Assembly: GCF_020131355.1 (NCBI RefSeq) | Contig: NZ_JAHLEL010000014.1 | Location: 124,001 to 188,000 of the forward strand | DNA length: 64,000 bases | Direction: 5' to 3' | Source: Pseudonocardia sp. ICBG1293 | GTDB lineage: Bacteria; Actinomycetota; Actinomycetes; Mycobacteriales; Pseudonocardiaceae | Part shown: piece by piece, positions 1-64,000 of the stretch | Layout: the number at the start of each line of letters is the position of its first letter | How positions within the stretch are numbered: the stretch's first letter is position 1 | Translations under genes and position numbers: made by a program | The notes under the pieces: generated by a model | Told to the model about the DNA's origin: nothing | Seen by the model: the letters and a program-made list of their open reading frames with translations, nothing else | The model's database searches: none

Positions 1-986
1 AGGAGCTGGCCGCGGCCGTCGAGGCGGCGCGCCGGGCGGCGTCGGCGGCCCGCCCGACCGTCGCGCTGCGCCGCCCCGGGACGCCCCCGGCCGGCCGCGC
101 GACCGGCCCGGCGCCCGACCCCGGCCCGGACACGGTGGTGCTGCCCCGCGCCGGTGGCGTGGCGGCGCCCGGCGCCCGGCCCGCGCCCGGCGACGAGCAG
201 GCCGCGCCGGGCACCCGGGGCGCCGGATCCGCGGGCGGCCCGGACCGCGACCGGTCCGTCCGCGGCGCCGCCCCGGACACCGCCGCCCCGGACACCGCCG
301 CCCCGGACACCGCCGCCCCGGACACCGCCGCCCGGGGCACCGCCGCCCCGGACACCGCCGTTCCGGCCCGGCCCGGCGCGCACCGCGCACCGGCACCCGA
401 CGAGACCACCCGCATCCGGGTCCGCGACGCCGTCCCGCCCGCGCCGGGCGCACCACCGGCGGCGCCCGCCGCCCCGGACGGCCCCTGGCACGGTCCGCTG
501 TCGCGGCGGCTGGAGCAGCACTTCGTCTACAACACCCTGAACACGATCGCCTCGCTGGTGCGCACCGACCCGCCCCGGGCGCGGGAGCTGCTGCTCGGCT
601 TCGCCGACCTGTCCCGGGCCGCGGACCGGGCGGGGGAGCCGTCCATCCGGCTCGAGGAGGAGCTCGCCGCCGTGCGGGCGTACCTGCAGATCGAGCGGAC
701 CCGCTTCGGTGCCCGGCTGTCCACCGAGCTCGACGACCCCTCCGCCGCCGGGGTGGACCCGGCCTCGGCGGTCCCACCGCTCTCGGTGCTCGCCGCGGTC
801 CGGCGCGGGGTGCAGGAGGAGATCGAGCCGCACACCGCGGGCGGGGCGGTGCACGTGCGGCTGGACCCGCAGGCGCCGGACGGGCCCGTCGCCCGGGTCG
901 AGGCCCGTCCGGCGGCCCCGGCGGGGTCGCCCGCCCGTGCCCCGCTCGTCCTGCTGGTCCTGCCGCTGGGCGCGCCCGTCGTGTGA
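1..986 (+). CDS. LytS/YehU-like sensor histidine kinase C-terminal part (5' end outside window)
   Basis: The frame is open from base 3 and stops at 984-986, so the N-terminus lies upstream. After a long Ala/Pro/Asp/Thr-rich linker, the motif [18 protein letters not shown] and the following [14 protein letters not shown] match the His_kinase domain of LytS-type two-component sensors; the phospho-acceptor His is present. The expected next block, normally VPPLLLQPLVENAVKHG, reads [20 protein letters not shown] here. The N-box Asn is therefore lost and no DxGxG or G2 box follows before the stop. It is either a catalytically dead kinase-like protein or a decayed one. The family call is firm; loss of kinase activity is inferred. 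Confidence 0.7.
270..359 (+). repeat. Six 15-bp tandem repeats encoding APDTA
   Basis: Unit gccccggacaccgcc occurs six times in register (270-284, 285-299, 300-314, 315-329, variant 330-344, 345-359). Each copy adds Ala-Pro-Asp-Thr-Ala to the linker before the His_kinase domain. Because 15 is a multiple of 3, copy-number change would lengthen or shorten the linker without a frameshift. Confidence 0.95.
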
Positions 987-1059
987 CGCGTGTCGGCCCC
1001 GGAGTGGCGTGCACCGCCCGGAGCGACGGACCTTCATCGATCCGGATAGCGTGCGCGCC

Positions 1060-1794
1060 ATGCTGGGGCTGCCCGAGGGCACACGCGCGTGCCTGTTCGA
1101 CCTGGACGGCGTACTCACCGACACCGCGAGCGTCCACGCTGCGGCGTGGAAGCAGATGTTCGACGAGTACCTACGGACCCGCGACGGTGACGGCTTCCGC
1201 CCGTTCGACGTCGCGGCCGACTACGGCCCGTACGTGGACGGCAAGCCCCGTCTGGAGGGGACCCGCAGCTTCCTCGCCTCGCGCGGGATCGAGCTGCCCG
1301 AGGGCAGCCCGGACGACGCCGCGGACACCGAGTCCCTCTGGGGGCTCTCCACCCGCAAGAACGACCTCGTGCAGGAGCACATCCGCACCGACGGCGTGGA
1401 GGTCTACCCGGGCTCGCGCCGCTACCTGGAGGCGGTGAAGGACGCCGGGCTGGCCACGGCCGTCGTGTCCTCCAGCGCCAACGCCGAGCAGATCCTGCGG
1501 GTCACCGGGCTGGACGCCTTCATCGACCACCGGGTCGACGGCGTCACCGCCCGGGAGCGCGGCCTGCCCGGCAAGCCCGCCCCCGACACCTTCCTCACCG
1601 CCGCGGCCGACCTCGGGGTCGACCGGTCCGCCGCGGTCGTGTTCGAGGACGCGCTGGCCGGCGTGCAGGCCGGCCACGCCGGGGACTTCGGCGCCGTGGT
1701 CGGCATCGACCGTCTCGACCAGGCCGCCGCGCTGCGTGAGCACGGCGCGGACGTCGTCGTCACCGATCTCGCCGACCTGCTGGAGCGTTCGTGA
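1060..1794 (+). CDS. Beta-phosphoglucomutase family HAD hydrolase
   Basis: 244-residue HAD protein predicted to interconvert beta-glucose 1-phosphate and glucose 6-phosphate in the cytosol. Motif I is [18 protein letters not shown] (nucleophile and acid/base Asp pair plus cap-domain His). Motif II is the VVSSSANAE stretch, motif [11 protein letters not shown], motif [15 protein letters not shown]. The ATG at 1060 fits the family length; a GTG at 1051 is a possible alternative. The stop overlaps the next start by four bases (GTGA), so the two genes are translationally coupled. The partner is a GH65 disaccharide phosphorylase, which releases beta-glucose 1-phosphate, so this enzyme is expected to feed that product to glycolysis. 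Confidence 0.88.
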
Positions 1795-4175
1795 AGCCCG
1801 AGCACCTGCCCACCTTCACCGTCGAGCCGTGGGTGATCCGCGAACCGCGCCTCGACCTGGACGCGATGGGGCAGACCGAGTCGGTGTTCGCGCTGTCCAA
1901 CGGCCACATCGGGCTGCGGGGCAACCTCGACGAGGGCGAGCCGCACGTGCTGCCCGGCACCTACCTGAACTCGTTCTACGAGGTCCGCCCGCTGCCCTAC
2001 GCCGAGGGCGGCTACGGCTACCCCGAGTCCGGGCAGACGATCATCAACACGACCAACGGGAAGCTGATCCGGCTGCTGGTCGACGACGAGCCGTTCGACC
2101 TGCGCTACGGCACCCTGCACCGGCACGAGCGGGTGCTCGACATGCAGGCGGGCACCCTGCACCGCGAGGTCGAGTGGGAGTCCCCGGCCGGGCGCCGGGT
2201 CCGGGTCCGCTCCACCCGGATGGTGTCGCTGACCCAGCGCGCGGTTGCCGCGATCTCCTACGAGGTCGAGCTGGTCAGCAACGGCAACGAGGGCAGCGGC
2301 GCGGCCGGGGACGGCGCGCTGCTGGTGCTGCAGTCCGAGCTCGTCGCCAACGAGCAGCTGCCCGGCCGCGACGCCGACGACCCGCGTCTGGACACCGCGC
2401 TGGACAACGTGCTGGAGCCCGAGCAGTCCCGGGCCGGTGACGCCGGTGCCACCCTGGTCCACCGGACCCGCAAGTCCGAGCTGCGCTGCGGCGCGGCGAT
2501 GGAGCACGAGGTGTTCGGCCCCGAGGGCGTGCAGGTCTCCACCGACGCGAACGAGGACCTGGCCCGCACCACCGTCATCGCCCGCGTCAAGCCCGGCGGT
2601 TCGCTGCGCGTGGTCAAGTACCTGGCCTACGGCTGGTCCTCGCGGCGCAGCCTGCCCGCCGTCTACGACCAGGTGCGGGCCGCCATCGCCGCGGCCCGCT
2701 ACACCGGCTGGGACGGCCTGGTCGCCGAGCAGCGCGACTACCTGGACGACTTCTGGGCCACCGCCGACGTCGAGATCGACGGCGACGCCGAGCTGCAGCA
2801 GGCCGTGCGGCTGGCGACCTTCCACATCCTGCAGGCCGGCGCCCGCGCCGAACGCCGCTGCATCCCGGCCAAGGGACTGACCGCCGACGGCTACGACGGC
2901 CACACCTTCTGGGACACCGAGACGTTCTGCCTGCAGGTGCTGTCCTTCGTCGCACCCGAGGCGGCGGCGGACGCGCTGCGCTGGCGCAAGTCGATCCTGC
3001 CGCTGGCCTTCGAGCGCGCCGAGACCCTCGGCCTCAAGGGCGCGGCGTTCCCGTGGCGCACCATCCGCGGCCACGAGTGCTCCGGCTACTGGCCGGCGGG
3101 CACGGCGGCGTTCCACATCAACGCCGACATCGCCGACGCGGTGAAGCGGCACGTGCACGCCACCGGCGACACCCGGTTCGAGCTGGAGGTCGGGCTGGAG
3201 CTGCTGGTCGCGACCGCGCGGCTGTGGCGTTCACTGGGCAGCCACGACTCGGCGGGCAACTTCCGCATCGACGGCGTCACCGGTCCGGACGAGTACTCCT
3301 CGATCGCCGACAACAACGTCTACACCAACCTGATGGCCCAGCAGAACCTGCGCTACGCCGCCGAGGTGGCGGCCAAGCACCCGCGGTCGGCGTCGCGGCT
3401 CGGCGTGGACTCCGAGGAGATCGCGTCCTGGCGCGACGCCGCGAGCGCCATGTTCATCCCGTTCGACGAGCGCCTGGGCGTGCACCCGCAGTCCGAGGGC
3501 TTCACCGACCACCAGCGGTGGAACTTCGAGGACACCCCGGCCGAGCGGTACCCGCTGCTGCTGAACTACCCGTACTTCGACCTCTACCGCAAGCAGGTCA
3601 TCAAGCAGGCCGACCTGGTGCTGGCGATGCAGATCTTCCCCGAGGCGTTCACCGAGGAGCAGAAGCGCCGCAACTTCGCCTACTACGAGGCGATCACGGT
3701 GCGGGACTCGTCGCTGTCGGCGTGCACCCAGTCGGTGATGGCCGCCCGTACCGGCCACCTGGAGCTCGCCCACCAGTACCTGGCCGAGGCGGCCCTGGTC
3801 GACCTGCAGGACCTGGCGGGCAACACCGACCACGGGATGCACATCGCGTCGATGGCCGGGACCTGGTCCGCGGTGGTCCTCGGCTTCGGCGGGATGCGCT
3901 GCGAGGCCGACGGGCTGTCGTTCGCCCCGGTGCTGCCGCCGTCGCTGAGCCGGATCTCCTTCGGCCTGAAGTGGCAGGGACGCCGGATCCGGGTCTCGAT
4001 CACCCCGGAGGAGACCGAGTACCGGCTCACCGACGGTGCCCCGCTGCGGCTGCGCCACCACGGCGGGCCGATCGCGCTCGACGACGAGGGTCCGGCCACC
4101 GCACCGACCCCCACCCCGGAGTGGGTGGAGCCGGTGGAGCAGCCCCACGGCCGGGCCCCGCGGGTCCGCGGCTGA
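1791..4175 (+). CDS. Glycoside hydrolase family 65 disaccharide phosphorylase (maltose/trehalose/kojibiose type)
   Basis: 794-residue GH65 enzyme that splits an alpha-glucobiose with phosphate into beta-glucose 1-phosphate and glucose. The N-terminal beta-sandwich domain is followed by an (alpha/alpha)6 barrel with FWDTETFC, and by [10 protein letters not shown] whose Glu (about residue 501) is the expected general acid. [17 protein letters not shown] near residue 640 is the conserved phosphate-site region, and a C-terminal beta domain ends the protein. GTG start at 1791 overlaps the HAD gene. Substrate choice among maltose, trehalose and kojibiose cannot be read from sequence. The last 20 residues are Pro-rich and probably disordered. 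Confidence 0.9.
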
Positions 4176-4353
4176 TCGCCGCGTCCCGGGTGCGGGCGCG
4201 GGTGCCGGGCCCGGCCGGCCGGCCGCGGCCCGTCACGTACCGGAAGGTCGTGCACCACTGGTAGCCTGGCCAGTCGCTCCGTCGGCGACAGGCTCGTCCT
4301 GGCACCGCGGGCGACACCTCGTGTACGTCCCCCCGGTGGAGGATCCCCGCGCC

Positions 4354-6720
4354 GTGCCCGAACCCACTCCCGCCGGCTCCCCGGCTGCCGCGGCCGACCC
4401 CGTCGCCCCGGCCGACCCGGAGCTCGCCCACGAACAGTCCTACGTGGCCATGCTCTACGAGCAGCTCGAGGACCGGCGCCGCGACACCGCGCGGCGGCTG
4501 GCCGACACGCTGCGCGAGGAGACCGTCGGCACCCCGCAGGCCATCACCCAGCGCGACGCCGCCGCCGAGATGCTCACCGACCGGCTGGCCGGGCTGCGGG
4601 CCGCCGAGCACGGCCTCGCGTTCGGGCGGCTGGACACCGACGACGGCGAGACCCGCTACGTCGGGCGCATCGGGCTGCTCGACGAGGACAACGAGTACGA
4701 GCCGCTGCTGATGGACTGGCGGGCCCCCGCGGCGCGCCCGTTCTACACCGCGACCGCCGCGAACCCGGAGGGGATGCGGCGGCGCCGGCACCTGCGCACC
4801 CGGCTGCGCTCGGTCGTCGCGATCGACGACGAGCCGCTCAACCTCGCCGAGATGACCGAGCAGGAGCGGGCGCGTTCCGGGTCCGGGCTGACCAGCGAGG
4901 CCGCGCTGCTCGCCGCGGTGTCGCAGGCCCGCACCGGCCGGATGGGCGACATCGTCGCCACGATCCAGGGGGAGCAGGACCGCATCATCCGGTCCAAGCC
5001 GTCCGGGGTGCTGGTCGTGCAGGGCGGGCCCGGCACCGGCAAGACCGCGGTGGCGCTGCACCGCGCGGCCTACCTGCTGTACACCCACCGCGACCGGCTC
5101 GCCCGCCGCGGCGTGCTCGTCGTGGGGCCCAACCCGACGTTCCTGCGCTACATCGGGCAGGTGCTGCCCTCGCTGGGGGAGACCAGCGTCGTGCTCGGCA
5201 CGGTCGCCCAGCTGTTCCCGGGGCTCGACGCGCGGCGCACCGAGTCCGCGGCCGCCGCCGAGCTCAAGGGCCGCGCCGAGATGGCCCCGGTGATCGCCGC
5301 GGCCGTCCGGGACCGCCAGCAGCTGCCGCGGCGCCCGGTCGAGCTCGTCGTGGAGCAGCAGCGGGTCGTCCTCGACCGCGACACCGTCGCCCAGGCCCGC
5401 ACCCGGGCCCGGCGCTCGCGCAAGCCGCACAACGAGGCCCGCCGGACGTTCCGCAAGGAGCTGCTGCGGCTGCTGGCCCAGCAGGTGGCGCGCACCGTCG
5501 GCGGCGGGGAGTCCGGGCTGCTCGACCGCCGCGACGTCGACGACATCCGCGACGAGCTCTCCGAGTCCGCCGCGGTGGCGCGCGAGCTGGAGGAGCTCTG
5601 GCCGACGCTCTCGCCCGAGCAGCTGCTCACCGACCTGTTCGCCGACCGCCGCCGGCTCAACTCGGTGGCCCGGCGGATCCCGGCCGGCGAGCGGGTGCTG
5701 CTGGAGCGCCCCGCCCCGGGCGACGACGTGCCCGCCGACCTGCGCTGGACCCCGGCCGACGTGGCGCTGCTCGACGAGGCGGCGGAGCTGCTGGGCGACG
5801 ACGGCGCCGCGCGCGCCGCCGCCGAGGCGGCCGCCCTGCGCGAGGAGGTCGAGTACGCCCAGGGCGTGCTCGACGTCCTGGACCTGGAGGAGGACCTCGA
5901 CCCGGAGCTGTTGCGCGCCACCGACATCATCGACGCCGACCGGCTGGCCGAGCGCATGCAGGTCTCGCGCTACGACTCGACCGCCGAGCGGGCCGCCGCC
6001 GACCGCGAGTGGACCTACGGCCACGTCATCGTCGACGAGGCGCAGGAGCTGTCGGCGATGGCCTGGCGGATGGTCATGCGTCGCGCCCCGGCCCGCTCGA
6101 TGACCCTGGTCGGGGACATCGCCCAGACCGGGGACCGCGGCGGCGCCGGGTCGTGGGACGAGGTGCTGTCGCCGTTCGTGGCCCGTCGCTGGCGCCTGGA
6201 GCAGCTCACCGTCAACTACCGGACGCCGTCGGAGATCGCCGACGTCGCCGACGACGTGCTCGCCGAGATCGACCCCTCCCTGCGGCCGCCGTCCTCGGTG
6301 CGCTCGACCGGGGTGCCGCCGTGGGCGCAGGCGCTGCCCGGCGGCACCGACGACGACCGGGTGCTGGTCGAGCGGGTGCGGGCCGAGCGCGACGCCGTGG
6401 GCGACGGCCGCACCGTCGTCCTCGCACCGCTGGCCCGGCTGGACCGGGTCCGCGCCGCCCTGGACGCCGCCGGGCTCACCACCCCCGGGCCCGCGGAGGG
6501 GGAGTCCGAGCTGGACGCCCCCGTCGTGGTGCTGCCGGTCGCTGCCTCCAAGGGCCTGGAGTTCGACGCCGTCGTCGTCGTCGAGCCGCAGGAGATGCTG
6601 GACGAGTCCCCGCGCGGGCTCAACGACCTCTACGTCGCGATCACCCGCGCGACCCAGCGGCTCGGGGTGCTGCACTCCGGGGAGCTGCCACCGGTGCTCA
6701 AGCGGATCGGGCGCGCCTAG
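4354..6720 (+). CDS. helD: HelD/HelR-type RNA polymerase recycling ATPase (UvrD-like helicase fold)
   Basis: 788-residue superfamily 1 ATPase. The long coiled-coil N-terminal arm (EQSYVAMLYEQLEDRRRDTARRLADTL) is typical of HelD, which inserts into the RNA polymerase channels to release stalled enzyme; actinobacterial HelR homologues also protect against rifampicin. Walker A GGPGTGKT is near residue 224, the DEAQ Walker B (VIVDEAQELSAMAW) near 560, followed by VGDIAQTGD and a C-terminal helicase lobe ending AITRATQRLGVL. GTG 4354 is chosen because ggagga lies 10 bases upstream; GTG 4321 is an alternative. A possible -10 (tagcct, 4262-4267) precedes it. The TAG stop lies inside the target site of the neighbouring insertion sequence. 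Confidence 0.85.
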   Translation: MPEPTPAGSPAAAADPVAPADPELAHEQSYVAMLYEQLEDRRRDTARRLADTLREETVGTPQAITQRDAAAEMLTDRLAGLRAAEHGLAFGRLDTDDGETRYVGRIGLLDEDNEYEPLLMDWRAPAARPFYTATAANPEGMRRRRHLRTRLRSVVAIDDEPLNLAEMTEQERARSGSGLTSEAALLAAVSQARTGRMGDIVATIQGEQDRIIRSKPSGVLVVQGGPGTGKTAVALHRAAYLLYTHRDRLARRGVLVVGPNPTFLRYIGQVLPSLGETSVVLGTVAQLFPGLDARRTESAAAAELKGRAEMAPVIAAAVRDRQQLPRRPVELVVEQQRVVLDRDTVAQARTRARRSRKPHNEARRTFRKELLRLLAQQVARTVGGGESGLLDRRDVDDIRDELSESAAVARELEELWPTLSPEQLLTDLFADRRRLNSVARRIPAGERVLLERPAPGDDVPADLRWTPADVALLDEAAELLGDDGAARAAAEAAALREEVEYAQGVLDVLDLEEDLDPELLRATDIIDADRLAERMQVSRYDSTAERAAADREWTYGHVIVDEAQELSAMAWRMVMRRAPARSMTLVGDIAQTGDRGGAGSWDEVLSPFVARRWRLEQLTVNYRTPSEIADVADDVLAEIDPSLRPPSSVRSTGVPPWAQALPGGTDDDRVLVERVRAERDAVGDGRTVVLAPLARLDRVRAALDAAGLTTPGPAEGESELDAPVVVLPVAASKGLEFDAVVVVEPQEMLDESPRGLNDLYVAITRATQRLGVLHSGELPPVLKRIGRA
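6717..6720. repeat. CTAG target-site duplication (left copy)
   Basis: CTAG at 6717-6720 is repeated at 7662-7665 on the other side of the element. It contains the helD TAG stop on the plus strand and the transposase TAG stop on the minus strand. Confidence 0.85.
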
Positions 6721-7463
6721 GGCGTGTCTCCTAAAGTGCGCAACCAGGTGACGATGGCCTTCAGTGCAACTCCGCCGCGGTAGGTCAGGGCGAGTTTGTC
6801 GTAGCGGGTCGCGAGGCCGCGCCACTGCTTGACCTCGCAGAACCCGCGTTCGACGACGTTGCGGCCGCGGTAGTCGACCCGGTCGAACGCCGGTGGTCGG
6901 CCGCCGCGTGTGCCGCGTCGTTTCCGGTGTCCCTGCTGGTCAGCCGGCTCCGGGATGACCGCGACGATCCGTCGTCTGCGCAGGTGGGCGCGGATGGCGC
7001 GTGAGGAGTAGGCCTTATCTGCGCGGACCCGCTCGGGTCGGGTCCGCGGTCGGCCCGGACCGACCCGTCCGACGCTCAGATGTGACATCAGGTGCGCGAA
7101 CATCGGGGCGTCACCGGCCTGTCCGGGGCCGACCAGTACGACCAGCGGGCGGCCGTGTCCGTCAACGAGCTGGTGGATCTTCGTGCCGAGCCCTCCGCGG
7201 GAGCGGCCCAAGGCGTGATCGGGTGGCTCGATCAGCAGATTCTTGTAGTTCGATCCGGCCCCCTGTGTCTCGCTGCAGGGTCGCGGCGTGTTGGTGAGCG
7301 CGGATGATCGTCGAGTCGACCGACACGGCCCAGTCCACGAGACCGGCGGAGTCGGCATCGGCGAGCAGAGCTGCGAGAACGTGGTCCCAGGTGCCGTCAC
7401 CGCAGTAGCGGCGGTGGCGTTTCCATAGGGTCTGCCACGGCCCGAACTCGACCGGGACATCAC
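6717..7463 (-). CDS. IS5-family transposase, second frame (OrfB)
   Basis: Family-like sequence begins near base 7270 (NYKNLLIEPPDHALGRSRGG) and runs through RADKAYSS (second catalytic Asp) to VVERGFCEVKQWRGLATRYDK (catalytic Glu). The upstream part of the open frame is not family-like, so this frame is probably reached from OrfA. The codon phase is +1 (or -2) relative to OrfA, and a run of five G (minus strand, around 7266) lies at the junction. The TAG stop (6719-6717) is not part of the element; the CTAG target supplies it. Confidence 0.8.
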   Translation of the reverse strand: MMSRSSSGRGRPYGNATAATAVTAPGTTFSQLCSPMPTPPVSWTGPCRSTRRSSALTNTPRPCSETQGAGSNYKNLLIEPPDHALGRSRGGLGTKIHQLVDGHGRPLVVLVGPGQAGDAPMFAHLMSHLSVGRVGPGRPRTRPERVRADKAYSSRAIRAHLRRRRIVAVIPEPADQQGHRKRRGTRGGRPPAFDRVDYRGRNVVERGFCEVKQWRGLATRYDKLALTYRGGVALKAIVTWLRTLGDTP

Positions 7464-7661
7464 GCCAGGCCAGCCCGCAGCGGAACCGGTAGATGATCCC
7501 CTCGATCACTCTGCGGTGATCGGCGAACGGGCGCCCTGGCATCCCGTCCGACGAGGGCAGTAACGGCTCGAGTCGGTCCCACTGGGCATCGGTCAGGACG
7601 GCACGGCGCGACACCTACTGATCATCGCGCAGGCCCGACCAGCCGGGTTAGGAGACGCGCC
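6721..7661 (-). mobile_element. IS5-family (IS427-like) insertion sequence, 941 bp
   Basis: Terminal inverted repeats: left 6721-6734 ggcgtgtctcctaa, right 7648-7661, whose reverse complement is ggcgcgtctcctaa (13 of 14 identical). The element is flanked by CTAG copies (6717-6720, 7662-7665). A duplicated TA with slightly longer repeats is equally consistent. It holds two overlapping minus-strand transposase frames. The element appears intact. Confidence 0.93.
7162..7614 (-). CDS. IS5-family transposase, first frame (OrfA)
   Basis: N-terminal half of the transposase: a DUF4096-type domain (LTDAQWDRLEPLLP, YRFRCGLAWRDVP) followed by VDSTIIRAHQH, which holds the first catalytic Asp of the DDE triad. 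The conserved reading stops near base 7270; the tail to 7162 (RIELQESADRATRS) is out of family. The second and third catalytic residues are in the next frame, so frameshifting is needed for a full enzyme. Confidence 0.85.
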   Translation of the reverse strand: MSRRAVLTDAQWDRLEPLLPSSDGMPGRPFADHRRVIEGIIYRFRCGLAWRDVPVEFGPWQTLWKRHRRYCGDGTWDHVLAALLADADSAGLVDWAVSVDSTIIRAHQHAATLQRDTGGRIELQESADRATRSRLGPLPRRARHEDPPAR

Positions 7662-7665
7662 CTAG
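7662..7665. repeat. CTAG target-site duplication (right copy)
   Basis: Right copy of CTAG. On the minus strand it supplies the TAG stop of the downstream esterase gene. Confidence 0.85.
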
Positions 7666-8918
7666 CGCACCCAGCGGTCGAACCAGGACAGCAGCGCGGC
7701 CCGCTGCAGCTCGGTGCCCGGGGTGCGGGTCCCGAGCCCGTCCCCGGCACCGTGCTCCAGTCCGGGCAGCTGCAGGTAGCGGGTCGGGACGCCGAGCCCG
7801 GCGGTCGCGGCGGCGAAGCGGGCCACCGGGTCCGCCGGGACGAGGTGGTCCGCCGAGCCCTGCACGACCAGCGTCGGGGGTGAGTCGGGCCGGGCGTGGG
7901 TGAGGGAGTCGGTGAACGCGTAGCGCTGCGGGAACCGCTCCGGCGGCCCGCCGACGTAGGTGGCGCCGACCTCGCGCCCGATCGCCGAGAACGGCTCGGT
8001 GGCCGTCAGGTCGACCGCCGGGTACATCCCGGCGACCGCCCGCACCCGGGGCAGCGCGGCGCGGTCCCCGCAGGTGGGGACCAGGGTCCCGGCCCGGTCG
8101 AGGTAGCCGGCGTTGACCGCCAGGTTGCCGCCGGCCGACTCACCGAGGACCCCGACCCGCGACGGGTCCAGCCCGAGCCCCGGCCCGGCGGTGCCGACCC
8201 AGGTGAGCGCGCAGCCGACGTCGCCGACCTGGGTGTCCCAGTTCTGCCGCTGCGGGGTCGCGAGCCGGTAGTCGACGTCGACGACGGCGTACCCGGCGTC
8301 GGCGAGGAACCGGTTGTAGGGCGACGGCCCGCGCGAACCCTGCACGAAGCCGCCGCCGTGCACCCGCACCAGCACCGGGGCGGGTCCGGCGCCGGGCCGG
8401 GGCAGGTAGAGGTCGGCGAGCAGCGGGGTACCGCCCGGGGCACCGAACTCGACGGTGCGGTCCGGCCCGGGCGCGGCGGTCGGGACAGGGGAGGCCGGGG
8501 AGAACGGGTGCAGCCCGCCCCCGTCGCGGGCGACGGTCACCACGAGCGCGGTGTGGGTGCCCGCGGCGACCAGCGCGGCGGCGACCGTGGCGGCGACCAG
8601 CACCGACCCGGCCCGGCGGCGGGCGGACAGGGCGCGCGCCCCGGCCGCGGCGGCCACCCCGAGCAGCGCCAGGACCACGTTCCACACGCCGAGCCCGTCG
8701 CGCAGCGACCCCAGGACGATCAGCGCCCCCTGCGAGGTCGTGTGCGCCAGCAGCGGTCCCCACCAGCCGACCGGGGCCAGGGCCAGTGCCTGGGCGAGGA
8801 CCGTCCACACCAGTACGACGACGGCCGCCGCCGTGAGCAGCGACGCCGACACCGCCGCCGCCCGTCGTGGCCGCCGGGTCGCCGGTGGCTCCGCCGTCGT
8901 GGCCGCGTCCTGTCCCAC
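7662..8918 (-). CDS. Membrane-anchored alpha/beta hydrolase (esterase/lipase, HSL-like)
   Basis: 418 residues. About four hydrophobic segments occupy residues 22-130, then an extracytoplasmic alpha/beta-hydrolase domain. The oxyanion motif HGGG is at 187-190, the nucleophile Ser261 is in GESAGG, the acid Asp is in VVQGSADHLVP and the catalytic His in LPGLEHGAGD. GTG start with ggagg just upstream. The preferred ester is unknown. Before the IS insertion its TAG stop overlapped that of the convergent helD gene within one CTAG. Confidence 0.82.
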   Translation of the reverse strand: MGQDAATTAEPPATRRPRRAAAVSASLLTAAAVVVLVWTVLAQALALAPVGWWGPLLAHTTSQGALIVLGSLRDGLGVWNVVLALLGVAAAAGARALSARRRAGSVLVAATVAAALVAAGTHTALVVTVARDGGGLHPFSPASPVPTAAPGPDRTVEFGAPGGTPLLADLYLPRPGAGPAPVLVRVHGGGFVQGSRGPSPYNRFLADAGYAVVDVDYRLATPQRQNWDTQVGDVGCALTWVGTAGPGLGLDPSRVGVLGESAGGNLAVNAGYLDRAGTLVPTCGDRAALPRVRAVAGMYPAVDLTATEPFSAIGREVGATYVGGPPERFPQRYAFTDSLTHARPDSPPTLVVQGSADHLVPADPVARFAAATAGLGVPTRYLQLPGLEHGAGDGLGTRTPGTELQRAALLSWFDRWVR

Positions 8919-8993
8919 CGCTGCCTCCGGTCCTCGGTCGCGCCGTCGATCGCCGTGTGCGACAGCAGTATGCGCCCGGGGCGGTCGGGGTGC

Positions 8994-9566
8994 TCAGCCG
9001 CGGGCGCGGTACAGGTCCCGCAGCAGCGCGATCTCCGCCCCGTGGTGGAGGACCTCGCGGTGGATGTGCAGCACCAGTGTCGCCAGCGGCGCCGCCGCGT
9101 ACGGACCCTCCGCCGGACCGCACGGCCGGGCCAGGCCGGCGTCGCCGAGGGCGGCGACGCCGGCGGTCCAGCGGGCGTACTCGGCGTCCAGCGCGTCCAG
9201 CGCCGCCGCCGCGGTGCCGGGGTAGTCGTAGGAGTAGTAGTCGGTCGCCGGACCGCCGAAGTGCGCGTGCGAGCGCATCGCGAACACCCCGACCAGCACG
9301 TGCCCGATCCGCCAGGCGATCGTCGTGACCGGGGGCGGCTCCGGGGTCGGGAAGGCGAAGTCGATCACCCAGTCGCCGGACCCGGCTCCCGGCGGGGTCA
9401 CCGACCCCCCGCGGGGGCGCACGCCCCAGCAGCCGGGAACCGGCTCCCAGTGGTACTCCTCGTCGCCGAGCCCGGCCAGCCGCGGGCGCAGCGCGGTCTC
9501 CCAGTGGAAGGTCAGCTGCGCGAGCAGCTCGGCGTTCCAGTCGATGCTCGTCCCCGTGTCCGTCAC
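8994..9566 (-). CDS. DinB-fold protein (DinB_2 superfamily)
   Basis: 190 residues from GTG 9566; an in-frame ATG at 9596 would add ten residues and neither start has a clear ribosome site. The four-helix DinB fold is suggested by WNAELLAQLTFHWETAL, a middle TIAWRIGHVLVGVFAMR helix and a C-terminal LVLHIHREVLHHGAEIALLRD helix. The spaced His residues in the last two would form the metal triad. DinB-family enzymes include thiol-dependent (mycothiol or bacillithiol) S-transferases. The substrate is not predictable. Confidence 0.75.
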   Translation of the reverse strand: MTDTGTSIDWNAELLAQLTFHWETALRPRLAGLGDEEYHWEPVPGCWGVRPRGGSVTPPGAGSGDWVIDFAFPTPEPPPVTTIAWRIGHVLVGVFAMRSHAHFGGPATDYYSYDYPGTAAAALDALDAEYARWTAGVAALGDAGLARPCGPAEGPYAAAPLATLVLHIHREVLHHGAEIALLRDLYRARG

Positions 9567-9679
9567 GGCCCGCAGTCTGGCCCCCGACCCGGACATCCGC
9601 TGTCCGCGGTCCCACCCGCCCTCCGGAACCCACACCGGTTGCTCCGGGTGCGGAAGCCGGACGGCGGGTGGGATCCGGG

Positions 9680-10444
9680 TCAGCCCGCGACGCGGTCCGG
9701 CCGGACGACGCGGTCGCGGGCGCGGCCCGCCGCGGCGACCAGGGCGCGGGCCAGGCGCAGGTCCGCGGCGTCGCGCTCGGGATGGGACTGGACGCCGAGC
9801 ACCCACGGCTCGTCCGGGCCGCCGTCCGGGTCGGCCCACTCCAGCGCCTCGACCACCGCACCGGCCCGGGCGGACACCCGCAGTCCGGGGGCGACCCGGT
9901 CCACCCCCTGGTGGTGGTGGCACCGGACCGTCACCGGGCCCGGCCCCAGGATCTGCGCGGCGCGGGTCCCCGGCTCGGTGCGGACCGGCACCGGCGCGTA
10001 CACCCCCGGTCCGGCCGCGTGCGCCGCGGCGACCTCGCGGCCCACGACGTCGGGCAGGTGCTGGTGCAGCGTCCCGCCGAGCGCCACGTTCAGCAGCTGG
10101 TGCCCGCGGCACACCCCCAGCACCGGGATGCCGCGACCCAGCGCCCGGTGCAGCGCGGCCAGGTCGGCGGCGTCGCGCTCGGTGCGCGGCGGGTCGGTGT
10201 GCGCGCCGGGCTCGTGCCCGTAGCGGGCCGGGTCGACGTCCGGGCCGCCGGTCACGAGCAGCCCGTCCAGCGCGTCGACCGCCCCGGCCGCGCCGTCCAC
10301 CGGCGCGAGCAGCACCGGGACCCCGCCCGCGGCCAGCACCATGTCGACGTAGCTGCGGGGGACCAGCACGACGTCGTCGTCGCGCATGATCCAGTAGTCG
10401 GCCCGCTCGGCGTAGCAGCTGATCCCGATCAGCGGCGGCCTCAC
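9680..10444 (-). CDS. Class I glutamine amidotransferase-like, PuuD/gamma-glutamyl-GABA hydrolase family
   Basis: 254 residues. [15 protein letters not shown] contains the nucleophilic Cys112, and QSHPERD near the end gives His221 and Glu223, so the hydrolase triad is complete. TGGPDVDP matches the peptidase C26 subgroup that cleaves gamma-glutamyl bonds as in putrescine catabolism. GTG start overlaps the recQ stop by four bases (GTGA), indicating one transcript with recQ. No other polyamine genes are visible here, so the substrate is open. Confidence 0.85.
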
Positions 10445-12408
10445 GAGCCCGCCCCGTGCAGCACGTCGATCACCTGGTCGCCGTACCGGGCGAGCTTGCC
10501 CTCGCCGATCCCGGAGATCGTGCCCAGCGCCGCCCGGTCGGCGGGGGAGCGCGTCGCGATCTCCCGCAGCGTCGCGTCGTGGAAGATCACGTAGGCCGGG
10601 ACGCCCTGCTCCTTGGCCGTCGCCGCCCGCCACGCCCGGAGCCGCTCGAACACCGGAGCGAGCTCGGCCGGCATGTCCACCGCGGGCTTCGACCCGCCCC
10701 GCGACCGCGACGCGCGCGCGGCCCGCTCGGGCTCGGTGCGCAGCATGACCGTCTGCTCGCCGCGCATCGCGGCCGGGGACTCGTCGGTGAACCGCAGCGT
10801 CGAGTAGTTCCCGCCCACGGTGAGCAGCCCGCGTGCGACCAGCTGGCGCAGCACGTTGCGCCAGGCGACGTCGGTCAGCTCGGTCCCGACCCCGAACACC
10901 GACAGCTCGTGGTGGCGGTGCTGGTCGACCTTCGGGGTGCGCTTGCCGAGCAGGATGTCGACGACCTGCCCGGCGCCGAACTCCTGGTTGCGCTCCTTCT
11001 TCAGCCGCCACACCGTCGACAGCACCTTCTGCGCCGCGACGGTGCCGTCCCAGGACGACACCGGGGTCAGGCAGGTGTCGCAGTTGCCGCAGGTCTCCGC
11101 GTCCGGCTTCTGCCCGAAGTAGCGCAGCAGCTGGGCCCGGCGGCACTCGGTGGTCTCGCACAGCGCGAGCATCGCGTCGAGGTGCTGGGCCAGCCGGCGC
11201 TTGTGCGCGGCGTCGCCCTCGCCGTCGTCGATCATCTTCCGCTGCTGCACGACGTCGGCGAGCCCGTAGGCCAGCCACGCGGTCGAGGGCTCCCCGTCGC
11301 GCCCGGCGCGGCCGGTCTCCTGGTAGTAGCCCTCCACGGACTTCGGCAGGTCGAGGTGGGCGACGAACCGGACGTCGGGCTTGTCGATGCCCATGCCGAA
11401 CGCGATCGTGGCGCACATGACCAGGCCGTCCTCGCGCAGGAACCGGGACTGGTTCTCCCGGCGCACCGCCGCGTCGAGCCCCGCGTGGTAGGGCAGCGCC
11501 CGGATCCCCTGCGCGGTGAGGAACTCCGCGGTCTCCTCGACCTTGCGCCGCGAGAGGCAGTAGACGATGCCCGCGTCCCCGGCTTGCTCGGCACGCAGCA
11601 GCTCCAGCAGCTGGCGGCGCGGCTCGTTCTTCGCGACGATCCGGTACGCGATGTTGGGCCGGTCGAAGCTCGCGACGAAGTGCCGCGCCCCGGTCAGCTC
11701 CAGGCGCTGGGCGATCTCGGTGCGGGTCGCGTCGGTCGCGGTCGCGGTCAGGGCGATCCGGGGGACGTCCGGCCAGCGCTTCGGCAGCTCCGACAGCAGC
11801 AGGTAGTCGGGCCGGAAGTCGTGCCCCCACTGCGCGACGCAGTGCGCCTCGTCGATCGCGAACAGCGCGATCCGGCCCCGCTCCAGCAGTCGCACGGTGG
11901 ACTCGACCCGCAGCCGCTCCGGCGCGAGGTAGAGCAGGTCCAGCTCGCCCGCGAGGAACTCCTGCTCGGTGAGGCGGCGCTCGTCGGCGTCCTGGGTGGA
12001 GTTGAGGAACCCGGCCCGCACGCCGAGCGCGCGCAGCGCGTCGACCTGGTCCTGCATCAGCGCGATCAGCGGCGACACCACGACCCCGGTACCGGGCCGG
12101 GCCAGCGCCGGGACCTGGTAGCACAGCGACTTGCCGCCACCGGTCGGCATGAGCACCAGCGCGTCCCCGCCGCCGACGACCTGTTCCACGATGGCCTGCT
12201 GCTCGCCGCGGAACGCGTCGTAGCCGAAGACCCGGCGCAGGATCTCGTGCGGGTCGCTGCTGTGCACCCGCTCCGGGACCGGGGCCCGCTCGGGCACGCC
12301 CCGGTCGGGGGAGGGCTCCCAGGCGTCCTCCGGCGGGGGTTCGTGCCACCCGTCGTCCTCGGGCTCGGGCGGGAGCGGGATCTCGTCCGGGTCAGAGGCG
12401 TCGAACAC
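10441..12408 (-). CDS. recQ: ATP-dependent DNA helicase RecQ
   Basis: 655-residue 3'-5' DNA helicase for recombination and replication-fork repair. After an acidic Pro-rich 50-residue tail come Walker A MPTGGGKS (87-94), DEAH ([19 protein letters not shown]), motif [12 protein letters not shown], the RQC zinc site (Cys in CETTEC and CGNCDTC), a winged helix, and a C-terminal HRDC domain ([14 protein letters not shown]). Complete length. GTG start. It is cotranscribed with the overlapping amidotransferase-like gene and divergent from fgd. Confidence 0.93.
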
Positions 12409-12619
12409 GTCGTCGATCGTACGAGCCCGCCCGCGGCCGCCCCGCCCGGCACACGCGTCGGGGCACCGCGGGCCGCGTCCGGTGCGTGGCCCCGGTCACC
12501 GCCCGGGTGTCGGGGGTGCCGCGGGGCTGCGCCGGACGGCCCCGGGGTGTAGCAAGTCCAGCAGGACCATCGGCGTTCGCAGACCGGGCGCCGGGCGACC
12601 ATGCGAGAAGGACGGATCC

Positions 12620-13624
12620 GTGGATCTGAAGATCGGGTACAAGGCGTCGGCCGAGCAGTTCGGCCCCCGCGACCTCGTCGAGTACGCGGTGCTCGCCGAG
12701 GAGCTGGGGCTGGACAGCGTCTGGGCCTCGGACCACTTCCTGCCCTGGCGGCACGAGGGCGGGCACGCCCCGGCCGCGCTGCCGTGGATGGCGGCGGTGG
12801 GGGAGCGCACGACGCGGGTGCAGATCGGCACCTCGGTGCTGACCCCGACGTTCCGCTACAACCCGGCGGTGCTGGCCCAGGAGTTCGCCACGATGGCGCT
12901 GCTCACCGGCAACCGGGTCGCGCTCGGCGTCGGCACCGGGGAGGCGCTCAACGAGATCGCGGTCTCCGGGCGGGAGTGGCCGGAGTTCAAGGAACGCTTC
13001 GCCCGGCTGCGCGAGGCCGTCAAGATGATGCGCGCGCTGTGGACCGAGGAGTCGGTCAGCGCCGAGGGCGAGTACTACACCTTCGTCGACGCGATGATCT
13101 ACGACCGGCCCGAGCAGCCGGTACCGATCTACGTCGCCGCGGGCGGCCCGATGGTCGCGCGGTTCGCCGGCCGCTTCGGCGACGGGTTCATCTGCACCTC
13201 GGGCAAGGGCATGGAGCTCTACACCGACAAGCTGATCCCGGCGGTCGAGGAGGGCGCGGGCAAGGCCGACCGCGACGCCGCCGGCATCGACCGGATGATC
13301 GAGATCAAGATCAGCTACGACCGCGACCCCGACGCGGCCCGGGAGAACACCCGGTTCTGGGCGCCGCTGTCGCTGACCGCCGACCAGAAGAACTCGGTCG
13401 AGTCCTCGCAGGAGATGGAGCGCCTCGCCGACGAGCTGCCGATCGAACAGGTCGTGAAGCGCTGGATCGTCGCGTCCGACCCCGACGAGGCCGTCGCGCA
13501 GATCAAGCCCTACCTCGACGCGGGCCTGAACCACCTGGTCGTGCACGGCCCCGGCCACGACCAGCGCCGGTTCCTGGAGCAGTTCACGACCGACGTCGCA
13601 CCGAAGCTGCGGGAGCTCGCGTGA
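12620..13624 (+). CDS. fgd: F420-dependent glucose-6-phosphate dehydrogenase
   Basis: 334-residue luciferase-like TIM-barrel enzyme that oxidises glucose 6-phosphate and reduces coenzyme F420, the main F420H2 source in actinobacteria. The full-length match includes [20 protein letters not shown] at the start, [18 protein letters not shown] (active-site His and Trp) and [11 protein letters not shown] (catalytic Glu). GTG 12620 follows agaagga and gives the normal family length. It ends in a GTGA overlap with the crotonase gene. Confidence 0.92.
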
Positions 13625-14400
13625 GTGCCGCGACGAGCGCTCCCGTGCTCACCCGCGACGGGCGGGTGCTGCGCTGCCGGATCTCGACCGGCCGCCACGG
13701 CACCCTCGACGGTGCCGCGATGGGCGAGGTCACCGAGGCGCTGCTGTCCCTCGACCCGGCCGAGACCGGGGCGGTGCTCCTGCACGGCGACGGCGAGAAC
13801 TTCTGCACCGGTGGCGACGTCCGCGCCTTCGCCGGCGCCGAGGACCGCTACGCCTACGTGCACGGCCTCGCCGACACCTTCCACTCGATGCTGCGCCCGC
13901 TGGCCGCCTCGCCGGTGCCCACGGTCGCGGCGGTGCCCGGCTGGGCCGCCGGGGCGGGGATGAGCATCGCGCTGGCCTGCGACCTCGCCGTCGGCGGGAC
14001 CTCGACCCGGATGCGCCCCGCCTACCCGGGGATCGGGTTCTCCCCGGACGGCGGGATGACCTGGACGCTGCCGCGGCTGATCGGTGCCGCGCGGGCGCGG
14101 CGGGTCCTGCTCACCGACGAGGTGCTGGAGGCCGAGGTGCTGGCCGAGCTGGGGCTGCTCGCCTCGGTCGTCGACGACGACCGGGTCGCCGACGAGGCCA
14201 CCGCCCTCGCGCACCGGCTGGCCCAGGGCCCGACGGCGGCACTGGGCCGCATCCGCGGGCTGCTGAGCGACACCGGGGACCGCGGGCTGGACGCGCAGCT
14301 GGCCGCCGAGGCGGACGCGATCGCGACCTGCGCCGCGGGTCCGGAGGGCGGCGAGGGGCTGGCCGCGTTCGGCGAGAAGCGCCGCCCCCGGTTCCACTAG
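13621..14400 (+). CDS. Enoyl-CoA hydratase/isomerase (crotonase) family protein
   Basis: 259 residues, coupled to fgd by a GTGA overlap. [14 protein letters not shown] and [19 protein letters not shown] are the crotonase oxyanion-hole segments. In [21 protein letters not shown] the place usually filled by the second catalytic Glu of hydratases holds Asp. This favours an isomerase-type (PaaG-like) member over a classical hydratase. The CoA substrate is unknown. Cotranscription with F420 reduction may be incidental. Confidence 0.82.
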
Positions 14401-14411
14401 GCACCGCACGA

Positions 14412-14448
14412 CACAGGGGGCGCGACCGGTCCGGTCGCGCCCCCTGTG
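14412..14448. terminator. Bidirectional hairpin terminator
   Basis: Perfect 18-bp inverted repeat with a single central base (left arm 14412-14429, right arm 14431-14448), placed between the convergent crotonase and SARP-like genes. There is no T-run on either side, as is usual in these genomes. Confidence 0.85.
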
Positions 14449-14465
14449 CGTGGTGTGGTGGCCGC

Positions 14466-15335
14466 TCAGCGACCGCTGGCCGGGCTCCCCGCGACGACGC
14501 GGCGCGACCGCTGCGACCCGCGGCCGGCACCGGGCATCCCCACCGCGGAGCGCTGCGCCGGCCGGTGCAGGCCGGGGCCGAGCGGCCAGCCCGCGTCGAG
14601 CGGGGCGAGCAGGCGGTCCAGCTCGGAGTCCGGGGTGGCGCCGACGCTGTTGCGCAGCAGCCGCTGGAACTCGTCGTACTCGGCGAGGGCGTCGGCGACG
14701 CGCCCGCCGGCGAGCAGCGCCTCGACCAGGGCGCGACGCGACCGTTCGCGGCTCGGCGCGGTGGCCACGGCGCGGCGGGCGACCGCGACGGCGTCGTCGT
14801 GCCGGTCGGCGGCGGTGAGGGTGCCGGCCAGACCCTCCAGCGCGGAGAGCCGCAGCTGGCGGAACCGCTCGCGCTCCACGGCGATCCACGGCGCGGTCCA
14901 CGACGGGAGGATGTCGGCCTCCAGCAGCGCGGTCTCCGGGGCGCCGATCTCGCGCACGGTGCGCAGCATGCTGGGGGCGGACAGCCCGCGGATCAGGAGC
15001 ATGGCCTCGGTGAGGTCGACGACCACGTCGTCACCGAGCTGCAGCCTGCCGAGGTGGTCGGCGTCCAGCAGGCCCGGCACGTCCACCCCGGCCACGGCCT
15101 CGTCGAGCAGCCGGGCCGCGGGCACCGGCCCGACGCCGGGCCACAGGGTCGCGGCCAGCGCGGCGGTCGGCTGCGCGCGCCGGTGCACGGCGAGGTAGGC
15201 GACCAGGCGACGGGAGTCGACGGGCAGCGGGACGGCGCGGTCACCCGCGCGCAGCCCGAACGAGCCCAGGACCCGCACGTGCGGGGCGGAGGTGGGAGTG
15301 CTCTGCTCACTGGATCGACAGTGATCGTCGGACAT
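14466..15335 (-). CDS. SARP/AfsR-like transcriptional regulator with BTAD domain
   Basis: 289 residues. VRVLGSFGLRAGDRAVPLP begins the OmpR-like winged-helix domain of SARP regulators. The C-terminal two-thirds is the bacterial transcriptional activation (TPR-like) domain: WIAVERERFRQLRLSALEGLA, DDAVAVARRAVATAPSRE, ALVEALLAGGRVADALAEYDEF. The DNA-recognition part looks short and poorly conserved, so DNA binding is less certain than the fold. ATG 15335 is preceded by a weak purine stretch. It is single-gene, with its own terminator. Targets cannot be inferred from neighbours. Confidence 0.78.
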   Translation of the reverse strand: MSDDHCRSSEQSTPTSAPHVRVLGSFGLRAGDRAVPLPVDSRRLVAYLAVHRRAQPTAALAATLWPGVGPVPAARLLDEAVAGVDVPGLLDADHLGRLQLGDDVVVDLTEAMLLIRGLSAPSMLRTVREIGAPETALLEADILPSWTAPWIAVERERFRQLRLSALEGLAGTLTAADRHDDAVAVARRAVATAPSRERSRRALVEALLAGGRVADALAEYDEFQRLLRNSVGATPDSELDRLLAPLDAGWPLGPGLHRPAQRSAVGMPGAGRGSQRSRRVVAGSPASGR

Positions 15336-15551
15336 GGCCGTTTCCCCGGATCGGTCGTGGCGTGCGGCCCGCGGTCGGCCCCGCACGGAGCCGGCGCGCC
15401 GGGCGGGAGGGCCTCGGATCGCGGAGCGGGCACAGCGGAACCGCACCGACACGGACGGCGGGCGGCGTCTCCGTGTGGTGTCGTGGCACGAGGATAGCCC
15501 AGCGACGCCCACGGTGTGGGATCCGGGTACGGCCGGATCGTGAGATCGGCC

Positions 15552-16502
15552 TCAGGCCCGCGAGAGCAGCCGGACGTGGGTGCCGTCGGGGGCGCGCCAG
15601 ACGTGCAGGCTGTCGCAGAGCTGGCGGGCGATCCAGGTGCCGCGCCCACGGGCCTGCGAGGGGTGCGGCGGCGCGAGCCCGATCAGCGGCAGCGCGATGG
15701 CACCGCTGTCCTGGACCTCGCAGACCAGCTCGCCGTCGCGCGCCCACACCGACAGGCCCGCCTCCGGCGACCCGTGCTCGACGGCGTCGGTGGCGACCTC
15801 GTTGACCGCCTGCACCATGTCCTCGCCACGGGTGGTGTCGAACCGGCACACCCGGGCCGCCTCCTCGACGGCGTCGCGCACGCGGGACAGCTCGAAGGTG
15901 TTGTAGGACAGCGTCACGTCCGGCGGCCCGAGCAGGTGCGGCGGTGCGATCGGGAACGCCGCCAGCACCTCGGCGGGCGGGCGGTGCCGCGGGTTCTCGG
16001 TGAGCCCCGAGGCCTGCAGCCGCAGCGGGTGGCTGGCCACCGCGGACTCGCCGACCGCCCCGTGCAGCGGCAGCCGCGGGTAGGCGCACACCTGCAGCAC
16101 CGGCAGCCCGGCGAGGGAGATGTTGAGCGCGGCCTCCAGCTCGACCCAGAAGCCGCCGTCGACCCCGTCGAGGTCGGGGTCGTGGGCGCCGACCACGAGC
16201 ACCGGACGGCCCGAGGACGTCAGCGCCCGCAGCTCCCGGGCCCGCCAGGCGGCGCCGGTCTGTCCGGACTCCCGGGCCGAGCCGGTCAGCGAGGTCAGCC
16301 TGCCGAGCTCGACCTCGTCGCCGAGCTCGTCGCGCAGCGCACGCTCCAGGGGCACGGGCAGGTCCAGGGCGATCCGGGCGCCGGTGTCCCTGGCCGCGGC
16401 CCGGGCGGCCGGGGCGACGGCGGTGACCAGCTCCACCGGGTCGTCGGCGTGCACCAGGGCGTGCCGGAAGCCGGGCGGACGGGGTGCGGCGTTGACCTTC
16501 AC
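15552..16502 (-). CDS. MEDS-like sensor with C-terminal anti-sigma-type ATPase domain (RsbW-like)
   Basis: 316 residues. The N-terminal ~190 residues (RHALVHADDPVELVTAVAPA, PVLVVGAHDPDLDG) resemble the MEDS sensor domain. The C-terminal part is a HATPase_c_2 domain with N-box MVQAVNEVATDAVEHGS, the DSG G1 box and GRGTWIARQLCD. Proteins of this class bind ATP and can phosphorylate STAS partners or sequester sigma factors. GTG 16502 overlaps the MEDS-STAS gene by four bases (GTGA), so the two are made together and are probably partners. No sigma factor gene is adjacent. Confidence 0.8.
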   Translation of the reverse strand: MKVNAAPRPPGFRHALVHADDPVELVTAVAPAARAAARDTGARIALDLPVPLERALRDELGDEVELGRLTSLTGSARESGQTGAAWRARELRALTSSGRPVLVVGAHDPDLDGVDGGFWVELEAALNISLAGLPVLQVCAYPRLPLHGAVGESAVASHPLRLQASGLTENPRHRPPAEVLAAFPIAPPHLLGPPDVTLSYNTFELSRVRDAVEEAARVCRFDTTRGEDMVQAVNEVATDAVEHGSPEAGLSVWARDGELVCEVQDSGAIALPLIGLAPPHPSQARGRGTWIARQLCDSLHVWRAPDGTHVRLLSRA

Positions 16503-17416
16503 CGGTGCTGTCCTCCCGGGTGCACGACCCCGGGGGCCGGCGGGTGGTCGTCGAACACGAGCTGGGGCGAGAACGCCGCGCCGCAGCGTTCGAGCACGCG
16601 CAGGACCCGCGGGCGCACCCGGTGCAGCACCAGCCGGTGGGTGGCCGGGAAGCCCTCGGCGGCGTGCACCAGCGCGACGGCGGTGGCGACGTCGACGAAC
16701 CGCACCGAGCCCAGGTCCAGGCCGATGTCGGTGGCCGCGTCCGCGGAGCGCAGCGCGGCGTCCAGTGCCGAGTGCAGCAGTGAGGTGATCTTCGTGCGGT
16801 TGCTGTGGTCGACCTCGCCGGCCAGCCGCGCGTGCCCGGTGCCCAGGCGCACGATCCGGAGCAGCCCGTCGTCGTAGGCGGTGGAGCAGGGCACGTGGTC
16901 GCGGTGCAGCGCCCGCATGATGTCGATCTGCTCGGCCGGGAAGTGCTCGGCGTCGTAGGTGCACAGCGCGGTCAGGTCGCCCGCGCTCTCCCGCACGAGC
17001 CGGGCCAGCAGGCCGTCGTACTCGGGGAGCGTCCCGGCGGCGCCCGGGTCGAGCACCGAGTGCATCTGGCCGGTCATCCGGGTGCCGTGCCAGCCGAGCT
17101 CGCGCGAGCGGCGGACCTCGTCGGACATCCCGGCGTGCACCTGGGCCAGCGGGGTGCGGAAGGTCCGGCGGGTGTGTTCGGCGGGCAGGATCTCGAGCTG
17201 GCCACGGAGGAGCGGCCCCTCGACCTCGACGTCGTCCTCGACCAGCCGCCGGAGCAGGACGTCCGCGGCGCCGTCGTCGTCGAAGTAGAGGATGCGCTCG
17301 CCCCGCTCGAGCCCGTGCGCGACGTAGACGGCGGCGATCTCGCCGAGGTGTTCGGTGCTGTCCGGGACCGCGCACACGTGATCGCCGGACGTCAGCGCGT
17401 CCGCCAGCTTGATCAC
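16499..17416 (-). CDS. MEDS-STAS anti-anti-sigma-type regulator
   Basis: 305 residues. An N-terminal MEDS domain (GDHVCAVPDSTEHLGEIAAVYVAHGLERGERILYF split over residues 11-45) is followed by a STAS domain (IGLDLGSVRFVDVATAVALVHA). In canonical anti-anti-sigma factors the loop reads FxDSSGL with a phosphorylated Ser; here it reads FVDVATAV, so that Ser is missing. GTG start at 17416. First gene of the two-gene unit with the MEDS-ATPase. Domain assignments are good; its signal and partner are inferred. Confidence 0.8.
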   Translation of the reverse strand: MIKLADALTSGDHVCAVPDSTEHLGEIAAVYVAHGLERGERILYFDDDGAADVLLRRLVEDDVEVEGPLLRGQLEILPAEHTRRTFRTPLAQVHAGMSDEVRRSRELGWHGTRMTGQMHSVLDPGAAGTLPEYDGLLARLVRESAGDLTALCTYDAEHFPAEQIDIMRALHRDHVPCSTAYDDGLLRIVRLGTGHARLAGEVDHSNRTKITSLLHSALDAALRSADAATDIGLDLGSVRFVDVATAVALVHAAEGFPATHRLVLHRVRPRVLRVLERCGAAFSPQLVFDDHPPAPGVVHPGGQHR

Positions 17417-17709
17417 GTCTCACCTGCCGCGCGCACCCGCCACCGCACGTCGCGGCGCCGGGCACACCCCGTCACGAACTCCTGGACGGATCAACCGTAC
17501 GGAGGGCCCCGGCGGCGGCCCGAGCCCCCGGAGCGGCCGGGGCGCCGAACCGACGGTGACGCGCGACGAGCGGATCGCCACCGGCGGGCGATCGGACGGC
17601 CCCGGCCCGGTCGGAGCAGCGCGCAGCGCCGTTCGGCGCTGTCGCGCAGCCGCCGGACGGTGGCGGACCCCGGGGACGGGGTGGCCGCCGTCCGGCGCGG
17701 GAGGGCCGG
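17417..17709. other. Non-coding spacer
   Basis: 293 bases between the start of the MEDS-STAS gene and the stop of the OsmC gene, both on the minus strand. It should hold the MEDS operon promoter. I see no convincing promoter, hairpin or ORF. Confidence 0.5.
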
Positions 17710-18237
17710 TCAGGCCGCCGGGTGGACCGCGACCGAGGTGGTGGCGCTGCCCTGGATCGTCTGCAGGACCACGCAGTACCGCTCGGTCAGCTTGACCAGG
17801 CTCGCGACCTTGTCCTCGGCCGCGGGGGCGTCCCCGTCGCGGATGTCGACGTCGAAGGACAGCCGGATCTCGCGGAAGCCGACCGGCGCGTCCTTGGCGA
17901 CGCCGAGGGTGCCGCGGAAGTCGAGGTCGCCCTCGGCCCGCACGGCGCCCTGCACGTCGAGCTCCAGCGCGGTCGCGACCGCGCGCAGGGTCACCCCGGC
18001 ACAGGCCACCAGCGCCTCCAGCAGCATGTCGCCCGAGCACAGCTGGGTGCCGTCGCCACCGGTCGCCGGGTGCAGCCCCGCCTCGGCCATCGCCTGGCCG
18101 GTGGAGACCTTGCAGGCGACACCCGATCCGAGCTCGCCGTCCGCCTTGAGGGTGATCACCGCGGACTCCGGGTCGTCGCGGTACTGCTGCTTGAGCGGGG
18201 CCTGGATGTCACGCAGGGAGATGTTGGTGTCGGTCAT
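17710..18237 (-). CDS. OsmC family protein (peroxiredoxin-like)
   Basis: 175 residues with the OsmC fold. Two redox Cys are placed as in thiol peroxidases of this family: Cys67 in DGTQLCSGDMLLEALVACAGVTL (shown in two parts: first Cys67, second Cys79). It likely reduces organic hydroperoxides, or belongs to the YhfA branch. ATG 18237. It is divergent from the phosphatidyltransferase gene with 63 bases between starts. Confidence 0.85.
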   Translation of the reverse strand: MTDTNISLRDIQAPLKQQYRDDPESAVITLKADGELGSGVACKVSTGQAMAEAGLHPATGGDGTQLCSGDMLLEALVACAGVTLRAVATALELDVQGAVRAEGDLDFRGTLGVAKDAPVGFREIRLSFDVDIRDGDAPAAEDKVASLVKLTERYCVVLQTIQGSATTSVAVHPAA

Positions 18238-18287
18238 GTCCCCATCCTCACCCCGGCGGGGCACCCCGCACATCCCGACCCGACGAC

Positions 18288-18293
18288 TAGGGT
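18288..18293 (+). promoter_or_regulatory. -10 element for leaderless transcript
   Basis: tagggt followed by seven bases and then the GTG start at 18301, the spacing expected when transcription begins on the start codon. Confidence 0.55.
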
Positions 18294-18300
18294 GCGCGGT

Positions 18301-19065
18301 GTGGGCGGGGAGAGCGACACCGGACGGGCGGCAGCGGTGCGCCGCAGCGCCCGCGAGGCCGCCGACTCGGTGCGCGAGGCCCGCGACACCGTCCGGGACA
18401 CGGTGCGCGGCACCGTCCGCGGCTCGGTCCACGACACCGTCGGCCCGCCCACCGACGACGACCGGCTCTGGACCGTGCCGAACGCGCTCAGCATGCTCCG
18501 TCTCGCCGGGGTCCCGCTGTTCCTGTGGCTGATGCTCGGCCCGGAGGCCGACGGCTGGGCCGTCGCGGTGCTGGCGATCGGCGGGTTCACCGACTGGCTC
18601 GACGGCAAGCTCGCCCGGGTCCTGGACCAGTTCAGCCGGTTCGGCGCCATGCTCGACCCGGCCGTGGACCGCCTCTACATCCTGGCCGCACTGGTCGGGC
18701 TGGCGGCGCGCGACATCGTGCCGTGGTGGGCGGTGGCCGCCCTGGTCGCGCGCGACGTGGTGCTCGCGGTCTGCGTGTTCGTGCTGCGGCACCGGGGCTA
18801 CGGGCCCTTCGAGGTGGTCTACCTCGGCAAGGCCGCCACCTTCGTGCTGCTGTACGCCTTCCCGCTGCTGCTGCTCGGCGACGGTCCCTCGGCCGCGGAG
18901 GCGGTCGTCGGCGTGGTCGCCTACGCCTTCGCCATCTGGGGCGTGGCCCTGTACCTGTGGTCGGGGCTGCTGTACCTGGCCCAGTTCCGGCTGGCCCTGC
19001 GCCGCCCGGCGCCGGGCGTCCCGGCCCCGGCGACCCGGTTCGATCACGGTGGCGCCGGGGGCTAG
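18301..19065 (+). CDS. CDP-alcohol phosphatidyltransferase (PgsA-like)
   Basis: 254-residue integral membrane enzyme of phospholipid synthesis. The CDP-alcohol motif DGKLARVLDQFSRFGAMLDP-AVDRL fits D-G-x2-A-R-x8-G-x3-D-x3-D, near residues 100-123, with about six hydrophobic segments around it. The first 50 residues hold a helical Arg/Glu/Asp-rich stretch (REAADSVREARDTVRDTVRG) before the membrane domain. The position before gcvH and garA matches Rv1822 (pgsA2) in M. tuberculosis. The alcohol acceptor is not determined. GTG 18301 is the leaderless start. The TAG stop is part of the next promoter. Confidence 0.87.
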   Translation: MGGESDTGRAAAVRRSAREAADSVREARDTVRDTVRGTVRGSVHDTVGPPTDDDRLWTVPNALSMLRLAGVPLFLWLMLGPEADGWAVAVLAIGGFTDWLDGKLARVLDQFSRFGAMLDPAVDRLYILAALVGLAARDIVPWWAVAALVARDVVLAVCVFVLRHRGYGPFEVVYLGKAATFVLLYAFPLLLLGDGPSAAEAVVGVVAYAFAIWGVALYLWSGLLYLAQFRLALRRPAPGVPAPATRFDHGGAGG

Positions 19066-19068
19066 GCT
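19063..19068 (+). promoter_or_regulatory. -10 element for leaderless gcvH transcript
   Basis: taggct, then seven bases, then GTG 19076. Its first three bases are the stop codon of the preceding gene. Confidence 0.55.
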
Positions 19069-19075
19069 CGCCGGC

Positions 19076-19468
19076 GTGAGCTCGGAGATTCCGTCGGACC
19101 TGTCCTACACCGAGGCCCACGAGTGGGTGCGCCGCAGCGGGGACGGGGTGGTCCGGGTCGGCATCACCGACCACGCCCAGTCCCAGCTCGGCGACGTCGT
19201 CTTCGTGCAGCTGCCGGCCGTCGGTGACACCCTCGCCGCGGGCGACGCCATGGGCGAGGTCGAGTCGACCAAGTCCGTGTCGGACATCTACGCCCCGGTC
19301 GGCGGGGAGGTCGTGGCCGTGAACGACGGGCTCGACGCCGGCCCGGAGCTGGTGAACTCCGCGCCCTACGGCGACGGGTGGATCGTGGAGATCCGTCTGG
19401 CCGAGGGGGCCTCGCTCGACGGTCTCCTCGACGCCGACGCCTACCGCCAGCTGGCCGACGGCGCCTGA
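19076..19468 (+). CDS. gcvH: Glycine cleavage system H protein
   Basis: 130-residue lipoyl carrier that shuttles the aminomethyl group between the P, T and L proteins of glycine cleavage. GEVESTKSVSDIYAPVGGEV holds the lipoylated Lys66, and the TEAHEWVR start and LVNSAPYGDGWIVEI end are typical. GTG 19076 is the predicted leaderless start. gcvP lies 5 kb downstream under a riboswitch; no gcvT is seen in the window. Confidence 0.95.
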   Translation: MSSEIPSDLSYTEAHEWVRRSGDGVVRVGITDHAQSQLGDVVFVQLPAVGDTLAAGDAMGEVESTKSVSDIYAPVGGEVVAVNDGLDAGPELVNSAPYGDGWIVEIRLAEGASLDGLLDADAYRQLADGA

Positions 19469-19537
19469 GCCGGCCCGCCCGCCGCACCACGCGGCACGGC
19501 ACGCCGACCTCCGTATCGCCCCGGTCGCTCCGACCGG

Positions 19538-19543
19538 TAGGTT
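19538..19543 (+). promoter_or_regulatory. Putative -10 element for garA
   Basis: taggtt about 110 bases before the garA start. There is no clear -35 hexamer. Confidence 0.4.
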
Positions 19544-19651
19544 CACATCCCCTGGACGTGCCGTCCGGGACGGACCGGAACCCCGGCCCGGCACAGCCCT
19601 GACCGCCCGGACGCCGTCCGGGTACCGCATCCGCGAGGAGGAGTCCCCGAG

Positions 19652-20104
19652 GTGACCACGAACGACCCGCGCGACGTGCCACCGGAGCGCGCACCGGAGA
19701 CCACGTCGGTCTTCCGGGCGGACTTCCTCGCCGACGTCGAGCAGCCGGCCGCCGAGCCCGCCGTCTCGGGTGTCGACGGGCTGCCCGCCGGGTCGGCGCT
19801 GCTCGTCGTCCGGCGCGGTCCGAACGCCGGCTCGCGCTTCCTGCTGGACGTGCCGACCACCAGTGCCGGCCGGCACCCCGACAGCGACATCTTTCTCGAC
19901 GACGTCACCGTCTCCCGGCGGCACGCGGAGTTCCGCCGCGACGCCGGCGAGTTCGTCGTCGTCGACGTCGGCAGCCTCAACGGCACCTACGTCAACCGTG
20001 AGCCGGTGGACACCGCGGTGCTCGCCAACGGCGACGAGGTGCAGATCGGCAAGTTCCGCCTGGTGTTCCTGACCGGGCCCCGCGAGCCCGGCGTACAGGG
20101 CTGA
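19652..20104 (+). CDS. garA: FHA-domain regulator GarA (OdhI-like)
   Basis: 150 residues. The N-terminal ETTSVFRADF (Thr17-Thr18) is the exact phosphorylation motif of mycobacterial GarA and corynebacterial OdhI. It is followed by an FHA domain (SRFLLDVPTTSAGRHPDSDI, VSRRHAEFRR, VGSLNGTYVNR). Unphosphorylated GarA restrains 2-oxoglutarate dehydrogenase and glutamate metabolism; PknG/PknB-type kinases switch it off. GTG 19652 has gaggaggag upstream. The position after gcvH matches Rv1827. Confidence 0.94.
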   Translation: MTTNDPRDVPPERAPETTSVFRADFLADVEQPAAEPAVSGVDGLPAGSALLVVRRGPNAGSRFLLDVPTTSAGRHPDSDIFLDDVTVSRRHAEFRRDAGEFVVVDVGSLNGTYVNREPVDTAVLANGDEVQIGKFRLVFLTGPREPGVQG

Positions 20105-20119
20105 TCCCGGGTCCGTGCG

Positions 20120-20138
20120 ACGGCGCCGCCGGCGCCGT
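20120..20138 (+). terminator. Hairpin after garA
   Basis: Inverted repeat acggcgcc / ggcgccgt with a 3-base loop, 15 bases past the garA stop. Confidence 0.6.
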
Positions 20139-20487
20139 GCGCGGACCCCGCGGACGACCGACCCGTCGCGGTCGGGGAGTGCTCCGGCACCCCCTGGCGC
20201 GGCGGGTCGTCCGCATGTCGCGATCCGGTGGGTGTCGAGCCGACACGCCGTGGGCGACGGGCGTGTGACGATCGTCGAACGGACCCCGTCACTCCCCGTC
20301 CGGAGGCGCGCGTCGGGGCTCCCTGCCGTGTAGCGTCATCAGGTGTCGGTGGCAGTGCGGTGGCAACGGCTCGGAGTCCTCCGGGTCCGGTCGCACGGGT
20401 CAGCGCGAGCAAGGCGATCAGGGCGGCCGGGGTGGCGTGTCCACCCGGGTGGCCCGACAGGCCCGACAGGGCCGGGGAGGCGGGCTG
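20139..20487. other. Non-coding region at the place of ftsR (Rv1828)
   Basis: About 350 bases without a credible gene between garA and the nuclease gene. In M. tuberculosis the MerR regulator Rv1828 (FtsR) sits here. No frame in this stretch shows a MerR helix-turn-helix. It holds a 10-base inverted repeat (20150-20159 with 20205-20214) and a possible -10 element (tagcgt, 20331-20336), which would give the nuclease mRNA a leader of about 145 bases. Confidence 0.6.
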
Positions 20488-20964
20488 ATGAGCGAGATGC
20501 GCGTCGTGGGCGTTCGGGTCGAACTTCCGGCGAACCAGCCGATCCTGCTGCTGCGGGAGACGAACGGCGACCGATACCTCCCGATCTGGATCGGATCGGT
20601 GGAGGCGACGGCGATCGCCCTGGAGCAGCAGGGGGTCAAGCCGGCACGCCCGCTGACCCACGACCTGCTCAAGGACGTGATCGGAGCTCTCGGGCGGCGG
20701 CTCGAGCAGGTGCGGGTCACCGACCTGCAGGAGGGCACCTTCTACGCCGAGCTGATCTTCGACGGCGGCGTCACGGTGTCCGCGCGGCCGAGTGACTCGA
20801 TCGCGCTGGCGCTGCGGACCGGGGTCCCGGTGCACGCCGACGAGAGCGTGCTCGCCGAGGCGGGCCTGGTCATCCCCGACGAGCAGGAGGACGAGGTCGA
20901 GAAGTTCCGCGAGTTCCTCGACTCGGTGTCGCCGGAGGACTTCCGCGGGGCCCAGCCCGGCTGA
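20488..20964 (+). CDS. Bifunctional nuclease domain protein (Rv1829 homologue)
   Basis: 158-residue BFN/DUF151 protein. MRVVGVRVELPANQPILLLRE, LPIWIGSVEATAIAL, RPLTHDLLKDVI and RPSDSIALALR are the conserved blocks of this widespread actinobacterial family. It carries the name of a plant DNase/RNase homologue but its bacterial role is unsettled. ATG 20488 follows ggggagg at 8 bases. The conserved place between garA and the second MerR gene supports orthology with Rv1829. Confidence 0.9.
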   Translation: MSEMRVVGVRVELPANQPILLLRETNGDRYLPIWIGSVEATAIALEQQGVKPARPLTHDLLKDVIGALGRRLEQVRVTDLQEGTFYAELIFDGGVTVSARPSDSIALALRTGVPVHADESVLAEAGLVIPDEQEDEVEKFREFLDSVSPEDFRGAQPG

Positions 20965-21018
20965 CTCCGTCCGGGTGACCACCACCGTCACCCGGCGGTG
21001 CCGACCCGCCCCGTCCGA

Positions 21019-21048
21019 CGACCGTTCGCCGACGTCACCGACCGTTCG
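21019..21048. repeat. Two direct repeats 20 bp apart upstream of the MerR gene
   Basis: cgaccgttcg at 21019-21028 and again at 21039-21048, about two helical turns apart. This arrangement could bind a dimeric regulator. Role not shown. Confidence 0.45.
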
Positions 21049-21236
21049 GCGGCCGTACACCCCGAGAGCCCGGCAACCCGGGCGGGTGTCCGGTACGCCC
21101 GGGTCGGCGAGCCGCGTTGACCACCCCGGCCGCTGGGCCTACCGTCATCACGACTGATGACATCCGTGGAACTCATCCACTACCCAGAGTCACATGGTAG
21201 GGGAGGGCCACGGTCCCGACCGAGGGAGACCGCGCG

Positions 21237-21815
21237 GTGCAGACGCCACCACCCGAGGGGCCGGGCCAGGGAGAGCTGTTCCCGGACCCGCTCGTCGGTG
21301 AGGGGCTCGACGGGGTGACCGACCGCCTGGTCGGCTTCCGCGGGCCCACCGCGTGCCAGGTCGTCGGCATCACCTACCGGCAGCTGGACTACTGGGCCCG
21401 CACCGGGCTGGTCGTCCCGTCCATCCGCGGCGCCGCCGGGTCGGGCAGCCAGCGGCTGTACTCGTTCAAGGACGTCCTGGTCCTCAAGATCGTCAAGCGC
21501 CTGCTCGACGCCGGTGTCTCGCTGCAGAACATCCGGATCGCCGTCGAGCACCTGCGTCGGCGCGGCATCCGTGACCTCGCCGGGATCACCCTGTTCTCCG
21601 ACGGCACCACCGTCTACGAGTGCACCTCCCCGGAGGAGGTCGTCGACCTGCTGCAGGGCGGGCAGGGCGTGTTCGGCATCGCCGTCTCGGGTGCGATGCG
21701 CGAGATCTCCGGAGTGATCAAGGACTTCCCGGCCGAACGGGCCGACGGCGGCACCGTGGACGAGGCCCCCGAGGACGAGCTGGCCCGCCGCCGGGCCCGG
21801 CGCGCGATCTCCTGA
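21237..21815 (+). CDS. MerR family regulator (Rv1830/McdR-like)
   Basis: 192 residues. The MerR winged helix (GPTACQVVGITYRQLDYWAR, SGSQRLYSFKDVLVLKIVKR) is followed by a dimer helix (LLDAGVSLQNIRIAVEHLRR) and a C-terminal domain with VFGIAVSGAMREISG. No ligand-binding Cys cluster is seen. The position between the bifunctional nuclease and gcvP matches Rv1830, a regulator linked to cell division in mycobacteria. GTG start after gagggaga. A short inverted repeat (ctacc-N12-ggtag) lies about 50 bases upstream. Confidence 0.88.
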   Translation: MQTPPPEGPGQGELFPDPLVGEGLDGVTDRLVGFRGPTACQVVGITYRQLDYWARTGLVVPSIRGAAGSGSQRLYSFKDVLVLKIVKRLLDAGVSLQNIRIAVEHLRRRGIRDLAGITLFSDGTTVYECTSPEEVVDLLQGGQGVFGIAVSGAMREISGVIKDFPAERADGGTVDEAPEDELARRRARRAIS

Positions 21816-21839
21816 CCCGACCGGCTCCGGCGTGGCCGG

Positions 21840-22139
21840 TCAGGCCACCGACCGGAACGGGTCGTGCTCGGCCAGCAGCTTGTCCATCCGGGCCTGGTCG
21901 ACCCGGTTGACCACGGTCAGGCTCTCCTGGCGGTCGCGGACGCACTTCGCGAGGGTGAACGCCGAGGTGATCGCGTACAGCACGGCGATCGCCAGGAACG
22001 CCTTCACCCACCCGTCGACGGGCAGGTAGACGGTCCCCACCACGACGGCGGCGAGCGACACTCCGAAGGACAGCATCGCCTGCGTGTGGAACGCGGCGGT
22101 GGTCGCCGGCGTGGTGTGCGGGGCGCTGGTGTTCGACAT
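21840..22139 (-). CDS. YiaA/YiaB-type two-helix inner membrane protein
   Basis: 99 residues. Two hydrophobic segments (MLSFGVSLAAVVVGTVYLP and WVKAFLAIAVLYAITSAF) are followed by TLAKCVRDRQE, the pattern of the YiaAB domain. Function unknown. ATG 22139. Convergent with the MerR gene 25 bases away, and divergent from the glycine riboswitch promoter. Confidence 0.75.
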   Translation of the reverse strand: MSNTSAPHTTPATTAAFHTQAMLSFGVSLAAVVVGTVYLPVDGWVKAFLAIAVLYAITSAFTLAKCVRDRQESLTVVNRVDQARMDKLLAEHDPFRSVA

Positions 22140-22191
22140 GGCACGAGTGTGACGGGGCGGCGCAGACCGCGACGCCGCAGAACTACGCAGG

Positions 22192-22197
22192 TAGTCT
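22192..22197 (+). promoter_or_regulatory. -10 element of the gcvP riboswitch transcript
   Basis: tagtct about 18 bases before the riboswitch begins. A small inverted repeat (ctacgcaggtag) overlaps it. Confidence 0.45.
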
Positions 22198-22214
22198 GGC
22201 CGGGCAGTCGTCGA

Positions 22215-22427
22215 CGCCGTGCGGGAGAGCCCCGGGGAACCAGCCCGGGCGCCGAAGGAGCAAACCCCTTCCCGGAATCTCTCAGGCACACGGACCGCGC
22301 GGTCGAGGCGCCTCTGGAAAGCGACGGGCCGCCCGCAGCCGCGGGACCCGTCCGCCGACGGGGAAAGCCGGAAGCCTCCGGTGAATCTCTCAGGCGCCCG
22401 GTCTCCGGGTACGGACAGAGGGGGAGG
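22215..22427 (+). ncRNA. Tandem glycine riboswitch (two aptamers) controlling gcvP
   Basis: Aptamer 1: gggagagcc (22223), gcgccgaaggagcaa (22250-22264), aatctctcaggca, ctctggaaagcg (to ~22323). Aptamer 2: acggggaaagcc, ggtgaatctctcaggcgcc, cggacagagggggag (to ~22426). These are the hallmark glycine-aptamer blocks in the normal order and joined by a short linker. Placed 47 bases before the GcvP start, it should raise expression when glycine is high. A small gggc-gccc hairpin follows and may be the expression platform. Confidence 0.95.
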
Positions 22428-22473
22428 GGCGCAGTGCCCTGCCCCGATCCGTCCGTCGAACCCCGGAGGCGCC

Positions 22474-25365
<2,892 letters not shown>

Positions 25366-25417
25366 GGCCCACCGGCCCGCCGGGATCCTGTCCGGACAGG
25401 GCGGGGACCATGCAGGG

Positions 25418-26803
25418 GTGTCACGCCGACCGAGCGAACGTCTCCGGGTCCCCGCCCCCGTCCTCCGGACGCGGGTCGGGTCGAAGCGGGCCGCCACCGA
25501 TCAGCCGAACGTCACCGGCGACGGCGCGTCGCCGCTGACCGTCCGGTTCTGGGTGCTGCTGGTCCTGACCGGGATCGCCGCCGGGGTGTCCGGCGCGGCG
25601 CTGATGGCGCTGCTGGACCTGGTATCGGAGTGGGCGTGGGGGCCGGGCGCCGGTGCTGGGTTCCAGGCGGCGGTCGAGCGGGCCGACGCGTGGGGCCGGG
25701 TCTGGCCGCTGCTGGTGGCCGGGCTCGTCGCCGGAGTCGGCGGGTACCTGCTGCGGCGGTTCGTGCCCGGCCGCACCGACGTCGACGACGCGATCTGGAC
25801 CGGCGACGCCCGGCTCGGGGTGCGGCGCAGCTCGGGCACCGCGGTGCTGTCGGAGGTCGTCGTCGGGCTGGGTGCCTCGCTCGGCCGGGAGGCCGCACCC
25901 AAGCTGATGGGCGGGGTGTGGGGCGCGGTCCTGGCCGGCTGGGGCGCGATGTCGGTCGAGCAGCGCCGCCTGCTGGTCGCCTGTGGGGCCGGGGCCGGGC
26001 TGGCGTGCGTCTACGACGTGCCCCTGGGCGGCGCGCTGTTCACCGCCGAGGTGCTGGTCGGCACGGTACGGCTGCCGGTGGTGCTGCCCGCGCTGGCCTG
26101 CACCGCGATCGCCACCGTCGTCGCCTGGGCGTACCTGCCCGCCGGCCCGGTGTACCCGGGCCTGCCGGTCCCGGCGACGACCCCGTCGCTGCTGGTGTGG
26201 GCGGTGCCCGCCGGCGTGCTGATCGGGGCGCTGGCGACCGGCTGGGTCCGGCTCATCGGGTTCGTGTCGCACCACGGGCCGCGCCGGACGTGGTGGCGGA
26301 TCGCCGCCCCGGTCCTCGCGTTCGGGCTGCTCGGCGTGGCGGGCCTGGTGTTCCCGCAGCTCTACGGCAACGGCGCGGACCTGGCCGAGCAGGCCTTCGT
26401 CGGTGGTGGTCCGCTCCTGCTGTTCGCGGCCCTGGCGGTGCTGAAGCCACTGGTGACGGCGATGTGCCTGGGCAGCGGCGCGTCCGGCGGGCTGTTCACC
26501 CCCACGCTGTGCACCGGCGCCGTGCTCGGGGCGGCACTGGGCGGTGCCTGGTCGGTGCTGTGGCCGGGCACGCCGGTGGGGACGTTCGCGCTGGTCGGGG
26601 CGGCGGCGATGATCGGGGCCGGGATGCAGGCACCGCTGGCCGGGCTGGTGCTGGTGCTGGAGCTGACCGGTACCGGGTTCGCGATCGCCGTCCCGCTGGT
26701 CGCCGCGACGCTGGTGGCGACCGCGGTGGCCCGGTGGCTCGACGGGTACTCGATCTATTCGGCGCGCCTGGCCGCACCGCCCGCGGCCGAGCAGGCGACC
26801 TGA
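25418..26803 (+). CDS. CLC-type chloride channel/transporter
   Basis: 461-residue membrane protein with about ten helices. GLGASLGREAAPKLMGG (near residue 150) corresponds to the CLC GREGP anion motif and SGASGGLFTPTLCTGAV (near 353) to the GxFxP motif. YDVPLGGALFTAEVL is the usual third signature. No CBS domains. GTG 25418 keeps a short basic N-terminus. Channel versus H+/Cl- antiporter cannot be decided. Convergent with the PrsW gene with only six bases between stops. Confidence 0.87.
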   Translation: MSRRPSERLRVPAPVLRTRVGSKRAATDQPNVTGDGASPLTVRFWVLLVLTGIAAGVSGAALMALLDLVSEWAWGPGAGAGFQAAVERADAWGRVWPLLVAGLVAGVGGYLLRRFVPGRTDVDDAIWTGDARLGVRRSSGTAVLSEVVVGLGASLGREAAPKLMGGVWGAVLAGWGAMSVEQRRLLVACGAGAGLACVYDVPLGGALFTAEVLVGTVRLPVVLPALACTAIATVVAWAYLPAGPVYPGLPVPATTPSLLVWAVPAGVLIGALATGWVRLIGFVSHHGPRRTWWRIAAPVLAFGLLGVAGLVFPQLYGNGADLAEQAFVGGGPLLLFAALAVLKPLVTAMCLGSGASGGLFTPTLCTGAVLGAALGGAWSVLWPGTPVGTFALVGAAAMIGAGMQAPLAGLVLVLELTGTGFAIAVPLVAATLVATAVARWLDGYSIYSARLAAPPAAEQAT

Positions 26804-26809
26804 GGCGGG

Positions 26810-27565
26810 TCAGGCGGGCACGACCGCGTCCGGGGCGCGGTGCGGGAGCCGGTGCGCGAACCCGGTGAGCAGACCGAGGCTGACCACCGCCAGCACGCCG
26901 TAGGCGACGAACCCGCCGACGCTGTCCCAGGTGGTGTGCAGGGCCACCGCCACCACGAGGACCAGCAGCGCCCGCCCCGTGCGCCGGCGTGCCAGGTACC
27001 ACAGCGCCGCCGCGGTGAGCCCGGTCCAGGCCATGTGCGCGGCGGGGCTCAGCACCCCGCGCAGCAGCAGCACGTCGTCGACGGCGCCCAGGTCGCCGTT
27101 CGAGCGGACCAGCACGACGAACCCGTAGCCCATCGTCTCCAGCGCCGCGAAGCCCGCGCCGGAGGCCACTCCGACCAGCAGACCGTCCGCCGCACGGCCA
27201 CGGCGCGCGGTCACCAGCAGCACCACCAGCGGGGCGACCAGCTTGGCCGACTCCTCGATCAGGGCGACCCCGAGCATCGGCAGTGCGCCCAGCGACCGCA
27301 GGGCGTCGAACTCCAGCAGGCCCGCCGCGACGACACCCACGACCCCGCCGAGGAACGCGACGAGCGCGATCGGGCCGGCGCCGATCGAGTAGTCCAGCCG
27401 CCGTCCGAGGACGAAGGTCACGAACGCGGCCGGGGCGACCGCCGCGCCCAGCAGGATCAGCGACGGGACCAGGTTGGGGTTCTGGGTGACGAGCAGGACC
27501 CGGCGGACCGCCTCGAACAGCACCACCCCGACGAGCAGGACGACCAGCCAACCCCAGCGACGCAC
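26810..27565 (-). CDS. PrsW-family intramembrane metalloprotease
   Basis: 251-residue multi-helix membrane protein. The PrsW signatures are in order: IEESAK (EExxK), GFAALETMGYG, HMAWTG and HTTWDS. Members cleave membrane substrates such as anti-sigma factors (PrsW on RsiW in Bacillus). No anti-sigma gene is nearby, so the substrate is unknown. GTG start. Confidence 0.87.
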   Translation of the reverse strand: MRRWGWLVVLLVGVVLFEAVRRVLLVTQNPNLVPSLILLGAAVAPAAFVTFVLGRRLDYSIGAGPIALVAFLGGVVGVVAAGLLEFDALRSLGALPMLGVALIEESAKLVAPLVVLLVTARRGRAADGLLVGVASGAGFAALETMGYGFVVLVRSNGDLGAVDDVLLLRGVLSPAAHMAWTGLTAAALWYLARRRTGRALLVLVVAVALHTTWDSVGGFVAYGVLAVVSLGLLTGFAHRLPHRAPDAVVPA

Positions 27566-27610
27566 CCGCGCCCCCTTCCACGACGGACGCGGGGACGGTA
27601 GCGGCGCGGG

Positions 27611-29464
27611 TCAGGCCCGGGCGAGCCGGGACCGGCGGTGGGCCGCCATCCGTACCGGCGCGTCGGCCCAGCCGTGCCCGTCGTGGTCGCCGGTGCGCTG
27701 GACCAGGGCGAGGAACAGATGCCCGCCGAGCAGCTCGGTGCACACCTGCAGGTAGTCCCCGTGGGCGTCCCGGTCGTGCAGCACCCCGAGCTCCCGGTAG
27801 GCCGCGACCGTCGTCGCGGGCAGGTCGAGGCGGGCGGCGAGGTCGTCGTGGTAGTTCGCGGGCACCGGCAGCAGCGGTACCCCCGCCGCCCGGGCGGCGG
27901 CCGCGGTGACGAGCACGTCCTCGCAGGCCAGGGCGACGTACTGGGGGTCGGCGACGGCCGGGCTCCACCCGCCCCGGCGCAGCACCGACACGGTCAGGGC
28001 GAGCCGGACCCGGCGGTCGGGGTCGGCCAGCGCCCGGCTGCGGACGAGCCCGAACGGGGCGGCGAACTCACCGTCGCCGCCCGGGTCGAGGCCGAGTACC
28101 GCGCGGTGGAACAGCACCGCCTCGTCGAACGCGTCGTAGGGCTGGGTCAGTCCGATGTGGTCGATGCCGGTGACCCCGGCCCCGGCGGCGCGGGGCTCGT
28201 CGACGGCGACGAAGTCGTGCGGCCACGCGCCCGCGTCACCGGTGGTGGTGCGGCACAGGAACACCGAGGTGCCGTCGGGAGCGGCGATCTCGGCGAGCTC
28301 GGCCTCCCCGGGACCGGTGACCCGGGGGTCGGGGGCCGCACACAGCCGCGCGGCGCGGCGGGCGGCGGCGTCGGGGTCGGCGGACTCGACGGCGATCGCG
28401 GCGACCGCACCCGACCCGGAGCCCGCGGCGTTCACCAGCAGCCGCGCACCGCCGGACTCGAACCGTTCGACCTGCTTGGTGCGGTGTACCCCGGTCCGGC
28501 TGAATCCCAGGGCACGCAGCACGCGGCCCAGCTCCGGGCCCGCGGTGAGCTCGACGAACGCCGTCCCGCCCAGGGCCGGGGCCGGGGTGGCGACGGGATC
28601 GGTCCCGGCGCCGGCCAGGGCCGTGGCCTCGGCGAGCGCGATCAGGGAGCGACGGGCGTCGACGGCGGTGCGGACCGGGTCGGCCTGGCGGAAGACGTCG
28701 TTGAAGACCTCCAGCGACAGGGGGCCGGTGTACCCGGCGGCCAGCACGGGGGCGAGCAGACCGGGCAGGTCGAACCCGCCCTGCCCGGGGAACAGCCGGT
28801 GGTGCCGGCTCCAGGACAGGACGTCCATCGACAGCTCGCGGGCGTCGGCGAGCTGCAGGAAGAACAGCTTGTCGCCGGGGACCCCGGCGATCGGGGCGGG
28901 GTCCGAGCCGCGGGCCAGGATGTGGAAGGAGTCCAGGCACAGGCCGAGCGCGGGGTGGTCGGCGGCGCGCACCGCGTCCCAGGAGGCGTCCCAGGTGTGC
29001 ACGTGCCTGCCCCAGGCGAGTGCCTCGTAGGCGATGCGCAGCCCGCGGTCGTGCGCGCGCCCGGCGAGGGTGCGCAGCTGGTCGGCGAGCAGCCCACCGT
29101 CGGCGCCGGGGTCGACGGCGTCGGGGGACACCGAGGAGCACACCAGCACGGTGTCGGCGCCCAGGCCCGCCATCACCTCGAAGGTCGCCTCCGCGCGCCG
29201 CAGGTTCGCCGCGAACCGGTCCGGGTCGGTCGAGTCGATGTCGCGCAGCGGCTGGTACAGGTCCACCGACAGGCCCAGGTCACGGCAGCGGGCGCCGATC
29301 CCGGCCGGGGACTCGGGGTGGGCCAGCAGGTCCGGGGCGAAGATCTCGACGCCGTCGAACCCGGCGGTCGCGGCGGCGGCGAGCTTGTCCTCCAGGGTCC
29401 CGGACAGGCAGACCGTGGCCACCGACAGCCGCGCGGCCCCGGTCGCGGGGCGCTCAGGCGACAC
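27611..29464 (-). CDS. quiC: QuiC-like 3-dehydroshikimate dehydratase fused to an HPPD-like domain
   Basis: 617 residues. The N-terminal xylose-isomerase-like barrel (to ~280) has the metal ligands of 3-dehydroshikimate dehydratase: Glu in IAYEALAWG, Asp in CLDSFH, Gln in FLQLADA, Glu in LSLEVFND. This domain makes protocatechuate. The C-terminal half is a vicinal-oxygen-chelate domain like 4-hydroxyphenylpyruvate dioxygenase (VTGIDHIGLTQP), but where HPPD has FLEIIQR with a metal-binding Glu this reads FLALVQR. GTG 29464 overlaps the upstream shikimate dehydrogenase gene by 11 bases. Expected to degrade quinate/shikimate carbon. Confidence 0.85.
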   Translation of the reverse strand: MSPERPATGAARLSVATVCLSGTLEDKLAAAATAGFDGVEIFAPDLLAHPESPAGIGARCRDLGLSVDLYQPLRDIDSTDPDRFAANLRRAEATFEVMAGLGADTVLVCSSVSPDAVDPGADGGLLADQLRTLAGRAHDRGLRIAYEALAWGRHVHTWDASWDAVRAADHPALGLCLDSFHILARGSDPAPIAGVPGDKLFFLQLADARELSMDVLSWSRHHRLFPGQGGFDLPGLLAPVLAAGYTGPLSLEVFNDVFRQADPVRTAVDARRSLIALAEATALAGAGTDPVATPAPALGGTAFVELTAGPELGRVLRALGFSRTGVHRTKQVERFESGGARLLVNAAGSGSGAVAAIAVESADPDAAARRAARLCAAPDPRVTGPGEAELAEIAAPDGTSVFLCRTTTGDAGAWPHDFVAVDEPRAAGAGVTGIDHIGLTQPYDAFDEAVLFHRAVLGLDPGGDGEFAAPFGLVRSRALADPDRRVRLALTVSVLRRGGWSPAVADPQYVALACEDVLVTAAAARAAGVPLLPVPANYHDDLAARLDLPATTVAAYRELGVLHDRDAHGDYLQVCTELLGGHLFLALVQRTGDHDGHGWADAPVRMAAHRRSRLARA

Positions 29465-30386
29465 GGTCGGCCTCCTGCTCGGCGGTGACGAGCTCGGCGA
29501 GGTGCTCGAGCATCCGTGCCGGATCCGGGGTGGCACCGGTGAACAGCCGGAACGCCTCCGCGGCCTGGTGCACGGCCATCGCGCCGCCGTCGACGGTGCG
29601 GCAGCCCGCGGCACGCGCGGCGGCCAGCAGCGGGGTGTCCAGCGGCCGGTAGACGATCTCGGCGACCCACGGGCGGGTCGCGAGCAGGGCGGGGTCGAAC
29701 GGGAGCCCGGGGTGCTCGGCCATCCCGACCGGGGTGGCGTGCACGAGGCCGTCGGCGCCGGGGAGCAGCGCGGCCAGCTCCGGCAGCGGGTGCCCGGTGG
29801 CCTGCGCGCCCGGGGTGAGGTGCGGGGTCACCGACGCGGCGAGGGCGGCGGCGCGGTCACCGTCGACGTCGACGACCTGCAGGACGCCGACGCCCTCGCG
29901 GGCCATGGCGTACGCGGCCGCGGCGCCGGCGCCCCCGGCTCCCAGCAGCACGACCCGGCCGGTCGCGGCACCGGGCAGTCCGGCCCGCCAGCCGTCGCGG
30001 AACCCGGTCCAGTCGGTGTTGTGCCCGGTCAGCGACCCGTCCGCACCGATGACGACGGTGTTGACCGCGCCGATCGCGGCGGCGTCCGGGGCCAGGGCGT
30101 CGAGGTGGCCGATCACCCGCTGCTTGCAGGGGTGGGTGACGTTGAGCCCCGCGTGGCCCTGCGCGCGGGCCCGGCGGAGCAGGTCGCCGACGCCCTCCGG
30201 CGAGACCCCCAGGACGTCGAGGTCGAAGCGCTCGTAGGTCAGGTCCAGGCCGTGCGTGGCGCCCTCGCGCTCGTGCAGGGCGGGCGACAGCGACGGACCG
30301 ATCCCGGCGCCGATCAACCCCGTCCGCACCCGTGTGCCGGTTCCGGTGGCGTCGGTGTCGCGCCGGGTCTCGCTGCTGCTCCGCAC
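29454..30386 (-). CDS. aroE: Shikimate/quinate dehydrogenase (AroE family, probably catabolic)
   Basis: 310 residues. GPSLSPALH binds shikimate, GLNVTHPCKQ contains the catalytic Lys and NTDWTGFRDG the catalytic Asp. LLGAGGAGAAAAYAMAREG is the nucleotide-binding glycine loop and GGAMAVHQAAEAF the C-terminal substrate motif. GTG 30386 has gaggaggga upstream. It overlaps the QuiC-like gene and is controlled from an operator shared with a TetR gene, so a catabolic role (shikimate or quinate to 3-dehydro acid) is more likely than aromatic biosynthesis. Confidence 0.85.
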   Translation of the reverse strand: MRSSSETRRDTDATGTGTRVRTGLIGAGIGPSLSPALHEREGATHGLDLTYERFDLDVLGVSPEGVGDLLRRARAQGHAGLNVTHPCKQRVIGHLDALAPDAAAIGAVNTVVIGADGSLTGHNTDWTGFRDGWRAGLPGAATGRVVLLGAGGAGAAAAYAMAREGVGVLQVVDVDGDRAAALAASVTPHLTPGAQATGHPLPELAALLPGADGLVHATPVGMAEHPGLPFDPALLATRPWVAEIVYRPLDTPLLAAARAAGCRTVDGGAMAVHQAAEAFRLFTGATPDPARMLEHLAELVTAEQEADRVA

Positions 30387-30403
30387 GGATCCCTCCTCGG
30401 ATC

Positions 30404-30418
30404 TATGTACCGTACGGT
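30404..30418. promoter_or_regulatory. Putative TetR operator between aroE-like and tetR genes
   Basis: tatgtaccgtacggt contains the perfect palindrome accgtacggt and overlaps the leftward promoter region, 18 bases before the aroE-like start. A partial repeat (tgtaccgacgg) follows at 30424. The same box, 13 of 15 identical in reverse, lies at 31247-31261. Confidence 0.65.
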
Positions 30419-30527
30419 GAGTTGTACCGACGGCGGATGCATCGGCCAGGGGGAACGGTCGGCGATCCGTACAGTCTGGGGACGCGGTCGGGCTCCCGGC
30501 GGCGCGGAGCGGCGGAGGGGGACCGCA

Positions 30528-31184
30528 GTGGCAGCGGCACCGGAGGACGGCGTCCGGCAGCGCGACGCCGAGCGCACCCGTACCGAGATCCTGGACGAGG
30601 CGACCGCGGAGTTCGCCGACCGGGGACTCGCCGGGGCGCGGGTCGACGAGATCGCCGCGCGCACCCGGACCACCAAACGGATGCTCTACTACTACTTCGG
30701 CTCGAAACAGGGTCTCTACCTGGCCGTTCTCGAACGCGCCTACACCGGGATCCGGGCGCTGGAACAGCAGCTGTCGGTGTCGGACCTCAACCCGGCGCGG
30801 GCGGTGCGTGCGGTCGCGGAGCTCACCTTCGACCACCACGAGGCGCATCCGGACTTCATCCGGCTGGTCGCGATCGAGAACATCCACCACGCCGAGCACC
30901 TGCGGTCCTCCCCGCTGCGCGAGGGGCTGGCCGGGCCCGCGGTCGGCGTCCTGGAGCCGATCCTCGCCCGCGGCCGGGAGACCGGCCTGTTCCGCGACGA
31001 CGTCGACGCCTTCGACGTCCACGTGCTGATAAGCTCGTTCTGTGTGTTCCGGGTGGCCAACCGGCACACCGTCTCGGCCATCTTCGGCCGCGACCTGCTG
31101 GACCCGCAGCGGCGCGGGCACTACCGCCGCATGGTCGGTGACCTGGTGGTGGAGTACCTGACCGCTCGTGTCGGACAGGACTGA
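30528..31184 (+). CDS. TetR family regulator
   Basis: 218 residues. The helix-turn-helix is typical: RTEILDEATAEFADRGLAGA, VDEIAARTRTTKRMLYYYFGS (YYF near residue 55). The C-terminal domain resembles TetR_C regulators with LTFDHHEAHPDFIRLVAIEN. GTG 30528 follows ggaggggg; a -10 (tacagt, 30470-30475) gives a ~45-base leader. It lies between the catabolic genes and the MHS transporter and probably represses all of them through the tatgtaccgt box, with shikimate, quinate or a breakdown product as inducer (inferred). Confidence 0.87.
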   Translation: MAAAPEDGVRQRDAERTRTEILDEATAEFADRGLAGARVDEIAARTRTTKRMLYYYFGSKQGLYLAVLERAYTGIRALEQQLSVSDLNPARAVRAVAELTFDHHEAHPDFIRLVAIENIHHAEHLRSSPLREGLAGPAVGVLEPILARGRETGLFRDDVDAFDVHVLISSFCVFRVANRHTVSAIFGRDLLDPQRRGHYRRMVGDLVVEYLTARVGQD

Positions 31185-31207
31185 CGACACCGGCGTCCGT
31201 CCGGCCC

Positions 31208-31236
31208 TTGACACGTGTCGCCGCTGAACTCACTAT
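31208..31236 (+). promoter_or_regulatory. Promoter of the MHS transporter gene
   Basis: -35 ttgaca (31208-31213), 17-base spacer, -10 cactat (31231-31236). The operator box begins about 11 bases downstream, where a bound repressor would block initiation. Confidence 0.6.
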
Positions 31237-31246
31237 TCGGGACGTA

Positions 31247-31261
31247 ACCAGACGGTACATA
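31247..31261. promoter_or_regulatory. Putative TetR operator before the transporter gene
   Basis: accagacggtacata; its reverse complement tatgtaccgtctggt matches the 30404 box at 13 of 15 bases. Confidence 0.6.
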
Positions 31262-31335
31262 AGCGAGCGGCTCGCCGCCCGGGCCGTCGACCGCGTCATC
31301 AAGTGCCTGCAACGTCGCACACGCCGGGAGCCACC

Positions 31336-32700
31336 GTGAGCCAGCAACCGTCCGCCGCCGCGCCGAGCGCGCCGGAGGCGCAGCCGAAACGGGCCGCCCT
31401 GGCCGCGTGGGTCGGCAGCGCCCTGGAGTACTACGACTTCTTCATCTACGGCACCGCCGCGGCGCTGGTGTTCAACAAGGTGTTCTTCCCCGACTCGAGC
31501 CCGGTGGCCGGCACGCTGCTGTCGCTGGCGACCTTCGGCTTCGGCTACGTCGCCCGCCCGCTCGGCGCGGTGCTGTTCGGACACATCGGCGACCGCTTCG
31601 GCCGCAAGAAGGTCCTGGTCTCGACGCTGATGATGATGGGCGTCGCGACGCTGGCGATCGGCTTCCTGCCGACCTACGGCCAGGTGGGCGTGCTCGCGCC
31701 GGTGCTGCTGGTGACCTGCCGGCTGCTGCAGGGTCTGTCCGCGGGCGGTGAGCAGGCCGGCGCCAACTCGATGACGCTGGAGCACTCGCCCCAGCACCGG
31801 CGGGCGTTCTTCACCAGCTTCACCCTGTCCGGTACGCAGGGCGGGCAGATCATCGCGACCGCGGTGTTCCTGCCGATCGCGCTGCTCCCGGAGGAGGCGC
31901 TGCTGTCCTGGGGCTGGCGGGTGCCGTTCTGGGCGAGCGTACTGGTCATGGTGGCCGGCGTGCTGATCCGGCGCACCCTGCACGAGACCCCGGTCTTCGC
32001 GACGGAGGTGGCCGATGCCGAGGGGGCCCCGCGGGCCGCGGAGCAGCTCCCGATCGCCGCGCTGTTCCGTGACCACTGGCCGAACCTGCTGCGCGTCAGC
32101 CTCGCCGCGACCGTCGCCTCGGTGAGCACCCTGATGACGGTCTTCGCGCTGTCGTTCGCGGTGAACACCGTCGGTCTGGAGCGCTCGACGATGCTGTGGG
32201 TCGTCGTCAGCGCCAACGTCGTGGCCCTGGCCGCCATCCCGCTGTTCGCCACGCTCTCCGACCGGGTCGGCCGCCGGCCGGTGTTCGTCGCGGGCGCGCT
32301 GGGCAGCGCGGTCCTGCTCGCCGTCTACCTGTGGGCGGTGTCCACCGGCGAGTACCTGTTCGTGTTCGGCGCGGGCATCCTGCTCTCCGGGGTGGTCTAC
32401 AGCGCGGCCAACGGTGTCTGGCCCTCGTTCTACGGGGAGATGTTCCCGGCCAAGGTCCGCCTGACCGGCATGGCCGTCGGCACCCAGATCGGCTTCGCGT
32501 TCGGCGGTTTCGCCCCGACCATCGCCGCCGGGCTGGCCGCGAACAGCGTCACCGGCTGGCTGCCGGTCGCCGTCTTCGGCGCCGTGATCTGCCTGGTCGC
32601 GGCGGCGTCGGCCTGGTCGGCCCGGGAGACCGCGCACCGGACCCTCGATGAGATCGAGGCCGGGTTCGGGACCCGCGACCGGGCCCCGGCCCACGTCTGA
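31336..32700 (+). CDS. MFS transporter, metabolite:H+ symporter family (ShiA-like)
   Basis: 454 residues, twelve helices. WVGSALEYYDFFIYGTAAAL at the first helix and GHIGDRFGRKKVL, LLQGLSAGGEQAGA, FYGEMFPAKVRLTGMAV are signatures of the MHS family, which includes the shikimate transporter ShiA and 2-oxoglutarate and proline carriers. Neighbouring genes suggest shikimate, quinate or dehydroshikimate uptake. GTG 31336 has gggag at 5 bases; an in-frame GTG at 31303 lacks a ribosome site. Confidence 0.88.
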   Translation: MSQQPSAAAPSAPEAQPKRAALAAWVGSALEYYDFFIYGTAAALVFNKVFFPDSSPVAGTLLSLATFGFGYVARPLGAVLFGHIGDRFGRKKVLVSTLMMMGVATLAIGFLPTYGQVGVLAPVLLVTCRLLQGLSAGGEQAGANSMTLEHSPQHRRAFFTSFTLSGTQGGQIIATAVFLPIALLPEEALLSWGWRVPFWASVLVMVAGVLIRRTLHETPVFATEVADAEGAPRAAEQLPIAALFRDHWPNLLRVSLAATVASVSTLMTVFALSFAVNTVGLERSTMLWVVVSANVVALAAIPLFATLSDRVGRRPVFVAGALGSAVLLAVYLWAVSTGEYLFVFGAGILLSGVVYSAANGVWPSFYGEMFPAKVRLTGMAVGTQIGFAFGGFAPTIAAGLAANSVTGWLPVAVFGAVICLVAAASAWSARETAHRTLDEIEAGFGTRDRAPAHV

Positions 32701-32714
32701 CCGACCGCACCGCA

Positions 32715-32743
32715 GGGGCCCGTGGCGTCACGCCACGGGCCCC
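32715..32743. terminator. Bidirectional hairpin terminator
   Basis: 13-bp perfect stem (32715-32727 with 32731-32743) and a 3-base loop. The loop tca is itself the stop codon of the minus-strand LysR gene. Confidence 0.82.
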
Positions 32744-33633
32744 GCCGGCGTCCCGGCCGCGGCCGCGAGCAGCCCGACGACGTCGCCGGGGTCGGTGGCC
32801 CGGTCGGTGCGCCACACCGCGTCGGTGCCGAGCCGCACCTGCGCCCCGACCACCGGCAGGACGTGCACCGGCTCCCCGACGAACGCCTTGTGCGTGGCGC
32901 CGGACCCCAGCCCGACCAGCGTGAACGCCTCCCCGGCCGCGACGACGTGGGTCAGGTCGCCGGGGTTGTGGGTGTCGAGCTCGATCCGCCGGTGCACGCC
33001 GTGCCGGGCCAGCAGCTCCCCGGTGGCCCGGTAGACCGCGGGGGCGGCGTCGTAGCGGATCGACACGTAGGGCAGCTCCGCCAGCTCCTCGAGCCGGACC
33101 TCGGTGCGGTCGTCGAAGCCCCGCCCGTACCCCACGGCGACGGCGGCGGGCCGGGTGTCCACCCGCCGCGCGGTGAGCCCGGGCTCGCCGCCGCCGCCGT
33201 GCACGAACGCGAGGTCCAGGTCGCGGCGGGCGACCGCGCGGGCCAGCTCCGCGCTGGTCCCGGGCCGGACCCGCACCGCCAGCTCCGGGCGGGCGGCCCG
33301 CAGCCGTTCCAGGAACCCGTCGCGGACCGCGGCGGTCACGTCCGGCGCCATCCCCACCACGACGAGCGGGTGCCCGTCCGCGGCGGCGAGCGCCCCGGGC
33401 AGCGCCTCGACCCGGGCGACGATGTCGCGGGCCCGCGGCAGCAGCGCCCGCCCCGCCGCGGTCAGCGCCATCCCGCGCGCGGACCGGGTGAACAGCGGGG
33501 TCCCGAGCTCCCGCTCCAGGTCGCGGACCCGGCGCGACAGCGGCGACGCGGCCAGGTGTAGCCGGGCCGCCGCCCGCGTCAGGTTCAGCTCGTCGGCGAC
33601 GGCGAGGAAGTACCGCAGATGGGACAGCTCCAC
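32728..33633 (-). CDS. LysR family regulator
   Basis: 301 residues. N-terminal winged helix MELSHLRYFLAVADELNLTR, AAARLHLAASPLSRRVRDLE, then a periplasmic-binding-protein-like sensor domain (HPLVVVGMAPDVTAAV onward). GTG 33633. Divergent from the AtuA-like operon with an 81-base gap holding a perfect inverted repeat, so it probably controls that operon and itself. Confidence 0.87.
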   Translation of the reverse strand: MELSHLRYFLAVADELNLTRAAARLHLAASPLSRRVRDLERELGTPLFTRSARGMALTAAGRALLPRARDIVARVEALPGALAAADGHPLVVVGMAPDVTAAVRDGFLERLRAARPELAVRVRPGTSAELARAVARRDLDLAFVHGGGGEPGLTARRVDTRPAAVAVGYGRGFDDRTEVRLEELAELPYVSIRYDAAPAVYRATGELLARHGVHRRIELDTHNPGDLTHVVAAGEAFTLVGLGSGATHKAFVGEPVHVLPVVGAQVRLGTDAVWRTDRATDPGDVVGLLAAAAGTPAGPVA

Positions 33634-33636
33634 GCG

Positions 33637-33657
33637 CCGTGACCCTAGAGGTCACGG
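33637..33657. promoter_or_regulatory. Inverted-repeat operator between lysR and atuA-like genes
   Basis: ccgtgacc-ctaga-ggtcacgg: perfect 8-base arms with a 5-base spacer, three bases from the LysR start codon. Confidence 0.6.
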
Positions 33658-33701
33658 ATGGGTGCGCACATCGGTCCTGGTCGGCCTGCCGGGCACCGGC
33701 C

Positions 33702-33707
33702 TACCGT
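33702..33707 (+). promoter_or_regulatory. -10 element for leaderless atuA-like transcript
   Basis: taccgt, seven bases, then ATG 33715. Confidence 0.5.
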
Positions 33708-33714
33708 GACCGGC

Positions 33715-35463
33715 ATGGCCACCCGTCCCGTGCGCATCGCCAACGTCTCCGGCTACCTCGGCGACCGGTACACGGGAGTCGACGAGGCGATGGCCGGGGA
33801 CCCGGTCGACGTCCTGATGGGTGACTACCTCGCCGAGGTCACCCTCGCCGCGCTCGCCGCGGCGGCCGGTCGCGGGGGCCCGGGCTACGTCGCCTACGCC
33901 CTCGACCAGCTCACCCCGCACCTGCCCGAGATCGCCCGGCGCGGGATCCGGGTCGTCACCAACGCGGGCGGGTTCGACCCGGCGGCGATGGCGCAGGAGC
34001 TGCGTGAGCGGGTCGCGGCGGCCGGGCTGTCGCTGCGGGTCGCCCACGTCGCCGGGGACGGGGTGTTCGACCGGCTCGCCGACTTCCACGCCGACGGCCA
34101 CGGGCTGGAGCACCTCGACACCGGCGCCCCGCTCAAGGACTGGGGGTTCGCCCCGATCACCGCGAACGCCTATCTCGGCGGGTTCGGGATCGCCGCGGCG
34201 CTGGCCGCCGGTGCCGACGTCGTCGTGACCGGGCGGGTCACCGACGCCTCGCTCACCGCCGGGCCGGCCGCCTGGTGGCACGGCTGGGACCCCGACGAGT
34301 TCGACGCGCTGGCCGGTGCGGTCACCGCCGGGCACGTCATCGAGTGCGGCGCGCACGCCACCGGCGGCAACTTCTCCGGGTTCCGGTCGGTACCCGGCAT
34401 GCTGCGTCCCGGTTTCCCGATCGCCGAGGTCGCCGCCGACGGCTCCTCGGTGATCACCAAGCACGCCCGCGACGGTGGCACGGTCACCGTCGACACCGTC
34501 ACCGCGCAGCTGCTCTACGAGATCCAGGGCCCCCGCTACCTGAACCCCGACGTCACCGTGCACCTGGACACCGTGCGGCTGAGCCGGGAGGGCCCGGACC
34601 GGGTCGCGATCGGCCCGGTCACCGGGTCCCCGCCGCCGCCCACGGCGAAGGTCGCGGTGTTCGCCCCGATCGGCCACGAGATCTCCACGATGCTGTTCTG
34701 CACCGCCCCCGACGTCGAGGGCAAGGTGGAGCTGCTGCGCAACCAGCTGCGCGCCGCGCTGGAGGGCCACGTCGACTCCCTGGAGGTCACCCCGCTCGGC
34801 GTCGCCGCGGTCGACCCACCGACCCAGTGGGCGGCGACCGTCCCGATCCGGGTGATCGCGACCGCCCGGGAGAAGGAGCCGCTGCTCCGGTTCGCCCCGG
34901 CCGTCGGGTCGCTGTACCTGCAGGGCTTCCCCGGGTTCCACCACGACGGGCACGCACCGCGGGCCTCGCAGCCCTGGCCGCGGATCGAGTACTGGCCCGC
35001 GCTGCTGGAGGCCGCGCTGCTCGACCACCACGCCGTCCTCGACGACGGCAGCCGGGTCGAGGTCCCGCGGGCCACGCGGACCGCCACCCCCGGGGAGACC
35101 GCGCAGCCGGTGCACCCGGATCCCGATCTGCCCGCGCCGGCCGGGCCCCGCGTCGAGCTGGGCACCCACGCCTGGGCCCGGGCCGGGGACAAGGGCGGCA
35201 ACGCCAACGTGGGCGTCTGGTGCCGCGACCCCGCGCACTGGGAGTGGCTGCGTGCCACGCTGACCACCGAGCGGGCGGCCGCGCTGCTCCCCGAGGCCGG
35301 TGGCCGGATCGTCCGCCACGAGTTCCCGCACCTGCACGCGGTGCACCTCGTGCTGGTCGGGCTGCTCGGCTCGGGCGGCTCGGCGAACCTGCGCGTGGAC
35401 CAGATCGGCAAGTCCGTGGGCGAGTACCTGCGGGCCAAGCACGTGGAGGGACCGACCCCATGA
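33715..35463 (+). CDS. Acyclic terpene utilisation AtuA-like protein (DUF1446)
   Basis: 582 residues. The N-terminal DUF1446 domain carries RIANVSGYLGDRYTGVDEAM, DVLMGDYLAEVTLA, NAGGFDPAAMA, VTGRVTDASL and HATGGNFSGFRS. A small C-terminal domain begins near residue 480 (AWARAGDKGGNANVGVWC). AtuA is encoded in citronellol/geranyl-CoA catabolic clusters of Pseudomonas, but its reaction is unknown. ATG 33715; the ATGA overlap with the CoA-transferase gene makes a two-gene operon. Substrate here is unknown. Confidence 0.87.
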   Translation: MATRPVRIANVSGYLGDRYTGVDEAMAGDPVDVLMGDYLAEVTLAALAAAAGRGGPGYVAYALDQLTPHLPEIARRGIRVVTNAGGFDPAAMAQELRERVAAAGLSLRVAHVAGDGVFDRLADFHADGHGLEHLDTGAPLKDWGFAPITANAYLGGFGIAAALAAGADVVVTGRVTDASLTAGPAAWWHGWDPDEFDALAGAVTAGHVIECGAHATGGNFSGFRSVPGMLRPGFPIAEVAADGSSVITKHARDGGTVTVDTVTAQLLYEIQGPRYLNPDVTVHLDTVRLSREGPDRVAIGPVTGSPPPPTAKVAVFAPIGHEISTMLFCTAPDVEGKVELLRNQLRAALEGHVDSLEVTPLGVAAVDPPTQWAATVPIRVIATAREKEPLLRFAPAVGSLYLQGFPGFHHDGHAPRASQPWPRIEYWPALLEAALLDHHAVLDDGSRVEVPRATRTATPGETAQPVHPDPDLPAPAGPRVELGTHAWARAGDKGGNANVGVWCRDPAHWEWLRATLTTERAAALLPEAGGRIVRHEFPHLHAVHLVLVGLLGSGGSANLRVDQIGKSVGEYLRAKHVEGPTP

Positions 35464-36983
35464 CCACCCCCGCCGCCACCACCGGTGACGCCACCGCCGA
35501 GCGCGTCCGCGCGGCCGTCGCGAGCCCGGCCACCGACGACGTCTTCGACCCCGGCGCCGCGCTGGACGGGCTGCTGGGGTGCGTCGGGATGAGCAGCGCG
35601 GACGCCGGGGGAGCGGTGGGCTTCGTCGGCGCCGACCCTGTGGTGCCCAGCGCCCTGCGCCTGGGGGGCGGAGCGGCCGTCGCGCTCGCGGCGAAGTCGG
35701 TCGGGATGGCCGCGGTGCACCGCGACCGCGGCGGCGCGGGCCAGGACATCGGCGTCGACGTGCGGCGGGCCCCGCACCGGCTCTGCCCGTTCTACGACCG
35801 CCGCTGGGAGCTGCTGAACGGGTACCCGGCCGCCAGCCCGGCGATCACCTCGCAGGCGCTGGCGTTCGCGTTCCACCGCACCCGCGACGGCCGCTGGGTG
35901 ATGCCGCTCAACCCCTACCCGGCGCTGCGGGCGCGGGCCGAGACCTTCCTCGGGGCCCCGGAGAGCGGCGTCGCCGACGCGATCGTCCGGTGGGACGCCG
36001 CCGAGCTGGAGCAGGCCGCGAGCGAGGCCGGGATCGTCATGCCGATGGCCCGCACCCCCGGCGAGTGGCTCGCGACCGCCCAGCACGCGGCACTGGCGGG
36101 GACCCCGCCGATCACGCTGCGCCGCATCGGGGACGCCCCGCCGGAGCCGTTCGGGCCGCGCCGCCGCGCCGACCTGCCGCTGGACGGGCTGCGCGCGCTC
36201 GGGATGGGCCACGTCATCGCGGGCGCCGGGACCGGACGGGCGCTGGCGCTGCACGGCGCCGACGTGCTCAACATCTGGCGGCCCACCGAGTTCGAGCACG
36301 ACAGCACCTACGTCACCGCCAACGTCGGCGTCCGGTCGGCCACGGTCGACCCGCACACCGCGGACGGCGCCGCGCTGCTGCGCGGGCTGCTCGCCGACAC
36401 CGACGTGTTCTACGCCAACCGCCGCCCCGGCTACCTGGACCGGCTCGGCCTGTCCGCCGAGCAGGCCGCTGCCCTCCGGCCGGGCATCGTGCACGCGTCG
36501 AACACCCTGCACGGGCCGGTCGGCCCCTGGGCGGACCGCGTCGGGTTCGACCAGTCCGCGGGCACGCTGGTGGGGATGATGACGCTGGAGGGCGGGTCGG
36601 CGACCGACCCGACGGTGACGCCTCGGCTGTCCCCGATCCTGGTCGTCAACGACTACATCGTGTCCTGGCTGACCGCCGCCGGGATCGCCGCGGCGCTGCG
36701 CCGGCGGGCGACCGAGGGCGGCTCCTGGGCGGTGGAGGTGTCCCTGGCGCGGGCGGCGCTGTGGATGCTGGAGCTCGGCGTGTTCGACCCGGCCTACGCC
36801 CGCGAGGTCGCCGGAACCGGGGAGCGGCACGCCTACCCCGGCCCGGAGACGTTCACCGCGGCGACCCCGCTCGGGCACTACCAGGGGGTGACCGACCAGG
36901 TGACGATGAGCGCGACGCCGGGGGAGTACCGCACCGTCCTGGTGCCCCGCGGGTCCGGGCGCCCGGAGTGGCTCCCGCGCTGA
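35460..36983 (+). CDS. CaiB/BaiF (family III) CoA-transferase, two-half form
   Basis: 507 residues. The first ~230 residues look like the C-terminal half of a family III CoA-transferase (RGGAGQDIGVDVRRAPHRL, DGRWVMPLNPYPALRARAE). The classical N-terminal half then starts at LDGLRALGMGHVIAGAGTG and continues through DVFYANRRPGYLDRLGLS to VGFDQSAGTLVGM, where Asp of FDQS is the likely catalytic residue. This duplicated/permuted layout occurs in other bacterial CoA-transferases as I recall. Coupled to the DUF1446 gene, it probably activates an acid as its CoA ester in that pathway. Confidence 0.82.
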   Translation: MTTPAATTGDATAERVRAAVASPATDDVFDPGAALDGLLGCVGMSSADAGGAVGFVGADPVVPSALRLGGGAAVALAAKSVGMAAVHRDRGGAGQDIGVDVRRAPHRLCPFYDRRWELLNGYPAASPAITSQALAFAFHRTRDGRWVMPLNPYPALRARAETFLGAPESGVADAIVRWDAAELEQAASEAGIVMPMARTPGEWLATAQHAALAGTPPITLRRIGDAPPEPFGPRRRADLPLDGLRALGMGHVIAGAGTGRALALHGADVLNIWRPTEFEHDSTYVTANVGVRSATVDPHTADGAALLRGLLADTDVFYANRRPGYLDRLGLSAEQAAALRPGIVHASNTLHGPVGPWADRVGFDQSAGTLVGMMTLEGGSATDPTVTPRLSPILVVNDYIVSWLTAAGIAAALRRRATEGGSWAVEVSLARAALWMLELGVFDPAYAREVAGTGERHAYPGPETFTAATPLGHYQGVTDQVTMSATPGEYRTVLVPRGSGRPEWLPR

Positions 36984-37013
36984 GCCCGGCCGTACCCGCC
37001 CGGCGGTCGTCGG

Positions 37014-38084
37014 TCAGGGGGTGTCGCGCCGGTCCCGGGGCCGCGACGGCACCCGCGGGAGCGGGCGGGTGACGTCGGCGTCGGCCGGGCCGTCCGGGCG
37101 GTGCCCGGTGCCCGGCCGCGTCACGCGGTGGACGACGGTCGCCTCCGGGTCCGCGGCGTCGGTCGCGGGCACCGGTGTGGCCGGGGCCTGCGCCACCGGC
37201 GACGGCGCGCCGGGTGTCTCCATCCTGCGCTCCACGGTCATGATGGCGACGACGACGGCGGCGCCGAGGGCGGCAGGCAGCAGCATCCACCACCACCCCG
37301 GGTCGGGGGCGAGGACCCCGCGGGCCTCGTCCTGCCAGGGCCACAGTGCCCGCAGCGCACCCAGCAGCACCCCGATCATGATCACCATCAGGGTCCGCCG
37401 GTGGTGCTCCAGCAGCCACGTCAGCACCGACACGAAGCTCGCGAGCCCGAGCACCGCGCCGAGCCCGAACACCGCGATGTAGGCCAGGTCCAGGTCGCGT
37501 ACCGCCCGCAGGGTCGGCTCGTAGAGGCCGAACACCAGGAGCAGGAACGACCCGGAGAAGCCCGGGAGCACCAGCGCACAGACCGCGACCGCCGCGGCCA
37601 GCCCGACGAGCGGCATCGGCGGGCGCCCGTCGCCGCCGGCAGGCGGGAGCCCGCTCACCGCGAACGTCGCGGCGAACGCGACGGCGACCAGCGCCCACTC
37701 GCGCACCCCACGCAGCCGTCCGGTGATCCGCAGCGGGACGGCCACCGAGGCGGCGACCATCCCGAGGAACACCGCCCGCGCGCCGACGGGGTGGTCCTCG
37801 ATCAGTCCCGGGAGCACCTGGGACGCGCCGAGGACCGCGAGCACCATGCCGAGTGCCACGGGCACCAGCAGGCCCCAGTCCAGCCGGCGCAGCTCCTCGC
37901 GGGGGGCGAGGTCACCGCCCGCCGCGCCCGGCAGCAGCGCCCGGACCGCGCCGACGAGGTGGGCCGCCTGGGCGATCAGCCGCTCGTAGATCCCGACGAC
38001 CAGCGCCATGGTCCCGCCGCTGACCCCCGGGATGGTCTCGACCACGCCGATCGCGGCCCCACGGGAGAGATGGATTCCGGACAT
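37014..38084 (-). CDS. DUF368 membrane protein (PopT-like undecaprenyl phosphate translocase)
   Basis: 356 residues with about nine hydrophobic segments. GAAIGVVETIPGVSGGTMALVVGIYERLI and VCALVLPGFSGSFLLLVFGLY (each shown within family blocks of DUF368) are paired inverted motifs of this family, which has been linked to recycling of the C55-phosphate lipid carrier across the membrane. A ~70-residue basic, disordered cytoplasmic tail follows. ATG 38084. Divergent from the lipoprotein gene. Confidence 0.82.
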   Translation of the reverse strand: MSGIHLSRGAAIGVVETIPGVSGGTMALVVGIYERLIAQAAHLVGAVRALLPGAAGGDLAPREELRRLDWGLLVPVALGMVLAVLGASQVLPGLIEDHPVGARAVFLGMVAASVAVPLRITGRLRGVREWALVAVAFAATFAVSGLPPAGGDGRPPMPLVGLAAAVAVCALVLPGFSGSFLLLVFGLYEPTLRAVRDLDLAYIAVFGLGAVLGLASFVSVLTWLLEHHRRTLMVIMIGVLLGALRALWPWQDEARGVLAPDPGWWWMLLPAALGAAVVVAIMTVERRMETPGAPSPVAQAPATPVPATDAADPEATVVHRVTRPGTGHRPDGPADADVTRPLPRVPSRPRDRRDTP

Positions 38085-38234
38085 TCGCGACAACACAGCC
38101 CAGGACGGTACCGACCGGGCGACGATCGGGAACGGACGGGTGAACTCCCGTTCGCATCGCCAACGAGTGGGGCAACCGGTTGCGTGCTGATACGTCCGAG
38201 GAGACGTACACACCATGACGATCGGGGGACTGAC

Positions 38235-38927
38235 ATGGACGGGTACGTCCTGCACCGCACGGCCCGCTGGGCCGTGACCGTCGCCGCCTGCGGCGCACTG
38301 CTGGCCGGATGCGGGGGCGGCGACGACTGGCCCGCCGCGGCCGGGTCGGGCGGCTCCGCGCAGCCGAGCGCCGCCGCGCCGACAACGAGCGCCCCGGTGT
38401 CCGACGCCGGGGGCGCCGGGTCGGCCGGGGGCGGCTCCGCCGACGCCGGGGCCGGCACCGGGGCCCACACCGGCACCGGCGGTGCCGAGGCGGGCGGCGA
38501 CGAACGCTGCCACACCTCGGAGCTGGCCGGGTCGGTCGCGGCCGACCCGGGTGGCGGCGCCGCGGGGTCGTCCTACGTGACGCTGACCCTGCGCAACCAG
38601 AGCGGCCGCACCTGCGTCGTGCGCGGCTTCCCCGGCGTGTCCTACGTCGGGGGGGACGACGGCCACCAGGTCGGCCCGGCCGCGGCCATGCAGGGCGGGC
38701 ACGGCGACCCGGTCAGCCTCGCCCCCGGCGGGACCACCGGCGCCACGCTGCGGGTGGTGAACGTGCGCAACTTCGACGAGGCCGCCTGCCGCCCGACGGC
38801 CGTGCGCGGCCTGCGGGTCTACCCGCCCGGCGAGACCGACTCGCTGTTCGTCCCGATGGAGGGCACCGGCTGCGCCGCCACGCCGCCCGGGGACCAGCTG
38901 GTGATCCAGGCGTTCACCGCGCGCTGA
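38235..38927 (+). CDS. DUF4232 lipoprotein
   Basis: 230 residues. Signal peptide with lipobox LLAGC (Cys near 26), a Gly/Ala/Ser-rich linker to ~92, then a DUF4232 domain with two Cys pairs (CHTSEL, CVVRGFPGVSYVGG, ACRPTAVRGLRVYPP, GCAAT). Attached to the outer face of the membrane. Function unknown. ATG 38235 after ggggga. An inverted repeat tacgtc-N6-gacgta (38191-38208) lies upstream. A paralogue is at 60404. Confidence 0.85.
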   Translation: MDGYVLHRTARWAVTVAACGALLAGCGGGDDWPAAAGSGGSAQPSAAAPTTSAPVSDAGGAGSAGGGSADAGAGTGAHTGTGGAEAGGDERCHTSELAGSVAADPGGGAAGSSYVTLTLRNQSGRTCVVRGFPGVSYVGGDDGHQVGPAAAMQGGHGDPVSLAPGGTTGATLRVVNVRNFDEAACRPTAVRGLRVYPPGETDSLFVPMEGTGCAATPPGDQLVIQAFTAR

Positions 38928-38932
38928 CCCGA

Positions 38933-38969
38933 CGGCGGCCCCGGACCGCACCCCGGTTCGGGGCCGCCG
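38933..38969 (+). terminator. Hairpin after DUF4232 lipoprotein gene
   Basis: 15-base arms (38933-38947, 38955-38969) with one mismatch and a 7-base loop. Confidence 0.65.
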
Positions 38970-39021
38970 CGGCGGGTACCCCGGACGCGCCGTCCCACGA
39001 CCGTCCGGAGAGGACCCCCGC

Positions 39022-40722
39022 ATGACCCGGCACGACCGTTCCCGCACGTCCCGTCCGCACGGTGCGGTCACCGACCTCGCCGCGCGCCTGCGCGAGCTCG
39101 ACGGCGCGGGCTACGGCGCCTACAAGCAGCTGGCCGGACCCTGGACCGGAGACGGGTTCGACCTGGACGTGCGGGCCGTGCAGTCCGACCCCTTCGCGCC
39201 GCCGTCGCGGCTGCGGGTGACCGTCCCGGCCGCCGAGGCGCGGCTGCCCGCGGCGCTGCACGACGGGCCGGTCCGCGCGCGGGCGCTGGGCGGGCACCTG
39301 GTCCGCGTGCTGCGCCGGGAGCTGGAGGGCACCCCGCTGCGCGTCGACGCGGGCGGTCAGGAGGTGCTGCACCGCAGCGCGATCCGGGTCGACCCGGACG
39401 GCACGGTGACCGTGGAGCTCGCCGTGTCGCTGCCCGGGCGCGGCCGTCGGATCGCCGGGCGCGCCGCCGCCGAGGTCCTCGGCCGCGACCTGCCGCGCGC
39501 GGTCGACGCCGCACTGCGCGGGGACCGGCTCGACACCGCCGCCGCGACCGCCCTCGTCGAGACCGTCGAGGACGCCTGCGCGCTGCGCGACGCCCTGCCC
39601 GGGCGCGGGCTCGTCGCCTTCGTCGCCGACGGCGCGGTGCTGCCCCGTGCCTCCGGGGTGGACGACCACCCGTTGCCCGACGGCGTCCCGTTCGCCGCGC
39701 CGGCGGCGCTGCGGGTCACCCTGGACACCCCGAACCGCGGGCCGGTGACCGGGATGGGCGTCCCCGAGGGCGTCACGGTGATCGCCGGCGGCGGCTACCA
39801 CGGCAAGTCCACCCTGCTGCGCGCGCTGGAGTCGGGCGTGTACGACCACGTCCCCGGCGACGGCCGCGAGCTCGTCGTCACCCGCACCGACGCGGTGTCG
39901 GTCCGGGCCGAGGACGAGCGCTGTGTGCACCGCGTCGACGTGCACGCCTTCGTCACCGACCTGCCGTCCAGGCGTGCGACCGACGACTTCTCCACCGCCT
40001 CGGCCTCCGGCTCCACCTCGCAGGCCGCCGCGACGATCGAGGCGCTGGAGGCCGGTGCCGGTGTCCTGCTGATCGACGAGGACACCGCCGCCACCAACGT
40101 CATGATCCGCGACGACCGGATGCGCGCGCTGGTGCCGGCCGAGCCCCTGGTCCCGTTCGTCGACCGGGTGCGCCCGCTGCACCGCGGCCACGGGGTGTCG
40201 ACGGTGCTGGTCATGGGCGGCTCCGGGGACTACCTCGACCGCGCCGACACCGTGCTGCTGCTGCAGGACTACGCGGTCTCCGAGGTCACCGCACGGGCCC
40301 GGGAGATCGCCGGGCACGCCGACGAGACCGCCGACACCGCGTTCCCGCCGTTCGCCCGCCGCGAGTTCGACCCGGCGAGCGTGGACCCGTCCGTACGCGG
40401 CCGACGCAAGGTCACCGCCCGTGGCCGCGGGCGGCTCACCTTCGGCGGCGACGACGTCGACCTCTCCGCCGTCGCCCAGCTCGTCGACCCGTCGCAGACC
40501 ACCGGGGTCGGGCTCGCCCTGGCCGCGCTGGAGCTGTCCGGCGTCCCCCTCGCCCGGGCGCTGGACCGGCTCGAGGACGAGCTGGACCGTCACGGCACCG
40601 CCGCGATCACCCGCGGGTCGCTCGCCGACGTCGCGGCGCCCCGCCGGCACGAGGTCGCGGCCGCCCTGAACCGGCTGCGGCCCGCCCGTGTGACGCAGCT
40701 CCACCGAAACGGTCAGTCCTGA
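39022..40722 (+). CDS. ABC-class ATPase of the PF09818 (MRB1590-like) family
   Basis: 566 residues. An N-terminal domain (LAARLRELDGAGYGAYKQL, HGPVRARALGGHLVRVL-type region) precedes a P-loop GGGYHGKSTLLRALESGVYDH near residue 255-275. It continues with TDLPSRRATDDFSTASASGS, which stands in for the ABC signature, and LLIDEDTAATNVMIRDDRM as Walker B. This soluble family has no transporter partner; a trypanosome member (MRB1590) works in RNA editing, while bacterial members are uncharacterised. ATG start. No operon partner is evident. Confidence 0.85.
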   Translation: MTRHDRSRTSRPHGAVTDLAARLRELDGAGYGAYKQLAGPWTGDGFDLDVRAVQSDPFAPPSRLRVTVPAAEARLPAALHDGPVRARALGGHLVRVLRRELEGTPLRVDAGGQEVLHRSAIRVDPDGTVTVELAVSLPGRGRRIAGRAAAEVLGRDLPRAVDAALRGDRLDTAAATALVETVEDACALRDALPGRGLVAFVADGAVLPRASGVDDHPLPDGVPFAAPAALRVTLDTPNRGPVTGMGVPEGVTVIAGGGYHGKSTLLRALESGVYDHVPGDGRELVVTRTDAVSVRAEDERCVHRVDVHAFVTDLPSRRATDDFSTASASGSTSQAAATIEALEAGAGVLLIDEDTAATNVMIRDDRMRALVPAEPLVPFVDRVRPLHRGHGVSTVLVMGGSGDYLDRADTVLLLQDYAVSEVTARAREIAGHADETADTAFPPFARREFDPASVDPSVRGRRKVTARGRGRLTFGGDDVDLSAVAQLVDPSQTTGVGLALAALELSGVPLARALDRLEDELDRHGTAAITRGSLADVAAPRRHEVAAALNRLRPARVTQLHRNGQS

Positions 40723-40726
40723 CTGT

Positions 40727-40732
40727 TACAGT
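40727..40732 (+). promoter_or_regulatory. -10 element of the SDR gene
   Basis: tacagt, about 41 bases before ATG 40774; ggagga at 40762 is the ribosome site. Confidence 0.45.
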
Positions 40733-40773
40733 GCGCTCCGAGTACGTGCACCGACGCACCACCGGAGGACCCC

Positions 40774-41631
40774 ATGACCGAGACCGCCCCGCGGGACCTG
40801 AACGGCCGCACCATCGTCATGTCCGGCGGCAGCCGCGGCATCGGCCTGGCGATCCTGGTCGCCGCCGCGCGCCGCGGCGCGAACGCGGTGATCCTGGCCA
40901 AGACCGACCAGCCGGACCCGCGGCTGCCCGGCACGGTGCACACCGCGGTCGCGGAGATCGAGCAGGCCGGCGGCAAGGCCGTCGCCGTCGTCGGTGACGT
41001 GCGCGTCGAAGAGGACGTGGACCGCGCCGTGGCCACCGCCGTCGAGACCTTCGGCGGGATCGACATCGTCGTGAACAACGCCAGCGCACTGAACCTGAGC
41101 GGCACCGCCGACCTCACGCCCAAGCGCTACGACCTGCTGCAGTCGATCAACTCACGCGGCACCTACCTGCTGACGCGGGCGGCGCTGGGAGAGCTGAAGG
41201 CCTCCGACGACGCCCAGGTCCTCACGCTGTCCCCGCCGATCAACCTGGACCCGAAATGGCTCGGTGTCTTCCCGCCCTACATGCTGTCCAAGTACGGGAT
41301 GACGCTGCTGACCCTGGGCTGGGCGCACGAGTTCGCCGGCGACGGCATCCGGGCCAACTGCCTGTGGCCGCGCACCACCATCGCGACCGCGGCCGTGGTG
41401 AACCTGCTCGGCGGGGAGCAGGTCGGTGCCCGGGCCCGCACCCCGGAGATCGTGGCCGACGCCGCCATGGCCGTGTTCACCGATCCGGCCTGCCCGACCG
41501 GCCGGACCTTCATCGACGACGACGTCCTCGCCGCCCACGGCGTCACCGACCTGGCCCGCTACGGCGCCTCCCCGGACAACGACATCGACTTCTTCGTCGA
41601 GGGCACCGACCCGGCCGACCTGCCGGTGTGA
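40774..41631 (+). CDS. Short-chain dehydrogenase/reductase (HSDL2/AtuB-like)
   Basis: 285 residues. Nucleotide loop SGGSRGIGLAI replaces the usual TGxxxGIG, followed by NNASALNLSGT, the catalytic Ser in LTLSPPI, and Tyr/Lys in YMLSKYG. The extended loop between strands 2 and 3 (ILAKTDQPDPRLPGTVHTA) is typical of the HSDL2 group, which includes SDRs of terpene-utilisation clusters. It lies 3.8 kb from the AtuA-like gene, so a functional link is possible but unproven. Confidence 0.85.
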   Translation: MTETAPRDLNGRTIVMSGGSRGIGLAILVAAARRGANAVILAKTDQPDPRLPGTVHTAVAEIEQAGGKAVAVVGDVRVEEDVDRAVATAVETFGGIDIVVNNASALNLSGTADLTPKRYDLLQSINSRGTYLLTRAALGELKASDDAQVLTLSPPINLDPKWLGVFPPYMLSKYGMTLLTLGWAHEFAGDGIRANCLWPRTTIATAAVVNLLGGEQVGARARTPEIVADAAMAVFTDPACPTGRTFIDDDVLAAHGVTDLARYGASPDNDIDFFVEGTDPADLPV

Positions 41632-41769
41632 GCCCGGCACCCGACCCCGGGCGGTGACCGGTTGACCCCATCGGGTGACATCGGGAACCGGCGGACTGCC
41701 GGCGGCGACCCCTCACGACGGCGCGGGCACCCGTCCCGCGACGCCGGACCGACGACGAGGAGCACCCGA

Positions 41770-41967
41770 GTGCGACACATCGCCACCTTCTGCGGCAGCT
41801 GCAACTGCGGATGCCCCGAGCTGTACGTCGACGACGCGGCCGCACCGGACAAGCGCATCGTGATCACCGACGACTTCGGGCAGCGCGTGCAGATGAGCGT
41901 CGACCAGTTCTCCGACCTGGTCGCGTCCGCGCGCGAGGGCGTGCTGGACGAGCTCGTCGCGAGCTGA
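41770..41967 (+). CDS. Cys-rich mini-protein, 65 residues
   Basis: VRHIATFCGSCNCGCPELYV holds four Cys as CxxCxCxC within residues 8-15, followed by a DUF397-like rhythm (VDDAAAPDKRIVITDDFG, then MSVDQFSDLVASAREGVLDELV). The Cys cluster suggests a bound metal or disulfides. I do not recognise a named family. GTG 41770 has gaggag at about 8 bases. Four bases separate its stop from that of the convergent next gene. Coding potential is supported by the ribosome site and codon pattern. Confidence 0.65.
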   Translation: MRHIATFCGSCNCGCPELYVDDAAAPDKRIVITDDFGQRVQMSVDQFSDLVASAREGVLDELVAS

Positions 41968-41971
41968 GCCG

Positions 41972-43009
41972 TCAGGCCGGAGCGGGGCCGTCGGGGATCG
42001 CCCCGGCGGCCCCGAGGTCGTTCCCGGGGGCGTCGCCCCCGGGGCGGTCCCCGTCGTCCGGTCCCGCATCGGCTCCGGCCACCAGCCCCACCAGCCCCGC
42101 CAGCCCGGTCAGGGCGTCGCGCAGCGGAGCCGCCCGCTCGGCGAACCCGGCCTGGGCCCTGGTGTACTCGGCGCGCCCGGCGGGCGTCTCGATCCGGACC
42201 GGGTCGAACCCGTGGTCGGCCAGGTCGTAGGGGGAGGCGCGCATGTCCAGCTCACGGACGTCCGCGGCGAGGGCGAAACAGTCGGCCACCAGCTCCGAGG
42301 GCACCGCCGGGGCGAGCTTGTAGGCCCACTTGTAGAGGTCCATCGTCGCGTGCAGGCAGCCCGGCTGCTCCAGCTCGACCTGCCGCTCCCGGGTGGGCAC
42401 GAGCTCGTTGCGCGGGGCCGCGGCGTCGGTGAAGAACCGGTAGGCGTCGTAGTGGGTGCAGCTGATCCGCGCGGACTCGACGACGGCGTCGGTGCCGGCC
42501 CGCCCGAGGCGCAGCCCGACGGTGTCCCGGTGCCGGGCGGCGTCGGTGCGGTAGACCATCGCCCACTCGTGCAGGCCGAAGCAGCCCAGCCGGGGCGCCC
42601 GGGACCGGGTCGCGGTGAGCAGCCGGTGCACGAACGCCGCCGTCGTGCGCAGTCGCGGCGGCAACGCGGCGGGGTCGAGGACCAGCGTCCCGTCGGGCCG
42701 CACGACGTGACCGGGGCGGTCGGCGAGCTCGGCGGCGTCGGCCAGCGCGAGGCCGGGACCGGGGTCCCAGCGCTCCAGCTGGGCCGGGCGGTGGGAGTAG
42801 TAGGTGAACAGGAAGTCCCACACCGGATGCGGCTCGCCGCGACGGCGCCGCTCGCGGTGCGGCGCGGTCCACGCCGCGACCCGCTCGCGGTGCGCGGCCG
42901 CCCGGGCCCGCCACTGCGCTCCGTCGAGGACGGGCACGGCGCCGCCCGGTACGGGCGGGGTCGGCGCCGGTGGGGGCGGCGCCGGTGGGGTGGCTGGCGG
43001 TCGGGGCAC
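41972..43009 (-). CDS. Conserved protein often labelled 3-methyladenine DNA glycosylase; true function unclear
   Basis: 345 residues. A conserved core runs from HPVWDFLFTYYSHRPAQLERW through GCFGLHEWAMVYRTD, RISCTHYDAYRFFTDAA, ELEQPGCLHATMDLYKWAYK to ELDMRASPYDL. Actinobacterial proteins of this type are commonly named 3-methyladenine DNA glycosylase, but I see no helix-hairpin-helix or AlkA-like catalytic Asp motif, so the label may be a carried-over error. The many His, Cys, Asp and Tyr positions suggest a metal enzyme. Both ends are disordered (Pro- and Gly/Asp-rich). GTG 43009. Confidence 0.6.
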   Translation of the reverse strand: MPRPPATPPAPPPPAPTPPVPGGAVPVLDGAQWRARAAAHRERVAAWTAPHRERRRRGEPHPVWDFLFTYYSHRPAQLERWDPGPGLALADAAELADRPGHVVRPDGTLVLDPAALPPRLRTTAAFVHRLLTATRSRAPRLGCFGLHEWAMVYRTDAARHRDTVGLRLGRAGTDAVVESARISCTHYDAYRFFTDAAAPRNELVPTRERQVELEQPGCLHATMDLYKWAYKLAPAVPSELVADCFALAADVRELDMRASPYDLADHGFDPVRIETPAGRAEYTRAQAGFAERAAPLRDALTGLAGLVGLVAGADAGPDDGDRPGGDAPGNDLGAAGAIPDGPAPA

Positions 43010-43036
43010 GGTGTCCGACGGTACGACGCGCCCGGG

Positions 43037-44098
43037 TCAGGGCGGGGTGCCGGGGGCGTGGGTGGCGTCGCGGACGCTGCCCACGAACGCCTCCGTGAGG
43101 TCCTCCATGGTGACCACCCCGACCGTGGTGCCGTGCCCGTCGACGGCGCGGGCCAGGTGCGCCCGGGCCGCCCGCAGGGTCGCCAGGGCCTCGTCGAGCC
43201 GCGCCGAGGCGGGCACCGACGGCAGGCTGCGGACCCGCTGCGGCGGGATGGTCGCCGACTCGGCGTCGACCAGGTCGAGCACGTCCTTGACGTGCAGGTA
43301 ACCGATGAGCCTGCCCTGCGCACCGCGGATGGGGAACCGGGAGTACCCGGTCCGCTCGACGGCCTCGGTGAGCGCGGCGACGGTGGTCGACCCGCCGGGG
43401 CCCGCGTCGAGGCACACCAGGTCCGCCAACGCCACCACGACGTCGGAGACGGTCGCCTCGGCCGAGGACAGGGTCCGCTCGATCCGGGAGCTCTCGGAGT
43501 CGTCGAGCAGGCCCTCGCGGCGCGAGTCGCCCACCATCTCGGCGAGCTCGCCGGTCGTGAACGCGGTCTCCAGCTCGTCGCGGGGGGTCACCCCGACCAG
43601 GCGCAGGGTGCCGTTGGCCATCGCGTTGAACAGGTCGATGAACGGGCGGGTGAGGCGGGTCCACACCAGGAACGGGGGCACGAGCAGGATGGCCGCACGT
43701 TCCGGCCCCGCGATCGAGATGTTCTTGGGCACCATCTCGCCGAGCATCATGTGCGCGACGACCACGATCATCAGCGACACCGCGAACGCGACCGGGTAGG
43801 CGAACGCCTCCGGCACCCCCACGGCGGTGAGCGGGCCGTCGATGAGGTGCGCGACGGCGGGCTCGCCGAGCCGGCCGAGCAGCAGCGAGGCGATGGTGAT
43901 GCCGAGCTGGGAGGCCGCGAGCATCCGGGACAGGTCGTGCGAGGCGTCCAGCACCCGCTGCGCCCCGGCGGACCCGTCGTCGGCCATGGCCTCCAGCCGG
44001 TCCTTGCGGCCGGAGATGAGCGCGAACTCCGCGGCGACGAAGAACGCGTTCACCCCGAGCAGCGCGACGGCGGCGAGCAGTGCGAGCAGGTCGTTCAC
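43037..44098 (-). CDS. CNNM/CorC-type membrane protein with CBS domains (short form)
   Basis: 353 residues. N-terminal CNNM/DUF21 transmembrane domain (NAFFVAAEFALISGRKDRLE, GEMVPKNISIAGPERA) with two CBS domains after it (SRFPIRGAQGRLIGYLHVKD, VVTMEDLTEAFVG). The C-terminal CorC_HlyC domain is missing. Such proteins are linked to Mg2+ or Na+ homeostasis. GTG 44098 overlaps the stop of the longer paralogue by four bases (GTGA), giving a coupled pair that may act as a heterodimer. Confidence 0.87.
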   Translation of the reverse strand: MNDLLALLAAVALLGVNAFFVAAEFALISGRKDRLEAMADDGSAGAQRVLDASHDLSRMLAASQLGITIASLLLGRLGEPAVAHLIDGPLTAVGVPEAFAYPVAFAVSLMIVVVAHMMLGEMVPKNISIAGPERAAILLVPPFLVWTRLTRPFIDLFNAMANGTLRLVGVTPRDELETAFTTGELAEMVGDSRREGLLDDSESSRIERTLSSAEATVSDVVVALADLVCLDAGPGGSTTVAALTEAVERTGYSRFPIRGAQGRLIGYLHVKDVLDLVDAESATIPPQRVRSLPSVPASARLDEALATLRAARAHLARAVDGHGTTVGVVTMEDLTEAFVGSVRDATHAPGTPP

Positions 44099-45447
44099 GC
44101 CGGCACCGTCCCGTTCGCGGCGGTGCGCGCGACGCGGACCTCGGCGACGCGGTTGCGGTCGCGCCGCAGCACCTCCAGCGTCCACCCGTCGACCTCGACG
44201 GTGTCCCCGACGTCGGGGATGCGCCCCAGCCGGGCCCCGACCAGTCCGGCCAGGGTCTCGTACTCCCCGTGCGGCATCCGGAAGCCGGTGGCCTCGTCGA
44301 CCTCGTCGTCGCGCATCAGCCCGGACAGCGCCCAGACGCCGTCGGCGAGCCGGCGCACCCGGTTCTGCTCGCCGCGGTCGTGCTCGTCGCGGACGTCGCC
44401 GACGATCTCCTCCACGAGGTCCTCCATGGTCACCAGACCGGCGGTGCCGCCGTACTCGTCCACGACCACCGCGGTCTGCAGGCCCGCCGCCCGCAGCCGG
44501 GTCATCAGCTCGTCGCCGTCCAGCGAGGACGGCACGGTCTCGACCGGCCGGGCCAGGTCCCGCACGGCGGTGTCGCCGCGCCGGGCGGGCGGCACCGAGA
44601 ACGCCTGCTTGACGTGCACCAGCCCGAGCGGGACGTCGGGGTCGCCGTCGACGACCGGGAACCGGGAGAACCCGGAGCGGCGGGCCAGCGCGACGAGGTC
44701 GGTGACGGTGTCGGCGGCGTCGATGGTCTCCACCCGCACCCGCGGGGTCATGAGGTCCTCGGCGACGCGGTCGGTGAAGCGCAGCGAGCGCTCCAGCAGC
44801 ACCGCGGTGCCCGGGTCGATGCTGCCGCTCTCGGCGCTGGCACGCACCAGCGAGCTCAGCTCGCCGGGGGAGCGGGCCGAGCGCAGCTCCTCGGCGGGCT
44901 CGATGCCGAGCCGGCGCACGATGGCGTTGGCCGCGGCGTTCAGACCGGTGATGAGCCAGCGGAACGCCGAGGCGAACCCGGCCTGGAGCCACACCACCGA
45001 GCGCGCCACCTCCATCGGGTGGGCGATCGCGAGGTTCTTCGGGACCAGCTCACCGAAGACCATCGACAGCACGGTCGCCAGGACCAGCGACAGCACGGTG
45101 GCGGTACCGGAGGCGAGCCCCGCCGGCAGCCCGACGGCCTCCAGCAGCGGCCGGATCAGCTCGGCGACGGCCGGCTCGGCGATGTAGCCGGTGGCCAGGG
45201 TGGTGGCGGTGATGCCGAGCTGGCAGCCCGACAGCTGGAACGACAACCCGGCGTGCGCCCGCTGCACCGAGCGGGTGCGGCGGTCGTCGCTGCGGGCGAG
45301 CGCGGCGTCGATCCGGCTGCGTTCGAGCGCGGTGAGGGAGAACTCCGAGGCGACGGACACGGCGGTCCCCAGGGTGAGCGCGACGACCGCGAGCAGCCCG
45401 AGACACGAGAGCAGAACGGACACGGAGCTCAGGGCCTCCACATTCAC
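44095..45447 (-). CDS. CNNM/CorC-type membrane protein with CBS and CorC_HlyC domains (long form)
   Basis: 450 residues: DUF21 domain (SVASEFSLTALERSRIDAAL, GELVPKNLAIAHPMEVAR), two CBS domains (SRFPVVDGDPDVPLGLVHVK, VVVDEYGGTAGLVTMEDLVE) and a C-terminal CorC_HlyC domain (LAGLVGARLGRIPDVGDTVE). Same fold as the downstream paralogue. Predicted cation efflux or regulation in the cytoplasmic membrane. GTG 45447. Divergent from the coaA unit with 120 bases between. Confidence 0.88.
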   Translation of the reverse strand: MNVEALSSVSVLLSCLGLLAVVALTLGTAVSVASEFSLTALERSRIDAALARSDDRRTRSVQRAHAGLSFQLSGCQLGITATTLATGYIAEPAVAELIRPLLEAVGLPAGLASGTATVLSLVLATVLSMVFGELVPKNLAIAHPMEVARSVVWLQAGFASAFRWLITGLNAAANAIVRRLGIEPAEELRSARSPGELSSLVRASAESGSIDPGTAVLLERSLRFTDRVAEDLMTPRVRVETIDAADTVTDLVALARRSGFSRFPVVDGDPDVPLGLVHVKQAFSVPPARRGDTAVRDLARPVETVPSSLDGDELMTRLRAAGLQTAVVVDEYGGTAGLVTMEDLVEEIVGDVRDEHDRGEQNRVRRLADGVWALSGLMRDDEVDEATGFRMPHGEYETLAGLVGARLGRIPDVGDTVEVDGWTLEVLRRDRNRVAEVRVARTAANGTVPA

Positions 45448-45553
45448 CGGAGAAACGGTGCACGACGATACGGCGGTGCCGCCCGGGCCGCCTCGCGGGT
45501 GCTGCGAGTGATCTCACGACGTCCCGACCGTGATCCGGGCCGTGATCGGGGTC

Positions 45554-45559
45554 TAGGTT
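45554..45559 (+). promoter_or_regulatory. -10 element before the coaA mini-ORF
   Basis: taggtt, eight bases, then ATG 45568, close to the leaderless spacing. Confidence 0.5.
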
Positions 45560-45567
45560 GGTCAGCC

Positions 45568-45672
45568 ATGACCACGGCGACGTCGCCCCCCGCACCGCTC
45601 CCCGCGTCACCGGGTCCCCCGGACCGGCGCCGGGAGCCGGTGGCCGGGGTCCCGACCGCGGTCCCGCGGTGA
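45568..45672 (+). CDS. Predicted 34-residue leader ORF coupled to coaA
   Basis: ATG 45568 sits at the expected transcription start below taggtt and opens a Pro/Arg-rich 34-codon frame ([18 protein letters not shown] onward). Its TGA overlaps the coaA GTG (GTGA, 45669-45672). The coaA start has no good ribosome site of its own, so reinitiation after this leader may drive CoaA translation. The peptide itself resembles nothing I know. Confidence 0.5.
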
Positions 45673-46688
45673 GCGCGCCGCAGCCCGCGGTCCCGCCCGC
45701 GGGCACGCCCCCGCCACCCGGGACGCACCCGCAGTACGGGGGCCGCCGCAGCTCGGGGCTGGCCCGCGGGAGCGCCTCACCGTTCGTCGACTTCGACCGC
45801 CGGTCCTGGGCACAGCTGGCGTCCTCGACCACGGTGCCGCTGTCGGCCCAGGAGCTGGAGCAGCTGCGCAGCTACGGCGACTTCGTCGACCTCGACGAGG
45901 TCCGCGAGGTCTACCTGCCCCTGTCCCGGCTGCTGAACCTGCACGTCGAGGAGGGCGGGCGGCTCTACCGGGCCTACCGGCGGTTCCTCGGCTCGGGCGG
46001 GGCGCGCACCCCGTTCGTGATCGGCATCGCGGGCTCGGTGGCGGTCGGCAAGTCGACCACGGCCCGGCTGCTGCGCCTGCTGCTGGCCCGCTCGCCCGAA
46101 CACCCGGACGTGCAGCTGGTCACCACCGACGGGTTTCTGCACCCCAACGCCGAGCTGCAGGCCCGCGGGCTGATGGAGCGCAAGGGCTTCCCGGAGTCCT
46201 ACGACCGCCGCAAGCTGCTGCGCTTCGTGTCGGAGATCAAGGGTGGCCGCCCCGAGGTCACCGCCCCGGTCTACTCGCACCTGGTCTACGACATCGTGCC
46301 CGACGAGCAGCTCGTGGTCCGCAGCCCCGACATCCTCATCGTCGAGGGCCTCAACGTGCTCCAGCCCGCCGTCGCGGGCGCGCTGACGGTGTCGGACTTC
46401 ATCGACTTCTCGGTCTACGTCGACGCCGCGACCGCGGACGTGCGCCGGTGGTACGTGGAGCGGTTCCTGCGGCTGCGCCAGACCGCGTTCCGGGACCCGC
46501 AGTCGTTCTTCCGGCGCTACGCCGAGCTCGACCACGACGCGGCCGTCGCCCGGGCCGAGCACATCTGGGCCACGATCAACCAGCCGAACCTGGAGCAGAA
46601 CGTACTGCCGACCCGGTCGCGGGCCAGCGCGGTGCTGACCAAGGGCCCGCACCACGACGTCACGCGGGTGCGGTTGCGCAAGCTCTGA
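45669..46688 (+). CDS. coaA: Type I pantothenate kinase
   Basis: 339 residues. It phosphorylates pantothenate, the first and controlling step of CoA synthesis. Walker [52 protein letters not shown] and [17 protein letters not shown] are the CoaA/PRK-family blocks. A ~37-residue Pro/Gly-rich tail precedes the conserved [17 protein letters not shown] 45669 by coupling with the leader ORF; an in-frame upstream start at 45558 is less likely. Its 3' end overlaps the convergent M20 gene by 29 bases. Confidence 0.92.
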
Positions 46689-47775
46689 CCAGGGCGGTGA
46701 CCAGGGCGTCGGCCGCCTCGCCGACCCGGGCCGCGGAGCAGGTCTCGTCGGTGACGTGGGCCAGCTCGGGGTCACCGGGCCCGTACACCAGCACCGCGGG
46801 GTCCCCGAGCGCGGGCACGAGCACCGACGCGTCGGTGAAGTACGACGCGAACGCCGCCGGTCCGTCGTGGCCGAGCGCGGTGGCGGCCGACCGGGCCCGC
46901 GGGTCGGCCGGATCGGTCCCGACGGCGGGCAGGTCCAGGCGCACCTCGACGTCCGGGACGCCGCGGTGGGTCGTCCCGGCCAGCGCGGCGCGGGCGATCG
47001 CGGCCACCTGCGCGCGGGCCGCGGCGGCGTCGAGGCCGGGCACCAGACGCAGGTCGATCTCCAGCTCGGCCCGGTCGGGCACCAGATTGGGCTGCAGCCC
47101 GGCGTGCAGCGTCCCGGGGTTGGCGGTGGCGGCGCCGTGCGTCGCGCTGCGGGGCCAGGAGTGGTCGTGCAGCGCCGCCGCGACCCGCCCGAGCGCGACG
47201 AGTGCGTTGTCGCCCAGCTCCGGGCGCGACCCGTGGGCGCTCACCCCGTGCTGCACCAGCCGCAGCCACAGCACGCCCTTGTGACCGTGCAGCACCCGGT
47301 TCGCGGTCGGCTCGGCCACCAGCAGCAGCGGCGACGGCTCCAGGCCGGTGAGCAGGCGGGCCCCGTCACCGCCGGTCTCCTCGCCGAAGGTGAACACCAG
47401 CTGCAGCGGCACCGCCGGGTCGCTGCGCAGCGCCGCGACGACGATCGCGGCGACCCCGGCCTTCATGTCGGTGCTGCCGCGCCCGCGCAGCCGCCCGTCG
47501 ACGACGTCGCCGGCGTGCGGGTCGAACGACCAGCCCGCCGGGTCGGCCGGGACGGTGTCGAGGTGCCCGGTGAGCGTGACCGGCGGGCGGGCGTCGCCCC
47601 GGCGGGCCACCAGGTTCGCCCTCTCCGGGGCGGCCGGGTCGGGCTCGGCCCGCACGGTGAAACCGCCGTCCTCGAGGAGCCCGGCGAGCAGGTCGGCGGC
47701 CCGCCGTTCGCCGCCGCCACGGGTGTCGAGGGCGATCAGCGCGCCGGCGAGGGCGACGGGGTCGGGGATCTGCAT
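46660..47775 (-). CDS. M20 family metallopeptidase (DapE/ArgE-like)
   Basis: 371 residues with the two-zinc M20 core: [11 protein letters not shown] (His and Asp), [14 protein letters not shown] (bridging Asp), FGEETGGDG (Glu pair), [15 protein letters not shown], and His in AHVTDE near the end. The family covers succinyl-diaminopimelate desuccinylase, acetylornithine deacetylase and carboxypeptidases, which cannot be separated here. ATG 47775. The last nine codons lie inside the convergent coaA gene. Confidence 0.85.
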
Positions 47776-47852
47776 GCCCGCGACCCTGTCACGACCCGGC
47801 CGTCCCCGAGGGCCGATGCCATTGCTCAGCACTTCTTTGGCAGAATGGGGCG

Positions 47853-48344
47853 ATGGGTGAGGGATCGGGCAGCGCGTCCGGCGGCTCCGCGGGCGCGGTG
47901 GTCGCCGGCCGTTTCGAGACCAGCGACGACGAGGTGGCCTCGCGGCTACGGCTGGCCGTGGGCAGGCTGAACCGCCGGATCCGCATCGACGGCTCCGAGT
48001 CGCTGCCGCCGCTGCAGCTGTCGACGCTGGTCACCGTCGAGCAGCACGGCCCGCTGCGGCTGTCCGAGCTCGCCCGCCGGGAGGGCGTGACCGCGCCGAC
48101 CATGTCCCGGGTGCTCTCCGCCCTGGACGACCAGGGCATGGTGGAGCGCGCCGCCGACCCCGGTGACGCCCGCGGCGTGCTCATCTCGATCTCCACGGCC
48201 GGGCGGGACCGGCTGCGGGAGGTCCGCAGCCAGCGCACCGCGCTGGTCGCCCGCAGGCTCGACCGGCTCGACGCCGACCAGCGCGCCGCCCTGGAGGCCG
48301 CGCTGCCCGCGATCGAGGCCCTGATCGTCGCCGACGAGGACTGA
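47853..48344 (+). CDS. MarR family regulator
   Basis: 163 residues with a MarR winged helix: LQLSTLVTVEQHGPLRLSEL, VTAPTMSRVLSALDDQGMVE, and the wing DARGVLISIS, flanked by dimer helices. ATG 47853 follows cagaat by six bases, so the transcript may be leaderless. A small palindrome tgctcagca (47823-47831) in the promoter could be an autoregulatory site. Targets unknown; divergent from the M20 gene. Confidence 0.86.
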   Translation: MGEGSGSASGGSAGAVVAGRFETSDDEVASRLRLAVGRLNRRIRIDGSESLPPLQLSTLVTVEQHGPLRLSELARREGVTAPTMSRVLSALDDQGMVERAADPGDARGVLISISTAGRDRLREVRSQRTALVARRLDRLDADQRAALEAALPAIEALIVADED

Positions 48345-48348
48345 GCCC

Positions 48349-48370
48349 ACCGGGCCGGCTCCGGCCCGGT
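48349..48370. terminator. Hairpin terminator between convergent genes
   Basis: 10-bp perfect arms (accgggccgg / ccggcccggt) with a 2-base centre, four bases past the MarR stop; two cctcgacgtgg repeats follow. Confidence 0.65.
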
Positions 48371-48409
48371 TCCGGCCTCGACGTGGAGCCTCGACGTGGG
48401 GCCCCGGTG

Positions 48410-49240
48410 TCAGGCCTCGACGCCGTCGACGGTCACCACGATCCGGGAGCCGTCGTCGCGACCGCCGCCGGTGGTCGCCCGCAGCCCCGCCACCCGGGCC
48501 GACTCCGGGAGCGGGTCGGGGTAGTGCCAGAACAGGTCGGCCAGCCGGGTCCCGCCGGGCAGCTCGGCGTGCTCGTAGTGCGCCTCGCCCTTGTAGGGGC
48601 AGCGGGTGCGCAGCTCGCCCGTCGTGGTCGGGACGGCCAGGTCGGCCGCGGGCAGGTACCAGCGGTTCGGCAGCCCGGTCTCCGACAGCACCCACGGTCG
48701 CTGCGAGCGGGCGAGCACCGTCTCCACCCCGTCGGTCGCGACGTGGGTGACCACGACCTCGCGGTGGGTCGGGCGCACGTCGACGCGGGTGTAGGGGTCG
48801 GTGAGGTGGGCGAAGACCTGCTCGTCCTCGTCGTACCAGGCGTCGGCGGCGTTCCAGTAGAGCGCGGCGAGCCCGCGCAGCCAGGGCGCGGCCGCCACCG
48901 GCTCGGGGTAGTGCCAGACCGCGTTCTCCGCGGTGCGGTCGCCGACGACCAGCGAGCGGTAGGACGCATCGCCCTTGAACGGGCAGTGGGTGGTGTGGTC
49001 GGTCGCGACCAGGACGTCGTGGTCGAGGTCGGCCTCGGGGACGTAGAGCACGGGCAGCAGGTTCGACTCGTGGACGAGGAACCCGGCGCGGGTGTCGAGC
49101 ACGGTGCGCCCGGCGAACTCCGCACGCACCCGCCTCGGGAACGGGTGCATCAGCAGCTTGTGCGCCGGGCCGTCGATCGCGTAGTTCACCGTGGTCGGTG
49201 CGTACGGAGACAGCGGTCCGTCGCTGCGGGTCAGTCCCAT
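48410..49240 (-). CDS. Tandem DUF427 domain protein
   Basis: 276 residues made of two DUF427 copies, recognisable by THCPFKGDASYRSL with WHYPEP in the first and TRCPYKGEAHYEH with WHYPDP in the second. Each copy keeps the CPxKG core. The domain is common in actinobacteria, with no established function. ATG 49240. Single gene. Confidence 0.85.
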   Translation of the reverse strand: MGLTRSDGPLSPYAPTTVNYAIDGPAHKLLMHPFPRRVRAEFAGRTVLDTRAGFLVHESNLLPVLYVPEADLDHDVLVATDHTTHCPFKGDASYRSLVVGDRTAENAVWHYPEPVAAAPWLRGLAALYWNAADAWYDEDEQVFAHLTDPYTRVDVRPTHREVVVTHVATDGVETVLARSQRPWVLSETGLPNRWYLPAADLAVPTTTGELRTRCPYKGEAHYEHAELPGGTRLADLFWHYPDPLPESARVAGLRATTGGGRDDGSRIVVTVDGVEA

Positions 49241-49326
49241 GTGGCCTCACCTCGTGGGCGGTCGTGCGGGTCGCCACCCACACAACCACCCACGGGGCGA
49301 ACCTGCCACGGGGCCGGCGGTGACGG

Positions 49327-51201
49327 CTACAGCGAGAGCTGCACGTCGTAGTCGCCGATCCAGGTGTTCAGGTCGATGATGCGCTCCAGCTGCATCCGGC
49401 GGCCCATCGAGTTGGCCTCGTGCCCGCCGCCGTCGTCGAGGCGGCGCTGCACCGCCGCCCGGTCCACCAGCGGCGCGACGGGCGCGTCGTCACCGCGGCC
49501 GAGGATCTCGGCGACCTGGTCGCGCAGCGACTTCTCGTAGGAGTCGTCCTGGGTGGAGGGGTAGGGGCTCTTGACCCGCTGCACCACCGAGTCGGGCAGG
49601 AGGTCCTTCGTGGCGTGGCGCAGCAGCGACTTCTCGCGGCCGTCGAAGGTCTTGTGCGCCCACGGGGTGCCGAAGACGTACTCGACGAGCCGGTGGTCGC
49701 AGAACGGGACCCGCACCTCGAGCCCGACGGCCATGCTCATCCGGTCCTTGCGGTCGAGCAGCACCGGCAGCCAGCGGGTCAGGTAGAGGTAGCAGATCTC
49801 GCGCATCCGCCGCTCGTGCGGGTCGTCGGCGGCCGGGCCGGTCAGCTCGGGCACCTCCGCCAGGGCCGTCCGGTACTGGTCCTCGACGTAGCCGGCCACG
49901 TCGAGCTTGGCCCACAGGGCGCCGTCGAACAGGCCGGGGTCGGCATGGTCGTGGTTCATCATCCGCCCGGCCAGCCACGGGAACGTGTCCGCGGCGACGG
50001 TCTCGGGGTCGTGGAAGTCGCGGTAGCCGCCGAAGACCTCGTCGGCGGACTCCCCGGACAGCGCGACCGTGGACTCCCGGCGGATCGCGGAGAACAGCAG
50101 GTAGAGCGAGGAGTCCATGTCGCCGATGCCGGCGGGCAGGTCGCGGGCGTGCACGGTGGCGCGCCGCACGGCCGGGTCCATCATGTCCTCGGTGCGCAAC
50201 ACGATGTCGCGGTGTGCGGTGCCGACGTACTCGGCCACCTCGTGCACGTAGGGGGTGTCCGGGGTCCCGCGGGCGTCGTCGGCGACGAAGTTGTCGGCGT
50301 AGCCGACGAAGTCCACCGCGAAGGACCGGACGGTGCCCTCGACGTGCTTGGCCGCGAGCGCGGTGAGTGCCGAGGAGTCCAGCCCGCCCGAGAGCAGGGT
50401 GCACAGCGGGACGTCGGCGTAGAGCTGGCGCAGCGCGGTGTCCTCGAGCAGCTCGCGGACGTGGTGGACGGTGGTGTCGACGTCGTCGGTGTGCCCGGTG
50501 TCGGTGAGCTGCCAGTAGCGCTCCTCGCGGACACCGCCCTCGCGCGAGACCCGGACCACGCAGCCGGGCGGCACCTCGCGCATCCCGCGGAACACCGCGT
50601 TGGACATGTCGGACACGAACGCCAGCGCCCGCCGCAGCCCGTCGGCGTCGACCACCCGCTCGGCCTCGGGGTTGGCCAGGATCGCCTTGGGCTCGGAGCC
50701 GAACAGCACACCGTGCGGCGTGGGGTAGTAGTACAGCGGCTTGACGCCCAGCCGGTCGCGGACCAGCACGAGCTCGTGCGTGCCGGAGTCCCACAGGGCG
50801 TAGGCGAACATGCCGTTGAGCCGGCGGGCGACGTCGCGGGGGTCCTTCGCGCCCCACTCGCGGTGCGCCCGCAGGACCACCTCGGTGTCGCTGGAGGTCC
50901 GGAACCGGTGACCGGCCGCGGCGAGCTGTTCGCGCAGCTCCCGGAAGTTGTAGGTCTCACCGGAGTAGACCATGTGCAGGGCCGGGGCCCCGCCCTCGTC
51001 GAGGGTCATCGGCTGGCGCCCGCCCTCGATGTCGATCACGGCGAGCCTGCGGTGGCACAGCGCCGCGGGCCCCTGCGCCCACACCCCCTGCTGGTCCGGT
51101 CCCCGGCAGGACATCGTGTCGTTCATCGCCGCCAGGGTGCGGGCGTGCTCGTCCGCCCCCAGGTCGTGCCGGTAGTCGATCCAGCCGCAGATTCCGCACA
51201 C
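49327..51201 (-). CDS. asnB: Asparagine synthetase (glutamine-hydrolysing)
   Basis: 624 residues. The N-terminal class II amidotransferase starts MCGICGWIDY, so Cys2 becomes the nucleophile after Met removal, followed by SCRGPDQQG and HRRLAVIDIEGGRQPM. The synthetase domain has the PP-loop SGGLDSSALTAL near residue 270 and SGESADEVFGGYRDF. It converts aspartate and glutamine to asparagine. GTG 51201 with gaggagg 8 bases upstream. Its promoter carries an operator shared with the MarR gene now 5.5 kb away. Confidence 0.93.
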   Translation of the reverse strand: MCGICGWIDYRHDLGADEHARTLAAMNDTMSCRGPDQQGVWAQGPAALCHRRLAVIDIEGGRQPMTLDEGGAPALHMVYSGETYNFRELREQLAAAGHRFRTSSDTEVVLRAHREWGAKDPRDVARRLNGMFAYALWDSGTHELVLVRDRLGVKPLYYYPTPHGVLFGSEPKAILANPEAERVVDADGLRRALAFVSDMSNAVFRGMREVPPGCVVRVSREGGVREERYWQLTDTGHTDDVDTTVHHVRELLEDTALRQLYADVPLCTLLSGGLDSSALTALAAKHVEGTVRSFAVDFVGYADNFVADDARGTPDTPYVHEVAEYVGTAHRDIVLRTEDMMDPAVRRATVHARDLPAGIGDMDSSLYLLFSAIRRESTVALSGESADEVFGGYRDFHDPETVAADTFPWLAGRMMNHDHADPGLFDGALWAKLDVAGYVEDQYRTALAEVPELTGPAADDPHERRMREICYLYLTRWLPVLLDRKDRMSMAVGLEVRVPFCDHRLVEYVFGTPWAHKTFDGREKSLLRHATKDLLPDSVVQRVKSPYPSTQDDSYEKSLRDQVAEILGRGDDAPVAPLVDRAAVQRRLDDGGGHEANSMGRRMQLERIIDLNTWIGDYDVQLSL

Positions 51202-51261
51202 GGTGAGCGCCTCCTCGATCTCTCGTGGCCCGGGCCGCGCCGCCCGGCATGATCAATTGCA

Positions 51262-51267
51262 ACGCTA
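51262..51267 (-). promoter_or_regulatory. -10 element of asnB
   Basis: Minus-strand tagcgt, three bases past the operator box; gives an asnB leader of about 53 bases. A TTGCAT-N17-TGCAAT pair (51284-51256, minus strand) is an alternative promoter. Confidence 0.45.
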
Positions 51268-51270
51268 AGC

Positions 51271-51285
51271 ATTGCGTAATGCAAC
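51271..51285. promoter_or_regulatory. Operator GTTGC-N4-CGCAA upstream of asnB
   Basis: Minus-strand gttgcattacgcaat. The same GTTGC-N4-CGCAA arrangement lies at 56773-56787 before the MarR gene. It overlaps the spacer/-35 region of the asnB promoter. Within it, gcatt-gcgt-aatgc also forms an inverted repeat. Confidence 0.6.
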
Positions 51286-51421
51286 ACGGAGGTAACACGA
51301 AAGGTCCGGTCCGTCCGCCGACGGGTGGTTCGTCCTGCGAGATCGACGACGAGCGTCGCTGATCACACCCGTTCGGCGCAGTATCGTTGCGTGAACGCGC
51401 ACGAACCTTTCGATCGGCTTA

Positions 51422-51542
51422 GAGGTCGTTTCAGAACGACTTGTCGAGTTTCCATTGACCCCTCGACGACAGATCAAACGGCAGGTCAGATAGCCGCTTG
51501 TCGTCTACAACAGACACGTCGACCTCGTTCTGAAATGACCTC
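51422..51542. mobile_element. 121-bp MITE
   Basis: Terminal repeats gaggtcgtttcagaacga and (right, reverse complement) gaggtcatttcagaacga, 17 of 18 identical. No coding capacity. The first 15 bases equal the left end of the element at 52530, so that transposase or a relative probably mobilises it. Confidence 0.82.
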
Positions 51543-51545
51543 TTA

Positions 51546-52526
51546 GAGGTCGCGCGGATTGGTTGGTGATCATGGACGTCGTGCAGGTCGGGCGTTCCAG
51601 CGGTGTGTGGTCCAGGCCTGCCGAATCAAGCTACGGAGTGTGACGATCGTGTCGGCGAGGTCGAAGAACGCGTCGACGACGATTTCTCGTCGTTCGTAGC
51701 AGCGCTGCAGCCGGTTGAAGCTGTTGTGCCAAGCGTTGGTCCGCTCGACGTGCCAGCGGCGGGTGGCCTGGATCGGCGCTTTCTCACCCTTGTGCGCGAT
51801 CTCGCCGTGCAGGCCTCGTTCGGCCAGCGTGTCGCGGGTCTTGCCGGAGTCATAGCCGGCGTCGAGGTGCACGGTGATGTCGTCGGGCAGCGGGCCGAGA
51901 GCATCGAGGCGGTCGAGGGTGGGGCCCAGTAGCGGGGAGTCGTGCCGGTTGGCTCCGGCCAGGACTCGGCCCAGCGGGATGCCGTATCCCTCGACGAGCA
52001 CCGAACGTTTCATACCCTGTTTGCGCCGGTCCACCGGCGACGGACCGGCGACCTCGCCGCCGCCGGGGGCCTTGGTGATGGCGCCATCGACGGCGATGTC
52101 GTGCAGCAGCAGACCGACGATGCGGTCGTAGGCGTCCAGGACGATCCGACGCAGCTGGGCGAAGACCCCGAGCCTGATCCACTCGTCACGACGATCGCGG
52201 ATGGTGGTCGCCGAGCAGGTGCTGTCAGCGATGCCCTCATACGAGCAGCCGAACCGCAGTACCTGCAGGAGCTTGTCGAACACGATCCGATCCGCGATCC
52301 GGCGGCGATGGCAGCCCAGCGGATGGGTGGGATCGAACTCGTCTCGATGAGGCAGCAGCGCGGTGAACTGGTCCCACAACGGCTCGGTCAGCCATGATGG
52401 CAGGGTGGGCACGCGGCCTCCAGACGATCACGAAGCGTAGATAACTTCATGATCGGCAGGCCCGTACCCGCCCTCGCCCCCAGACACTCGACCGCGGCCA
52501 AGCTGTGACCAATCCGCGCGACCTCT
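51546..52526 (-). mobile_element. IS5-family insertion sequence, 981 bp
   Basis: Perfect terminal inverted repeats gaggtcgcgcggattggt (51546-51563) and its reverse complement ending at 52526. TTA on both sides. One transposase gene, intact. Confidence 0.92.
51570..52412 (-). CDS. IS5-family transposase
   Basis: 280 residues. An N-terminal helix-turn-helix-like domain (PLWDQFTALLPHRDEF, YEGIADSTCSATTIRDR) precedes an RNase H-like DDE core: Asp in AVDGAITKAPGGGEVAG, Asp in LDAGYDSGKTRD, Glu in WHVERTNAWHNSFNRLQ. GTG 52412. It appears complete and potentially active. Related to, but clearly different from, the transposase at 55846, with which it shares the DGxITKAPGGGEVAG block. Confidence 0.92.
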   Translation of the reverse strand: MPTLPSWLTEPLWDQFTALLPHRDEFDPTHPLGCHRRRIADRIVFDKLLQVLRFGCSYEGIADSTCSATTIRDRRDEWIRLGVFAQLRRIVLDAYDRIVGLLLHDIAVDGAITKAPGGGEVAGPSPVDRRKQGMKRSVLVEGYGIPLGRVLAGANRHDSPLLGPTLDRLDALGPLPDDITVHLDAGYDSGKTRDTLAERGLHGEIAHKGEKAPIQATRRWHVERTNAWHNSFNRLQRCYERREIVVDAFFDLADTIVTLRSLIRQAWTTHRWNARPARRP

Positions 52527-52596
52527 TAGAGGTCGTTTCAGAAGTCGGCGTGTCGGTCCTGTGTGGATCGGCGCTGGTAGCTGATCATGTCCGGTC

Positions 52597-53442
52597 GTGG
52601 CGCGGCGATCTTGTGTCGAGCGATTGGTGAGCGACGAGCTGTGGGCGCTGGTGGAGCCGCTGCTGCCCAAGCCGCGCAAGCACAAGCGGGGACGGACAGG
52701 CCGTCCGCGGGTGCCGGATCGGGCCGCTCTGGCCGGGATCGTGTTCGTGCTCAAGACCGGGATCAGCTGGAACGCGCTGCCCGCCGAGCTCGGCTGTGGG
52801 TCCGGAGTGACCTGCTGGCGGCGGCTACGGCAGTGGCAGCAGGCCGGGGTCTGGGCCCAGCTGCACCGGGTGATGCTCGACCGCCTCGCCCAGCAGGGCC
52901 TGCTGGACTGGTCGCGGGCGGCGGTGGACAGCGTGAGCGTGCGGGCCAAGCGCCGCGGCGAGGCCACCGGGCCCTCGCCGACCGATCGCGGGAAGGCGGG
53001 CAGCAAGTACCACGTGCTCTGCGACCGAGGCGGGCTCCCGCTGCATGCGCTGGTCACCGGGGCGAACACCCACGACAGTCGGATGCTCGCCCCGCTGCTG
53101 GACACCAACCCCGGCGTCCGCGAACGGGCGGGACAGCCGGGGCGTCCGCGACGTCGGCCGGACAAGGTGCACGCCGACAAGGGCTACGACTATCCCCGCT
53201 GCCGCCGCTACCTGAGTGGGCGTGGGATCGGGGTGCGGATCGCCCGGCGCGGGATCGAGGACTCCACCCGGCTCGGGCGGGTCCGCTGGGTCGTCGAGCG
53301 CACCATGTCCTGGCTGCTGGACTTCCGCCGCCTCGCGCTGCGCTACGACCGCGCCGAATCCACGATCACCGCGCTGTTATCGCTGGCCTGCGCCCTGATC
53401 TGCCACCGCCGCCTCACCAAGCCGAAGCCGAAGCCGAAGTGA
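52597..53442 (+). CDS. IS5-family transposase
   Basis: 281 residues. DUF4096-type N-terminal domain (VSDELWALVEPLLPKP, AGIVFVLKTGISWNALP) and DDE core: Asp in AAVDSVSVRAKRRG, Asp in VHADKGYDYPRCRR, Glu in VVERTMSWLLDFRRLALRYD. Single reading frame, no frameshift. It ends in a Lys/Pro repeat (PKPKPK). GTG 52597; GTG 52627 is an alternative. Confidence 0.92.
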   Translation: MARRSCVERLVSDELWALVEPLLPKPRKHKRGRTGRPRVPDRAALAGIVFVLKTGISWNALPAELGCGSGVTCWRRLRQWQQAGVWAQLHRVMLDRLAQQGLLDWSRAAVDSVSVRAKRRGEATGPSPTDRGKAGSKYHVLCDRGGLPLHALVTGANTHDSRMLAPLLDTNPGVRERAGQPGRPRRRPDKVHADKGYDYPRCRRYLSGRGIGVRIARRGIEDSTRLGRVRWVVERTMSWLLDFRRLALRYDRAESTITALLSLACALICHRRLTKPKPKPK

Positions 53443-53473
53443 TGGTCGACCCAGCCCTCGCTGAGGCACTCGC

Positions 53474-54067
53474 CTACGAGGTCGGGGCCAGCGGCCGCCA
53501 GGCCAGCCACTCCAAGGCCCGGTCGGCCTCGTCAGGGTCGAAGCGGTGCGGGTCGAACGGCCCGCCCGCCCACTCCAGGCGCTCGGCGCGGTCGGGATGG
53601 TCAGGGTCGGCGAGCACGGCCTGGAAGTCCTCATACCCCCCGATCCCGCCGACGTCCTCGGGCGGGCACGCCCCCTGCCCGGCGACGCATCGCGGATAGC
53701 ACACTCCCGGCTCGACGGCCGCGACCGCCTCGACGGTGATCTCGTGGGCCCAGTTGTCACCGAAGTCGTAGACGTAACCGAACCGGTCACCAGCCTTGAC
53801 CAGCCGAAACAGCTTCTCTTTCGTCTCGTCGGCGACATCCTGTCCGGGCCAGTCCGGGTCTGGGATCCCGTAGCGGCGCCCGACGATCTCGAACTCGTGC
53901 AGATGAGAGTTCGTCCAGCCCATCACTGACTGCACCACCTCGTGCAACACCGCCAAGTCGACCTCGCCCGGCACCTGCACCCGACGCCGGACCGCCGGCA
54001 CCACCTCGGTCAGGACGATCTCCAACTCGAAAATCTTCGTCTTCTCAGACACACGAGGCGCGACCAT
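53474..54067 (-). CDS. Plasmid pRiA4b ORF-3 family protein (IS passenger)
   Basis: 197 residues. The family pattern is clear: FELEIVLTEVVPAVRRRVQVPGE (in two adjoining parts), LHEVVQSVMGWTNSHLHEFE, RFGYVYDFGDNWAHEITVE, CVAGQGACPPEDVGGIGGYED. Related proteins (TnpR of IS1096) travel with transposases; their job is unknown and no resolvase catalytic motif is present. ATG 54067. Its location inside the element ends shows it moves with the IS. Confidence 0.88.
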   Translation of the reverse strand: MVAPRVSEKTKIFELEIVLTEVVPAVRRRVQVPGEVDLAVLHEVVQSVMGWTNSHLHEFEIVGRRYGIPDPDWPGQDVADETKEKLFRLVKAGDRFGYVYDFGDNWAHEITVEAVAAVEPGVCYPRCVAGQGACPPEDVGGIGGYEDFQAVLADPDHPDRAERLEWAGGPFDPHRFDPDEADRALEWLAWRPLAPTS

Positions 54068-54134
54068 CAGCCGATGCTGCCAGCCCCGCCGTCACCGGCA
54101 GAACCGGGCCCACCACTTCTGAAACGACGTCTTA

Positions 54135-55739
54135 GCTTGGTTTTTAACCTGTGTGTTGTCGTCGCGCGGTGATGGTGCGGTCGCGTTTGACCGTTTTCCC
54201 GACGTCGTGGCTGGTCGGGGTGTGCCGGTTGCGGGAGCCGGGTGGGCGGCCGGGACCGGGTCGGCTGGGTTTCGGTGCACTGGCCGGGAGGACGGTCCGC
54301 GCGCGGATGTTCCGAAAGGCGCGGCGAACCCGGGCCGGGGTGAGCCGGGTGGGGGCGGCGGGTCGTTCCCAGGGGCGGCGTAGGTCGGCGGCCAGTGGTC
54401 GGGCCAGGCGGAGTTGGGTGTGGGAGGCGATGATCAGCCAGGTCCAGCGGTCGGCGGCTTCGGGGGTGCGCAGCTTCGGGGTTGTCCAGCCGAGGGTCTG
54501 CTTGAGCAGGCGGAATGTGTGCTCGAGATCGAATCTGCGGAGGAACGCCTGCCACCAGCGGTCCACGTCGGCGGCGCTCGCGTCGGTGGCGGAGCTCCAT
54601 AGCCACACGGGCTTCGGGTCGCGGTCGCCGGGTAGGTGGTCGACCTGCAGCCGGAGCAGGGTGCCCTCGATGATCGGCAGTTCGCCGGCGTGGTCGATCC
54701 AGCACGTGCGCCGGGTCAGCCGGGGGTGGACCCGGTCCCAGCTGGTCGCGACGGCAGTGCCGTAGCGGGTGGTCTTGGTCGTCGTGGTGTGCACCGGTTC
54801 GATCCAGGTGGCGGGCCGGTTCAAGGCGATCTCCGGGCCGTGCTTGGGTGGGCGCCCGGTCGTGCCGGGCAGCCGTGGCGGCTTGGGCAGGCGCAGGACC
54901 CGGTCCGAGCGCAGTCGTCCGACCAGCTCGACGGGCAGATCGGCCAGTACGTAGGCGAGGCGGGTGATGTCGTATCCGGTGTCGGTGACGATCACGATGT
55001 CCGGGTCCCCGGGGCGCCAGTGCCCGGCGCTGGTCAGTCGCTCGATGACCGCGCGTAGCTGGGTGGCGGTCACCGCGGTGGCGTCGTCGGCCGGGCCGAG
55101 TCGAACCGCGTCCAGGACCGCCGTCCACGACGTCCGGCCCGTCTCCAGGGCGGCGACGAACGAGTATGGCCAGCCCGGGATCAGCTGCGCGTTGCCCTTT
55201 CCGCGTCCGTAGACATGGCAGAACAGCCGCTGATCGCTGGTCGTAGCGTCCGGGCGCAGCCACGGGCTGACATCCACGGCGAGCACGATCCGACCGTCGA
55301 CGGCACGGGGCAACGGGAGACCGGCCAGCACCCGGCGCAGCCTCCGGGCGGAGATCCTGCCACAGGCCAACGCGTCGTACATCGCGCCGTGCCCGCGACG
55401 GTGCTCAGCCACCAAGGTCAGCTCCGGTAGCGAGCGAACCGGGCCGTCCGCGCACAACACGGCGTCGGTGAGCTCGAACAGCGCATCCGCTCGCGCAGTC
55501 AACGACGCGTAGAACTCCTGCCGAAACCCGGCAAGATCACCCCGCCCGACCGGAGTGTCACCGAGCACCACTGGCCCGGCAGAAGCCACACTGACCACCA
55601 CGGCCACCGCTTTCGTCTTCGATGTTCTGTGGAAGGAACCCGAAGATGATCAAGCGGTGGCCGTACCCATGTCCCGCCGACACGCCGCCCGAACTACATC
55701 AACCTCCCAGCAGCAGCTCCGGAAGGTTAAAGATCAAGC
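54135..55739 (-). mobile_element. IS4/IS701-like insertion sequence, 1605 bp
   Basis: Ends gcttggtttttaacct (54135-54150) and, in reverse complement from 55739, gcttgatctttaacct (14 of 16). TTA on both sides (a CTTAG reading is also possible). One transposase gene, whose TAA stop lies inside the left inverted repeat. Confidence 0.85.
54144..55607 (-). CDS. IS4/IS701-like transposase (DDE superfamily)
   Basis: 487 residues. Catalytic candidates: Asp in IVLAVDVSPWLRPDA, Asp in IVIVTDTGYDITRL, and Glu in FDLEHTFRLLKQTLGW, with an inserted beta-strand domain before the Glu as in IS4-type enzymes. The C-terminus is basic and Pro-rich (SRPGPGRPPGSRNRH). GTG start. It looks complete. It is unrelated to the IS5-type enzymes beside it. 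Confidence 0.87.
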   Translation of the reverse strand: MAVVVSVASAGPVVLGDTPVGRGDLAGFRQEFYASLTARADALFELTDAVLCADGPVRSLPELTLVAEHRRGHGAMYDALACGRISARRLRRVLAGLPLPRAVDGRIVLAVDVSPWLRPDATTSDQRLFCHVYGRGKGNAQLIPGWPYSFVAALETGRTSWTAVLDAVRLGPADDATAVTATQLRAVIERLTSAGHWRPGDPDIVIVTDTGYDITRLAYVLADLPVELVGRLRSDRVLRLPKPPRLPGTTGRPPKHGPEIALNRPATWIEPVHTTTTKTTRYGTAVATSWDRVHPRLTRRTCWIDHAGELPIIEGTLLRLQVDHLPGDRDPKPVWLWSSATDASAADVDRWWQAFLRRFDLEHTFRLLKQTLGWTTPKLRTPEAADRWTWLIIASHTQLRLARPLAADLRRPWERPAAPTRLTPARVRRAFRNIRARTVLPASAPKPSRPGPGRPPGSRNRHTPTSHDVGKTVKRDRTITARRQHTG

Positions 55740-55742
55740 TTA

Positions 55743-56750
55743 GAGCGTCCGGCAGTAGAGGTGGCCGTGTGTCGGTGTTGGTAGAGACACGGACCTGCAA
55801 GTGATCATGGGATTGCTGATGTCCTGATGGTCGCCTGGAGGGTCCGTGCCTCTATTGCCAGAATCGCTGATCGACCCCCTCTGGGTCGAGTTCGCTGCCC
55901 TGATCGAGGCAGAGCGGCGCCCGGAGTTCGACCCGGCCCATCCGTGGGGCTGTCACCGTCGCCGGATCTCTGATCGGGTCGTGTTCGACCACGTCGTTGC
56001 CGCTCTGGTGCACGGTAGTGGCTACGAACGCATCGCCACGCCGGGTTGCTCGGACCGCACCATCCGCCGCCGTCTCGATGACTGGGCCACCGCGGGAGTC
56101 AGCGAGGAACTGCTCCGCACCGCGCTGGCCGGTTACGACCAGATACTCGGCCTGGATCTTGACGATCTGGCGGTCGACGGATCGATCACCAAGGCACCAG
56201 GCGGAGGCGAGGTGGCCGGCCGCAGCCCTGTCGGCCGCGGCAAGCAGGGCACGAAACGGTCCGTGGCCTGCGATGACCAGGGCATCCCGCTGCACCTGGT
56301 CGCGGCGCGAGCCAACGACCATGACTCGCCCCTGCTGGAACCGACCTTGACCGGCATCGTGACGATGATCGGCCCGCTGCCCCGCCACCGCGACGCCCAC
56401 GGTGGTGATCTGTTCCCGACCGTGCACCTGGACCGCGGCTATGACTCCGGCAAGACCCGTACTCTGCTGCACACCCTGGGCTTCACCGGCGAGATCGCGA
56501 CCACGGGGGTCCCGGCGCCGATCCAGGCAGGACGACGGTGGCCCATCGAGCGCACGCACTCCTGGATGAACGGCTACGGCAAGCTGCGCCGGTTCACCGA
56601 TCGCCGGAAGATCATCGTCGAGTTCTACCTCAACCTCGCCGCCGCGCTCACCGTGATCCGCCGGCTGATCAACCGTGCCCGCAGCCGCTACCGCTGGACA
56701 ACCCGACCCACGACCCGTCGACTCCGATAACCATCAATCGCCGGACGCTC
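55743..56750 (+). mobile_element. IS5-family insertion sequence, 1008 bp
   Basis: Ends gagcgtccggc (55743-55753) and its reverse complement gccggacgctc (56740-56750). TTA on both sides. One transposase gene on the plus strand. Confidence 0.9.
55846..56730 (+). CDS. IS5-family transposase
   Basis: 294 residues. N-terminal SLIDPLWVEFAALIEAE and YERIATPGCSDRTIRRRLDD, then the DDE core: Asp in AVDGSITKAPGGGEVAGRS, Asp in HLDRGYDSGKTRT, Glu in PIERTHSWMNGYGKLRRF. Same subgroup as the 51570 transposase but with a 12-residue insert (PRHRDAHGGDLF). GTG 55846. Intact. Confidence 0.92.
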   Translation: MPLLPESLIDPLWVEFAALIEAERRPEFDPAHPWGCHRRRISDRVVFDHVVAALVHGSGYERIATPGCSDRTIRRRLDDWATAGVSEELLRTALAGYDQILGLDLDDLAVDGSITKAPGGGEVAGRSPVGRGKQGTKRSVACDDQGIPLHLVAARANDHDSPLLEPTLTGIVTMIGPLPRHRDAHGGDLFPTVHLDRGYDSGKTRTLLHTLGFTGEIATTGVPAPIQAGRRWPIERTHSWMNGYGKLRRFTDRRKIIVEFYLNLAAALTVIRRLINRARSRYRWTTRPTTRRLR

Positions 56751-56772
56751 TTACGTGATTGCGATCGTCAAT

Positions 56773-56787
56773 GTTGCGGTCCGCAAC
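56773..56787. promoter_or_regulatory. Palindromic operator upstream of the MarR gene
   Basis: gttgcggtccgcaac, arms of 7 bases around one central base, between -33 and -19 of the predicted start. Shares GTTGC-N4-CGCAA with the asnB upstream box. Confidence 0.7.
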
Positions 56788-56792
56788 GTGTG

Positions 56793-56798
56793 TAGTCT
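56793..56798 (+). promoter_or_regulatory. -10 element for leaderless marR transcript
   Basis: tagtct, seven bases, then ATG 56806. Confidence 0.6.
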
Positions 56799-56805
56799 GC
56801 GAATC

Positions 56806-57315
56806 ATGACGGAACGTCCGATTGGCCCGATTGACGACGACGCAACCGTGGCGACCGGCGGTCTCGCCACGGCCACCCAGGACCCGCTGCACTCGCTGGA
56901 GAAGCAGATCACGCTGCTGGTCCGCCGCACCATGGAGGCGGTGTGGGCGCACGGGTACGGCACGAACGACGCCGTGGACCGCTACACCTACCCGGTCCTC
57001 ATGCTGCTCGACGACGAGGGCGCGCTCTCGCTCACCGCGCTGACCGGCAAGCTCGGCGTCTCCAAGCCCACCGCCAGCCGTCAGGTCTCCCGCCTGTCGC
57101 GGGCCGGTCTGGTCGACGTCTCCCCGCACGAGCGCGACCCCCGCTCGGTCAGCGTCACCCTGACCCCGGCCGGGCTGACCGCCCGGGAGCAGGTCCGCGA
57201 GGCGCGCCTGGCGCCGCTGCGCGAGGTCATCGCGCACTGGCCGACCCACGACCGCGACTCCCTGGCCGAGCTCCTCGACCGGTTCAACACCGACCTGGAC
57301 CTGTTCGTGCGCTGA
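56806..57315 (+). CDS. MarR family regulator, probably autoregulated and formerly adjacent to asnB
   Basis: 169 residues. Winged helix: YTYPVLMLLDDEGALSLTAL, LGVSKPTASRQVSRLSRAGL, wing DPRSVSVTLTPAG; dimer helices at both ends. ATG 56806 is the predicted leaderless start. The palindrome in its own promoter and the matching box at asnB suggest it represses both. In the ancestral order it would have been the divergent neighbour of asnB, before the TTA array inserted. Inducer unknown. Confidence 0.87.
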   Translation: MTERPIGPIDDDATVATGGLATATQDPLHSLEKQITLLVRRTMEAVWAHGYGTNDAVDRYTYPVLMLLDDEGALSLTALTGKLGVSKPTASRQVSRLSRAGLVDVSPHERDPRSVSVTLTPAGLTAREQVREARLAPLREVIAHWPTHDRDSLAELLDRFNTDLDLFVR

Positions 57316-57428
57316 GCCCGCTGCGCCGCACCGCACGAGCCCCCGTGCCCCCGCTGCTCCGCCGGGCAGCAGCCGGGTGATGCGATAGTGGGCAGTCCGG
57401 GTGGCCCGCACCCGGAGCGAGGTCGGGG

Positions 57429-59498
57429 GTGAGGACGGGCGTGGACGCGCTGGTGGCGCTCGTCGCCGGGGTGCTGGACGGCATCCGCGGGCTCGGGGTG
57501 CCCGACGTGTGCCCGGGGGACTGGGCGTGGTCGGTCACGGCGCTCGGCGTGCTGACCGGGCTGCTGCCCACCGCGGGCGCCGCACTCGTCGCGCTGCTGC
57601 GCCGGGGGATCGGCTCCGGCTCGTCGTCCGGCTACGGCTCGGCGGAGTCGGTCCTGCTGGCCGGGATCGGCGTGCTGTCGGCGGGGCTGCTCCCGCTGGC
57701 CGTGTTCGTCGGGGCCGGCGAGGTGTTCGGCCGCGCCACCGCCGGGGTGCCCGCCGTGCCCGGTCTGAGCGCGTCGACGACCTCGTCGATCCGGGTCGAG
57801 ACCTGCAGTGTCGTCGGGACCCAGAGCAGCTACCTGGGCCGCGGCACCGTCGCCGGGTCCATCGGCGGCGACGTCGTCACCTCGGTCACCTCCGTCGCGC
57901 TGCTCGGGATCGTGCCGCTGCTGGCGACCGTGCTGGTCGCGGTGCAGGCGCGCACCGCGCTGCGCCGCGGGCCGCGCTGGCCCGCCAAGTTCTTCTGGCT
58001 CCCGCTGTTCGCCCTGATCGTCCTGACCGGCACCGTCCCCGCGGGGACGGCCGAGCACCTGTGGGTCGGCATCCTCGGCGCGAGTCTGGTCGGGGTGCTC
58101 GTCGTGCCGCTGTTCCCCGCGCCGTCGCGGGCGACGGTCGAACGGATCCGCGCCGGGCGCGACGCCCCGCCGCGGCGCGCCGACCCGTCCGCGGCCGGCG
58201 CCACCGGGACCGGGTCGTCCCGGGCGGGGCGCGGTGGCAGCGGGGTCGCCCCGCAGGCCGGGGCCGCGGCGACGCCCAGCGTGGCCGAGCGGCTGGCCCA
58301 GCGGTTCTCCGCCCGCGAGGTGCCGGGCACCCTCGGCACCGACGGCACCGACGGCGGCCGCGGGCCGGTCCCGGTCGAGCGGTCCGCCCCCTATGCCGGG
58401 TTCACCGCGGTGCCCCGTCCGCCGGTGGGGTACGGCATGCCGCCGCCCGCCGCGTACGCCCCGGGCCCGGGTGGGCGCCCGCCCGGCGGGCCGCCGCCGT
58501 TCTCCGGTCTGGCCGCGCACCCCGCGGCCGGGCCGCCGCGGGGGCCGGCGTCGGGCGCCGCCCGCGGCCCGCTCCCGCCCCCCGCGGGACCGCCGCGCCG
58601 GCCGACCCTGGCTGCGCCGGTGGCGGGCGGGTCGCCCCGTGCGCCGCGGTTCCGGCTGCTGCGCCGGCTCGGGGCCGGGGGCTTCGGCAGGGTGTGGCTG
58701 GCCCACGACGCGCAGCGGGGACACACCGTCGCGGTCAAGTCCGCGCACGCCGCGGACCCCGAGACCGAGGAGCGGATCCGCCGGGAGGCCGCCGCGCTGG
58801 GCGCGCTGCGCCACCCGTGCTGCGTCCAGATCTACGACCTGCTGCACGCCTCCTCCGACCCCGGGCTGCAGGGCATGGACGGGCTGGTCATCGTCATGCA
58901 GTACGTCGACGGGATGTCGCTGGGCCAGCTCGTCGGCGAGCAGGGACCGGTCGACGACATCTCCGCGGCCCGCATCTGGACCGGCATCGCCGGGGCGCTG
59001 CACACCGCGCACCGCGCCGGGGTCCTGCACCGCGACATCAAGCCGGGCAACATCGTCGTCGACCCGCAGGGGCACCCGCATCTGATCGACTTCGGGATCG
59101 CGCGCAAGCAGGGCGACTCCACCCTGACCCAGACCGGCTACGTGCTCGGCACGCCGGACTACCTGGCTCCGGAGGCCGCGGCCGGCAAGCCCGCCTCACC
59201 GGCCTCGGACGCCTGGCAGCTCGCGGCCGCGGTGTCGTTCGCACTGAGCGGGCACCCCCCGCGCGGCGAGTCCGCCGACGCCGTCGCCGGGCTGCGGGCC
59301 GCCGCGGCGGGGGCGAAGCTGACCCACCTGCCCGGTCGCACCGCGCACCTGGCGCTGCTCAAGCAGGCGATGCGCACCGAGCCGCACCGTCGCCCCGACC
59401 TGCCGACGGTGCAGGGCAAGCTCGACGGCTGGCTGCGCCGTCACGGACACCGCACCGACGGTCCGGTCACGGCGATGCTCGAGTACCGCCGGGGCTGA
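57429..59498 (+). CDS. Ser/Thr protein kinase with N-terminal membrane domain
   Basis: 689 residues. Four to five hydrophobic segments occupy residues 1-230, then a ~170-residue Pro/Gly/Ala-rich linker and a C-terminal Hanks-type kinase: P-loop GAGGFGRVW from 415, Lys437 in VAVKS, catalytic Asp536 in HRDIKPGN, DFG at 554-556, activation segment GTPDYLAPE. Most actinobacterial Pkn kinases have the kinase first and one membrane helix after it, so this order is reversed. GTG 57429 or 57441. Substrates unknown; GarA lies 38 kb away in the same window. Confidence 0.85.
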   Translation: MRTGVDALVALVAGVLDGIRGLGVPDVCPGDWAWSVTALGVLTGLLPTAGAALVALLRRGIGSGSSSGYGSAESVLLAGIGVLSAGLLPLAVFVGAGEVFGRATAGVPAVPGLSASTTSSIRVETCSVVGTQSSYLGRGTVAGSIGGDVVTSVTSVALLGIVPLLATVLVAVQARTALRRGPRWPAKFFWLPLFALIVLTGTVPAGTAEHLWVGILGASLVGVLVVPLFPAPSRATVERIRAGRDAPPRRADPSAAGATGTGSSRAGRGGSGVAPQAGAAATPSVAERLAQRFSAREVPGTLGTDGTDGGRGPVPVERSAPYAGFTAVPRPPVGYGMPPPAAYAPGPGGRPPGGPPPFSGLAAHPAAGPPRGPASGAARGPLPPPAGPPRRPTLAAPVAGGSPRAPRFRLLRRLGAGGFGRVWLAHDAQRGHTVAVKSAHAADPETEERIRREAAALGALRHPCCVQIYDLLHASSDPGLQGMDGLVIVMQYVDGMSLGQLVGEQGPVDDISAARIWTGIAGALHTAHRAGVLHRDIKPGNIVVDPQGHPHLIDFGIARKQGDSTLTQTGYVLGTPDYLAPEAAAGKPASPASDAWQLAAAVSFALSGHPPRGESADAVAGLRAAAAGAKLTHLPGRTAHLALLKQAMRTEPHRRPDLPTVQGKLDGWLRRHGHRTDGPVTAMLEYRRG

Positions 59499-59548
59499 CG
59501 GCCCGGCAGGTGGCGGGCGTCCGGACCGGGACCGGGCGGGGGACCGCC

Positions 59549-60289
59549 TCAGAGCCAGGCCTGGACGAACAGCCGCACCGCCAGGCCGAGCCCCGCGACG
59601 GCGATGCCGATCCGGACCAGGCGCGCCGGGAGCCGGCGGGCCACCGCCGGGCCGAGCCACCCGCCGAGGAGCAGGCCCAGGGCCAGCGCGGGCACCGCGG
59701 CCCACGCGACGTCGCCGAACACCGTGAACCCGACGGCGGCGACGGCGTTGGCCGCCCAGCTCAGCACGTTCTTGAGGGCATTGGCCCGCAGCAGCGTCGC
59801 GCCGGGCAGCGACAGCGTGAGCGCCAGCATCATCACCCCGGCCGCGGCACCGAAGTACCCGGCGTAGACGGCGACACCGAACACCCCCAGCGCGACGACG
59901 GGACCGGGCGGCCGGGACCCGGCCGCCGGCCGGGGCGGGCGCAGGAGCAGCACCGCCGCGGCGGCGACGAGGAACGGCACCAGCCGCTCGAAGCCGCCTG
60001 CCGGGGTCAGGAGCAGCAGCCCGGCACCGGCCGCACCTCCGAGCAGCGCCGGGCCGAGCCAGCGCCGCAGCTGCGGCCCGGCGCCGCGCAGCTCCGGGCG
60101 CGACCCGGCGACCGCCCCCGCACCCTGGAACAGCATGCAGACGGTGTTGGTGATGTTCGCCGTGGTCGCGGGCAGGCCGACGGCCAGCAGCGCAGGGTAG
60201 GAGAACAGCGACGCGAGCCCGGCGACGGCGCCGACCAGGCCGGCGGCGATACCGGCGCCGAACAGCGTGAGCAGCTGCCACGGGGTCAT
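59549..60289 (-). CDS. TauE/SafE-type sulfite exporter family permease
   Basis: 246 residues, seven to eight hydrophobic segments. GIAAGLVGAVAGLASLFSYPAL and GVAVYAGYFGAAAGVMMLALTL are the paired inverted TauE motifs. The family moves sulfite, sulfoacetate or other organic anions; the substrate here is unknown. ATG 60289 is chosen; GTG 60316 in frame is possible. A minus-strand tagggt (60326-60321) gives a short leader. Confidence 0.85.
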   Translation of the reverse strand: MTPWQLLTLFGAGIAAGLVGAVAGLASLFSYPALLAVGLPATTANITNTVCMLFQGAGAVAGSRPELRGAGPQLRRWLGPALLGGAAGAGLLLLTPAGGFERLVPFLVAAAAVLLLRPPRPAAGSRPPGPVVALGVFGVAVYAGYFGAAAGVMMLALTLSLPGATLLRANALKNVLSWAANAVAAVGFTVFGDVAWAAVPALALGLLLGGWLGPAVARRLPARLVRIGIAVAGLGLAVRLFVQAWL

Positions 60290-60403
60290 CGGCGGGGCAT
60301 GTCGTTGTCGATGCACAGGACCCTACCCGGCGTCCGGGGAGGGGCACGGACACGCCACACTGGCGCCGACGGCGTCGCGACGAGGGTCGGATCGGGAGGC
60401 ACG

Positions 60404-61009
60404 GTGGTCGGTCCGCGTGCGGCCGGGGCGGGTGCCGCCCTGCTGGTCCTGCTCGCCGGCTGCGGCCCCGCGGGCCCGCCGTCCCCGGTCCTGCCGAGCC
60501 CGGACCCGGCCGCGGTCGCGTCGGCGCCGCCCCCGGCGCCGGTGGCCGCGCCGCCCGGCCCGGGCGTCCCGGCCGATGAGCGCGCCCCGGCCGGTCCGTG
60601 CACCGGGGACACCCTCGACGTGTCGGCCACCGCACCCCGCGTCGAGGGCCCGGCCGCGGTCTCGGACCTGGTTTTCCGCAACAGCGGCGGCGCCGTCTGC
60701 GTGCTCGACGGCTATCCGGGCGTGGCGTTCGTCGCGGGCAACGAGGGCACCCGGGTCGGGCCCCGGGCAGCGATCGACGGGCCCCGTGCCCGGGTGGTCC
60801 TGGCCCCCGGCGCCGCGGCGACCGCGCGGCTGCGGGTGCGGACGGCGGCGTCGTACCCGGACGCCGAGTGCGTCCCGGCGCAGGCACGGGGGATGCGGGT
60901 CGCCCCGCCCGGCGGGAGCGGCGGGAGGTTCGTGCCGCGCCCCGGCCCGGTCTGTTCCGCGACCCCGGAGCCGCCGCAGGCCACGGTGGGCTCGGTCGTC
61001 GCCCGGTAG
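60404..61009 (+). CDS. DUF4232 lipoprotein (paralogue)
   Basis: 201 residues. Signal peptide with lipobox VLLAGC (Cys near 22), Pro/Ala linker, then DUF4232 with the Cys pattern CTGD, CVLDGYPGVAFVAG, ECVPAQARGMRVAPP, CSATPE. Same architecture as the protein at 38235 (compare CVVRGFPGVSYVGG). GTG 60404 after gggagg. Divergent from the TauE gene, convergent with the PucR gene. Confidence 0.84.
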   Translation: MVGPRAAGAGAALLVLLAGCGPAGPPSPVLPSPDPAAVASAPPPAPVAAPPGPGVPADERAPAGPCTGDTLDVSATAPRVEGPAAVSDLVFRNSGGAVCVLDGYPGVAFVAGNEGTRVGPRAAIDGPRARVVLAPGAAATARLRVRTAASYPDAECVPAQARGMRVAPPGGSGGRFVPRPGPVCSATPEPPQATVGSVVAR

Positions 61010-61025
61010 CGCGTCCCGGGTCGCC

Positions 61026-62525
61026 TCAGGAGGGGGCGGTGGCGTGCAGGGCGAACCACAGCTCGGCACGGACGCCGGGGGAGTCGAGGTCACGCTCCAG
61101 CAGCGCCGCGGCCCGGGTGATGCGGGCCCGCAGCGTGTGCCGGTGCACCCCGAGCCGGGCGGCGGCCGGGTCCCACTGCCCGTGGTGGGCCAGCCACTCC
61201 CGCAGCGAGGCGACCAGGTCGCCGCGCCGCTCGGCGTCGTGGCGGAGCAGCGGGCCGAGCACGGCGTCGGCGAAGGCGAGGGCGTCCTCGGGGCGCACCA
61301 GCGAGGCGAGCCCGCTCCCGGCCAGGTCGGCGAAGTGCAGCACCGCCCGGTCGCGCCGCTCGGCGGCGTCGAGGGCCCGGCCCGCCTCGCGCAGGGCGCG
61401 TCCCAGGTCGCCGACCGGCGCCGAGGTGGACACCCCGGCCCGGACCCCGCGCACCCGCCCGGCGACCTCGAGCACCGCGGGCACCGACCCCACGCCGACG
61501 ACCGCCGCCACCTGCCCGTCGAGCTCGGTGTGGAAGGCGACCCCGGCGGCCCGTTCCAGGGCGTCGAGCAGCACGTCCGGTGGCGCGCCGGTGGTCCGCC
61601 CGCCCAGCGCGACGGCGACCAGGTCCCCGGCGGGCAGCGGTCCCCAGGTCTCGGCGAGCACGTCCTCGGCGCCGCAGCCGGGCAGCGTGGCCAGGGCGCG
61701 GAGCACCGCGGTCCGTACCCGGCGCTCGGCCCGCCCGGCCGCGGCGCTGCGCGCGTGGGCGAGGGTCAGCACCGACACCGCCGACCCGATGAGCTGGCGG
61801 TCGACCGGGGTGAACCGCCGGTCCCGCCCGACGACGAGCACCGCGGGCCCGATCAGGCGGACCGGCTGGAGCACGACCTGGCCGTCGCCGGCGGCGACGG
61901 TCACGCTGGACGGGCCGGGGTGCTCCCGGACCCGGTCGATCTCGGCGCCCAGCACCACCGCCCGTCGCGCCGCCGCGGCGGGCGCGGACCGGCGCACCCG
62001 GCCGTCGGGGTCGGAGATGAGGGCCCAGGCGCCGAGCCGTTCGGTGAGCCGGTCGAGGACCCGGGCGGTCCCGGTGTCCGGGTCCTCGCCCAGCGCGGCG
62101 GCGGTCAACACCCGCTGCGCCTCGTCGGTGCGCACCACCTCGGCGTAGCGGTCGGCGGCGCGGGCCTCCGCGACGGCCTTGGTGAGCGCGAGGAACGGCG
62201 TGCGCTCGGGGACCTCCAGCAGCGCCAGTCCGGCCCGCGTGCACGCCTCGCGCAGCGCGGGGAGCAGCTCGTCGTGTCCCAGCCCGCAGCCGAACCCGAG
62301 CCCGGCCAGGCCGTGCGCGACCAGCCGGGCCACGTACCCGGCCGGGTCGGGCGCCGGCCCGAGCCCGGTGGTCAGCAGCAGCTCGTCGCCGTCGAGGTAG
62401 GGCGTCGGATCGGACAGTTCGCTCGAATGCACCCATGTGAGCGCGCGATCCTGATCCGCGGACGGACACGCGAGCCGCAGTCCGAGGCTGCGGGTCGCAC
62501 AGAGCGTGCGCAGTGTCAGCGCCAT
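61026..62525 (-). CDS. PucR family transcriptional regulator
   Basis: 499 residues. N-terminal PucR ligand domain (VHSSELSDPTPYLDGDELLL, LVAHGLAGLGFGCG), a central GGDEF-like/CdaR region, and a C-terminal PucR_HTH (WLAHHGQWDPAAARLGVHRH-TLRARI). Such regulators control purine or other N-compound catabolism. ATG 62525. Divergent from a molybdenum hydroxylase gene 122 bases away, which it probably controls; the spacer holds the palindrome gtccggac near 62571. Confidence 0.85.
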   Translation of the reverse strand: MALTLRTLCATRSLGLRLACPSADQDRALTWVHSSELSDPTPYLDGDELLLTTGLGPAPDPAGYVARLVAHGLAGLGFGCGLGHDELLPALREACTRAGLALLEVPERTPFLALTKAVAEARAADRYAEVVRTDEAQRVLTAAALGEDPDTGTARVLDRLTERLGAWALISDPDGRVRRSAPAAAARRAVVLGAEIDRVREHPGPSSVTVAAGDGQVVLQPVRLIGPAVLVVGRDRRFTPVDRQLIGSAVSVLTLAHARSAAAGRAERRVRTAVLRALATLPGCGAEDVLAETWGPLPAGDLVAVALGGRTTGAPPDVLLDALERAAGVAFHTELDGQVAAVVGVGSVPAVLEVAGRVRGVRAGVSTSAPVGDLGRALREAGRALDAAERRDRAVLHFADLAGSGLASLVRPEDALAFADAVLGPLLRHDAERRGDLVASLREWLAHHGQWDPAAARLGVHRHTLRARITRAAALLERDLDSPGVRAELWFALHATAPS

Positions 62526-62647
62526 CGGACCCCCTGCCGGACCGTCAGGTTCCGGTCATCGAAGTGGACAGTCCGGACACTACCGCGGCGGGGTGTTCCC
62601 GATCACGCTGTCCGGCACGGACCGCAGTCGTCGTCGGAAGGAGCGCA

Positions 62648-64000
62648 GTGACCGCCACGCAGGAGACCGGTACCGCCGCGGCACCGTGGGTGGGGGCCCG
62701 CATGCAGCGCAAGGAGGACCAGGCGCTGCTCACCGGCCGGGCCACCTGGACCGACGACATCACCCCACCCGGCACCCTGCACATGGTCGTGGTGCGCAGC
62801 CCGCTGCCGCACGCCCGGATCGTCGGCATCGACACCGCGGCCGCGGCGGCGGTCCCCGGGGTGCGCGCGGTGCTGACCGCCGCCGACGTCGACGACGAGT
62901 TCCTCGCCGGCATCCCGTGCGGCTGGCCGGTCACCGAGGACATCCGCATCCCCGACCACCGCCCGCTCGCCCGCGACGAGGTGAACCACGTCGGCGACGG
63001 CGTCGCGGTCGTGCTCGCCACCGGTGCCGCGGCCGCCCGCGACGGCGCCGACCTGGTGGACGTCGAGTACGCCGAGCTGCCCGCCGTGGTCGACATGGCC
63101 GACGCGCTCGCCGACGGTGCCCCGGTCGTGCACGCGGAGATGGGCACCAACCACTGCTACACCTGGCCGCTGGCGACCGGCGACGTCGACACCGCCTTCG
63201 CCGACGCCGAGGTGGTCGTGTCCGGGCGCTACCTGCAGCAGCGGGTGGTCCCCTCACCGATGGAGCCGCGCGCGGTGGTGTGCGTGCCGGACCAGGTCGG
63301 CGCGGGCTTCACCGTCTACACCGCGACCCAGGTACCGCACTTCGTGCGCGACATCCTCGCCGCGGTCACCGGCATCCCGGACACCCGGATCCGGGTCGTC
63401 GCCCCGGACGTCGGCGGCGGGTTCGGCGCGAAGCTCAACGTCTACGCCGAGGAGTTCCTCGCACTGGTGCTCGCCCGGCGGCTCGGGGTCCCGGTGAAGT
63501 GGACCGAGACCCGCTCGGAGCACCACCAGGCCACCACGCACGGCCGCGGCCAGATCCAGGACGTCTCCGTCGCCGCCACCCGCGACGGGAAGATCCTCGC
63601 GATGCGCGTCGAGCTGCTCGCCGACATGGGCGCCTACCTGCAGCTGCTCACCCCCGGCATCGCCGTGTTCGGCGCCTTCACCTTCTGCGGGCTCTACGAC
63701 TTCGGGCACTACTCCTTCACCGCGAAGGGCGTGTTCACCAACCTCACCCCCACCGACGCCTACCGCGGCGCCGGGCGCTCGGAGGCCGCCTACGGCCACG
63801 AGCGGATCATGGACGACCTCGCCCGCGAGCTGGGGATGGACGCGGCCGAGGTGCGGCTGCGCAACCTGCACCCGAAGTTCCTGGAGCCGCGCACCGTCCC
63901 GTCCGGGGTGCAGTACGACTCCGGGGACTACGAGACCTGCATGCGCCGGGCGATGGAGCTGGTCGGCTACGACGAGCTGCGCGCCGAGCAGGCCCGCCGG
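62648..64000 (+). CDS. Xanthine dehydrogenase family molybdopterin-binding subunit, CoxL form II-like (3' end outside window)
   Basis: At least 451 residues; the frame runs off the window. GARMQRKEDQALLTGRATWTDD begins the aldehyde oxidase a/b hammerhead domain, followed by the molybdopterin-binding region with APDVGGGFGAKLNVYAEE. The active-site loop reads AYRGAGRSEA, the signature of form II CoxL-like hydroxylases; true aerobic CO dehydrogenases have AYxCSFR. The substrate is therefore probably not CO. GTG 62648 has ggaaggag upstream. FAD and 2Fe-2S subunits would be expected downstream, beyond the window. Confidence 0.85.
   Translation, partial: MTATQETGTAAAPWVGARMQRKEDQALLTGRATWTDDITPPGTLHMVVVRSPLPHARIVGIDTAAAAAVPGVRAVLTAADVDDEFLAGIPCGWPVTEDIRIPDHRPLARDEVNHVGDGVAVVLATGAAAARDGADLVDVEYAELPAVVDMADALADGAPVVHAEMGTNHCYTWPLATGDVDTAFADAEVVVSGRYLQQRVVPSPMEPRAVVCVPDQVGAGFTVYTATQVPHFVRDILAAVTGIPDTRIRVVAPDVGGGFGAKLNVYAEEFLALVLARRLGVPVKWTETRSEHHQATTHGRGQIQDVSVAATRDGKILAMRVELLADMGAYLQLLTPGIAVFGAFTFCGLYDFGHYSFTAKGVFTNLTPTDAYRGAGRSEAAYGHERIMDDLARELGMDAAEVRLRNLHPKFLEPRTVPSGVQYDSGDYETCMRRAMELVGYDELRAEQARR

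What the first reader, a model, noticed from the sequence alone, without database searches (positions are those of the whole stretch)
51419..56753. Five different mobile elements stacked end to end, each joined by a single TTA
The sequence shows TTA-MITE-TTA-IS-TTA-IS-TTA-IS-TTA-IS-TTA with no spare base. At least three transposase types are involved. Random insertion would not give exact abutment five times. Each element seems to have entered the TTA duplication left by an earlier one, so this TTA acted as a repeated landing site, perhaps because IS ends plus TTA form a preferred target.
Basis: partly seen in the sequence, partly recalled or inferred. Interest (0 to 1): 0.78.

Follow-up and report, generated by a model that had tools for sequence, protein, structure and literature searches.

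The report
Self-renewing TTA docking site for transposons
In this bacterium, likely a Pseudonocardia, five jumping genes sit end to end with exactly one TTA between neighbours, the part of its genome examined holds 178 joints of one TTA or TAA, and the stacks likely grew because each insertion leaves a fresh copy of the rare landing site that the next one would prefer.

Summary
Seven same-genus genomes examined keep the empty site with one TTA. The array is one of many. In 661,666 bp of the 7.96-Mb host genome, 119 insertion blocks hold up to 13 elements each, and 178 of 188 close joints are exactly TTA or TAA. A joint pattern occurs 137 times on the + strand of this genome and once in 61 other genus members. 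Targets favour C-TWA-G: 24 of 65 distinct sites against 45 of 975 host TWA sites. All five elements begin with G and end with C, so an insertion into a joint turns one CTWAG into two, a motif scarce in this GC-rich host. IS C, of another family, sits in such joints in all 14 copies found. TTA and TAA are mixed inside arrays but agree at repeated host flanks (77 of 77 joints, some redundant), which points to recombination between arrays as the shuffler. Target duplication, nested insertion and TWA specificity are known. Mixed-family arrays on this scale, fed by a regenerated shared target, look like a new variant. Extra attraction by the element ends is untested.

The parts
51419..51421 (.). 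TTA joint 1 (host flank / MITE)
   Evidence: a single TTA at the empty site in seven relatives
51422..51542 (+). 121-bp MITE, ends GAGGTCGTTTCAGAA..TTCTGAAATGACCTC; its first 15 bp equal the left end of IS B; a 32-mer of it has 218 matches in the genome (up to 2 mismatches)
51543..51545 (.). TTA joint 2 (MITE / IS A)
51546..52525 (-). IS A, 980 bp, transposase 51570-52412 (-), IS5 family (NF033580)
52526..52528 (.). TTA joint 3 (IS A / IS B)
52529..54131 (+). IS B, 1603 bp, transposase 52597-53442 (+), IS5 family (NF033580), plus a passenger gene 53474-54067 (-) of the pRiA4b ORF-3 family (PF07929)
54132..54134 (.). TTA joint 4 (IS B / IS C)
54135..55739 (-). IS C, 1605 bp, transposase 54144-55607 (-), NF041680 family with weaker similarity to IS701 models; 14 copies found in the genome, all at CTWAG
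55740..55742 (.). TTA joint 5 (IS C / IS D)
55743..56750 (+). IS D, 1008 bp, transposase 55846-56730 (+), IS5 family (NF033580)
56751..56753 (.). TTA joint 6 (IS D / host flank)

Best explanation
The array is a stack of five transposons in which each later one likely inserted into a TTA copy left beside an earlier one, and it likely grew because every insertion recreates the short target C-T-(T/A)-A-G that these transposases are inferred to prefer. Shown: 3-bp spacing, single-TTA empty sites in relatives, CTWAG enrichment at occupied targets, G and C at the tips of all five elements of the window array, scarcity of CTWAG in host DNA, and heavy stacking across the genome. Inferred: order of insertion, staggered 3-bp cutting at TWA by each transposase, mobilisation of the MITE by the IS B transposase. 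Since the tips are G...C, an insertion into any TWA gives two joints with at least half of CTWAG, and an insertion into an existing joint gives two full CTWAG sites, so array joints supply the scarce target themselves. Landing in a joint should also spare genes, so survival likely adds to targeting. Homologous recombination between the near-identical copies then likely shuffles array interiors and sometimes exchanges flanks between sites, which would account for TTA and TAA being mixed within one array.
For: Exact anatomy. Empty site with one TTA in seven of seven relatives examined, and uninterrupted sites for 4 of 4 further arrays with equal outer joints that I tested, including the 13-element array on C44. 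178 of 188 close joints are exactly TWA; no neighbour lies 9-50 bp away. Target preference: C and G on both sides of TWA in 24 of 65 distinct targets against 45 of 975 host TWA sites (8-fold, Fisher p about 5e-14); neither in 4 of 65 against 590 of 975. CTWAG occurs 45 times in 462,085 bp of host DNA, while the same stretches hold 178 joints. 58 of the first 100 listed MITEs, a set not chosen for arrays, abut another element (redundant contigs not removed). IS C: 14 of 14 copies found start at CTWAG (a copy with more than 2 mismatches to the pattern would be missed), 13 abut an element on both sides and 1 on one side; C homologues in relatives use TCA or TGA in 5 of 8 distinct single ends and TTA or TAA in 3. 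Joint pattern: 137 + strand matches here (reversed-pattern control 0), 1 in the other 61 genus genomes, where the control gave 4. Recombination: the middle base agrees in 77 of 77 joints at 20 repeated host half-sites, but differs from the outer joints in 20 of 108 interior joints of arrays whose outer joints agree; the flanks of two arrays about 262 kb apart on C47 are one continuous site in G006.
Against: Preference for CTWAG was measured on surviving insertions, so selection against hits in genes is mixed in. The window target itself is only a half-match (CTTAC), and 37 of 65 targets have C or G on one side only. Joints seem to be hit more often than host CTWAG sites, which CTWAG preference alone may not explain. 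Same-type neighbours are rarer than expected (12 observed, 42.7 expected on shuffling); the model needs an added cause, such as loss of tandem twins by recombination. 18 blocks have unequal outer joints (two are one site on redundant contigs), 2 of the 3 unequal single MITEs are not explained by a known hybrid site, and at one site the host-flank base differs from the relative (TAA here, TTA in G006). At three of the four further empty sites some relatives read other bases than TWA. 25 of the 77 agreeing joints lie at half-sites seen on redundant-looking contigs. No reads were seen, so interior orders depend on the assembly.
Confidence: 0.8

Rival explanations
1. Direct targeting of element ends: a transposase complex would be drawn to the terminal repeats of an already inserted element, as in IR-targeting by IS30, and CTWAG matters little.
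For: Joints look hit far more often than host CTWAG sites (rough reasoning, no call); D-MITE neighbours are in excess (42 against 18 expected). IS30 is described as inserting next to its own repeats (PMC9333248, passages).
Against: Neighbours are of different kinds and ends, in all orientations (LR 87, RR 48, LL 43), whereas the IS30 passages describe IRL-IRR junctions only; same-type neighbours are avoided, not favoured; host targets also show CTWAG enrichment.
Confidence: 0.25
2. The mixed TTA/TAA joints come from transposition itself: the incoming element would keep its old 3-nt overhang and pair it with the new target despite a middle mismatch, as sketched for mPing excision.
For: mPing experiments used matching and non-matching TTA/TAA duplications and infer a 3-base 5' overhang (PMC4561436, passages). 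Two-element arrays exist with equal outer joints and a differing middle joint (C14:255431, C17:4655). Among relatives, 4 of 15 full-length IS B homologues have unequal flanks. At one site the host-flank base differs from G006.
Against: Host-side joints should then vary too, but 77 of 77 joints at repeated half-sites agree (35 of 35 at the five commonest), some of them in redundant contigs; single MITEs match on both sides in 39 of 42.
Confidence: 0.12
3. Arrays are moved or amplified as ready-made blocks, with the outer ends of two elements used as one composite transposon.
For: MITE-D-MITE in one orientation recurs 6 times.
Against: Other orientations of the trio also occur (3 and 2 in the listed trios) and D-MITE pairing is common in itself; arrays differ in content by eye. 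Not tested statistically.
Confidence: 0.1
4. Assembly artefact: repeat copies were strung together by the assembler.
For: 86 contigs, 5.68% contamination estimate; several contigs repeat the same B-bearing segment (C4, C44, C45, C46); copies of the MITE, A and C are nearly identical.
Against: Exact TWA at 178 joints, outer joints that mostly match each other and empty sites in relatives are not what false joins would give; abutments of homologous elements also occur in other assemblies (G031 A-TAA-A, G023 B-TTA-C).
Confidence: 0.05

Closest known systems
IS5 family insertion sequences (NF033580 model)
   Same: A, B and D transposases score above the curated cut-off; short target duplication that begins with T and ends with A
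   Different: No description of mixed-IS arrays joined by a shared 3-bp site appeared in the listings of the paper searches (open-licence papers only; most listed papers were not opened)
PIF/Harbinger transposons and Tourist MITEs of eukaryotes
   Same: 3-bp TTA/TAA duplications, MITEs, transposase described as similar to that of IS5 (PMC2213677 and PMC4561436, passages); the extended target CWCTTAGWG of maize PIF is recalled and was not found
   Different: Bacterial elements; superfamily members are said to need two element-encoded proteins (PMC2836001, start of abstract); here IS C of another family shares the target and arrays reach 13 elements
IS30 IR-targeting and (IS30)2 dimers
   Same: An element inserts next to the end of an existing element, making an end-to-end junction (PMC9333248, passages)
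   Different: IS30 is same-with-same, IRL-IRR only, with the junction described as active; here mostly different elements, all orientations, 3-bp TWA
NF041680 / IS701-like transposases
   Same: IS C matches NF041680 at 591.9 bits against a cut-off of 440
   Different: Only below-cut-off hits to the IS701 models; target here TNA of 3 bp (the 4-bp duplication of IS701 is recalled, from no call)

Membership tests
IS5 family (A, B, D) | Transposase matches a curated IS5 model | tested here: met
   NF033580: 157.3, 248.1 and 116.2 bits, cut-off 110
IS5 family (A, B, D) | Terminal inverted repeats at both ends | tested here: met
   A ends 18 bp identical; B GAGGTCGTTTCAGAA / TTCTGAAACGACGTC; D GAGCGTCCGGC / GCCGGACGCTC
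IS5 family (A, B, D) | Short target duplication, TNA type in some subgroups (subgroup rule recalled) | tested here: met
   24 of 25 full-length homologues with TWA on both sides, one TGA/TGA; 21 of 25 with equal flanks; single-TTA empty site
NF041680 / IS701-like (C) | Transposase above the family cut-off | tested here: met
   NF041680 591.9 bits, cut-off 440
IS701 family proper (C) | Above an IS701 cut-off | tested here: not met
   75.8 of 170 bits and 26.4 of 150 bits
IS30-type IR-targeting | New junctions join left to right end of the same element only | tested here: not met
   LR 87, RR 48, LL 43; 12 same-type neighbours against 42.7 expected
PIF/Harbinger superfamily | Second element-encoded protein besides the transposase | tested here: inconclusive
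   A and D show one profiled gene each; B has a second gene of an unrelated family (PF07929); works alike at the target, not filed as a member
MITE | Short, no transposase gene, terminal sequence shared with an element that has one | tested here: met
   121 bp, 15-bp end shared with B, 131 of 133 full copies identical
MITE | Mobilised in trans by that element's transposase | not testable with these tools
   needs a transposition assay

The most novel reading that the evidence does not exclude
CTWAG works as a communal docking port: transposases of two families have settled on the same 5-bp site, their elements carry tips that rebuild it, and arrays therefore grow by positive feedback into genome-wide, safe landing pads that also serve as recombination ports between distant loci.
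Probability: 0.4. Interest if true: 0.75.

Novelty: new variant of a known kind. Interest (0 to 1): 0.6.

Why it matters
It gives a simple sequence rule for why transposons can pile up end to end without target sites running out: a target motif scarce in the host but rebuilt by each insertion. The rule is testable, predicts where the next copy would land, and gives bacteria a possible counterpart to the TWA-seeking MITE bursts of plants. The arrays may also act as exchange points between distant parts of the genome.

Tried and rejected
Pure serial insertion with no later change was rejected as the full story because TTA and TAA are mixed within single arrays. Donor-overhang retention was considered for that mix and judged less likely because host-side joints at repeated sites agree. 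Swapping right flanks between the two C47 arrays restores the G006 site but not equal joints, so that case stays open. A genome-collection scan for a longer joint pattern gave one hit, in an actinobacterial MAG (records of the host genome may be left out there), not followed up. The family-wide search with IS B (two candidates scored per genome) showed full-length matches only within the genus. Literature searches gave the PIF and IS30 comparisons; no listing described mixed-IS TWA arrays, but they cover open-licence papers only and three papers were opened (passages). No structure was predicted, as the transposase families were clear from profiles. I did not count CTWAG genome-wide; its density comes from 462,085 bp.
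Full report
Observation. The window array is exactly as described: TTA-MITE-TTA-A-TTA-B-TTA-C-TTA-D-TTA, from 51419 to 56753. Tips: MITE, A and B start GAGGTC, D starts GAGCGTC, C starts GCTTGG; all five begin with G and end with C, so every inner joint reads C-TTA-G. A, B and D carry IS5-family transposases (NF033580), and C carries an NF041680 transposase with weaker similarity to IS701 models. B also carries a pRiA4b ORF-3-like gene.

The host. The window lies on contig C14 of a 7.96-Mb, 86-contig genome. Two same-genus genomes have contigs of 375,718 bp and 242,173 bp, the lengths of two Pseudonocardia plasmids that hold close relatives of IS B, so the genus is likely Pseudonocardia.

Empty site. 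Joined flanks of the window site, searched in 62 genus genomes, matched over the whole length in G005 (93%), G030 (88%) and G031 (75%). In these and in four genomes with shorter matches across the junction (G006, G026, G008, G032), seven of seven examined, the site reads CTTAC with a single TTA, except that G008 reads CTTACA and G026 has two extra bases just after it. The count fits five insertions that turned one TTA into six.

Not a single case. The array sequence gave 230 matches in the host genome, with 40 of 834 first-look candidates scored. I fetched 39 stretches around them and 39 more around MITE copies. A MITE 32-mer has 218 matches genome-wide; all of the first 100 listed are covered. 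The merged set is 73 stretches, 661,666 bp. It holds 307 element pieces in 119 blocks, 9 of them cut by a stretch or contig end: 53 with one element, 66 with two to thirteen. Of 188 gaps of 8 bp or less between neighbours, the four inner joints of the window array included, 178 are exactly TAA (98) or TTA (80); the rest are 4 without a gap (elements inside elements or truncated ones), 2 TTAA, 2 TTATTA, 1 TA and 1 ATAA. No gap of 9-50 bp occurs; 46 are longer. The stretches were chosen for array content, so shares from them are biased. The MITE listing was not: 58 of 100 MITEs abut another element, 42 stand alone (redundant contigs not removed).

Target. Among 65 distinct insertion sites with equal outer joints, C and G flank TWA on both sides in 24, on one side in 37, on neither in 4. 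Host TWA sites: 45, 340, 590. CTWAG is scarce: 45 in 462,085 bp, while the same stretches hold 178 joints. Since each insertion into a joint makes two full CTWAG sites from one, arrays supply their own target. By rough reasoning only, without a call, I judge that MITEs hit joints about ten times more often per site than host CTWAG; survival bias or attraction by the ends could cause this.

IS C is the most telling. Its transposase is of another family. Homologues in relatives end at TCA or TGA in 5 of 8 distinct single ends and at TTA or TAA in 3 (L081 and L082 counted as one site, L095 dropped as unclear). In the host, 14 of 14 copies found start at CTWAG (up to 2 mismatches to the pattern allowed), 13 with element neighbours on both sides and one on one side.

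Mixed joints. TTA and TAA are mixed inside arrays, which plain serial duplication cannot give. Left and right joints differ in 20 of 131 MITEs, 17 of 42 B, 9 of 46 A, 4 of 16 D2, 0 of 14 C, and in 3 of 42 single MITEs (copies with odd gaps or ends dropped). In arrays whose outer joints agree (39 blocks), 20 of 108 inner joints differ from the outer ones. At 20 repeated host half-sites the joint agrees in 77 of 77 cases; 25 of these lie at half-sites seen on redundant-looking contigs, and the five commonest half-sites alone give 35 of 35. So the base next to host DNA is kept while inner ones are shuffled, which is what recombination or gene conversion between arrays would do. Signs of exchange: the left flank of the C47:83926 array and the right flank of the C47:353751 array, about 262 kb apart, form one site in G006, and hybrids of two sites about 280 bp apart in another IS carry unequal joints (C30:27896, C46:48706). 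In relatives, the flanks of one B copy in G030 belong to two B copies in G032. Against it: at the G006 site the host copy reads TAA where G006 has TTA, so one case is unexplained.

Other empty sites. Uninterrupted sites were found for the 4 of 4 equal-joint arrays submitted. Their bases at the target are not always TWA: TAA in four of four relatives at C14:255431; TGA in four of four at C14:309842 (TAA here); TTA in G031 and TTG in G030 at C38:404003; TTA in G031 but TCT in G005 and G030 and CAG in G006 at the 13-element array on C44.

Repeated use of one site. Another element with IS5-type transposase reading frames holds a TTA target that is intact in 25 copies in the host genome. Five copies with both flanks carry 2, 2, 4, 4 and 4 elements there, and one with a variant flank carries 5. 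At a second TTA about 280 bp away, six copies with both flanks carry 1, 1, 1, 1, 3 and 3.

Spread. A joint pattern for MITE/A/B ends has 137 + strand matches here (reversed-pattern control 0), one in G031 and none in the other 60 genus genomes, where the control gave 4 hits. The G031 hit is an A-TAA-A tandem. Relatives hold homologues at 73-89% identity, mostly as single insertions: 24 of 25 full-length copies in eight genomes have TTA or TAA on both sides, one TGA, 21 of 25 have equal flanks, and all four unequal ones are B (4 of 15 B) (partial copies dropped). One B-TTA-C abutment lies in G023. The burst looks recent for some elements: 131 of 133 full MITE copies, 47 of 50 A and 13 of 14 C are identical, but B has 13 versions in 43 copies and D2 17 in 19.

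Like avoids like: 12 same-type neighbours, nested A copies included, against 42.7 on shuffling (lowest of 5,000 shuffles 23). Tandem twins may be lost by recombination or blocked by the transposase; not tested.

Comparison. TWA duplications, MITEs and IS5-like transposases are marks of PIF/Harbinger elements in eukaryotes (PMC2213677, PMC4561436, passages seen). IS30 targets its own ends (PMC9333248, passages). The passages seen do not describe mixed-family stacks. Verdict: observation confirmed, interpretation supported, mechanism sharpened to CTWAG regeneration plus recombination.

Noticed in passing
window 53474-54067: IS B carries a passenger gene of the pRiA4b ORF-3 family (PF07929) next to its transposase, so it is an IS with cargo.
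   Followed up: partly
L271 (G000:C6:93922), about 1216-1520: A further element with IS5-type transposase frames (NF033580), its target intact in 25 copies, holds two TTA/TAA sites about 280 bp apart that are hit again and again by the arrays; an IS701-type transposase frame (NF033540) lies beside it.
   Followed up: partly
L146-L150, L043, L044 (contig C22, 115 kb): One contig is crowded with single MITEs (15 of 24 listed copies single) and holds 6 of the 18 blocks with unequal outer joints; it may be a plasmid or a recently acquired region.
   Followed up: no
L036, L037, L049, L062: IS D exists as several versions (980-1008 bp, 77-98% identical, some with swapped ends) and as a 152-153 bp MITE, which suggests recombination among copies.
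   Followed up: partly
L039 3031-4993 and L140 (C14:412872): IS A inserted into an internal TAA of another IS A copy, at the same position (after base 899) in two places.
   Followed up: no
L032, L051, L052, L053: The same IS B insertion with the same flanks lies on four contigs, so parts of the assembly are redundant.
   Followed up: no
L219 (G011:C1:839364-843369), near 1190-1204: A B homologue is preceded by a 13-bp piece of its own end between TTA and TAA, like a relic of an abutting element.
   Followed up: no
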